This document shows, one piece after another, positions 1 through 64,000 of a DNA stretch of 64,000 nucleotides. This stretch comes from Branchiostoma lanceolatum (lineage: Eukaryota; Chordata; Leptocardii; Amphioxiformes; Branchiostomatidae). Location of the stretch: NCBI RefSeq assembly GCF_035083965.1, contig NC_089722.1:26992642-27056641 (forward strand), written 5' to 3'. Each line of letters opens with the position of its first letter. The first letter of the stretch is position 1. The notes under the pieces were generated by a model. It saw nothing but the letters and a program-made list of their open reading frames with translations. It ran no database searches and was not told where the DNA came from. Position numbers and translations under genes: made by a program.

Positions 1-12391
<12,391 letters not shown>

Positions 12392-14037
12392 GCTTAAACA
12401 AACGACTCCTCCTACTCAAATAAAAGCTTGATCAATCAGCTAAAAGTATTGATCGGCGGGGTCAGGTGTAATATTTACCTGGAGGAAGGTCAGTGACATG
12501 AAACGTGAGTACAGAGAGGTAGGAGAGAGACCTTCACGCTGCCAAGAGACGTGAGGAGACCAATACTGCGTGAACCCGGAAGTGGAGCCACATTTGTAGA
12601 GAACTCTAGGTGTCTATTACAGCGTTATCTGGTGCCTTTATCATCTCCTCAACAAATAACCTGTTTTGATTGCATATTATCAATCAACGGAGGGAATATT
12701 AAAAAATGCAAAATATATACTATAATTATGTATTTTTGTAATAGATATGATTGTCATATAAGAATTTGGGGAAGAATAATTCTACCCATTTGTGCAGGCA
12801 GAGGTTTTCTAGGAACGAGTCTTGCGGTGTAAACAAGGTATGGAAAAGTCGCGGGAAAAATGATTGGTCCTCATCGAATCTTTGTTTCCCGAGATTTTTT
12901 ATGAAATTTGGTGATTTCGATTTAGAAATAAAGTATGCTTTTACCCTCCCGAAAACAACTTCGATGACCTCGTCCATTTATGAAAGTTTTATTGGAAAAA
13001 ATATGGGTAGAGCAAATGACTTATCGGGTAACGCTTATTGGTTAATCACAAGCGAATTTGACCGTTTTTCAAAAGGACAGGAAGACTCTTCATTTTTCGT
13101 ATTTCTCTCGACCAACCATCATTTGTCTTTGATCATGACTTTGAGTTGCAGCACCAGGTGCGTCGACTGCCCACTGAAGAGAGCCATCTAGCGACTACAG
13201 AAGACATTGACACGAATACGGGGACAGATCTAACATACGGACTTTGAGAATCTTTGACATATATTCCGCTCTAGAATATGATCGCGAGTACGGACAGATC
13301 CAACACACAGACTCTGATAGAATGCTTTATTATTCACTCATAATCTTGCATGCACAATCATTGATATATAGGACATATGAATGTTGGGGAAATATTTTCC
13401 CAGCATATCTGTAACGTTATGTAACATCCGTTCACAATTCAACATTTCCAAGTTCACGTCGTCGGTTTGTAGTCATGTTTTGATAAGAGACATATACTTT
13501 TCAATTCAATTCAATTTAGCGGAGGGGCAACTGATGAGGTAAATGTCGTACGCGTACATTAGATAGTTAACCACAGTTGAACCCACAATGCAGCCCAACC
13601 CAGTCCGATAACTTGACCCTCAATGCAGATACTAGTACATGCACATTAATCTTCGAGGCGTTGCAGTAGCACAGATTCAATAAAATTAGATAGGAATAGA
13701 TAACTATGCAATGTGTCAACATACGGAGATCTAATTATAAGTTTGGTGGGTAACAGAAATGCGGAACATTTTGGAAACCTACTCGACAGCGTAGGTGTCA
13801 GATGGAACATTTTATGTCCCTTTGGTCGACCCCCCAAAAGTCTAGGGTCGACAGGATTTTGATAGGGTCATTTGGGTAGACGGAAACACAACATTTTTTC
13901 CTTGGCCTACCGATGTATCTAACTTCAGCTTTGTGTGTTTTGTTAGAAAGAGAAAAGTAATAGTACACACTGTGATGTTTTAAATGCATTAATTACTGAC
14001 AGCGGTTTTTCTTAAGATTACCCCCACAAAAAGGGCG
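12392..14037. other. CHEK2 promoter side and intergenic gap to HNMT-like gene
   Basis: No gene is supported. The first ~200 bp should contain the CHEK2 5' UTR and promoter. A 146-codon open frame at 12751-13191 on the plus strand has no recognisable motif. A TCGCGGGAAAAA string near 12850 resembles an E2F site, which would suit a cell-cycle gene but is only suggestive. Between about 13195 and 13325 a phrase built on ACGG(GG)ACAGATCYAACA is present twice, a small degenerate duplication. Confidence 0.45.
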
Positions 14038-15957
14038 TTACTCCTTTTTTGCCCCCTTTTTTAAAACAACGATAGTTTCTTCAGTTGACTGGAAAATAGT
14101 CTTGTCACCAATCACAGACGAATTTCTTCGAATATACTCCAGAGCCATTGATCGTATCTCTGGCATATTGGAGGCGTTAGGCGTGTGTGTGATGAAGTCA
14201 AGAAGCAGCGCTCCTGACTCAGAGTTTTCCTTAAAACACTCCGTGACGTTGAGAGACACTACATATGCATTCTCGCAGATGTAACTGATGCCCAGTGCGT
14301 CAAGATATCCTTTGATGTCACCGGAGAAACGCAGAGCCGTGGTCAAACGGTCACCTTGGCCGAAATCCTCCCACATCTTGAGTTTCATCTTCCCGATGTC
14401 CCCCTTTTCTGTAGATATGTAAAATAGGAGGAGTTAGGGTCGACTACTCGAGTCGAGTATATCACTTCGTCGCACAAGTCCTAATCATAATGTACACCAT
14501 AAGTTATACCTACACTTTAAGCCGATTTTCATATCACAAATATAAGAAGTAAATGTCACAAGTCTGAAGTTCCTATCATCGATCCATAAAAATCATCGGT
14601 CTTAATTTGCATGGTTAACGTTGACATACGATTATGTTTATTATGTCATTTCTACGGCTAATTACAAGGTAGAAAAACTATCAATTTGATGATGAGTAAT
14701 CTTGTTTTAAAGTCACCAATGAAAACGCACTTGCAGTTCCAAAGAAAGCTGGTACGGAGCGATATTTAGCATGTTCAGGACAAAGAAAGGGAGCACGGCT
14801 TGAAACGCTTGAAATGGAAAAAAAGAACAAGAACACGTTCAGTGCTTTTCATCTGATATTTAACAACGTGTTGAGATTCATATATACACACTGTACTACT
14901 ATTATACCTGACTCCATGGGAAGTAATATGTAGCCACCATCTGCCAGTTGTTCCCACATATTCCGCAAGGTGGCGACTGGATCTTCCACATAGTAAAGGA
15001 CGTGGGAAGCATGGATCAGATGGAACTTTGTGTCGTCCTTCGTCTGGAAGTACTCTTCCGCTGTCTGCTGGCGCCAGTCAAACTTTACAGCACCCAGACT
15101 CGTGTCTTCACGTGCCAGGGCCTGTGGCAAATGGGAGTTACATTAACATATCATTCATTGGCTTATGATTTTTGTCATTGATAAAGCGGCTTATCAATTC
15201 ATAACAAAAACGAACGTAAAAATGATGCCAATTCCGCGGTAAAAAAGGTCCATGTCAAGCGTGAACATGATGGGACAGAACCCGGGAGATTTGACCGGTG
15301 AACAAATTGTTTGACTGTAGATATATGATTAAGAAAAATGATATGAAAGGGATAAAACCGACAGAAAGATCAGGCTGTGATGTCAAAACTCTATTTATCA
15401 AAATAACCACCTTGTATTTTTGAATCATTGTCTCGGACGGTTCCACAACCCTGTTGTACACACTGCTGTGGTGTTGTAGAAGCCTCTTCAATATGACCCT
15501 GTCACTCTCTCCTAGGAATACAATAATTCAGTTGAATTGCGGACAACATCATACGAATACTTGAATGTTTAGAGATGTAAGATTATCTTCGGATAAATCA
15601 AGCAAGCAAGCTAGTTAGCAAGTAAGCAGCTGATCATATAAGATCGCACGTCTATAGCCATCGGAAGAAACCTGCTACAACGTTAACACGCTGACTCATA
15701 CGTCCTTGGCATGGTGCTGTTTACGGTTTGCAGATTGCAAAGTAACGTGACAAGGTCACCATGGCGGTCTCACCTTGTCCACTCCCTATCCCCAGCACAC
15801 ACATGGCTCCCGACTCACACAGGACAGAGTCTGGAACCTTTGAGCCGACGAACTGGCGGGCCTTCTCCTCGGTCAGCTCAAGGGAAGTTAAGAAGACCCT
15901 GAAAGTTGCTGCATAGTGTGCTGGAGAGTCGTTGTTTAGCCTACCGAGCTTCAACAT
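14038..15957 (-). CDS. Histamine N-methyltransferase-like protein
   Basis: A predicted cytosolic SAM-dependent small-molecule methyltransferase of the HNMT family. Exons 15774-15957, 15411-15511, 14908-15121 and 14038-14408 join in phase to 289 residues; human HNMT has 292. The start MLKLGRLN lies just after an acceptor-like TTTTTACACAG, so a non-coding 5' exon is likely. Motif I of the SAM fold reads LGIGSGQGE (55-63), followed by VVEPSETMIQKYK as in HNMT. LYYVEDP (137-143) matches the family LYYVKD segment, and the ungapped C-terminal match (KTIFQST versus KVLFNNT) confirms full length. Aligned with human HNMT from memory, the histamine-contact Gln143 is His135 here and Asn283 is Ser274, so the substrate may not be histamine. 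I therefore withhold the symbol HNMT. Confidence 0.88.
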
Positions 15958-16456
15958 TCCTGTGTAAAAATTAGAGTTATAGAATGACTCCCTCGTTCAT
16001 TAAGCGTCACAATCAGGTGACACTACATACCTAACGTATGTGGTTTGAAGGCATTCATAGTATCAGCAGAATGTACAAACCTGCCATGGTGCTGCTATTC
16101 GTTGACTAGGAACCTCCAAGTTTGTAAGAGAATCCTATTTTTCTACGGGAGTTCTTCGCCCAGTCGCTTTGCCCTTGGGGCGACTCTCTGTCTCATAGGT
16201 GTGACGACATGGGCCAAAGTTCAACAGGTGCACTGTTCAAGGCCAATTGGTGTCGAGGATATGGTCGCATTCATGTAGTCCTCCGAGTGTGTTCCTAAAA
16301 GATTCTAGAAATTAAGGTCTAAAAAGAAAACGGTTGCATGCCGTGAGAATTTCCGTTTGAGCCAGTCGAACTGATCATCAACGTCAAAGTGGTGAAAACT
16401 CGTTTTTGATCATACTTAGATCATAGTATAGGACGTGCAACCTCGCCTACATGATT

Positions 16457-16514
16457 GTCATCCTGTTTAGTCCCAGGCTCTACCTTCACCATACCATGAA
16501 CTAAACAGGATGAC
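16457..16514. repeat. Short inverted repeat (foldback element)
   Basis: GTCATCCTGTTTAGT at 16457-16471 is repeated in inverted orientation at 16500-16514. The outer flanks are also partly inverted (GCCTACATGATT versus AGCCTGAAT), so a small degenerate MITE is likely. Confidence 0.65.
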
Positions 16515-16879
16515 ATTCAGGCTACTGCCAACCTTCAAACCCTTATAATACGTCACTCAAAAAGGCCGGGTTAACATCATTAAGTGAAGTTATTATTGTA
16601 ACATTTGCAAGTTGTGTAGATGTGAGCATCCTAAGTCATTTATCATGCACATTAGTTGATTTACATAGTTGCTAATAACAATTTGTAATGAGACCAAATT
16701 ACTTGGCGAACGTGTATGTCGTAGAACTCCAGTTGATTTGTAGCTGCCTTGTATTCTAACACATATGATTTTTATTACGGCTGTATGTCAAAGTCATTAC
16801 GAAACATGGCGTGTAATCGCGGCTCCACTCAACCGACAAACAGACATTATGTTGAAGGTGTGAGGGCGTAGAACTCTGG

Positions 16880-17240
16880 TTGATAACTGTGGTGGATTCT
16901 TTAACGTGCTCGATGTGTGCCTCTCCTCACAGGACCTAAGCTTTACATCCCATGTGAGAGGACACCCCTCACTGCAGCTAGGTGCTCTATTGCACCTGAG
17001 TGGCCGAGGGCCAAAGGCACAACATTGAGGCCTGCCAGGGAGTCGAACCCAGAACCTCTAGCCTCCGATATTCTCCAAGCAGAGGTTAATGGAGAAGATC
17101 GTGCCCTTTTTATCCTCTGCCCCGTTCTCGAGATGGCCGACGAAAAACGGGGCAGAGGATAAAAAGGTCACGATCTTCTCCATTAACCTCTGCTTGGAGA
17201 GTATGCTCTGAGTCAACAGAGTAAATACAATACTACAACC
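16880..17240 (-). repeat. Probable tRNA-related SINE remnant, interrupted by a MITE
   Basis: On the minus strand, 17035-17063 reads AGAGGTTCTGGGTTCGACTC, which contains a perfect RNA polymerase III B-box (GGTTCGACTCC). The downstream text (GTGGTGGATTCTTTAA, then ACGTGCTC) resembles the region at 26466-26700, which also has a B-box-like GGGTTTCAATCCCC. Both carry a TAGGGTTGT segment, which in this copy lies beyond the MITE at 17070-17203, as if the MITE split the SINE. Confidence 0.45.
17070..17203. mobile_element. Foldback MITE, CTCCAAGCAGA family, copy 2
   Basis: An almost perfect hairpin: the arm from TTCTCCAAGCAGAGG through CCTCTGCCCCGTT returns inverted as AACGGGGCAGAGG through CCTCTGCTTGGAGAGTA. 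The arms are about 57 bp around a loop of about 20 bp. A TA pair at both edges may be the target site. Confidence 0.85.
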
Positions 17241-20200
17241 CTACCCAATACCGACACCACACACAGCAATCACTTACGTGTCTTAATATGTTAAGTAATG
17301 TAATGTGTTTCTTATAATTACAACTCCAGGAAGACTAGTGAAATATGTATTATGTACTGTCACTAAATAGAGATCTTTTAAATGAACGAACAAATAAACA
17401 AATCACTCGGACTAAACACACATTGTCCATCTGCCTTTTTACTTTAATTGCTGCCACTGAGAAACAGCAAAATGCAAATTCTACCTAGCACGTCCTACAA
17501 TGGCCTCTCCAGAAAACAAAAATATAGTGGCAATTCATATCCAGTGGCATAACTCTTCCCAATATGCATGAAAAAAATGTAGGCAATATTTACATAAAAC
17601 AATAACTTAGCCAGTGCAGGCACAATGTGGAGAATTTTCTGAAGTGAATTATAAAATGACTAAGAACAATCAATTATACACCGTAGTGGCACAGGTTTCT
17701 AAGATTTCAACAGGGTTTTGAAATCAAACTAAAACACATATTGACGCCAGCATTTGTTTACAAACTGTGGCCTTCGTCCAAATTCGAAGGTATAAAATCA
17801 CAAAATTCTGCTTATATGGGTGTATTTGTCACATAAATTACGTTAAAACATTCCTCTTAAGGTCTTGTATACATAAACAGATAGAAAATCTGGAAATTTG
17901 TATTGTTGGACAATGGTAGTAATCTAGAAATTCAATTCATCTGAATGAAATCCATACCAAAAGCAGGACTAGGACTGTTCTATTTCAAAAGAGAGGGGTG
18001 GGAATTTTCTCAAAGAAAGGTCGAATCGTCAAGAACAATGTTATGACAAGAGGAGAGCAAAAATAGAGGAATTCTGGCCATTAATAATTAAGAAGAATTT
18101 CTGGCCATTCTTGAATAAAGAATATGGAATCTACAAATTACAACGTTTTTGAAGATGCATTTTTTTTCCTTGACAGAAGGGAAAACATGGTTGTATGATT
18201 CATATTAAACCACCCACATAAAAAATGTATGTAAAGTCTCAGTGAGAATATTAAAAAACGTACTTACGGCCCATATATATATCATCCAGCAGCCACAAGT
18301 TACAATTAAAATCGTAATAAAACCCTGCTTGATTAGTATATGATATTTACAATTAAAAATCTGCCTTCTTTTGCTCACTTTTGCTAGGGGGCACAATTAA
18401 CGACATTTACCATACAAGTCATGAAAGTATGCAACAACTTCATTACATCAAGTTCTACCTCAGCTTTTTTTTCTGCATTCAAATTCGCAATAACCTGTTT
18501 TAGCTACATTCCCTATAATCCTTTGTCTTTTTTTGTACAAAAAAAGGAACACCTATTAGATACTTGCCATTTCTGAGTGCACTGATTTTTTCTAGTTGCA
18601 GTACAATTTTATCTAGTTTACAAGCATATTCCTGCACTTCTTTTTTCTTCTTCTTCTTCTTCTTCCCAATTCTGTACCTTATTTTTGACATCTGTCCGTT
18701 TGATATTTCTTTCACTGTTATCAACATCATGATAAACTTTCTGGACATAATTACAATAATGACTATTCATATTTACAATGATATTAGCACAGACATTTCT
18801 TCATTTTTTTCCTAGCTAGCTACTCATCATTTAGCATGGTAGAAATCTAGGATATCTTGGAAGCTTTTAAGTTTGCTAACATTCTACAAGATCATGTCAA
18901 ATAGCCCTTTCTTTGACTTGAGTAAATACAAGACTAGGCAAGTGAGACTTTTCAATAGGTTTGAATTTTTTTGAGAACAAAACATTTGCTTTACATACTG
19001 TGACTTTGGAAATAACATAGCAAATAAACCATTTTTGCTCATTTTTCTAGTAATGAGTGAAGTATGTAAATAGAAATATCAACACAGAAGGAAATATTTT
19101 TCACATAAGACATTGTTTTAGTGTTACATCTCAGGCTACTTGCATTCTTGTTCTAAAGGAAAATTTTGACACTTTTTTGGGGGGGGGAACTCACAAGAAT
19201 TCAACCTTTTTCAATAATCTCAATACTGCTTTTCAACAATCAGTAACAAAAGTATACTAAACAGGTCAAATATTTTTTCCTTCAAGCAATTTCAAAACAA
19301 GATGTGATGTCTTTAAGTACTTGGATGGGTGTTACACTGTCTTCCTTGCCCAGTCTTGGTAGTGGTTCTTACGACTAGACAGCACAATAGTAGCTGGAAC
19401 TAAGGCAGTAGTAAGTGGTGAGCACTTTGGGTGACAGAATGCTGGTGGTCTGTGTATGATTGGTACTGTGAGTTTGTGTGTGATATTTGACATGCAGCCA
19501 GCAACACTGGAATAGTGGAAGAGCATTTCTTCTCTTTCCTACCCAGAATGGCTGTCATTTTTATGACATGTACCACATCATATGTGCAATTACGCATAAT
19601 AAAGGTTTTCAAATCATGATTCCATCAATGTCTTCATCTTGTTCAACATTTTTAGAACAATATGTGGAAATTTTTCTGCCATTATTGCACAAAACTCATC
19701 AAGCAGAACAATTCTCTCCACGGCATCTAAATGCTCCTTCCCGTTGAACTTTATTCACAAAGCTTAATCTTGTAAAGAAAGTATTTTTTCTATACATATT
19801 GACTCATACAATCATATGGTTCATAAGTGCAGTTCAGATATCTTCTGCCAACATGTGCATATGAACCACTGATTTTTTTCCTTCTGCCAAGTGTTTTTCT
19901 ACCCAAACTAATCTGATATGGAAAACATTTAGTTGTGTTATGAATATCCAAACGTCTGTTTCTTCTTTTGTCTTCCAGTCATGAAGAATGGTTTATTCAG
20001 TTTACTGTTGTGATTTCTAAGATGCATTTAGTGAAGATGTCAGTTCCAAGTTTGAATCTAACCAGTGAGAATCAAGAAACGAGAGTACACCTGCCAATGA
20101 TTTAGAACAATAGGTGAGAACAATGGTTGTACCAGAGCTCTCTCCAGCATCTGTGCTTCCGTCCCTGGACAGAATTTTGCTGCTTGGGACAAAAGCTGTA

Positions 20201-20507
20201 AGCATTCTGTTCCCCTTGAGAGAAAAAAAAATCAAAACTTCATGACAGTTTCATCCAGTGGTCAACAGTGCCACAAGACTAAAGCAAAATCTGCATTAAG
20301 CCATGTAAAAAAAGTCCCCGTCCAATACGGGAAATAGTGTTTCAGAGGTTAAAAACTCCAAGGGGAGCACGACCCCAGAACCCAGTAGATTCCTTGTACT
20401 TTTATCACTTGACTCAGAGCTTTGCTCTGTCAAACTAAGAGGACAAATGTTGATATGTGTTTGAAAGTAAGAATTAGTGAAGACGCCCAGCACTCTGCCC
20501 ACCCAGT

Positions 20508-20583
20508 GGTATGTGTGTGTGTATGTATGTATGTATGTATGTATGTGTGTGTATGTGTGTGTGTATCTATGTATGTGTGTGTG
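20508..20583. repeat. (TG)n/(TATG)n microsatellite next to KSR stop codon
   Basis: TG and TATG units begin five bases past the KSR stop codon, so a transcribed CA-rich tract opens the KSR 3' UTR. Confidence 0.85.
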
Positions 20584-20587
20584 AAGT

Positions 20588-23500
20588 TCATATGATGGAC
20601 TCTGCGGAACGTGACAGGTGCAGAGGTGTGGACGGGCTGCGGGTCAGGCGTTTCCGTGGCAACCTGTCCAGGGTCTGCGTGAGGTGACTGAACTGGGGCC
20701 TCTTGTCGGGCTGGGTCTTCCAACACTGCATCAGGATATCCTGGGGTGGGGATAGAATTACAGTTGAAACCAGAAAGGTAACATTTACAAGGAAATCATA
20801 TACTTATTAATAAACAATGTTGTTTGGAGGTAAATTACAATATCTATAAGGTAGGCTATAATTATCTGTAAGTGTATGTGTGCTGCACATGTACACATTG
20901 TCTCGGTTTTTATTTGGCTTTTGTTGTGACCCATGTATGTCCTTATTCTGTTAGTATTTTAATTTGTACCGGTAACTTATTTTGGAAAACCCAATAAAGA
21001 GAAATACATAATGTTTACCTTTACATGATCTAGCCTAACAAACAACTGCTCTGTTCATTCTTACTCAAACGCAGTCATATATATGGTGACCAGCCTCTCC
21101 AGCTCTGTCCTGCCACTTGCTACATTATGTATCAGACTAATCAAACACCACAGGGTGTCTGCTACCTTACCGCTAACCATGGTGACAGCTGTCATTGACA
21201 TAATTTGTTTGGAATCGAAGAAACAGAGCAAAAACAATATCCCCAGAAGATAAACAAAATAACGAAATCAGAGATGGCAGGCTTCATCCCCTTGCCCATA
21301 CTGCTTTGCGACCCTTCCATGTTTCGCATACAAAATAGCAGCATAATGAGGATGTATGGTAAGGCTGCATTGTGAACATGAGAATTACAGAAACAAATAG
21401 ACAGTCCGTCAGACACACTGGAAGACAGACACACATACCTTGGCATCCCTACTCTGCACATTGCTGGGGGACTGTCGTAGACCCTTCCCCACCTGCCAGA
21501 TAATGGACTCTGCCGGCTGAGTCTTGAAGGGCAGGTCTCCCACTAGTAGTTCGTACCACACCGTTCTGGAGGAGGGGGGAAAAACATCTCACATTAACAT
21601 GGAAGTCTTCTTTATTCTATATTTGTTCTACATAATAATATCTTTTTGTGCAGATTTTGTCTTGTTGCATAAGAAAGGGAATACTGTATGTTTTGAATGA
21701 ATTTCAGTTGTGGAATGTTATTCACATCTTAGTTATTGTTTTATTTGCAAACAACTGGAATCAAACCTGCACCACCTCTGCATATTATAAGGACCACTTA
21801 CCAATTGTGGTCACTTTTTGGTGGCCCTCTCGATTATTTTTCCCTTTGACCAAAGCATTATAAATGCTGTCAACAATGGCTATCTGTCATATTGTTGACA
21901 ATGATTTTTTTCTTCAAATCCCTTGAGTGGCCACAGCAGACAAGCTCAAACATAACGACCATACAAAATTGTCAAAACTTTTATTGAATTTCTTATTCTC
22001 CTCACGTCTTTCTATACGCACATTGGCTTTTCTACATCATAATCCCTACCATATGAATCTTTTAAGTGTAAATTTTTTTATTCCACTGACCCGAAGGCAT
22101 AGACGTCTGAAGCCTGTGAGAACGGGAGGTCGCTGTCTGTGTACTGGCTAGTCGCTCGGAGGGACGTGATCACTTCTGGCGCCAAGTACGGGAGCCATCC
22201 TGGCGGTATGGCCAGCGTGTCATCTTTCCTGTAGGGACGGAAAAACAAACGTAACCGATTTAAAAATTATGGCAGAACAAATGGTCTATTTTGTTGAAAC
22301 GTTCAAAACATGCTACACTTTAAAATATCAAAGTTAGTTGAGCTAAAATCTTTCCCACACCATTCAGTGTATAGAGTGGTGGCTGTCTCTGTTTCTATAG
22401 CCCTTGGGCCACACAGCACTACAGCAGAGGGCTAGTTCACTGACCAGTACAGGTAGTACTACAGTACTCTTTCTCATAAGTGCACGAGTGCTATGCAAAG
22501 AAAGCTGGATACTTAAATTGGACTTTTCAATAATTATTTCAACAGGAAGCCAGAAGATTACAAAAACCAATTGTTAAGAGCAAACGTTATGCGTATAGCC
22601 TAAAAATACATAAAGTTTCATAGGTGACTTTAAAGAAAAAGGAGTATACCTTTCTCCATATTGGATCAGCTTGGTAACACTGAAGAGGCCAAAGTCAGTG
22701 ATGACGACCTTGCCATTCTCCAAGAAGATGTTCTTGGACTTCAGGTCCTTGTGTAAGATCTCCCTAGCATGGAGGTAGCCCATGCCCTGAGGAAATGTCA
22801 ATCACCCATTCAAAAGCACATCATTACAAAATTCCTGCCTCAGCAGTGTTGATGGCATGCAGCTTAAGTAGCCAATGGGGGATTGTTAAGTAGAATGCTG
22901 TTTTCTCTGATTGGCTGCATCAGCAAACTAGGTTTAGGAGTAGCCAATCAGGACCAGCTGATTTTTAACCAATCAAAAATAAAAATATAGAAAAAAAAAG
23001 ACAACTGCAGCTCACCTGAGCAATTTGCGTTGCTATGTTGACTATCCTACTCATATTCAGGGTCTCTCTTCTGTCCCGTACTGTGTCGTACAACGTCTTT
23101 CCTTTACATAAACTGTGGACAAACAAAAAAATTAGAACTGCAGAGCAACTGTACAATTTATAGCTCTAAAACCTCAATGAATGGCATCATAAATCTTCTC
23201 CCCTTCATCTATTTTACTCCTAAATTGAATCATTCATTGTATGATGAGTGTATTACAATTATAACTGCAGATAATGTACATGTAAAAATGTATATGTAGC
23301 AACTGTTAGAATTTACTGTGTACTTATAGATTGTGGCGCCAAAACATTACAATAAAATTGCTAAGTCAAATGGTACTTTGATCAAATAACAATGAAACAA
23401 CTTTTCAAATTACTATCCTGTTCCTTTAACAACTATCCCAGCACCAATATTGGCTACTACTAGTATATGTTTCCATGGCATATACAGGGAGGTTTTCCAC

Positions 23501-26500
23501 TTACCTAGTTACAATAGCTAGATGTGGTAGCTTCATACAGGCCCCCATGAACAGGACTAAGTTTTCATGTCTCGTTTTCCTGAACATCGAAACCTGAAAG
23601 TGATAGTATAAAAATTGATAACACAGTTTTAATCATTTCCTTTTGATAATCAAAAACATTCATCAAAGGTCTGCTCTAACAAACATGCAAATTGGAAAAC
23701 TGGGACAAAGTGTGATCGACTCTTTGACATATTTTCTCACCTCAGTTTTGAAACTAGCAAGTTGTAGGTCATTATCTGTTTCGATGTTGAAGACTTTGAT
23801 TGCAACATCCCCGTGCCACTTTCCCCTTGAGCGGAACAAGATGAGAAATTTCAGTATTACTTTGAGTTACTGCTAAGGGAGCATGAGACTATTTTTTGTC
23901 TACAAAATGCATAAGAACTACAAGTTGAAATGTATAATTATTATTTTACACTAAATTTTCATCTGATTAAGTATACATTTAAAAGTATGGTTATAGCACA
24001 CATACATGTAAGGTGACTACAAACGTCGAACGAAAAGATGAACTTACTAATCCAAAAGGCATCATTGCAACAACAAGGCTAACTGCAGTTTTGTCATTCA
24101 TTGCTAGGAGGCGTCAATGCACAACTCACTTGAACACCCTGCCAAACCTCCCAGCTCCTATGAGATCCTGGATCTCCAGTTCTTCATATGGGATATCCCA
24201 CTCCGACAGCACACTGGACCTCTGCAAGTCAAGTCAGAGAAAACAAATCAGAATAACAGTTTTCACATTTTCCACCAAAAAAAGGGATATTTTTAAGAGT
24301 TGGCTTAGTCACATTTTTGTGCTATCTAAAAACCTTTGATATCAATGGGCAAACATGTATGAAGAATGGTACTGAACACACAGAAATGGTACTTAAAAGG
24401 TTACCTACTACTAGTATATACTACATGTTTGTATCATTTATGTTAGTACTTACTTTGGTGTTTTATGATAAACGCAAACATTCCATCTAAGTTAATGGGT
24501 TATAATTCTTTCTCACCGATTCCTTTATGCTGACATTTTCCCGACACATTTTAGATTCTTTATTTCAGTTCATGAAAATATCACTTCTCTACTGCCATTG
24601 AAAGCTACAAATGCTTCATACATTGCCATCCGTATACATCTTAAAATCATAAGATTTTACTCTGCCTGGCTCAAAGCTTTGTAATAGGACACTCTTTTTC
24701 TGTTCACACATATGGTAAAGTTGGGTTAGTGACTGTTCTACAGATTATCCTATCTCCATCGATTGACCTTTAACCCTTGTGAGTCTCAACCTATGACCTT
24801 TAGCCCTGTTAGTTGGGGTGTTACCTGGTGCCATCTCCAGTCGTTTCTTCGCGGAGGTTCCTGGGGGTCCTAAGGGCAGGTAGCAACATGCACAGGTGCC
24901 TTTTGAACTCAAATCAAGAGTCATGCAAATTTGTCACAGGTTTTGTAAAAGTGCTATGTACAGTTAGACAGGGTGCTTGGTTGTAGTGATTTTCAGGGAT
25001 AGAGGAAGCTTGTTTATGGTGATTTTAAGGTATACAGGGTGAGTTTTATTGGTATTTTAAGGTTATGATTGAATTATAGTATCAGATGAGCTATATTAAA
25101 TATTGATGCCTTGATTTGTGTTATACATGATGTTGTGGGAGGAACTAAGGTCTAAGGTGAGGTAAGATTTTGTGTTACAGTTGCTTCTAAGTGTATAAGT
25201 GTATGGGACAGAGTGCAAAATATCAAAGGAGTAAAACCTTTAATACATTTTTCTATATAAAAGACAGCTGTGATATCAATTTTTTGAATGCACAACTAAT
25301 TTAGATTATTTCAGTATTGTTAGCTGAGAAGTCAAAATCTAGGTGATATAGTTGGAGCACTTTTTGTACACATTGTGTTTTTCTACACATAATGTTGACC
25401 TTGTTATTTGATAACCACCTAGCTGAATGCAGAAGTACTGCAACTGTATGACGTGAACTATATTAGTACTACTAAATAGTAGTAGTGAGAGCCAAGTATA
25501 AGATGAATCATAGCAATGGTAAACACTACTGTACGTGCTGTTGTGTGAATTCCTCTAAATCACATGTAGAACAGATTAGTAAAGAATGTTGTTAATACAT
25601 CAGACCACACCAATTTTTCCCTGGCTCTTAGGAATTCTAATATAAAATGAGTTCAAGATGAAAACAGATGCCTAGGAGAAAATCTTGCACAAACTATGTG
25701 TTAAAACTGTATCAAGGTACAGAGCTCCCCTTCAGACTTTGTTTTCATGTTTAACTTTAGTTAACATTTCATGTAAGGATTATTCTTTAAAAATCCAAGG
25801 ACCAAAAGATTAAACTGGTGTGGCTTTAGAATGAAAATTACCTTGAAGTCCAGAGAGTATAGTAAGTGACTCAAGTGTTTCTGTGGTGAGTGCAGATTGT
25901 TGAAATAACAGAAAGAACAGAACACAAAGAGACAGAAGACACAAAAGAAGAAAGAATGTTTCATAAAAAAAGGAGAAATGTAACACTAACAACAAAGTAC
26001 ACAACAAGCCAAAATGCCTCAAACTCAAAGGATAACAACATGCAAGAAAACACCACCGTGACAATACATAAAAAGACTCATAACAATATATACTGTTGTT
26101 CTATTTTTTCTATAAAACACAAGCTATGTAATATTACTATTCGTAAATTCAAACACATGCTGAATCAGATCAATCATTTGACTTACACTGTTCTGACGAG
26201 TGGGCCAACTTCTTTCCATGGGGTCCACATCACTGTCTATAGAGTCCACCTGTTGTAGGGTCTTCAACGTATCGCTCTATGGAATACAAAGGGAAATAAA
26301 AGACACATACATGTGATTACCTAGTAGACTTTGTTTGTATAGCATAGCTGGTAAACTAATGTAAAGTGTAGCACATCAGTTTTGTACAGTTAGTACACAC
26401 TGCATAAGACCGGACTGTAAGGTTTGATCCACTTACATCAGAAAGGACCTCTACTCATATCTATAAGAGTGGTGGGTTCTTTAAACTTCAACATGCTCAA

Positions 26501-29500
26501 GTGTGGCACTCCTCACACACATCACCTCTGGCTTTACACACCATCTATAGAATGTCCCTAACCATAGCTACACGTCTAGGTCAAGTGAAAAAATAGGTGT
26601 AAAGTGCCTTTCCTAGGGTCACAACATCAGGGGATTGAAATCAGGGGATTGAAACCCAGAGACTTTACATTCTATTACTTGTCAACAACCCTAACACAAG
26701 GCCATCCTGTGTCATAAGCTGAACAATGCTACAATGACCTGTTGCTTCCACTTTAATAAAAGATGAAGAAAATGTTGACTTACGTCGGCTATTTCTGTCT
26801 TGTCACTACCCTGAGACTCTTCACTCTTCACGGTGTCTTCACTCTTCACTGTGTCTACTGTGTCAGTCCTAGGGGGAAGACAGAAGCAATCTTGAAAACA
26901 GTACACTACAATAGTGGTGCAAATGTTTTGTTCTACTCTTCTTGTTTTCTACACCTAGGAATTCAAGAAGGTTTGAGAAAACATTCAATCTAGTATATTA
27001 ATTACTTTGGCATAAACAAACCTATAGTATTTTGATGTGATACCATAGGGACTCCAACATGAAGTGAATAGTAGCTGAAGTGTTTTCAGACATCTAGAGA
27101 TCTTCTAACCCTCCCAAATAACCTCTATGAACATAGGGTGTATAGCTCACAGAAGAGAGTACCAGACAAATACATAAAACTTTGCTTGTATCTTTAAAAA
27201 CACATTGAACACTTGAGTTGGTACAGTTGTTATACTCACAGGTGTTTACAGTCTAAAATGATGTCTCCTCTTCCTTGACTGTCCACCTCAGAACCTGATA
27301 GACTTGATGTTACATCTGAAAGATTAGGGAGAAAAAAAAAAACATTTAACAAATATTCAAGGGTTAGGCAAAAAAACATCATGCAGTCAAAGTCTCCACT
27401 AAAAGCTCTCAGACAGTGTGTGCCAACTGCTGCAACAAAGAAAGAAGCAGGCAGCAATTTTACATTAAACCAAATCAATAAAACAATGCTTTGGGAATGC
27501 TGTTAGAAGAAGTTGCTGCAATGCTGACAAAATCTGCTAGGTGGCATTGTTAAACCACTACCTTACCTGGGAACCTGAAGGCCTGCCTGGTCATGGGAGA
27601 CGGCTGGGAGTCGCTGGAGGAAGGCTGGAAGGGACTGGAGGGTGTGGAGGAGGTTGTGGAGGAGGGGTTGGAGCTGGAGTCTCCATGGGGGAAAGGAGGA
27701 ACCTGCATCTGATCCTGTGGTGAACAGATGTTTCTGTCAGAAAAATATCTCAAATATCTTTTTATCTTATCATTTTGAGTATTTTCTTAAACCTTCTCCC
27801 TGCTGCCTATAACCGTGTAATCAATACAAGTTAAGTTCCAAATGGCTACTTCAGTAAGGAGAAGGTAAAACAAATGGACTTTAAAACCTGTAGGTACTAA
27901 AAATCTACGTTTTTACTGACCCTGACTTTCTCCTTATGACTCCATGTCCTGTACTTGTAGTCAGCAGCGTTGTGTGTCCAGGCTCCGATGGACCCAACCT
28001 GGTCGACTGTCTGGTTCTGGTTCACTCTCAGCTCGGCGCAGGACGGCTCTGACGACGTCCGGTGGACTTTGTTAGGGTGGATGTCTGTATTTAAATCAGG
28101 ACTGTGCCCTAATGAAAAAAAGTTACATGTATAAGTATAGGCTGACAATGTGTTAGCTAAGCTTTTTGTTCCAGCAAAAACAATGCCTCCGCCACTGAGG
28201 CATCGCCAAAAATGAATCAACGACAACTCACAACTGAATCAACGACAGAAATGAAAATGGCAAGAAACTGGGAGGAAAGGAATTTTTCGGGAAAAGTTAT
28301 GACTGAAAAAGGAAGAATTCACAAATCATTTCAACCAAACAATACAACTCAGAATCTCACAAATCAATTCAACATAATGATTTGCCAATCAAATGAAATG
28401 TGAAACGAGTGTTAGTACATGCACGGCAAGAAAAGGTTAAAAGGAAAGAAAAGGCACAAAAGAAGCAGATACCTGTAGTTGGTATGGGCTTTCTTTCTAA
28501 CTTAGGAGAGTTTGTTGTCCCAGCTGAGGAGGTGAAAGTACATGTACAAGTGAGGCTGAGAATATCAGAGTGCTAGGCAGTGGAAGTGTCACTAAGACAA
28601 TGTAGGGCTTTAAATACATTTTTTTCTTTTACCTGCAGAAGTTTTCTTGCAAACTTATTGTAACAGTTACAAAATTTCCCTGAAAGAAACCGAGAGCACT
28701 AGAAATGTGAGGAAACAAGAAAATAGAGGTGCAAAATTATCAAGAAAAGTGCATGGTTGTGTACATCACAAACTACTTTGATGAAACAATATGTTAATGA
28801 AGTGATGCTGCTGCTTGATTGGTCTGATCCTGGCCAATTAGATTCTTGATTGGCATGTGTATAGCCAATCACAGACTTGTTACAAGAATCTTTTTAACTA
28901 AGGTCTGGATAGCAGAGACTTGATTAGATTGACCCACCCCTAACCTGACCATACCGTACCTTGTAAGGTATCGCGGAAGACTTTCTCTAGATCAGGGGGA
29001 AGACCACAGGAGGGCGGCGCTCTCTGGGCACACTTGTGATGACACTTGACCCTAAAAAGAACAAAAAATTAAAAAATCACATCTCATGTACATGTAGCAA
29101 GCAAGTTTTTTTTCCACAAAACCGCAACTGTTAATCATTGGTAGTTAATTATCTATAATTGTTAAGGGTAGTCCATTCAGTTTGAAAAAACCTATTTCCA
29201 AATTTCAACAATCTATTTACTGTCTGCACCAACAGAACATTTCTTATTCTTTTCTCCTTTATCAATTTTTTTCCAGTCCTCCTTCCTCTATAAATTACTA
29301 TCTTTCCTGTCAGAGAACTGTTTTACTAGCAATTTGTTAAACTGGATGCAAGCTATCATCAAACATCTTATTTGATAAGATTTGCTCAATATATCAACCG
29401 TAAATGAATACAAAGCTTCGTAATTGTATTCATTTCTTCATCTCCAAGCAGATGTTGGGATAGACAATCATGAAGTTTTCTGACCAGTCGCTTTTCTGAC

Positions 29501-32500
29501 GGAAAACAATTTTCTACCCCAACATCTGCTTGGAGACTATGTAGATGTGATAATACAATGTTAAACTTTCTTCCAACACTAATGTATTTATGGATCAAAT
29601 TTACTTAGTGTTGGAAGAAAGGTAAGCATTTCCTTATGATTACTACCAACACAGATGAGCTTCCATGATAATATGTAGATGTGAGTGAGTTGAAGAAACA
29701 GACACGTACTTGCAGTCCTTACACTTGACACCTTTGAACATGATGGCTTTATTGCAGTAGAAACAGGTCTGAGTCATCCAGAACTGGTTCTTCACCCATC
29801 TGCAATTGGAACAGAAACCATTTAGTTAATGTGTGTCTGTCAAAACATGAAAGTACCACAATGATATCATCAAGCCAAAAAAAGGAATGTACATCTTAAA
29901 TAGTATTACATACATTAAATGTGAAGAAATTATAACTGAGAGGTTTATCTTACAGTCAAACCTGTACAAGTGACTTGCATAAGGATCACCTCAGTATTTT
30001 GGGCACTTTTTTGGGGTCCTTAGATCATTTTTCCTATTGACCCAAGCAGTAAGAATCCTGTGTATAGTGACCACATGTCTACTGTGAATATTTTCTTGGG
30101 GGTACATGTAGGATTGACTGTAGCATCTAATACTTTAACCTTCTCCCTGCTGCCTAAGTCTGTAACCAATAGGGAATCGGGTGTCAAACGACTACTTCAG
30201 TGTGCAAAAGGTTAAGCAGTGACCTTCATAACTAGGATATTCAGTTCCAGTAGTATACAGTAAGTGTAAGAGAGATGACAGCAGTACTAAGTGACTGACA
30301 GTACCTGTGGTTGATGGAGTGCCCCATGCTCCTGCCCACTCTGGCACCTGGCGATCGAGGTGGCATCACTGGAAGTGTAGCTGAAACAAAACAACAATGC
30401 TTTAGAATACTAAAAAAGCATGACTAATGCCCTTTGAATGATGACAATGTAGGAAACCTACAAAAACAAGCTGTTAGGGGGCACAAAACTACACCACTTC
30501 TTCCTTACATCAACAGCTATCTGCCACCAAAAATCAAGACCACAGCATGTCCAGGAAAAAAGAAAACAGCAAATACTGCTGCAGTACCAAAATTGATCAC
30601 CAGGAGGCTCAAAATTGACCTGCACTTGCACTGCATCCACAAACCAAATATAATCGCAAGAGGTATCGCAATACCTTTATTTTCATGGAGGTGATGTATA
30701 TCAGTTCCCTACCTGATCTACTGGTGTAGTCCTCAGCAGTGGGGTTGTTCCAGTAGGGCCCAGGGGAAGAGCTCCTGACGGGTGAGGTGAGGGGGGAAGA
30801 GTGTCTGGTGTTCAGGCGGTTCTCAGACTCTGACACGCCCTTAGAATTCTGTAAGCCGGTCTCCCAGCTGCCTCCCATGCTGTCTTGGATCTTCAGGTTA
30901 CTTGGTTTGGATTTCCCTCTCCTGTGAAGTACAAAAGAAGTCATGACAATCCACCCATCCTTTCCTGAGTTATCCTCTTCCAAAGTTTCTGACACAAACA
31001 CCCCTGAAGTAAAAAAAATGAGTTGCTAGGGGACACACTCTAATTTTCCGGCCTCAAATGCTACCTGCCACCACAAAATCAAGACCAATCCATGACCAGA
31101 ACAGAAAATGTAATAACTAGATGTTCTATTGCACTACCAAAGAAGCCCACTAGGAGGCCCACAAATGACAGACATCTTCAGGATGGCAAGACCTACCCAT
31201 ATACTAAATATCATCACAGGCCACCCAAGTAAACCCTTGTTCGTATACATATGCTATTATATCAGTATATACACACACAGCTATGAAAAATAATACCTCC
31301 TTCATGCAAGTAACTTACTTTTGCTACAAGCATCAAATCCCCAATTTTCCCATCACAACTGTTAAACAATATTTGCAAGATCATAATAAACATCAGCAAA
31401 CTTTGCTATCAAATTTAAAAGATTCAAATGTTTCGATTGCATTTGACATTGTAGATAAGCCACAATTGTTTGTTTTCAAAATCCAGTCAAAATCACTTCG
31501 AAAGCCTTCAACACTTACTTGGGCAGGGTTCCTCCCACAAGTACGTTATAGTCTTCTATCTTGTTTGTGGTTCTGTGAGTTAACTGTGCTTCGTGAGATC
31601 TACTTCTGGTCAGGGGGTTCAGCTGGTACTCTGGCAGCTGTAGATTACTCTTGGAGGGAGGGGGGGTGCCTGGGGTCTTCATCTTTCCCTTCTGGATCAC
31701 CCTCAGCGGTGGGGTTGCGGGCGGGGTCGGCCGTCGGGTTAAAATCGTTGGCGTGGACGGCGGGGTCATTCCCGCGTTCGTCAAAAACGACGGCGAGAGA
31801 GGAAATTCCTCGTCGTCCTCTGATATATAAGTCTCGGAGTCCCCAGTACTGGGGTATAGGGTACGGTCGCGGGTGTCGGACGCGCGTCGGTCCGGGGTGC
31901 GTAGAGTCGGTGTTTGCGGCGGATCGCGGTCGCCGAAGTCGGCAGGCATGGAGGACGTGGATGTCCGTTTAGGTGGTGTGTTCGGACTGCCGCTGAAGCC
32001 ACCGGCCCAAGACTCCCAGTACAGGTCTGTTGTAGAATCCCCCTTGCACTGGAGTTCTGTGAATGGGACAGTCAGCATGTATGTGTAGATGTAATTAACA
32101 ACTCTAATCGGCAATTAAATTCACTGTTTTTCTAACGTCTGCATAACACACTTAATTTTCAATATATGGTAGTCTCTTAAAGATATTCAATTTAGAAAAA
32201 AAGATTTGAAAAAAAACTCTCCTAAATTTGACCTTATTTTCACTGAATAAAGTGTGCTAAAAATTCAAACAAAGCTCCTCTAAATATTTTCTTTTTTTGT
32301 CACAAACAGAAACATGTACATGCATAGCAAATATTTGAAAACCTTATCAAAATGAACATCGATATCTTTATTCACATGAAAAAAGTTCTGCTGAGGTGCC
32401 ATGCCATCTACATGTAAGTCAATTTTGCAAACAGCGTAAACTCTTGAAGTCCACTCTAGAAGATATTGTAAATCCATTTAAATTCATGGCTGAAGAGTTT

Positions 32501-35500
32501 CCTAACAACAGCAGTAACACTATTAAAGACAGAACAAACATTTGCAGATGGAAACATGAAAATGTAGTGAATATTTCAAGATTTATGGAAGCACATGACC
32601 CCGACTGACCTGTGAAGGTTCTGAGATGATTGACAGCTGACAGGAGCCTGATGGTCTCCCCTTCCTCTGCTCCATAGTAACTCATCAGTGACACTATCTC
32701 CACCTTGGTCATCTTCAGCAGATCTTCCAATGAGATCTTCTTATTTTCAATGCCCTGCGGAAAACACAAGTATCTGTTGGTTGAAAGGTTTCCACCAGGT
32801 TTGACTACCTTCAAAACTAATACTGTTATTCTTGTTTCTTTACTGTATAGTGTAACTTTATGTTCACTGTTTTCAAGGTCACCACTGCACTGTGAAAAAA
32901 CCTATTGTTATTATTTACGATTCCTTCATACATTCGTTCTGTTAATCACTTGCTGCCACTGTGAAGTTACAATTTGGTAAAAATGTCCATATTTCTTACA
33001 CCATGAAATTTTACTACCGTGAAGATAAAACAAATTGAAGTATACAAATCTGAGCAGTATTTCTAATACAACAACATATTGATATCAGTTTTGCATATTC
33101 GGTAGAACATTAACTGTTTAAGTTAAACACACCACGTACCCTTATTGCCACAGGTTGTATGTCGACGACTTCCAGCCACTGTTTGACAGACGGGTATCTC
33201 TGTAACTCGCTGGTTCTCTGCTCCTCCGGAACCTTGTTCTTCGCCTGCAGCTGTTTGCTGAACAGCTTCACTAACTTTCCCTGCAGGGGGTGAAAAGAAC
33301 AATTAGTTGAGTTCAACAATCTCATACCTTCGTCAAATGATGTTACCCTTTACAATTGACATACTATAAAAGTTTCTTATTGTTTATGCAAATTAGGTCC
33401 TCATTTGCCATTCAAATACATACCAAAACCATAAATTGCTCAAAGTATCAAAAGTCTTGTATCTATGCAAAGAAGGCTAAGGCCACGCCATTTTAATTTC
33501 TTGGTTAATGGAGTTTTTAAAAAAAATGCTAGATTGGAAAATCAACAGGAAAACAGAATCTCAGAGGAAAGTTTGCACTTTGATACACACAATTTCAGGG
33601 AGTGAACAGGGTCAGGTGCAAGTTTTCACCCAAGCTTTCTGTTTTCATGATTTTTTTTGTTGCTAAGATTTTTAAAAAATCCGTAACCAAGAAATTAAAT
33701 TGGTGTGGCCTAAGGGTAACATTTCCTCTTTAATGATGCAAGTGAGGCTCTCATTAGCATGATTTATGTCTAATGTTGTTTACCTTAACTCATCAACTTC
33801 CAAATGCCGGATGAAATTCCTGTCATTTACATGTTACCACTATGAAATTATTGTATTTTTTCCTTGATTATGCAAGGATTTCATTATCCTTCCGCACTGT
33901 GATCTGTCCATGATATGAATCATACAGATATTTGTTTGCTGTATATTGCTGTGTCTAATTCCAAGTGACTGTGAAAACCACAAACTTGCTGTGAATACTT
34001 CAAGATTTATATGAATAGTTTGCAACACGATGTTCAACATGTTTAACATTCTAATGACATTGTGTTAATTTTCTAAAGCGAAATTCTCTGATCTGTAACG
34101 GCAAAGCCACAGGAATTCAAACCGTTTTGCACACATTTTGCATCCAACTGGGGAAAAATCTATAGGACACATGATTACAGATAGAGATATCCAATTTGTA
34201 ATCTACCATTTGTTTACAAAATTGATTTCAAAGTCAAACATGCTATACTTGTCACTTTCACTAGCTTCAGCTAACATATAGGTACCTTCAGAGTTTACCC
34301 CTAAAATCAATCAAATACCACACATATACATTGTATGTACGACCAAAAACTAGCATCAATCATAATAATAGCTACACATGGATAGTGAGTGTGTGCGGGG
34401 TTATAAAAAACATGTTTCGTGACATTCTGTGCATTAGTCAAGCCAGAGTACACAGACAATCCAATTCCAACTGTCTTTTCAATATGCAGGTCTGTCTTCA
34501 ACACCCAAGTCTGACTCTAAAAATACACTGAGTGCTCCGCCTTTTGCCTACATAAAAATTAAAGACAGTAACACAGCAAATACGAGTTCTATTTTGAGCA
34601 GACACTTCTATTTTAGAGTCTGGAGTTATGTGGAGGGATGAAGTTCACGAGTCATGTGGGATCATCAGCCTTGTTTAGAACTGACGGCACAGTCTTTGCA
34701 TGGGGAATTATCTTTCCAAAAATAACGGCAAGATGCTACAATACAGTCTCTAAAAATACACGGCTGTCTTGGCTAAAGTAACTTTAAGTGTCTTCAGGAG
34801 ATAGATTGTTTTTGTGAGTAGAAGAAAAGAATGATCGCAATCTAAATGTATAATACAGACTCTTGCATGAATTGATTTTCATGTAAAACATGAAGAAATT
34901 TTAACACGGGGCTGGAAAAATAACCTGCATTTGCAAATTAGTGCAGGTAAACTTGGAGCTGTGCAGGTATTTCTGAAGTCTAAATGCACAAGTACCTGCA
35001 CATGATCCATGATAAAACCAGGCTACCACACTAGAATACAAATGTATGGTCATGTAAAGCCAGTTGTAGCCCTAAAAATTTCCCTAAATTTTTCATTATA
35101 GTACATAATTTCTTTTGAAAGCAACAGATTATATAATAAAAGATTCAAAATGATATACATGAAAATTTGCACTACCAGGAAAATCTTCGAAACAAGGACT
35201 AAAGTAGAGCCTGGTGTATTTGTCTAGCACAGGTAATTTTGAATGTAATTTTGCAAAAAGAAGTATCCCAAAAATTGTATTTTAAGCTCTTAGCCTGAGT
35301 AACAAACTGTATCAAACTCTATTTACAATTCCAAATGAGAAATCTCAACACGAATCCCAAAAATATTAACCATCAATATTGAAAATAGACTATGTACAGT
35401 TTACATTAGAGGAACCTCATATATCTTTTGTACACTAAATAAAGATACAACTGTGTTAATCTTATAAAAACTGACAGAACTACATTTATACATTCAAGGT

Positions 35501-38500
35501 CAACATTCACCCCTGGACTTGGGGAACAAGTTTTACACATAACCAAGCGATTTACTCAAGGCATACATTCACTGTTTGGAGTGCGTTTCTTGACGTCCAA
35601 TTCTAATTCAAAACACACTTTCAGGACAGCTGAAACGCTGGAGCAACAAGTGTTTGACGTCAGGGCCTGGTATTTTTGGCTATAGCAACAAGACGCGATT
35701 ATGTACAATAGCTCCAAAACACAGACTGCTAACAAGTGCATTTGCCAACGTGTCACACTCCTAGATGTGTGATGAGTCGAGTGCAAAAATAGAACATATT
35801 ATTTCATGTGATAGAAAACTACAACAAGCATTGAGCGAACAGTATCTATAAAATCAGATATCTAGATTATTGCTCAAATTTGATCTGGTATTCTATTGTC
35901 TATTTGTTGGACTTAGAAGAAAAAATAAACGCAGATTTGTTAATGATCACATTTCCCTCCTAGCAATGGCTAATACAAAAATGAGTAAATTAATAAAAAT
36001 ACCTGTGTCATAAATACAATAATACCATAGGGTTACTCTCATCTCCCAAATAAACATACCCCCCGGAATAAACATACCCCCCGGACAAATCTTCAAAATC
36101 TAATAAACGTACCCCCCGGAATAAACATACCCCCTGGAAAATGACCAAATTGACACATAAACGGTGTCCATGCTAGTGATGCTACTAATCTGTCCTCGGG
36201 AAAGGAGATGATAAGCAGGTAGGTTCTTACTATTCCTTTATGCCTGATTTACTTATTGAGATTTACCACATTTGTGGAAAGATTGACATAACAGGTGACT
36301 ATCACGTTTTCAAGATGTCAAGCCAGACCAGACTGTAAGGTTTGATACACTCACACTGGGAAGGACCCCTACTCTTTGTAACACTTAAATGTATAGTATG
36401 ATGCAAAATTTTTGGAAAAATAGGGCATAGGTTCCCCGCTATGACCCCTAACCGGGGGTCAACGGTGCTTTCAATTTTCAACAAGTGAAAATGTACATGA
36501 TACATGCATTTTCTACTTGGAAATTGAAGCAAGTGATCAAGGAAAATTGTATAAAGTGACATCATCAAACACAAGTACATGTAGTCGCCAAACTTCTCAG
36601 TTCACTTCACACCTTCGGAGTCTACTCTTTTTACAGATATGTATCAACGTCTAGAAAATTACTGAATATATGCTCAGTGAAAGTATTACTTATTTGTAAA
36701 AGCCATACAGAAAAGGAGGAACTTGCCATTTATCGTGTCATGCATTGCATATAGAACAAAATAACATTATAATATTGTTAAGGATATTATCATATATTGT
36801 CCTTGGTTCAGTGTTGTTGCTATCCAAATAATTTCAAATCCAAAAATTACCCTTGTATGTAGAAAAAAACTTTCATTTTGAGAGACTAAATTGTCAACAA
36901 ATTTGTCAATTAGATACCTCAGGCCTGTACAATGTGGCAACATGGAGGTTTGGTGGCAACAAACCACAGGGTTCTCATGTTACACATCAAAGGGCCTGTG
37001 AAAGGGTGAGCCAGACAGTAACCATGGTAGCGGCACCAACACAGTAAGGGGCGGGGCTTACACCCAAAATTCTTGGAAAGCCTGGGCACTCTCTCTGTAG
37101 AGGAGTGATCTTTTTAAAAGTATTTTTATGAGATAATAACAGTGACTAGATTGCAATCTAATTTTGTGTATAGACTTTACTATGGAACATTATTTTTCTT
37201 AAATTGTCATGCACATTTCTGACTGAGGCAAAGGAGTTTTATTTATAGATCAAAAAAAGTTGTTTCCCCTTCTTCGAGGTGAGCTCTTCCATGCATGAGA
37301 AACATTCCCACAGACTATCACTGCCATGCGTCTTTACTGTGGCGATTTTCGAAGGACTAAATGTACATGTTTGTGGTAGGATTGAAATGTTCTAGTATAT
37401 TTTTAAAGTGATTATACAGTTTCTAATGCTAAGACACATTTTTTACAAGGTGTTGTTTTTAGCTTTTCAAAGTTTTTGGGAAAGGCTGTATTTTAACCTC
37501 CTTGATCTCACGTGAGTAATCTTACATGTGTACTTGAAACACTGTGCGCCGCTGGCATATACATGTAATTTCTTTTCTGATCAGCGTGTTTGGTTTACGA
37601 TCTAAACAGAGACTGTCAAAGTTGTTTATATGAAAAATACATTTCAAAACTTCAGTGTGCCGTCTTATTTTCTCCTAATAACAACGTTACTTTGTAGCGA
37701 GATCGACGGAAATGTTAGTACCGTCAGGGTTTCACAAATGTCGGGTCATTGTATCAGCGGGGAAATCCACGTCATTTGGTCGAAAAATAGCGATTTAGGA
37801 GCAAAAATATCGGGAATACATGGGAAAAAAACAAAACTTTCGACATAAGGGGGATCTCTGGTAAGCAAAGCCCCGATGGATTTTCAAAAAAAACAATAAA
37901 CGTACCGTCCAAAATAAGAACGTACTGGGTGGATTTTGAGGCTGAAAAAAATAAACGTACCGGTACGTTTATTTGGGAGATGAGAGTACTTTCATACTGT
38001 ATGATACCTGTAAATAATTGCTTTATAATGGTTAAAATATCAATAATGGAACGGTAAACCTTGGATCAAAATCTTAAAATTGAAAAGTTTACATCCAGGT
38101 ATCACTACATGAATCAGCTCATTATGGAATTATGAATGAATATAATGTCCTCATCTAATTGGAAATATAATATCAATAGTAACATATAAAAACTGTTGTG
38201 TAATATTCAAATTAAAGCATGAACAAAATAGAGAAGTTCAGTAGAAGAAATGATAATGAACAAAGATAACATTCAACATCATGCATCATTATTCTTTACA
38301 CCTTTTGTACTAGATTGTAAAATATTGATGTAATTATCATAAATCAAATGAAGAAAGGAAAAGATTTTCAGAAGCTTAAAAATCACACCAACATTTATCA
38401 TCCAATCCTTTCATTTTCTGAGAATTTCCATCAATAAATTTATCAGTAAATATAAGACATGGTACCAGCTAGGGGTAAAATAAATAATGATTTCTGTGCA

Positions 38501-41279
38501 AATAAAAAATTCCTCTGAACAGTCAACAACAGCAATTTTTACGTGACTTCCTTTCCGCCAGGTATTTCATTGTCTGAACAGGTGAACAGGTGAGCATGAA
38601 GAAATGAATAATAGGATTTTTTGGAGGTGAGTCATCCATAGGGGGAAACCACCCACCCACCACATGTCCACCAGGCAAACCCCCTGGCATTTCCCAGTAT
38701 ACCTCAGGACAAGAATAGCATGAAACAACACCCTCCAAACCGCACCAGACACTGTTCACGCAATGTTGACACAACAATGGTACCTGTACTGTTACAAGGA
38801 CAACTACTACCGATACAAACTAAAGCCAAAGTATTCATTTTCATGGATCTCTGGTACATTTTCATGTAAAAACGTAGCAAGAGGTGACAAAAGAAAAACA
38901 GAGGGCTGGGAGAAAAACTTGCACTTTATACTTGTATCATATGCACCTGCTACGTACATGGTGTGACTATGTGTATCAGGGTATAAACTTATATTAAGTT
39001 CCCCTCAGACTCTGTTTTCATGCTGATGAATTTCAGTTCCGGATTATTTTACAGAATTCAAAAACCAACAAATTAACTTGGTGTGGCCTAAGGCACTAAC
39101 ACAACAAGGGAGTTATTTTTCAACATGGAAGAATGAGTGTTTCATGTTATACTTGCAAAAAACTATTGATTGCAAAGCCACTGTTAAGCAAATTTTAGCT
39201 GTTCTGAAATAGGCAATGTTGTAATTCTGGGCTCAAAATTCATTTTTGCAAGTGCACCCAGCCAAAACAATTAGGTGCACAGAAAGAATTTTGGGTGCAC
39301 CACATAGAATAAAGTTGAATGTCAGCAAAACAAAACAAGTTTAATGTTACTCACTTACTGCCTCTCTTTTAAGAACTTAAATCTGTAATTCACTATTCTA
39401 TAGCTACATATGTAGCTTCAGAATTTAAGACAAGTAATACAATGTACATCAAATAAAGAACAACAAATTGTTATATTGCTTTTTCTGTACTTACATTTCA
39501 AGAATATTCTGTACACTAGTGTACAATAGTACCTTAACCTTATATCTAGGTGCACCAGTACACCCATAGTAAAGAATTAGGTGCACAGCTCCAATTTTGG
39601 GTGCACATGCACCCAGGATTTCGAGCCCTGTAATTTTATGAAAATTATGTGCTTTACAGTATCTAAATATACCAGAACAATCAGCTGTTTTCAATATTCA
39701 CACTGCAAACATTTAATCAATCTAGATTCAAGTTGTCTCGATACCATATTGTATAGCCCTTGGATTGCTAACAGTTTAATGTAGGAAAAGAAACCGTGAC
39801 AATGGAAAATTCAGAAAGATTATAGGGGTATACGGTACTACATAAATTGCAGTGATATCACTTCGTTATTATCAGTTTAAGAATGAAGAGATTTGGCAGA
39901 AAAAAATTACTGTGCGAAAAAAAAAAATGCACAAACCCCTCTACCATACTTCTTGGTCTCAATAAAAAAGAAAGTTCATCCCAAACCCCTTTTCCATCCC
40001 TTTCGCAACATTATGATGTGTCCCTACATGTAAAGGCCCGGCTATTTCTTGGCAGGAACAAAGCTACTGAGAGGGGGTAATTCTATATCATTATCAGTAC
40101 TGGTGTCATCTGCTGACACATCTAGTGTCCGGACGGACCTTTGTCATGCAAATGACATCACCGGCGGTGGCCTGCAAATGACGCAAGAGCGGGGAAGATA
40201 ACCGTGTACGGGTCAGGAGGAGTGGGCGGCAGAGATGCGTGCGTTTACGTCAGGAGGATATTCATAGCACTGGGCTGGAGTCGTTCACCCAAGGAAAGTG
40301 GCTGAGCCTACGTAATGCATGTAACGAGGGGAGAGAATTGGTGCTGACGCCATCCATCCATGACTTACATCTGGGCTTTTGATCATATTATAAAACTGCC
40401 TCAAGCTTGGGGAAGAGACCTGCTTCATTGGGAATGATAAATTACATAGATGGCAAATTTGGGCAAGTCCCTCTTACTTGTAAGTACATTGTACTAGTAT
40501 GGGGTTCAAACCTGAGAAACCCTCCGTGGTTGAGCATAAAATAAATATCAAAATGCAAATTAAGTGTACATGTACAGTTTTGCCCATGATAACTAAAATA
40601 TCATTATCTGTATCATCTGCCAGGGAATTTCTGCTCTGACTTTATAACCTTGGACACGTTTTGTTTAGTTTCAACTTTCAACTGCATCTAGCTAGGCTAT
40701 CAACAAGGTGACAGAACATATCAGCTCAAATTTTGTTTCAAATCAGAGAAATTATTCCTTCAAATCAAAAATCGACAATATCAAGAATACAAATTAAATC
40801 GTATGGACAGCTTTTATGATCACATTTAGACAATGGATTGGAAATATCACCATTGTCCCTGAATCTGTAAACCAGAAACTTGTGTTAACTTATAAACCGA
40901 TGACAACATAAACATCTAATACAAAATAAATATCATGCAATGTATAGTTCCAGCATGTTTTTTCTTGACAACTGGTTTTCTATTCCAATGAAGAAAATGA
41001 ACCATTCAGCAATTTTTGGAGTAGACAACTAACATGATCTTCAAAAATTCCTGGTTCCCTGGGCTTTCTAGTGCTTTGTCACAATTATTCCTCCATACAA
41101 ACAATTTGTCACTGTTATTTCTCATATCTCTGTACATATCAGCTAAGTATGGCGAGTATTACAGTATACACAGCACTTGTTAGTCCTTGTTCCAACAGGT
41201 AAAATGTTTTGTTACCATACCCTGGCCTAAGGGAGTGAAGTATCATTTTTGGCATGTCTGTCTGTCTGTCTGTGTTTGC

Positions 41280-41331
<52 letters not shown>

Positions 41332-42374
41332 GCGTGTGCGTGTGCATGCAAGTGTGTGTGTGTGTCCATCTATGTGTTTGTGTGTGTGTGTGCAGTGCAG
41401 TTTTTCCATACATCCTCCACTGCTATTTTTGCCTGTGTCAGTATGTGTAAGGGGGTGATGAAGTCTGCCATCTCTTATTTCCAAGTGTTGCAGCTGGCCT
41501 GGCACATGTCTGACAGGTGACTCACACACACACTCGTTTAAACAGGTGGCACGTTCATGCCATTAAAAGAACAATGAGTAAACTACACCATATCCTCCTT
41601 TCCATGGACGACCGTGACTCAACTTTTTGGTTGGACGGTTTCAAAATCTGACCTTGTTTCAGCATCAGATCAGATTTCTCTCTGCATAACCTTGCAATTT
41701 TCCCGAAAAATACATGGATTCCAAAAATGAGCTGATATAATATAAATTTTGTGTAGTCAAGTAGATTTCAGTTCCTCTTAATACCAGGTAAACAGGAAAT
41801 ATCAGCCACAGTTTTCTATTTCCTTTTGGTGCCATACGTGTCCTTTAGTCTGTTTATTTTTCTCGCCTTGTAAACAGTAAACAACCTGTCAAGTTTCAGT
41901 CTTCATCTAAACAAAATGCTTGCAAACATCTGGATTGAGGAAAGGGATCTCGTATCCACCCTTCTTTCTGTACAGAAAACGTCCAGTTGAAATATTAACG
42001 AACTGTTTTGTTGAATATGTTTTAGAATATTGATATGTTCTTTGCTGAGAAACTTGATGGGTTTGGCACTGGTTTCATCTTGATTCCAAGAAACAGTGAC
42101 TTGTTATACCGTTGTGAACAGGTGAGGCTCAAACGTACGGTGCCGCCTAATGGGTCATCTTTTGGAGAAAAGCCACCTTGTTTTGTGAAAAGAAGAAAGC
42201 AAGCAGGTATCTTACCTCTAAAGTTCGTATTTCTGTTTGTGTGAGGTCGTGCGATGTCTCGCACATCGTTCTCAACCCGTTCAGATTGGACGCTGAGATG
42301 TCGATCATGGACTGCAGGGTCTTGCACGACTCCAGCGCCTTCTTTACGGCTTCCTCGCGCTCTTCCGTCCCCAT
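20588..42374 (-). CDS. KSR: Kinase suppressor of Ras (KSR), complete, 23 exons
   Basis: Cytoplasmic/membrane scaffold that brings RAF, MEK and ERK together downstream of Ras. Exons: 42216-42374, 33140-33280, 32610-32754, 31519-32056, 30713-30921, 30305-30380, 29710-29799, 28960-29051, 28473-28523, 27921-28108, 27567-27714, 27240-27315, 26784-26868, 26187-26276, 24825-24869, 24130-24221, 23741-23825, 23505-23593, 23016-23112, 22650-22786, 22091-22228, 21439-21565, 20588-20740. They total 3051 nt in phase, 1016 residues (human KSR1 is about 920). CA1 (1-148) shows [19 protein letters not shown] (299-304) and RTSSEP (517-522) are 14-3-3-type sites. The C1 zinc module is complete (H422, C435, C438, C449, C452, H457, C460, C468); FRFP (609-612) is an ERK-docking FxFP motif. 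The pseudokinase has [12 protein letters not shown] (Lys752), HKD instead of HRD (844-846) and DFG (863-865). RSPSTP (1000-1005) is a C-terminal 14-3-3 motif. As a single pre-duplication-type KSR it cannot be called KSR1 or KSR2. Confidence 0.96.
25600..25830. mobile_element. MITE of the GGCCACACCAATTT family, copy in KSR intron
   Basis: The left end is CAGACCACACCAATTT and the right end AACTGGTGTGGCTTTA, forming degenerate inverted termini about 230 bp apart. The interior (CCCCTTCAGACTTTGTTTTC) matches the copy ending at 39092. Confidence 0.55.
26405..26700 (-). repeat. SINE-like interspersed repeat in KSR intron
   Basis: The left portion (GACTGTAAGGTTTGATCCAC) recurs near 36327. The right portion resembles 16880-17240, and on the minus strand contains GGGTTTCAATCCCC, a weakened B-box. 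A 14-bp phrase (ATCAGGGGATTGAA) is duplicated inside. Identity as a SINE is inferred from the repeat pair and the B-box-like string only. Confidence 0.4.
27787..27870 (+). mobile_element. Short MITE, TTTAACCTTCTCCCTGCTG family, copy 1
   Basis: An 84-bp element starting TTAAACCTTCTCCCTGCTG and ending AAGGAGAAGGTAAAA, with CCAAATGGCTACTTCAGTA before the right end. The same layout recurs at 30134-30214 and, inverted, at 45860-45942. Confidence 0.7.
29440..29537. mobile_element. MITE of the CTCCAAGCAGA family, copy 3
   Basis: The termini ATCTCCAAGCAGATGTTGGG and CCCAACATCTGCTTGGAGA are inverted copies of one another about 98 bp apart. It lies in a KSR intron. Confidence 0.8.
30134..30214 (+). 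mobile_element. Short MITE, TTTAACCTTCTCCCTGCTG family, copy 2
   Basis: Begins TTTAACCTTCTCCCTGCTG and ends GCAAAAGGTTAA, with ACTACTTCAGTG near the right end as in copy 1. Located in a KSR intron. Confidence 0.7.
30473..30670 (+). repeat. Interspersed repeat left of KSR exon 5
   Basis: Shares an ordered set of phrases with 31025-31225: TAGGGG(G)CACA, CTGCCACCA, AAAATCAAGACCA, GCA(G/C)TACCAAA, AGGAGGC, and a final stretch around CAAATATAATCGCA. The two copies are in the same orientation and flank KSR exon 5. Confidence 0.65.
31025..31225 (+). repeat. Interspersed repeat right of KSR exon 5
   Basis: Second copy of the repeat at 30473-30670, with TAGGGGACACAC, CTGCCACCACAAAATCAAGA, ACTAGGAGGC and ATACTAAATATCATCACA. 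The element class is unknown to me. Confidence 0.65.
33476..33713. mobile_element. MITE of the GGCCACACCAATTT family, copy in KSR intron 1
   Basis: Left end TAAGGCCACGCCATTTTAAT, followed by TTCTTGGTTA; the right end is its inverted match (TAACCAAGAA, then ATTGGTGTGGCCTAA). The inverted termini are about 30 bp with few mismatches and the element about 238 bp. Confidence 0.85.
36034..37988. mobile_element. DNA transposon with ~28-bp terminal inverted repeats, no transposase seen
   Basis: The left end reads TACTCTCATCTCCCAAATAA then ACATACC. The right end is its inverted copy with one substitution (ACGTACC). Just inside the left end a 19-bp unit (AATAAACATACCCCCCGGA) is repeated about four times; a related AATAAACGTACC motif sits inside the right end. 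No transposase-like open frame is present, so it is non-autonomous. I do not recognise the superfamily and see no clear target-site duplication. Confidence 0.75.
38820..39092. mobile_element. Degenerate MITE of the GGCCACACCAATTT family
   Basis: The right end (AACTTGGTGTGGCCTAAGG) and interior (CCCCTCAGACTCTGTTTTC; AACTTGCACTTT) match the copies at 25600 and 33476. The left end is eroded (CTAAAGCCAAAGTATTCATT), so the left boundary is approximate. Confidence 0.55.
39227..39630. mobile_element. hAT-like MITE with GGTGCAC subterminal repeats, copy 1
   Basis: A near-full-length partner of the element at 62394-62804. The right end is ATTTCGAGCCCTG; the left end is decayed (CTGGGCTCAAAATTC). Interior blocks such as ACAGAAAGAATTTTGGGTGC and CAAGAATATTCTGTA are shared. 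Flanks no longer show an exact duplication. Confidence 0.8.
40146..40187 (+). promoter_or_regulatory. Duplicated octamer/CRE-like motif in KSR intron 1
   Basis: ATGCAAATGACATCA at 40146-40160 contains a perfect POU octamer (ATGCAAAT) fused to a CRE/AP-1-like TGACATCA. TGCAAATGACGCA follows at 40173-40185. A further ACGTCAGG lies near 40247. The surrounding 200 bp is clearly more GC-rich than the rest of the intron. An enhancer is inferred, not shown. Confidence 0.35.
41257..41400. repeat. (TG)n microsatellite in KSR intron 1
   Basis: About 140 bp of TG repeats with CTGT units at the left and TGCG interruptions. Cys/Val-rich frames across it are artefacts. Confidence 0.9.
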
Positions 42375-42573
42375 GGTGTGGTCGGATGTGCGGGCACCCT
42401 CGGAACAGAGGCTGGATTTTCCTGCTGCGTAAAAAATTTCTACAAATTCGAGAGAAAATCCTGGATTTGCTTACACTGAACGTCGGCCATTTTCCAACAT
42501 TGACATCTCGCCGTTTCTCGCGTGATCTGAAAATGCTCAAGGTGACCTCCTGACCTCTAGTATGACGGAATGA

Positions 42574-42586
42574 TTTTGGCGGGAAA
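42574..42586 (+). promoter_or_regulatory. E2F-like site upstream of KSR
   Basis: TTTTGGCGGGAAA lies 200 bp upstream of the KSR start codon and fits the E2F consensus core (TTTSSCGC) on one strand apart from the last base, followed by GGAAA. Whether it lies in the promoter or the 5' UTR is unknown. Confidence 0.4.
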
Positions 42587-42642
42587 TTTTAAATGGTGTA
42601 CACGTTTATACTAGTCATTGGTGGTCATATTACATGTATCAG

Positions 42643-42827
42643 ACTACTCTCCAAGCAGAGGACGGGTTCCGGCAGTTTTTTTACGCGTTTTTGTCTGGCT
42701 TTCTACGTTTTCATTTTTTTTGTCTCTATATGGGTTTATAGAGAAAAAAGAAAGTAGAAAGCATCACAAAAACGCCTAAAACCACGTAAAAAACCTGCCA
42801 GAACCCGTCTTCTGCTTGGAGAGTAGT
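42643..42827. mobile_element. Foldback MITE, CTCCAAGCAGA family, copy 4
   Basis: Left arm ACTACTCTCCAAGCAGAGGA then CGGGTTC; the right arm is its inverse (GAACCCGTCTTCTGCTTGGA then GAGTAGT). Much of the interior also pairs (TTTCTACTTTC versus GGCTTTCTACG), giving a long imperfect hairpin of 185 bp upstream of KSR. Confidence 0.85.
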
Positions 42828-42919
42828 ATTAGACCACATTGAGCAACATCTCTTAAATTTCCTGGTTTTCGGATTAGCAGCAGGCTCAACATAATGGTAG
42901 GAGGTCATAGGAATGACCA

Positions 42920-44034
42920 AGGTTATAACGGGGGGCGCCCGAACATCGACGCGCCCTAACATCGCACAGATTTTTTACTGATCTTATTTTGCATAAGTAC
43001 GCCGTGTTTGTGTCCAATAACTAAGCTGATAAGGAAGGTAAATTACCCAAGTTCATGCACATGATTGTCATTTACATTCAAAACATATGTGTACATATTC
43101 ATTTCTTGTTTTGTCGAAAAGTAGTATTTTGACAATAATGATGGTAGCGCTAAGTAGAGGGTCACTGCGTAGCTAGACGGCCCGGCACCTAAATATACGA
43201 CCTGTGCCAAGCAGATACATAAGTCACACAGCTATCATACATATAAGAAAAATAACTTCATAAAACACTAAAAATTTGGGTCTTTAAGTGTTTGTTGAGA
43301 AGAAAACCGACCAAAGAAAAACAACGTAAACATTGCTGTCGTCTGACGACGTTGTTTTCCCGCCATTTTTGGGGGCCGCGATGGTGGCGAAACGATTCAA
43401 CGCACAGTTTTGTTACGCTCTAACATGTGATTGGTACCGTCTATGAAAAGGAAACTGAATACAGAGATGGCGAAGATATTTCCCAATAAGCAGACGGAGT
43501 ATTGTTGATGTCAGCGGTGTCGTTTTTTCGTAATGATTTCGTCAGTCGGGCCGTATTCAATACGTACGTCGGGCCGCGTAGTAGCCTATTTCCCGTGGAA
43601 AAATGAACTGGGATGCGCTAGATATAGCCCTTCTCACATGACGTGAGAAGTGCACACAGTCAAAATTTTCCGGTCAAAAGAAAGCTAGAATATAGCAGAC
43701 TTCAAGTCTAATTTACATTTCCCTAACTTCATCACTAACTTCCGAAGAGAGCAAAATTACCAAAGCGTAGGAAGTTAGGCACACTATCTGGCGTAGCACT
43801 AAATCAGAAGGTACATTCGTGAAAATGTCTCACAGCGTCTTCCGCATGTAACGCGGAGCATGAAGGGCCCATGAACAGTATGAATACATTTTTTGTCCAA
43901 GTATGGTCTTTAGATGAATGTGTTCAAAATTCATTCATTAAAACATGACCATTCTCTGGCAACCAGCAATGGAGCGCCGTGAGTTCCAGCGCGTAAAAAA
44001 ACGTCCGATATTTGGGCACCCCCCGTTATAACCT
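42920..44034. mobile_element. 1.1 kb element with AGGTTATAACGGGGGG inverted termini
   Basis: The left end AGGTTATAACGGGGGGCGCC continues CGAACATCG. The right end is its inverse (CGATATTTGGGCACC, CCCCGTTATAACCT), with about 4 mismatches in 30 positions. The interior is GC-richer than its surroundings and has no transposase-like frame. It lies between the KSR 5' end and the NUDT6 3' end. Family unknown; I could not see a target-site duplication. Confidence 0.75.
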
Positions 44035-45226
44035 CCTTGGAATGACAAATATTGTTACTTTAATAGGTTAATTATTGACAACAAAGTAGGACTCTATTAT
44101 GAAAAATCAAGGTTTTGACCTCCTTGCTAAAATCACATAATGCTGTGTGCAAATAATTCCAGCCAATAAGTTATACTTAAGTAACTAGATGCGAAAGATT
44201 AGGAAAAAGACAATAGATGTAAAAACACTTTATTTGTCTCTTTTTTCTCTGTTACATATAGTACAAGAAAACATCCATTAAATCAAGTTCGTGATGTCTT
44301 ACACAGTAGTGTCTGAATCAGAAACTCTTATAAAATTTAATAGGCAAAGAAACTTCTCACAAAGACTTACCGAAGATGCACTTTTCCCTCATACTGTACC
44401 TTCAAATACCTTTCAACACGATTCGTTTTCATTGTTAATGTTACATCAATTCTTCTCACCCAAACAATTTAACTCTTATTTATAAAATGAACACCATAAA
44501 TATAAAGTCATCCTTTTGCAAGATTTTTCACGATGTTTTGTCACCAAATTCAACAGATAACATTCATAGTTATCAAAGCAGCAAACAGTCATGATCAGGT
44601 TTTACCCAAGTCACCAATTAAAAACACATGTCTTCACTCTTTGGAGTACAAAAGCATGTTTGGGACAATACCAAATGACATTTTTCATTAATCATTGCAT
44701 AGCAAATCTCTTGTTTTTCATCTTAAATAGTCTGGCATTTGTCCTCCCTGAGTACAATTACAAACTCCCATATTCTTACAGTACAGTTCAACTACTATAG
44801 GTTACAAGATGTACTCCAAATTAGCGACTGGCAAACTGATGCTGATTCCCAGGCCTTTGTTCTCACAATGAGAAAAGATAAACTAACCTCTACAGATAAT
44901 TTTCCTTCATTTTCCATATCAAAGAAACCAACAGGTCGTTGACTGCGCTGTTGGTGTACCTATCTACATTTCAGTGGATCATGGCTCAAGTGTACACTAC
45001 ATTCTTCTGTTCTATTCATAAGTTGTTCTTCTGATATTCAATTGCTTCCATGAGCTGTAAAAAATCAGTAGTACATATGTACTTATTTGAGAGGGTGAGA
45101 AGATATTTAGATATCCAAAAACGCTTGAGTGATGATTCACTGAAATGCAAAAAGGGACACAAACATCAGATGCCAGACACTATGCAATGATGAAAAAGAT
45201 CTTTTTCAGCTAGTGTATAAGCTTTG
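44035..45226 (-). other. Probable NUDT6 3' UTR
   Basis: No gene is supported. The stretch follows the stop of terminal exon 7B at 45227 and ends near a minus-strand AATAAA at 44229-44234, so it is best read as a ~1 kb 3' UTR. Short plus-strand frames here have no motifs. Confidence 0.4.
44229..44234 (-). terminator. Candidate poly(A) signal of NUDT6
   Basis: AATAAA on the minus strand about 990 nt beyond the exon 7B stop codon, close to the edge of the neighbouring transposon. Other signals could be used instead. Confidence 0.35.
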
Positions 45227-48200
45227 TTAAGTACAATTCTGAATACTGTACAATAAGTTACTTTTGCCAGTTCTAATTGATGGTATATCTGTAGTTGCTA
45301 TCCTGGATGTTCCCTGCAGTACGGTAGACTTGAATGTCTGTGCGATGAAGCGGTTAGTTTCAGTCAACGAGGGATGACTCAAGTATTCCTCAAACTGGAA
45401 AAACACCAAATGATATCGGTCAAGTCAACTATGATTGGTCTCATTTTTTTAAGCTAATTTATCTTATAGCTTGTTATGCATCCCGTCTCAACCCTGGTTT
45501 GCGTCTCTGATTGCTACCTAGCTAAAAAGTCTGGCACTCGGTAATAGAGGATACATTGGCATTTGAACATTTCCCTAAGATATAAGCAAAATCTCTGATT
45601 GGCTCTGAATCACAAGGTATTCAAATGTCTGATCCCGTTACACTGCTTCAGGGAAATATTCAATACCCAAACTTAGTAAAGGGCCAGACGTTTAAATGGA
45701 GAAGGGTGCCAGACTATTTGGCAGGGAAGCGATCATAGGATCAGGAGCAAACTGGAGCTGGAATAGGAAGGTTTTCAGGCTAAATACAGTGATGTATCTT
45801 ACTCTTTTTCAAAAAGGTTCCTGACCGCTTCCTTTGAACAGAATAATCCTAACAATAGATTAACCCTTTCACTACTGAGGTAGCCATTTGGCGCCAAGTT
45901 TTAATACTGTTCACAGGAGTAGACAGCGGGGACAAGGTTAAAATGAGAAACTGCTGCATGTTGGTTTCTTTCTACTGATGCTGTAAACAAGGTCATGTGA
46001 GTCCTTCCAATATGAAACAACTCTCTTAGCAGCAATAGAGGTGTCCCAGGAGCTAGCGGCACCGTCCTGGAAACACGAAACGAAGAAGCGGTGCTGTTCG
46101 CTGACATCAGGGTGGTTGAAGAACTCACTAATCTGGAAATGGATGTATTTGGGGGAGGTACAACAGAGACATTGCATCATGAGCTATGACCTTATTGTTT
46201 TGATGAAGGTATCTGGAGGAGACCAGGGTTTTGCCCAGCCCTTTCCTTCTCACTTTCTTTTGTGATTGAACCCAACTTGGAGCTATTCATTTCAGACATA
46301 CCAATTTTGTTTCTGTCAAAACAATGGAATGGCCACTATTTTGGCCATCATTAACTACTAGAAATGACCGACACTGGACAAAACCCTAGCTAGCCAACAT
46401 AGTTTGCACTGCAGTCATTCCTCAGTAAGACAGCCAGAACCACAGTTCCCATTCATTCAGCTTGTTACACAGACGACAAGTTTCTCCACTGTGCCTCCTT
46501 CAGTGGTTTTGGCTCTAAAACTGCCATGGAAAGATATATAAGTGCAAACGTTGTGTGCTGTGCTCATGTGAGCCTTAACCGCTAAAGGAGCTACTTCGGT
46601 GAAACTTGCCTTGGGACAGACTGAAAAAAAAAGAACTATACATTGGCTGCGGGGCAAAAGACGTCAGTTGGCTAGAGGATAAGTTTGTTTCATATATCTT
46701 CTAATGGTTTTGATGAAATGTATGGTACTGCTCAAAAACAAGTTACCAGTACTGCCCTTCACTGATCTTCACCTTTAGCATAACCATTTTCGTTCTTCCA
46801 AAATAGATCAGCCTTAAGGCACTTTGGCAAATCAAAGAACTTTGGTGAGGGATCGTGCAAAATACAACAACATCAGTGTGACACCTAAATTGATACTTAC
46901 TGGCATCCACTGACATTTTGACACTTCCCGTTCACACACAGTGATGTCTAGATTCTTGGGCTTCATGTGGCAGACAAAGTACATGTCAGAGCAGCCAAAG
47001 GAGAAATTGTGCTGGTGTCGGAAACAGAGTAGAGACAGGAACTCTGCGTGAACTCCCGTCTCCTCCAGGACCTCTCTTTTGGCTGTATCTGCAAGGTCCT
47101 CTCCTGTGGAAAAAATGGTAGTCAAACTAAATGTCAAATTTCATACATATATTTCCACAGGGTACCCTAATGCCACATTAAAAACAGTGTTATCAAGAAC
47201 TTCTCGAGAATATCTTAATTGTAAACACCTGAATATCTGAAGTGTAAGTGTGCATATATACCTTGGTGATTACTGGTGGAATAATGAGAGCTGATGATAA
47301 CTTGTTGAATCTGGATATCTATTGAAGATAGCTATAAACTCTGCACTTAGATGCATTTCTCTCCATTATTGAGTTGAGTGTATTGAGAAAATCCATTAGT
47401 GATGTGCCCTAAGGTACACTGCTAGTCTTCCTGGACTTCTAACTTGACATAACAATGAATACATTTAGACATCATAGTACATGTACATACAATGCCATAT
47501 CACATGCTGATGTTTGCAGTCTCTGAGTCTGAGTGCTTTTTCTTAGCCTGGAATCCAGGCCTATTATAGCTCCCGAGTCTCTCTCCGCAAATAGACGGAG
47601 AGTTGCGGAGAGAGACTCGGGAGCTATAATACATGTAGGTCTGGATTCCAGGCTAGCTTTTTCTAGCTCTGATTGCTATCAATCACCTGGTTCAGCAAGG
47701 CCACCTGGCAGTTTCCAGTGGGGCTGCACAGAGTGGGTGTACTTCTCCTGGATCACCAGAACTTCATTCTGATCGTTCACCACAAATCCTGCAACACCTG
47801 TATATAAACGTGAACAGTTTCATCAGGTCAGTAGGTCATTTGAGATATCAAAGAATTCTTTCACAGCAACCTGGTAGTGTTTCAGTAGTCTTTCTGCTGC
47901 CTTTCTAAGGGCAATAATGACTGCATCTACTTCTTGTTGCTCAGTGGAGAGAGTATTGAAGTCCTAAACAATGTCGTCCCGAGGAGTTACAGGCTCCAGT
48001 CAGTATTGCCCTGAGGACGGTACCAGAATGGCTACCAAAACGTTTGCAGGTGAGAAAAATTTTGTAATGGTCTAGAATAAGTTTTTAAACTTTGCACAAG
48101 TAGATGGCTTAATATTTAAATTACATGTCATGTAGAAGCAAAATATATAAAGATTAGAATATTTGCTATTAGTGGCGGTTATATAGAGTTACACGTACAT

Positions 48201-49807
48201 GTAGTACAAAATATGTGTGAAAACTTTAAGATGTGTGCAAAATAACATCATAGCTATTTCCATGGAGTGATACCAGTGAAGTCTAATCTCCAAGCAGATG
48301 TTGGACGGCAAAATTGCAATGTTTTTTCTAGGTCCTTTTTCATAATGGCCTTCCTAAGGGAAGTTTACCTACCGACATAGTGCGCTGCATATCCTGGGAT
48401 CATGTTAGGTTCGTCTTTAGGAAGCCATCTGATCATCATGATGTAATCTCTGTGGGCATGGTGGAACTCAAACCCATTCTGTAAAGGGAAAGATGAACAC
48501 TTTTTTAGGTGAGATGAAAGTATATATATATTTAGGTTGTCTTCATAGCAATGAACTTCAACATTGAAAAAATAATAAGAGAATAAAAGGCTGACCTGAG
48601 CAGCAACAGGGACTATTTCAGCATCCTTCAGACTAATCTTTATCCAGACGCCCCGGACTCCACTCTCCTGCCATTTTATCAGGTCAGCTGAGGATGGAAA
48701 TTCAGTTTATGATATATGATTACATCATCATGTCATGCTAGTTTCACAGATATCTCTTCAAAGTTCAAACTCCTTTTCCTCTTTGATTCTTATCCTCCAT
48801 AGCTCTAGTTAGGTCTTTAAAAGTGCAGCATGCATCCTCACATACATATGATTACAGTTCTCGTCTCTTCATGGTATTAGTAAGCATAGCTGTGTTTCTG
48901 ATAGCCAAGATGATCACAAGTTTTAGTCTGTTCTCAGACATGTGTGTACTTAGTATTAAGTACAAAATAGTTTATATACATGTATTTGTTCTGCACTCAA
49001 GCAAATACTTACACCTGTATACTTACATAAGTGCTGTGGGGTAGAATCCACATACAATCCACATACAAAGAATAGACACAAAATACTGCCAATGTTGGTA
49101 CATATAGAAGCAAAGACACATTTAGGTGAGTAAGCTAAAAATCATTGCACCTATTTAGTGGTTGATAGAACATGTATTGTTACTGCACCTTCTAATTTGT
49201 TCTTGAATTCCTCAGTGCTGCATTGTTGCTTCATGGTTTCAACAATGACCCCTCCATATCTGTGAAAAACATTGCAGTTGAGCTAGATTAAGAGAAATTC
49301 ATCTGCCTACCCAAGATGATCATAGGTAAAATTTATCAATACTAAGGACAGGGTACACTACAGGGAAGCTCTTCTAGCACTAAGGACAGGGGACAGGGAA
49401 GGTCTTTTAGTACTAAGGACAGGGGACAGGGAAGGTCTTTTAGTACTAAGGACAGGGGACAGGGAAGGTCTTTTAGCACTAAGGACAGGGTGCAGGGAAG
49501 GTCCTTTAGTACTAAGGGCCTACCCATGATGATCATTGGTAAGATTTATGAATGTAAGTAATATATTGTCTAATAAAAAGTGATAATCAGATCAACCTGT
49601 AACCATAGTTAGATTTGGGGATATAAGTTTACGCAACGACATCTATGATAAGTGCTCATGAGTACTTTTGAAAATTTTTACCCAATCATGCTTTTCTAGA
49701 ATTATATCTCATAATGTTAGTAGATCATGACATTTCTTTTTAAGTACAGAATGATGTAGCAATACTCACCTATCCTTCCTACAGAGGAGTTGACTATCTT
49801 CTGCCAT
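45227..49807 (-). CDS. NUDT6: NUDT6-type Nudix hydrolase
   Basis: A Nudix hydrolase of the NUDT6 (FGF2-antisense gene product) family; the physiological substrate is not settled. Exons: 49770-49807, 49189-49259, 48596-48687, 48373-48478, 47687-47797, 46901-47103, then 45227-45394 (exon 7B), total 262 residues. Starting at MAEDSQLL, the text DRYGGV, then GFEFHHAH, IPGYAAHYVGVAG and FRHQHNFSFGCSDMYFVCH follows human NUDT6. The Nudix box is complete at residues 135-157 (G135, E141, REVLEETG 149-156). Exon 7B retains the family C-terminus (TTDIPSIRTGKSNLLY against VEELPAVYTGLFYKLY of human, from memory). An alternative last exon (7A) lies at 45938-46132. A possible acceptor just upstream of the start codon suggests a non-coding first exon. 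The gene is divergent from CDK2AP1. Confidence 0.93.
45860..45942 (-). mobile_element. Short MITE, TTTAACCTTCTCCCTGCTG family, copy 3
   Basis: On the minus strand it starts TTTTAACCTTGTCCCCGCTG, passes CCAAATGGCTACCTCAGTA and ends AAAGGGTTAAT. It matches copies at 27787 and 30134 over their whole length. Its first bases contain the TAA stop of NUDT6 exon 7A. Confidence 0.75.
45938..46132 (-). CDS. NUDT6: Alternative terminal exon 7A of NUDT6
   Basis: A second 3' terminal exon, homologous to exon 7B. The acceptor TCCATTTCCAG puts ISEFFNHPDVSEQHRFF in phase 0, exactly as exon 7B puts FEEYLSHPSLTETNRFI, so exon 6 can splice to either. The match runs to the end (HDLVYSI versus SNLLYSI at the same spacing). 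The exon continues to a stop 13 residues later, giving a 271-residue isoform. The stop codon falls in the end of a MITE. I see no convincing donor inside exon 7A, so it is a terminal rather than an internal exon. Confidence 0.7.
   Translation of the reverse strand: MSEFFNHPDVSEQHRFFVSCFQDGAASSWDTSIAAKRVVSYWKDSHDLVYSISRKKPTCSSFSF
47544..47655. mobile_element. Foldback MITE with TAGCCTGGAATCCAG ends
   Basis: A 112-bp hairpin in NUDT6 intron 5. The outer arms are TAGCCTGGAATCCAG and its inverse; the inner arms are ATTATAGCTCCCGAGTCTCT and its inverse. Pairing is near perfect apart from a short asymmetric insert. Confidence 0.85.
48294..48335. mobile_element. CTCCAAGCAGA family fragment, copy 5
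   Basis: TAATCTCCAAGCAGATGTTGG followed by AAAATTGCAATG matches the left half of the family; no right terminus is found nearby, so it is a truncated copy. Confidence 0.6.
49303..49556. repeat. 33-bp minisatellite inside a duplicated flank, NUDT6 intron 1
   Basis: About five tandem units of CTAAGGACAGGGGACAGGGA plus AGGTCTTTTAGTA. The array is bracketed by two copies of CTACCCAAGATGATCATAGG / CTACCCATGATGATCATTGG, suggesting it arose within a larger duplication. Confidence 0.85.
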
Positions 49808-51442
49808 ACCTGGATTTACGAGCTCAGTTCATCGACAGTTGAAAATCTATGAAATAAAGTAAACAGTTGTTACCTTTGGCCTTTGGTTTTCATTTTATAG
49901 AAACAGTCATGTTTATTCTTGTTCTTTAAATAAAATTAAAATCTTTTGCTATTTTATATTTACTGACAAATTGGTAATATTACCATAATAACATTATAGA
50001 GTTTATATAAATTTGTAAACTTCAACTTGAAAAAGTATCCTGCTTCACCTCAATTGAGGATGACTGCATTGCCTTTACTTTTACTAGTCTAGTAATAAGA
50101 GTTATGTTGGCCAAAACAGTGTCCATCATGGGCAACTTTTGATTTCAAAAATCCATCTGTGAAAGATTTCAATGACATTCTGACTGAATGAACCATCTGG
50201 AATCTGAGCATATCTGGTACATGTATGTGTAATTCATACTAATTGAAACACCACCTTCTTTGACACCCCGACCAATCGAATCACGTGAATCGCATTGAAA
50301 CTCAGATTCGTATCAGCCATTTCCCGACAAAAATCGCTTTCTAACTTGCGTTAAGGACTACATCTGACCAAACAAACTCGCCAGTGAGATGGTGGAAGGT
50401 GTCAGCTTCCAAAAGACATTTTCAGATTGACAATTTTGGCACTTTGGAACTGGAAGTAATTGAATCCGGCGATTTCAATCACTTCCAAAGAGCCAAAATT
50501 GTCAGTCTGAAAACGTCTTTTGGAAGCTGACACCTTCCATCATCTCACTGGCTAGTTTGTTTGGTCAGATGTAGTCCTTAACGCAAGTTAGAAAGCGATT
50601 TTTGTCGGGAAATGGTTGATACGAATCTGAGTTTCAATGCGATTCACGTGATTCGATTGGTCGGGGGTGTTTGGGTATAGCATCTAGAAGTAGAAACATT
50701 ACAATAGAACATTATGACAACAAAAGAGGTCAAAGTCGGCAGTGGGGGTAAGCAATCATGTGTAAACCGGAAAGAGATTCAGATCAGGAACCCACTACCT
50801 CCGGACCTCGACTGAGAGGCACTTACCCAAACAGTTTTATAACCCTCATAACACACGACCATCTCTATTTGTGGGAGTTAATCATTTACTAAACGTTGAC
50901 TTAAAGGGTCAAAAGACACGATGAGATTAAAAATTCCGTATGTTATCTATCTTGGGTAGGAACACGCGCCGTTATAAAGTTTTCATGCTGCAAGGTTTAA
51001 CATGCAGGGCACGGATCTACCTTGTAGCACGGAAAATCCGGGTAAGGTTGAAAAGTCAGAGTCCGGCATCTCACCTGGGAAAACGGATCCGGAAGTGTAC
51101 TGGTATATGCTATTTCAGACAAAGGGAATCGTTTTTAAATAAATCTAAAAGAAACGTAACATTGTATAAATTTGATGCCTAGCATATGTGAAAAATCAAT
51201 ATGATATTTTACAAAATAGTTTTGAATGTCAAGTTTTAAGCCAGAAAAGGCTTAGATATTGATCTTTATATCTTCATGTTGATTTTTCACCCCTGTGGAA
51301 ATTTTGGATTCCACTCTTCGATACTTATCCTGGTGCATTTTGGGATACACAATTCTGTGGCCACCATCTTTGTTGCCGGTGAAAAAATATTGTTGTAGTT
51401 TTTTGTTGTCCGAGAATTTGGTGAGTTTGTTTATCGTTTAAA
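49808..51442. other. Divergent intergenic region between NUDT6 and CDK2AP1
   Basis: The shared upstream region of two head-to-head genes. It contains the large palindrome at 50263-50670 and no coding exon. Close to CDK2AP1, GGCCACCATCTTTG near 51360 is the inverse of a YY1-type CAAAGATGGTGGCC string, plausible but unproven as a promoter element. Confidence 0.5.
50263..50670. repeat. Near-perfect ~408-bp palindrome (giant foldback)
   Basis: The left arm starts ACACCCCGACCAATCGAATC and the right arm ends in its inverse with one extra C. The arms, about 195 bp each, pair through CACGTGAATCGCATTGAAAC, TTAAGGACTACATCTGACCA and GGTGTCAGCTTCCAAAAGAC to a short spacer near 50462-50478. Only scattered mismatches and one 6-bp insertion are visible. 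A foldback transposon is the simplest reading. Confidence 0.9.
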
Positions 51443-54400
51443 ATGGATAACCTGAGTCCGACTCAGGTCCCAGGTGAGTCTCTGTGATGCAGTGCATGGT
51501 TTGGATTTTAGTGTGAGGAACTAAATTTGAACTAACTGCGTAGAATTTGAGTTGGTTTTCTGACTAAAAAAACGTCCTTCGCTATACCTTCTTTGTCGCC
51601 TCGGATTTTCTATATTTCCGAGTTTTTTCCCCTCAAAATTTCCTCAAATAGAGCATCGCCGACCGCTTTGTTCTCTCCTTCTAAAGTTTGTGAAACAACT
51701 TCTTGATTTACTAGTATTTATCCCGAATCTACTGCACTGTTTTGCATAGAGTCTGACTGGCAGGCTTTGTTCTTTTTGTTAGCATGTTTGGTATGAATAT
51801 GTACTAATTTATGCATGAGTGGTTTTGTGTACAGAGGGGTAGCATTTTTCCAGATTTTTAATTCAAATGAATAAATAGAGAGATTATAGTCTGGACTGTC
51901 ATCTTCAAATTTCTTGTTACTCAACTCTAGGTAAATAGATTTATGTTAAATAGCAAAAACAATACATTGTATTAATTAAACTGTGATGTGAAATATGCAA
52001 ATAAGGTAATATATCCTTCTGATTAGATGTTATAGTATGTGATAATTTCTGCAATATCACACAATTAGCTTGAATGCAGCATTATTGTTGCTAGCGGGTT
52101 TGGGGGATCATGAAAAAATATTTGAAAAAGTTTGCACAGGAGTATGGTATACCATATATTTTCTATTACTAGTATATGCTATGGGGACTCACATAGTCAA
52201 ACGGTTCTTTCGTATAGCAAAATGAACAAAACACTCGAAAGTTACTCAAGTTTGGTAAATTGTCAATTTCTGCTGTCTGTCATCACTGATCAGTGACATT
52301 CACTACCTATAAACCAATAAACTACCTAGTATCTTTTATTACCTATATCATGGTGTAATACGTACATCAAAATGCAAACTATACATTGTGAAGGCATTTT
52401 CTTCTGGAATACAGTAGATTTTGTTGTACAGTATGTTGGAACACCAAACTATACCCGGTAATGATATTGAATGAAAGAACATACGCTGCAAAGAAGTCCC
52501 TTGTTAACATTGTAATTATATTTGCATGCAGGGTCCCTTTTTCCCATGTCAATTTGTTGTCAAGTTGCTAAATCCCTAAAGAATGCACTTGCAGGGAAAT
52601 GCTCTGGCACACTTGTAACATTGATCACCTACATTGTTAAAGTATGCAGCATGCCAGGCTATCCCCATATATGGGGCAAAGATGAATGTTTGGTGTCAAT
52701 AACAGTCCTGTAATACATTCCCTTTCCACAGAGGGGAGACCGTTGAGAGTCCAAATGTTGACATATCTCTCCGTCTCAACAATCTTTCACATTGATTCCA
52801 ATGATTGCTTTGATGATTTTGATCTGTTGGTGAATTGCTTCATGAAATCAATGGTTGTCCTCAATTTTAAAGTGGTTCAAAATAGGCTTTCACTTCAGCC
52901 AGCAGTCTGTGAATGTAACGGTCTTTCAATGAGTCACTCAGCAATCTCTCATTCTCAACGGGCACTCAACGGTCTCACCAGTCTTTGAAACATCCCTCGA
53001 TCTCATCATTCTTTCAAACGTCCCTCAATGAACGCAACGTTTTTGGTGAATTTTCAGCCCCAATGTGGCGACCACACCACAAAGGGATTGGTGAGAGACT
53101 GTGCTCCGCATGAGAGATTGCAGAAGGACCAATGAAAGATCAGCGCAAGAATCTGATGAAACAGACTGCTCGTGCCGCCTGAAGCATAACAGTGGGCAAT
53201 ACAAAAACGGCTGCGAACCCTCTATTTTAAGACCTGTGGATGATTAGGCTGAAGAAGAAGAATGTATTCCATGCCTCCAAAGAAGTGGAACCAAAGAAAG
53301 GCAGCTGCTCCTGCTCCATATTACGCTGCTCTAGAATCCAGTGACTCGGAGGTCTCAGACGCCAGTGGCCAACCCAAGAAGAAGAGGAAGGACAAGACCG
53401 TCGCCACGCTCTCCGAACCAGAAGAGGAGATCATGTTGGAGTGGCTAAGAAAGCACCCAGAGTTTTACAACCGGCGGATGATGGAGTATAAGAACGTCCA
53501 AAGGAAGGAGACTCTGTGGCGAGAGAAGGCATCAGACATGGGGAAAAGTGTGGAGCATCTGAAGACATGGTATAGGAGCATGAGAACGAGGATGGCCAGG
53601 CTACTGAGGAAGTCCAGCAAACCCAATGAAGAACTAACAGAGAGGGACACGTGGGTCATAGAGAACTTTATCTTTCTCAGAAAGCACATTGAAGCTGTGC
53701 ACAGGCGGCCAATGAAGAGTGTGAGTATTGTCATCTTGCTGATACATGTTTCCTTTCCAGTTATACCCTATCATTGTCATTTTGATGTTTTTATTTACTT
53801 ATTGACTTAAGTTGAATACTGTAAGTATTGTGGTAAAGTTAGCAATTGGGGAGAAAGGGAGTACTAGTAGTTCATGGAATTTAATTTTGATGGTAGGAAC
53901 AAACATCACTGCCTCAAATACTTGAGACAGTGAATTTATTGGTTGACTAGTGACTGCTTAAGTAGCTAGAATTAAGTTACAGTTAACAAATAAAGAATTA
54001 CTTTAGTCTGTGTAACAGAAGCTATCTCTGACCAGAACCTGTCATGATGGACCTGACCAGTGGGAGTACAGCTAGACGTGCAATTTAGTCAGACTCAGAG
54101 ACTAACGACCTGTTCACTTATGAAATTATATCATTTCAGGTTACTCAGAGACCTGCCCCAACAGCTAGCCATGGTCCACTTCACCCTGTAATCACCGTTA
54201 AGTCTGAAGCTACTTCTGGCACTGCTGAGACACCGGTTAGCACTACGTCCATGTCTCCAGTCCCTAGAATTCCAGAACTAAAAAGGCCTGGCGAGCAGGA
54301 TAATGGTGTTGCCAGCACCCTAGGGGACCTCACCAACCACATCATGACAATGCAGCATCATCTCATCAACCGTCTTCAACCTCCGGGTGACCAGGAGAGG

Positions 54401-57400
54401 CTGGCGTTCTGCGAGTGGGTACGCGCCACCCTAGTCGGCTTGGACCACGGCGTGTGGAGGCGGAGCCAGAAGGAGATCACGGACATCCTCTTCCGTTCGA
54501 TAGCAGAGAACGACGCAGCAGGGGAATGGCCGTCACAGGTTCCAAACCCGACTGCTGTCTGGGGGTCTGCGAATCAAGAGAGGCCACAGCAGCAGACTGA
54601 TCATGTGGGCTTTCAGTGTTCCGTTCCTCAGTCTCAAGTTCAAGTTCCGCCGAGACCTAGCTCCGCCCCTCCGGCCACGTCTACTGGCGGCAGTCCCGAC
54701 TTTTCACAGGACGTCAGCGGGTTCATTAGCAACCTTCTTCGAAACTTTGATACCAGATACAACTTACAAGATACAAGTTGACTTTATTGGTTTGTCGCAG
54801 TCTTAAAGTTAAGTTAGAAGTGAATTTTTTTTAAATCAAATATGTACAAATAAAAATGATTTGTTTTTAAGCTGCAACTTTCAAGATGCAAGTGGACTTT
54901 ATTAGGTTGTCAGCCTTGTAAGTTGAATTAGAATTGAATTAAAAAATCAATGTACAAATGTTTTTAAGACACAACTTACAAGATACAAGTGGACTTTATT
55001 GATTTGTCACAGTCTTAGGCTTCAATTGACTTAGAATTGAATTTTTAAAAATCAACGTACAAATTACAATGAATAGGTTTTTTTAAGCTTGATGCATGTG
55101 CAAGATTTAACAGCTTGTAGGTATACATATGGCATTCATTAATTTTTCTAAAAATGTCTAGGATTATCCAGTATAAGACATCCCAGTTTCATTTGTAGAA
55201 TGGGGCAAAGGCACTGTATGTACCTACTGTTTTAAATGAGTCAGATAGGGTATCAGGGAGCTGCTGTATCTTTATGTTTTGGCCCTCAGGATGTCAAGCT
55301 TGTGTCTTTGGTGCTTCTAGTTGTGAAGCTCAACTTGCATCGAGGAAGCCACTGTTCCACTTCAAAGTCGAGTGTTCCTATGCCTTTTAGCAAGCTAGGA
55401 GTTATGAGACCCAGATGTGCAAATGCATCTGTATGTCAATGACATGACTTGACTTGTAGTTGTACAATGTACAGTATTAATGACAACATTATGAGTGCAC
55501 CCACACTGCAATGACTTCATAAGCTTGTCAGCTCAGTATTACTACTACAGTACTGTAGTACATTATTCTAATATTCAATATAAAACTTAGTAATGTATAA
55601 AAAGCCAACAAGTTTCAAATAAACGATAAACATGTTGATTGTCAACATGAGCTGACTTTCATGCTATATTTATGTTTCGCCAACGAAACATATTGTTTTT
55701 GTCAGGTTTCTTCTTCTCCTGTCAAATCTTCAAATCGCTTCTTCTCGGTCGTCCGTCGACCAAATAAGCTGAAATTTGGTATGCAGGTAGAGTATGTGTA
55801 TACCCCTAGACCCTTTTTAAATTTTTTTGATATAAGTTTTTAAAATGATTTTATGGAGGTTTTTTGGTCATTTTCAGACAAAAGTCGCACATTATGGCCT
55901 CCAGTGCCGTGGTGTTGAAACCTGAGGACCTGAAATTTGGTTTAGTTGTGCATTGGATATTTACCCAAAGGACCCCATTATTTTTTTTGGCATTCACTAC
56001 TTCAAAATGATTTATTTTGCAATTTTTTGATGCAATTTTTGGTTATTTTCTGTCGGGGCCAGCAAGAACTAGGTCATACTGTAACATAAGCCCTCCTACA
56101 CTCACCCCTTTCTGGGACGTAAAACCAAGCAGATGTCAGGGTACCTATACTAATGGTATTACAGAAAGTTATATGTACCTTATGTTACATGGTACGGATG
56201 TTATATTTGACATGTACGTACCGTTAGCAAAGGTGATCACACCTGGCCATGAATTATGCTAATGACGACCTCATTTGCATAATTCCTGCATAAACTTCTA
56301 TTTCCCTTACCGTGACAACATGTAGGTACATGTAGGAAAGGTGAAAGCACCTGGACATAACTTATGCTCATGAGGACCTCATTTGCATAAATTATGCAGA
56401 AACTTGGATTTGCCCAGGAGTTCTTTTGGGACAGCCCACTTCTTGCATGAGGAGTATGGGCGAAACATCCTGAATTTGCTCTTAAAGCAAATGACGGCCA
56501 GTCTAGTCTTAATACACTTCTTTGATATTCTCTGCTGAGACTGAAGTTCTTGGATGGCAACCATTTCCAGACGAGAATATTCTTGGTACCAGTAGCACTA
56601 GTAGATTATTTGACTAATTAAATCTCTGCACAGGCTGTGAAATGTACAATGTATGAATGAAACACAGTACATTTTGTATTCAGTAAGCCTGATTCTTCTA
56701 GGTAACTAATGCTAATGGTAATGCAGACATTATCAAGATCAAGGGACCTCAGATATTCCATCCCCACCAGTGCATTCCTCAGGGATTTAACTAGAAAACA
56801 GACCAGCATAGCAGGGGATCGCCAAGCCCTCTCACTGATTTAATTGGGACCAATTCATTGTTCCGAGGGGGGAGGCGTAAATATCTAAATCAATCAGATG
56901 GTTGGTTTTGATGCTGATACATCATAGATGTATTCCAGAAGATGAAAGCCACATGGTGTGTATTAAATTGCACGTTATTTCTGTCATATTTCGCTATCCC
57001 AATGGACATCAACTGAAAGGACTGTACTTGTTGTTCCACATCCTAGTTAGCCCGCAGAAAAGTTTAATTGCAGGAGTGAATGTGGCCGGCTCAAGTCACC
57101 ACGGCTAACCATACGCTTATGAAAAGACAAGATAATTCTATGCATCTCTTTTTATTTTCCTCCAAGGTGCACATGTTTTTCCTCGGCATGCCGTTCCTGT
57201 ACACGTCCAAACACAACTTGACAAGCTTGAACTTGTTAAAAGCACCTGGCTATATAATTGTCCTTTTTAGTTGAAGAGGACATTAAACTCCATTAGCTTG
57301 AATCCTCTTCTCACATAATGTTGAGTTGTGTGCAGTAAAAAAAGACAGGCTAAGGAACAAAACAAAGCCATTTTTCTCATTGTGAGAAGAAGGTAGAGAA

Positions 57401-58437
57401 TTCGAACCTGTTGTTTTTAATTCCAGGAACGTCCACCACCTACTTCCCCGCTCAACACCAGTTAATCATGGCATCACCCGCTGGACACATTAACCCTTCG
57501 TCCCTGCCCGCCTTGGGGGGACTCATACCCGGCGCCCATCTGCTGGGACGTGGGGGTCCCGTGCCTCAGAGCAAGTACGCTGAGCTCCTCGCTGTTATAG
57601 AAGACCTGGGGAAGGACATACGACCCACCTACGCTGGGAGCAAAAGTTCCACAGAGAGACTTAAGCGAGGTGGGTTCAATCAAAGTTCCCCTTTTTAAAT
57701 GGTGTCATCTACTGATAGAAATAGTACTACTGTGTTGTTGTAAATGTAACATACGTATGAAATCTTTTTCAAAAGTTAACTGGAGAAAGTAACTTGTATG
57801 CTGTATCTTTGTACATAACTTTTCCTTACAGTCTACATTGCAGTTACCTTGTTTGTAGCTACCTGTCAATGAATCATCCTGGCTCTTGTATTTTCTTTGT
57901 CTAACCCTGCTTACTCTGCATGAAAAGGAAGCACCAAACACCACATGTTTTCTACTACAGGCATGCTACAAGCATTTGTGGGCCAAGATTGGTGCACTTT
58001 TCATGGATCCCATTGCATGCTGGAATGTGCAGGTCATTATGGGCAGTGCAGGTTGCAATCAAAATCATTACCAGATAGACCAGACGCAGTATGCATACAT
58101 GGCATACTTGATATAGTAATGATGTTGTTTCCCCCTCCAGCAACCCATAACGCTCTGCTTCTCCCAGCATGCAATAGATCTGGGCTTAGCTCTATGCAGG
58201 GTTAGACTGAAGGGATGCCATAGCTCTTTTTTTTCTTTCTGTACCCATGACAAGCTCTCCATTCTTTTCTGGGCCTGAGTTGTTTTCAGAGCTAACGTGT
58301 GTGGTGTGTGCCATGTGCCTGTTGAGCGGGCGAGGGTGGCAACTCCTGTTGTGTTTTCTGTCTGCACAGGTATTATCCATGCCCGGGCCCTGGTCCGAGA
58401 GTGTCTCATGGAAACTGAGCGCAGTGCAAGATCCTAA
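51443..58437 (+). CDS. CDK2AP1: CDK2-associated protein 1 (DOC-1)
   Basis: Small nuclear protein known to bind CDK2 and to be a subunit of the NuRD chromatin complex. Exons 51443-51473, 57427-57669 and 58370-58437 join in phase to 113 residues (human has 115). The start [10 protein letters not shown] sits in a good AAAATGG context, and the one-base phase-1 end fits only the 57427 acceptor. The body matches the family closely: [35 protein letters not shown], then [12 protein letters not shown] and ETERSARS. The TER motif (107-109), reported as needed for CDK2 binding in human, is present with this last exon. A second last exon at 58548-58615 gives an alternative C-terminus. Intron 1 is about 6 kb and contains a separate MADF gene. 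Confidence 0.95.
51474..53261. other. CDK2AP1 intron 1, part before the nested gene
   Basis: No exon supported in most of this stretch. From about 52730 to 53100 it has a repetitive, CT- and CA-rich texture (CAATCTCTCATTCTCAAC; GAGAGATTGCAGAAGG) that may be a decayed repeat and may include the promoter or 5' UTR of the nested MADF gene. Confidence 0.45.
53262..54781 (+). CDS. MADF-domain protein nested in CDK2AP1 intron 1
   Basis: Predicted nuclear DNA-binding protein of 366 residues. Exon 1 is 53262-53720 and exon 2 is 54140-54781, joined in phase 0. An in-frame TGA twelve bases upstream shows that translation starts at MYSMPPKK in this exon, independent of CDK2AP1. Residues 15-50 are acidic/basic ([20 protein letters not shown], a likely nuclear signal). 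The MADF fold spans about 55-140: [45 protein letters not shown] and [13 protein letters not shown]. The C-terminal half has a BESS-like helical segment ([20 protein letters not shown]) and a Pro/Gln/Ser-rich tail. GC content of the coding part is well above the intron. A domesticated transposon-associated MADF/Myb-like protein is possible; the specific gene is not recognised. Confidence 0.85.
54760..55088 (+). repeat. Three-copy tandem repeat covering the MADF gene stop codon
   Basis: Units begin at about 54760, 54875 and 54972 (CAACTTACAAGATACAAGTT / CAACTTTCAAGATGCAAGTG / CAACTTACAAGATACAAGTG), each followed by GACTTTATT, a TTTGTC or GTTGTC string and a TTAGAA(G/T)TGAATT block. The first unit encodes the last residues (YNLQDTS) and stop of the MADF protein. 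Confidence 0.85.
54849..54854 (+). terminator. Candidate poly(A) signal of the MADF gene
   Basis: AATAAA about 70 nt after the MADF stop codon, inside the first tandem repeat unit. If used, the gene would have a very short 3' UTR and terminate well inside the CDK2AP1 intron. Confidence 0.45.
55089..57426. other. CDK2AP1 intron 1, part after the nested gene
   Basis: No exon supported. At 55670-55700 a small palindrome (ATGTTTCGCCAACGAAACAT) opens an interspersed-repeat-like stretch that runs to about 56060 and contains paired GACCTGAAATTTGG / AGCTGAAATTTGG phrases. A tandem duplication follows at 56229-56410. Confidence 0.5.
56229..56410. repeat. ~107-bp tandem duplication containing CTCATTTGCATAA
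   Basis: AAAGGTGATCACACCTGG ... GACCTCATTTGCATAA at 56229 returns at 56337 as AAAGGTGAAAGCACCTGG ... GACCTCATTTGCATAA. Each copy holds the octamer ATTTGCAT. Likely part of an interspersed repeat. Confidence 0.75.
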
Positions 58438-58547
58438 GAGATACAACAGTGCCAAAGAAGATATCAGAGAAAGCCAAAAAATACACACAAAACCGCCAAA
58501 GAAAATTTTCTCCTATTTATTTTTCTTTCCCCGTCTTCCTCCCGCAG

Positions 58548-58615
58548 CGATTATTCACGCAAGGGCGTTGGTACGAGAGTGTCGCATGGAAATGGAGCGC
58601 AGTCAACGATCATGA
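58548..58615 (+). CDS. CDK2AP1: Alternative terminal exon of CDK2AP1
   Basis: A homologous copy of the last exon, 110 bp beyond the stop codon of the first. The acceptor TTCCTCCCGCAG restores the same phase; the exon has the same 68-nt length. It encodes [12 protein letters not shown] then RMEMERSQRS and stop, 18 of 22 residues identical to the first copy. Of the codon changes I count nine synonymous and four replacing, so both copies appear under protein-level constraint. The TER motif reads MER here. Confidence 0.8.
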
Positions 58616-59751
58616 CGGAGTTAACAGAACTGAACTGGACTCGCTAGTGCTTTACTAGCATTAGTATCTGCCATGCAAACAGTCACTATTTACCAACTGT
58701 ATACTTTTGATACATGTTTTGAACTGTAATTAGTGATATTGAATGGAAAGATCAGGGACTAAGATGTTCCAAGTGCCAGCTTAGGGAAGTACCAATGTCA
58801 CTTTTACGTATATTGGTGCAAGTTCTGTTTGTTAGGTTATTACATACAATATCTAACTTCAAGAATCATGTGTTTAATTTAACTGCACGGTAGTTCAACA
58901 ATAAGTTTATGTCTTCCTAGGTTGTCGTAAAGCAAAAAGCTGTGAAAGACCTTCTTCGCCTTGTTCCTTGTCTGACTAGTGAATTGCTTGAGTCTGACCC
59001 AGACTCTTATTATATACATTGTATGAAGGAAATATTTGTATGTTAGCAACTTTTGCAATTCTGCTGAATTTGGGAAAGTAGGTCCTTAAAGAATTTGGAT
59101 AGCTTTTTTTGAAATGACACAAGTTTTTATTTGAGAATACTTGTTACCCACATCTAGTAAAATTCAAGGACAGTAAACCATTAGTCATTGTGCCAATTAG
59201 ACATTAGACATAAGTGTGTTGTTATAACACTATTCAGCCATTACTAAATGTTAGTATCCAACTCACATGGACCAAGAAAATCAGTTTTGCTTGCTGTCTT
59301 TTTTTCCCAATCTGCCCAAATCACCGTTAGTGCTGGTAAAGTACTGTGTAGCTTTACTACTGTGTGCACATTTGTGTAGTATTACATAACGACAATGTTG
59401 TTGATGTAAAAGAATAGTCCTAAATGTTAGCTCCTGAAAGACAAGAAGCATGAACACCATGCTGGCACATTTTTTAAACATCAGTAAACCATATTTACAT
59501 GTACAAATATTGTGTCTGCTGTTGTTTGCTTGTGTCTTTTGTTTGGGGGAATACATGATGCTTTTCTAAAATCTCACTACGTCCTTTGGAGTAAGCATTT
59601 CACAATCTCTCATACTAGTACATGCTCAGGGAAGTATTAGACACCTACATGTACATACTGTCCTTAATCCAGTGAATTCTATCATGAGCTAAGATGTCAG
59701 GAGTGCAAGTTAGATTGTTCCTCCAGTGTTGTCTTCCCAGATAATCCTGTA

Positions 59752-60280
59752 TAAGTCCACACCAATTTAATTTGTTGCTTCTAGGATTTTTTCAGAAAAC
59801 AATTGGAGCGACAGGGCGAAAAAAAAAAAAGATTGGCAAATAGTCTGGGGTGAAAATAAGGGTTTACATAACATAAAGTATAAGAGGATTATTCAAGTTT
59901 CAGCTTTGTATGGCTAATTTTATGCAATGAACCCCTTTATGCAATGCACCCCTTTTTGCAATGCACCCCTTTCTGGTACTACAATTTCAGTAACAAAATT
60001 ACCCTTTGCCATGTTATATATGGATTGATATTGAGAAATATGGTTTTAATAAATGAAAAATTATAACTTGTGACCACACTTTTTTAAGTATGTGCAGGCC
60101 ATTATAATTCATTTCGGTGGCTATCGAGTTTTACAACTGAACAGATAGTAAAATTGGCAGATAGTACAATTGGGAGTTAAAATTTGTGAATGGGAATAGA
60201 TACCCAATGTTTTTTTTTCAAAATAGGAAAAACAGGACAGGCTATTCTGAGAAGCAACAAAATAAATTGGCGTGGCCTAA
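59752..60280. mobile_element. Longer element of the GGCCACACCAATTT family
   Basis: Left end AAGTCCACACCAATTTAATT then TGTTGCTTCT; right end AGAAGCAACAAAATAAATTG then GCGTGGCC, an inverted match. At about 529 bp it is twice the length of the other copies and contains the ATGCAATGCACCCC repeat. Confidence 0.75.
59927..59970 (+). repeat. Triple tandem repeat TGCAATGMACCCCTTT
   Basis: Three tandem units of about 16-20 bp (ATGCAATGAACCCCTTT, ATGCAATGCACCCCTTT, TTGCAATGCACCCCTTT). Confidence 0.85.
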
Positions 60281-60490
60281 CCTAAGCTAATTGTGGTGGT
60301 ACAAACCCTTCACAGTGGTTGGAGAAAAGGGGGAGGGTAAAATCCAAGTAAGTGGTATTTTTTGAGACTGCACAACCTTCCTGCACACATTGGCCTGATG
60401 ATAGGACGCCAAATCCACTGAATTCCATGGATCCAGTTTAACACCTCTTGGTTTATTGGTTTGGAGCCAGATTCAGAGCAGAAGGGCTGC

Positions 60491-60569
60491 TTTGACCCTG
60501 TTCATATCAGGTTTTGCAAATCAGGATCAATCCTGTGCCTGGGTGAAGCCTGGTATGAACGGGGTCAAA
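60491..60569. repeat. Short foldback element
   Basis: TTTGACCCTGTTCATATCAGG is followed 58 bp later by its inverse CCTGGTATGAACGGGGTCAAA with two to three mismatches. Confidence 0.75.
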
Positions 60570-61781
60570 ATTACGCTTTTAGCAGGCCTTCCAACTGGTT
60601 ATGAAGAAAAAAATACCATTTCCTTGTGGATGAAAAGCCTTATGAAGGAAAAATTCAACTGGAAAATTAAATTTTCACAGCCAAATTCGTTTGACTTCGA
60701 AATTGGCTGTGCAAAAATATAGGCAGATATTAGTGCAGGACTATATAATATGTAACTACAATGACACAAGACATTGGTGAGTTTATATAAAGAGAAAGAA
60801 TTTTATTTGATCAATTTCTTATTTTTCTGCAAACAACATGAAGCAGACAGCAATTAATTTGCTGCTTCTTTCATTTTCGCATGCTTACACCAAACATCAT
60901 TTAATCTGTCATTCCCATGATTAAGAACTGATGAATACTCTTATAATCGTCTAGACAAGTCAGCATAATTTCGTGGTGGACGTACATAATTTCTTAACAC
61001 ATCTGGAAACAAAATACTACGGGTCTGACATTTTGTTGATACCAACATCATCTCCGTTCCTCTTAATATTGCTTTAACTGTTTTATCAGCTATATATAAC
61101 TCCTAAGCATATGCAATTTATCCTAAGCAATTGCAATTTATCCCAGAACAGATACATGTACTAGTACAATAGTACATGCAATTGCCAATACCTACTGAGT
61201 ATTTACAACTAGGTAGTATCAAACAGTGTCTTAGCTTGTGTTGTGTGACTGATTTATTTTTGCAAACAGATACCACATGGCATGACTGATCAAAATTTGA
61301 TGTGCTTTTCCTTGAGATAAATTACTATGAAGAATCTAAGAAAGACCAGGAGAAGTCTGGTATGGCTGATATTCAAGCTCTTAGATCAGCACATAATCTC
61401 TACCACCTGACCACAATTGTTATCACACAACATTATATCTGCAACATTATTCTGCAATATGAGCTGGAATTCTGCAAGACTTCAAAGACATTCTAATCAC
61501 TACTTAGTTGTGCCTTGTACATACCCGGTAATAGACCAAATCGTTGAGATTACTAGAAGAGAAGAACCAAACTTCCAAGTAGTGAAAAAAATGACTGAGG
61601 ATAGAGCAGTATGGAGAGAGTTGACCATGAGGCTTACAACTTACAGGCCATTGGCCTAAAGGCGTCAGGGTGAGAAGGGTGAGAACATACCCGGTAATGT
61701 GCCTTACTTCTAATGTCATTGACTTCTGGATTGTTACATTGTTCACAGCTATTAATCACTCCAATATCCAATAGTTCTTTT

Positions 61782-63288
61782 TCACACATCATCATCAGAT
61801 TCCTGCAGGAGCTGTTTAAAGGCCTTTTTCTTCTCTAGGTTCTTGTTGGCCTTTTTTCGCTTCTCTCTTTTCTTGATGGCGAGTTCTTTCTTCTCCCTGA
61901 CCAGCACGCTCTCCTCCCCCTTGACGTGTAGATCTAGTTTCTCTCTCATGTGCTGTCTGGCTATTTTCCTGTTTTCATCCAAGGACCTGGTTTGATGGCA
62001 CTGTGACAGGTGAGAAAAGTTGAGGAAATATATTATTTCTTAACATTTTAAAGTGCTTGTGACTTAGAAGACTACATTTTCTGCTTATATTTAGCAAGAA
62101 TGATAGTATCATTCGATCACCATCAAAATCATTCTTCTGACTCATGATTTATTTTGCACGGTCGATTGCCTATACGTGACGTAAAGGAAAATTGCAAACT
62201 GGGCACTGCGACATGAGAAAAACAAATACAGTACAGCGTAGTTTTGAAAAGCCGTAAAAGTAAATATTAAGTTATGACAGATGCACTGTTTGCTTCTCTG
62301 AAGTATATTGTACGGCATTAAAACACTCATACTATGACAATTCTTTCTAAATATAGAATTTTTTCTTTATTCTTCATTAGAAATTGCAACAACCAGGGCT
62401 CGAAATTCATCTTTGGGAATAGGTGCACTGGTGCACCCAACTAAAAAAATTGGGTGCACAGAAAGAATTTTGGGTGCACCAGATAAAATAAAGTTGAATG
62501 TTCTTCAGAACATAATTACAAAGTTTAACGCTGCTGCCTTTCTTAAGAACTTCAATCTGTAATTCTAGAGCTAACTTTAAAATTTCAAACAAATAATACA
62601 TTGAATAAAGTACAGCAAAAAGTTATCATGCTGCTTTTATACTTACATTTCAAGAATATTCTGTATACTAGTGTACAATAGTACCTTAACCCTGTAGGCT
62701 ACAAAAATATATAGGTGCACCAGTGCACCCACAGTCAAAAATTAGGTGCACAGCTCCAATTTTGGGTGCACTGGGTGCACATGCACCCACTATTTCGAGC
62801 CCTGGCAACAACACACACAATGGAATGCCAGACAGACAAGCTGATGTAAAAAGAAAATGAAATGATTGGTTAATGAGCCGTGTTTATCCGACGGAGACAC
62901 GCAAAGTCTTTATTTGTGTTTAGCAGCCCAAAGCCAAACAAATAAACATTCAACAAAAGTTTACCTTCACTACAATGCCAGTCGGGACGTGCTTGAGCAG
63001 AACACAGTTGTTAGTCTTGTTGGTTGCCTGGCCTCCTGGACCCCAGCCACGCTGAAAGCTCTCTTCCAACTCTGACTCAACTACGTCAACTAAACTCTTC
63101 TTAGTGTCTTTCCTACTGCTTGTCCAGCGAACGGAATATCGTTGTAAACATCTTGGCATATGTGGATGTTGTTGTTGTCCCACCATCGGCACCTGGCAAG
63201 CTGCTATCGACGACAGTTGTCTTTGTAAACCAGTATAAAACAGAGGTGTTAGGTGCAGGTTTTTGGCCAGTAAGATTATAGAGGCCAT
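61782..63288 (-). CDS. MTRFR: Mitochondrial translation release factor in rescue (C12orf65)
   Basis: A mitochondrial GGQ-type peptide-release protein that rescues stalled mitoribosomes. Two exons, 62965-63288 and 61782-62000, join in phase 0 to 180 residues (human 166). The first ~50 residues are basic and hydrophobic without acids ([15 protein letters not shown]...), as expected of a mitochondrial import signal. The catalytic motif is [15 protein letters not shown] (GGQ 85-87), followed by [12 protein letters not shown], then [15 protein letters not shown] in exon 2, exactly as in the family. The C-terminus is a long Lys/Glu-rich helix ([20 protein letters not shown]), which in this family contacts the ribosome. 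It lacks the codon-recognition domains of full release factors. The gene is convergent with CDK2AP1, as in human. Confidence 0.96.
62394..62804. mobile_element. hAT-like MITE with exact 8-bp target-site duplication, copy 2
   Basis: Inverted ends CAGGGCTCGAAAT and ATTTCGAGCCCTG. The 8-bp direct repeat GCAACAAC flanks the element at 62386-62393 and 62805-62812, the duplication length typical of hAT transposases. Both subterminal regions carry clustered GGTGCAC(C) motifs, possible transposase-binding sites. It sits in the MTRFR intron and has no coding capacity. Confidence 0.92.
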
Positions 63289-63747
63289 GATTAAGAGTCG
63301 TCCATCGATGAAAAGTGACTAAGTTGTCCAAATACAATGAAAACTGCACACGAATTGGTCAAAAATCGATGGATGACCCTTTTCTAGCCCTTTTCAGCCA
63401 TGTTGCAGGTCAGAGTTGAATGGGTAAGACCAATACTCAAGAAGGTTCCTTGTGCACAAGGTAAGTTACGATTCCTAATCATCAGCTATTTTTTAAAAAA
63501 GTGTATGAATTACCATACTTTAAAAAGTAATTATAAATGTTGCTTAGAAAATTATAAAAGCTAATATTGAATATTTCTTGTGGTTTTGGATTTATTCGTT
63601 CTTAAGGTCCCCCGTTTCTATTATAAACTAGTCTGACCAATTTTAAGAAGTTTGATTGGCTACGAGGTTTAGCAAACAACCAATCACGTGGCCGGATTAA
63701 GTTTCAAGACATGTAATCGTCCCGCCCCGGGCTCTTTTGCAAATATA
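63289..63747. promoter_or_regulatory. Probable bidirectional promoter between MTRFR and a rightward gene
   Basis: A 459-bp gap between the MTRFR start codon (minus) and a probable first exon (plus). It holds an E-box CACGTG with an adjacent CCAATCAC at about 63679-63690 and a GC box (CCCGCCCCGGG) near 63722. Divergent short-gap pairs are common for mitochondrial genes, but promoter activity is inferred. Confidence 0.45.
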
Positions 63748-63817
63748 ATGGCGGCGGTCCTGCTGAGAGACTTGTGCAAATGGTGCTTGAAAACTTCACG
63801 CTTTCACTCGGTCACAG
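63748..63817 (+). CDS. Probable first exon of a gene running off the right edge
   Basis: ATG in the context ATAATGGCGGCGG opens MAAVLLRDLCKWCLKTSRFH then SVT, ending at a good donor (ACAG/GTGGGC) in phase 1. The peptide is basic, free of acids except one Asp, and could be a mitochondrial import signal. The GC-rich start region supports a transcription start. No second exon is seen before 64000, so the product is unknown. Confidence 0.5.
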
Positions 63818-64000
63818 GTGGGCTCTAGACTTCCATACGGTCCGATGTTTTTACTGAAAGATGCAGGCTTCGTAATGCATGGGTTACGGACGTTCGTGGC
63901 ACTTCATCGGAGCTGTAAGAGAAAACATTCACGCCTTGGTGGCGCTGTGAAAACAGTGGTGTATTTGTGTTGTAAACTCTGGTAGTTAACACTTTATTGT

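Follow-up and report, generated by a model that had tools for sequence, protein, structure and literature searches.

The locus described here raises the question of whether one gene could yield two proteins with slightly different tails. We analyzed a 64,000-nucleotide stretch of the Branchiostoma lanceolatum genome (the window), whose plus strand carries a CDK2AP gene with its last coding segment present in two tandem copies. CDK2AP1 is a small NuRD-associated protein. In the portions of the sources used here, disrupting it in mice is described as causing a high rate of embryonic lethality (PMC2641017), and the protein is described as belonging, in mouse stem cells, to just one of two NuRD assemblies (PMC4813707). 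Two naturally occurring tails would offer an experiment, already set up, on how the C-terminal helix of this protein selects partners.

Its profile and structure matches relate the gene to the CDK2AP1 and CDK2AP2 of vertebrates. Against the CDK2AP profile PF09806, the protein ending in copy 1 (isoform 1) scored 77.5 bits and that ending in copy 2 (isoform 2) 72.2 bits, both above the gathering score of 26.2 bits, and among solved structures the copy 1 protein matched human CDK2AP1 (2kw6, E 1.3e-26) and CDK2AP2 (2m1l, E 7.6e-25). Both copies have Ala at residue 100, the residue found in CDK2AP2, so the name CDK2AP1/2-type is better than CDK2AP1. As expected for an animal gene, searches of viral contigs (31 pattern matches) and prokaryote contigs (173) gave 0 confirmed relatives. 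For the first coding exon, a comparison of the human N-terminus with the plus strand gave no convincing match (best scores 41 and 39).

The coding exon upstream of the duplication (57427..57669, plus strand; ...PQSKYAELL...SSTERLKR|G) is open in frame to both stops, and its 5' end is placed by an acceptor AG at 57425-57426 that lies at the 95.7th percentile of an approximate acceptor matrix. It ends in a phase 1 donor after position 57669 (GAG|GTGGGT), which matches seven of the nine donor consensus bases. On the same strand follow an intron of 700 nt (57670..58369), closing with acceptor 1 (...TGTTGTGTTTTCTGTCTGCACAG); copy 1 of the last coding segment (58370..58437), which encodes 22 residues, ends in TAA and is ancestral-like; a 110-nt spacer (58438..58547), which would serve as 3' UTR for copy 1 and as intron end, with acceptor 2, for copy 2; and copy 2 (58548..58615), also of 22 residues, ending in TGA and derived at four sites. 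A probable shared 3' UTR (58616..60053, plus strand) was placed by a hexamer scan only. The donor after 57669 would join either copy in phase 1, giving Gly (G|GT) with copy 1 and Ala (G|CG) with copy 2, and both spliced frames run uninterrupted to their respective stops. Upstream, the copy 2 frame also stays open for 134 codons (58211-58612, plus strand), crossing the spacer and, in a shifted frame, copy 1; this is probably due to chance.

The window contains other genes and coding segments. Next to CDK2AP lies an MTRFR (C12orf65)-like release-factor gene on the minus strand (61785..63318), identified by an RF-1 domain and a PDB match: the segment 62953-63318 carries the RF-1 domain and has the C12orf65 homolog 2rsm as its best PDB match (E 1.6e-16), while the segment 61785-62039, which has no Pfam match, was assigned to the gene by reading alone. 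CDK2AP1 and MTRFR are adjacent also in human, and the adjacency is possibly a conserved chordate gene order. Farther away on the minus strand, we observed a KSR N-terminal helical hairpin (PF20406, 42150-42470) and, some 20 kb from it, a kinase-domain segment (22577-22801); the two perhaps belong to one KSR gene with long introns. Two Nudix hydrolase exons (46835-47140, PF00293, and 48368-48706, PF18290) lie on the minus strand as well. On the plus strand upstream of the CDK2AP exons, there is an ORF with a MADF-type DNA-binding domain (53253-53807, PF10545), a second long ORF with no Pfam match (54089-54778) and an ORF with an in-frame short tandem repeat (49346-49558, ...GRSFSTKDRGQ...).

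The original prediction had described two 68-nt segments in the same phase, 110 nt apart and with their own stops, sharing 18 of 22 residues and differing by nine synonymous and four replacement codons. Recomputation confirmed every part of this description; at the nucleotide level 51 of the 68 positions are identical, and the stops TAA and TGA are counted apart from the codon differences. When the copy 1 peptide was aligned with BLOSUM62 to the six-frame translation of the window, copy 1 scored 108, copy 2 85 and the next best stop-free segment only 32, so the similarity of the copies is not a matter of chance; the same search gave no third copy. The similarity spans the coding segment and a few bases more (83 nt at 73%), and the 100-110-nt flanks of the copies were no more alike than shuffled sequences at the 5% level (the upstream score was reached by 22 and the downstream score by 128 of 200 shuffles). 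As the 75% identity hardly extends beyond the coding segment and the flanks are unrelated, we rejected a haplotype or assembly duplicate, and also read-through from the stop of copy 1 into copy 2, since the 110-nt spacer shifts copy 2 to another frame.

In human numbering, the four differing sites are Gly94, Leu106, Thr109 and Ala113, and the replacements in copy 2 are Gly94Ala, Leu106Arg, Thr109Met and Ala113Gln. The copy 1 tail is nearly identical to that of vertebrate CDK2AP1 and CDK2AP2. As human CDK2AP1 (2kw6) and CDK2AP2 (2m1l) both agree with copy 1 at all four sites, the replacements are most simply placed on copy 2.

The excess of silent changes had been taken to argue that both copies encode selected proteins. 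The pairwise NG86 estimates (dN 0.12, dS 1.62, ratio 0.07) show this excess, but a strongly constrained copy 1 would inflate such a contrast, and constraint on copy 1 alone would also yield an excess, so the pairwise figure is insufficient by itself. Copy 2 was therefore tested separately. In simulations, four or fewer replacements at 16 differences were found in none of 4,000 runs when both copies drifted, and in 0.9% of 4,000 runs when copy 1 accepted silent changes only and copy 2 drifted. We then placed all four replacements on copy 2 and varied its omega over a grid, with 48,000 runs each and three transversion settings. The pattern of nine silent and four replacement codons without a stop was obtained most often with a copy 2 omega of 0.2, 0.2 and 0.1, respectively (944, 940 and 1,016 of 48,000 runs); omega 0.5 yielded it in 201, 157 and 128 runs, and omega 1 in 6, 8 and 7. 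In these simulations, an omega of 0.1-0.2 on the copy 2 branch fits about 120-160 times better than neutrality; an earlier simulation in a different setting (12,000 runs each) peaked at 0.05-0.1.

Among neutral runs with exactly nine silent codons, 4.8-6.4% (3.5% in the earlier setting) had no more than four replacements in copy 2 and lacked a stop, which makes the substitution counts alone moderate evidence. A neutral copy 2 is to that degree compatible with the data, as would be expected if one copy were used and the other were a decaying or fixed leftover of the duplication, and use is not something that can be read from a single sequence. Against such a leftover, the silent divergence is near saturation (dS 1.6) and the flanks have diverged beyond alignment, yet the frames, stops and acceptors are intact. 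The replacements in copy 2 are also milder than random ones, which is evidence independent of the substitution counts: the 58-residue peptide with copy 2 scored 72.9 bits against PF09806, and all 20 random variants with four replacements scored lower (59.4 to 71.8 bits). Its acceptor, finally, is the best of the 3,792 scored. We consider it rather unlikely that one of the copies is a mere leftover. From the omega of copy 2, its mild replacements and its acceptor, both copies look like selected coding sequence, on evidence of moderate strength from a single sequence. The claim of selection on both copies thus stood, and the argument from the pairwise excess did not suffice to carry it.

The original prediction envisaged two last exons. 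We scored the 3,792 AGs of the plus strand with the acceptor matrix, whose base frequencies are approximate; in that ranking acceptor 2 came first and acceptor 1 fell at the 98.6th percentile. In plain counts, acceptor 2 has 36 pyrimidines in the 40 nt before the AG; of 3,791 plus-strand AGs it alone attains this value, and none of 3,940 minus-strand AGs does. In the 20-nt count it has 18, which 7 of 3,791 attain. Acceptor 1 is unremarkable by the same measure, with 14 of 20 (attained by 305) and 22 of 40 (attained by 1,210 of 3,791 plus-strand AGs). A branch-point-like site precedes acceptor 2, its A (58519) lying 28 nt from the AG; before acceptor 1, the yUnAy branch-point pattern had no match within 70 nt.

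The spacer itself (58438..58547) contains no AATAAA or ATTAAA and only the weak variants AATACA (58480) and AAGAAA (58499), and its two GTs, at 58449 and 58533, match four and three of the nine donor consensus bases, in comparison with seven for the real donor. Because there is neither a canonical poly(A) signal nor a good donor between the copies, the sequence is more simply read as one terminal exon that has two alternative 3' splice sites, and this fits better than the two last exons first proposed. Downstream of copy 2, the first AATAAA is found at 60048, with the weaker AGTAAA at 59156, 59172 and 59483. In regulated splicing, it is common for a single donor to be contested by a weaker acceptor upstream and a stronger one downstream.

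True alternative last exons, with copy 1 ending at a poly(A) site of its own in the spacer and the choice coupling splicing to polyadenylation, would make use of the weak hexamers: these are followed by a U-rich stretch, and AATACA could end the copy 1 mRNA early. A precedent for such a design is human CAPZB, which in the part of PMC3228551 drawn on here has homologous 3'-terminal exons with multiple poly(A) sites. The U-rich stretch, however, is already accounted for as the pyrimidine tract of acceptor 2, and with the canonical hexamers missing from the 110 nt and the first one lying at 60048, we regard separate last exons as quite improbable. The strength of acceptor 2, far above that of acceptor 1, would also suit a role for copy 2 mainly in RNA, in which acceptor 2 competes with acceptor 1 to tune the output of the gene and the tail is secondary. 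Such a role leaves the protein-level constraint within copy 2 unexplained and seems to us extremely improbable.

Several further features surround the proposed single terminal exon with two acceptors. Acceptor 1 is directly followed by a GT (58367-58378, plus strand; CAG|GTATTA) that matches six of nine donor bases and is the best GT in 58370-58700; once position 58370 has been joined, this GT could be used, by recursive splicing, as a second, weak donor for acceptor 2. The 700-nt intron contains four GCATG, the Rbfox-type core motif, at 57918, 57961, 58015 and 58167 on the plus strand, with 0.70 expected from the window density (shuffle P 0.041). GCATG was one of nine splicing-factor motifs tested and the enrichment fails correction, so it is a lead only for tissue-specific choice. 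An inverted repeat in the same intron (58012-58043 with 58144-58175, arms of 32 nt, 78% complementary) was not counted as a hairpin, since its folding z was -1.36 and 17 of 200 shuffles did equally well. In the probable 3' UTR, three 17-nt repeats lie head to tail at 59919-59969, about 80 nt before the first AATAAA.

What the second tail would change in the protein depends on four residues. In the part of PMC11875312 considered here, the CDK2AP fold is described as a homodimeric four-helix bundle; Cys105 is said to alternate between contacts with Tyr63 within and between the chains, and Thr109, Glu110 and Arg111 to sit in a pocket proposed as the CDK2 site (PMC11875312, citing p12DOC-1, MCB 2000). 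As a readout of what the family tolerates, we computed the PF09806 score of the 58-residue copy 1 peptide (78.4 bits) with substitutions. These scores reflect family sequences and priors rather than binding, and they are blunt: a proline placed in that C-terminal helix (Leu101Pro) lowers the score by no more than 3.4 bits.

At position 106 the profile favored hydrophobic residues, with Ile at 78.7, Leu at 78.4 and Met at 77.5 bits, followed by Thr 75.6, Ala 75.4, Gln 74.7, Lys 74.3, Arg 74.2, Glu 73.9 and Asp 73.5. The other changes of copy 2, made singly, gave 76.7 bits for Gly94Ala and 79.1 bits for Ala113Gln, and for comparison Cys105Ala gave 72.4, Leu101Pro 75.0, Val102Asp 73.2 and Glu104Gln 77.1 bits. 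On the evidence of the profile, position 106 is a hydrophobic site, and Leu106Arg, beside Cys105, is an unusual change and the costliest of the four. Residues 102, 106, 109 and 113 fall within 60 degrees on the helix. Their clustering suggests one altered helix face, and for three changed positions it could be chance.

The TER motif had been proposed as a possible functional difference, with copy 2 turning CDK2 binding off by replacing Thr-Glu-Arg with Met-Glu-Arg. The alignment bears out the difference in the motif itself, copy 1 having Thr-Glu-Arg and copy 2 Met-Glu-Arg, and the motif coincides with the proposed CDK2-binding residues just mentioned; changing all three of Thr109, Glu110 and Arg111 to Ala also lowers the score to 73.1 bits. 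At position 109, however, Met (78.1 bits) scored about as well as Thr (78.4), and Leu (78.8) and Ile (78.7) slightly higher, with Ala at 76.9, Ser at 76.5, Lys at 76.4 and Asp at 75.6; in the profile, Thr109 is a loosely aliphatic site without family conservation at which Met is ordinary. Glu110 and Arg111 are identical in both copies, and changing these two together costs more (74.2 bits). Single changes within the motif are mild (Glu110Gln 78.0, Glu110Asp 77.0, Arg111Lys 77.1 and Arg111Ala 75.5 bits). We therefore did not retain the switch of CDK2 binding, which we judge very improbable. With tails of equal length and four differing sites, the pair points to position 106 instead of the TER threonine.

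The account that we think rather probable is an old tandem duplication after which one donor joins either acceptor of a single terminal exon, both tails being kept by selection. With acceptor 1 (58370) chosen, the protein would have the canonical tail and copy 2 would be left in the 3' UTR of the mRNA; with acceptor 2 (58548) chosen, copy 1 would be removed with the intron and the protein would have the variant tail of equal length. As each stop would lie in the last exon, neither mRNA is expected to undergo exon-junction-dependent decay. Rather than deleting a motif, the variant tail would most likely retune the C-terminal helix of the homodimeric four-helix bundle. The chief change would be the Arg next to Cys105, at position 106, a hydrophobic site; Thr109Met and Ala113Gln would lie on that side of the helix too, and the altered helix may change dimer pairing or the docking of partners such as NuRD and CDK2. 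A bolder version, in our view unlikely, is that in amphioxus one gene makes two dimer subunits of a NuRD-associated regulator for which human has two proteins: Arg106 would disfavor self-pairing or alter the Cys105-Tyr63 switch, and acceptor choice would determine, tissue by tissue, the homo- or heterodimer that joins NuRD or gets to CDK2.

The gene shares the common domain and the C-terminal helix with vertebrate CDK2AP1 (2kw6) and CDK2AP2 (2m1l). To our knowledge, no duplicated last coding segment has been described in vertebrate CDK2AP1 or CDK2AP2. In the literature collection searched, no paper uses the two names CDK2AP1 and amphioxus together, none combines CDK2AP1 with "TER motif", and CDK2AP occurs 0 times in each of the main texts of two papers on homologous alternative exons (PMC9741552 and PMC4465641).

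The arrangement has parallels in other genes. In the part of PMC9741552 considered here, 77 of 236 human events of tandem-duplicated exon substitution swap the C-terminus. As in those events, the CDK2AP segments are adjacent and homologous, and the proteins would be identical except for a homologous tail; the segments are of equal length and in the same phase with their own stops and splice sites, as judged from the letters, and protein-level constraint is seen in both, with moderate strength in one sequence. Unlike the events as described there, the two CDK2AP segments seem to lie in a single terminal exon with a common 3' end. CAPZB, in the portions of PMC3228551 and PMC4465641 used here, likewise has homologous alternative C-terminal exons, but it is described with multiple poly(A) sites (PMC3228551), whereas there is no canonical one between the CDK2AP copies. 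The locus would clearly exemplify the nesting of a duplicated coding segment in a single terminal exon: duplicated homologous final exons are an established kind, and the nested single-exon layout is what is distinctive here.
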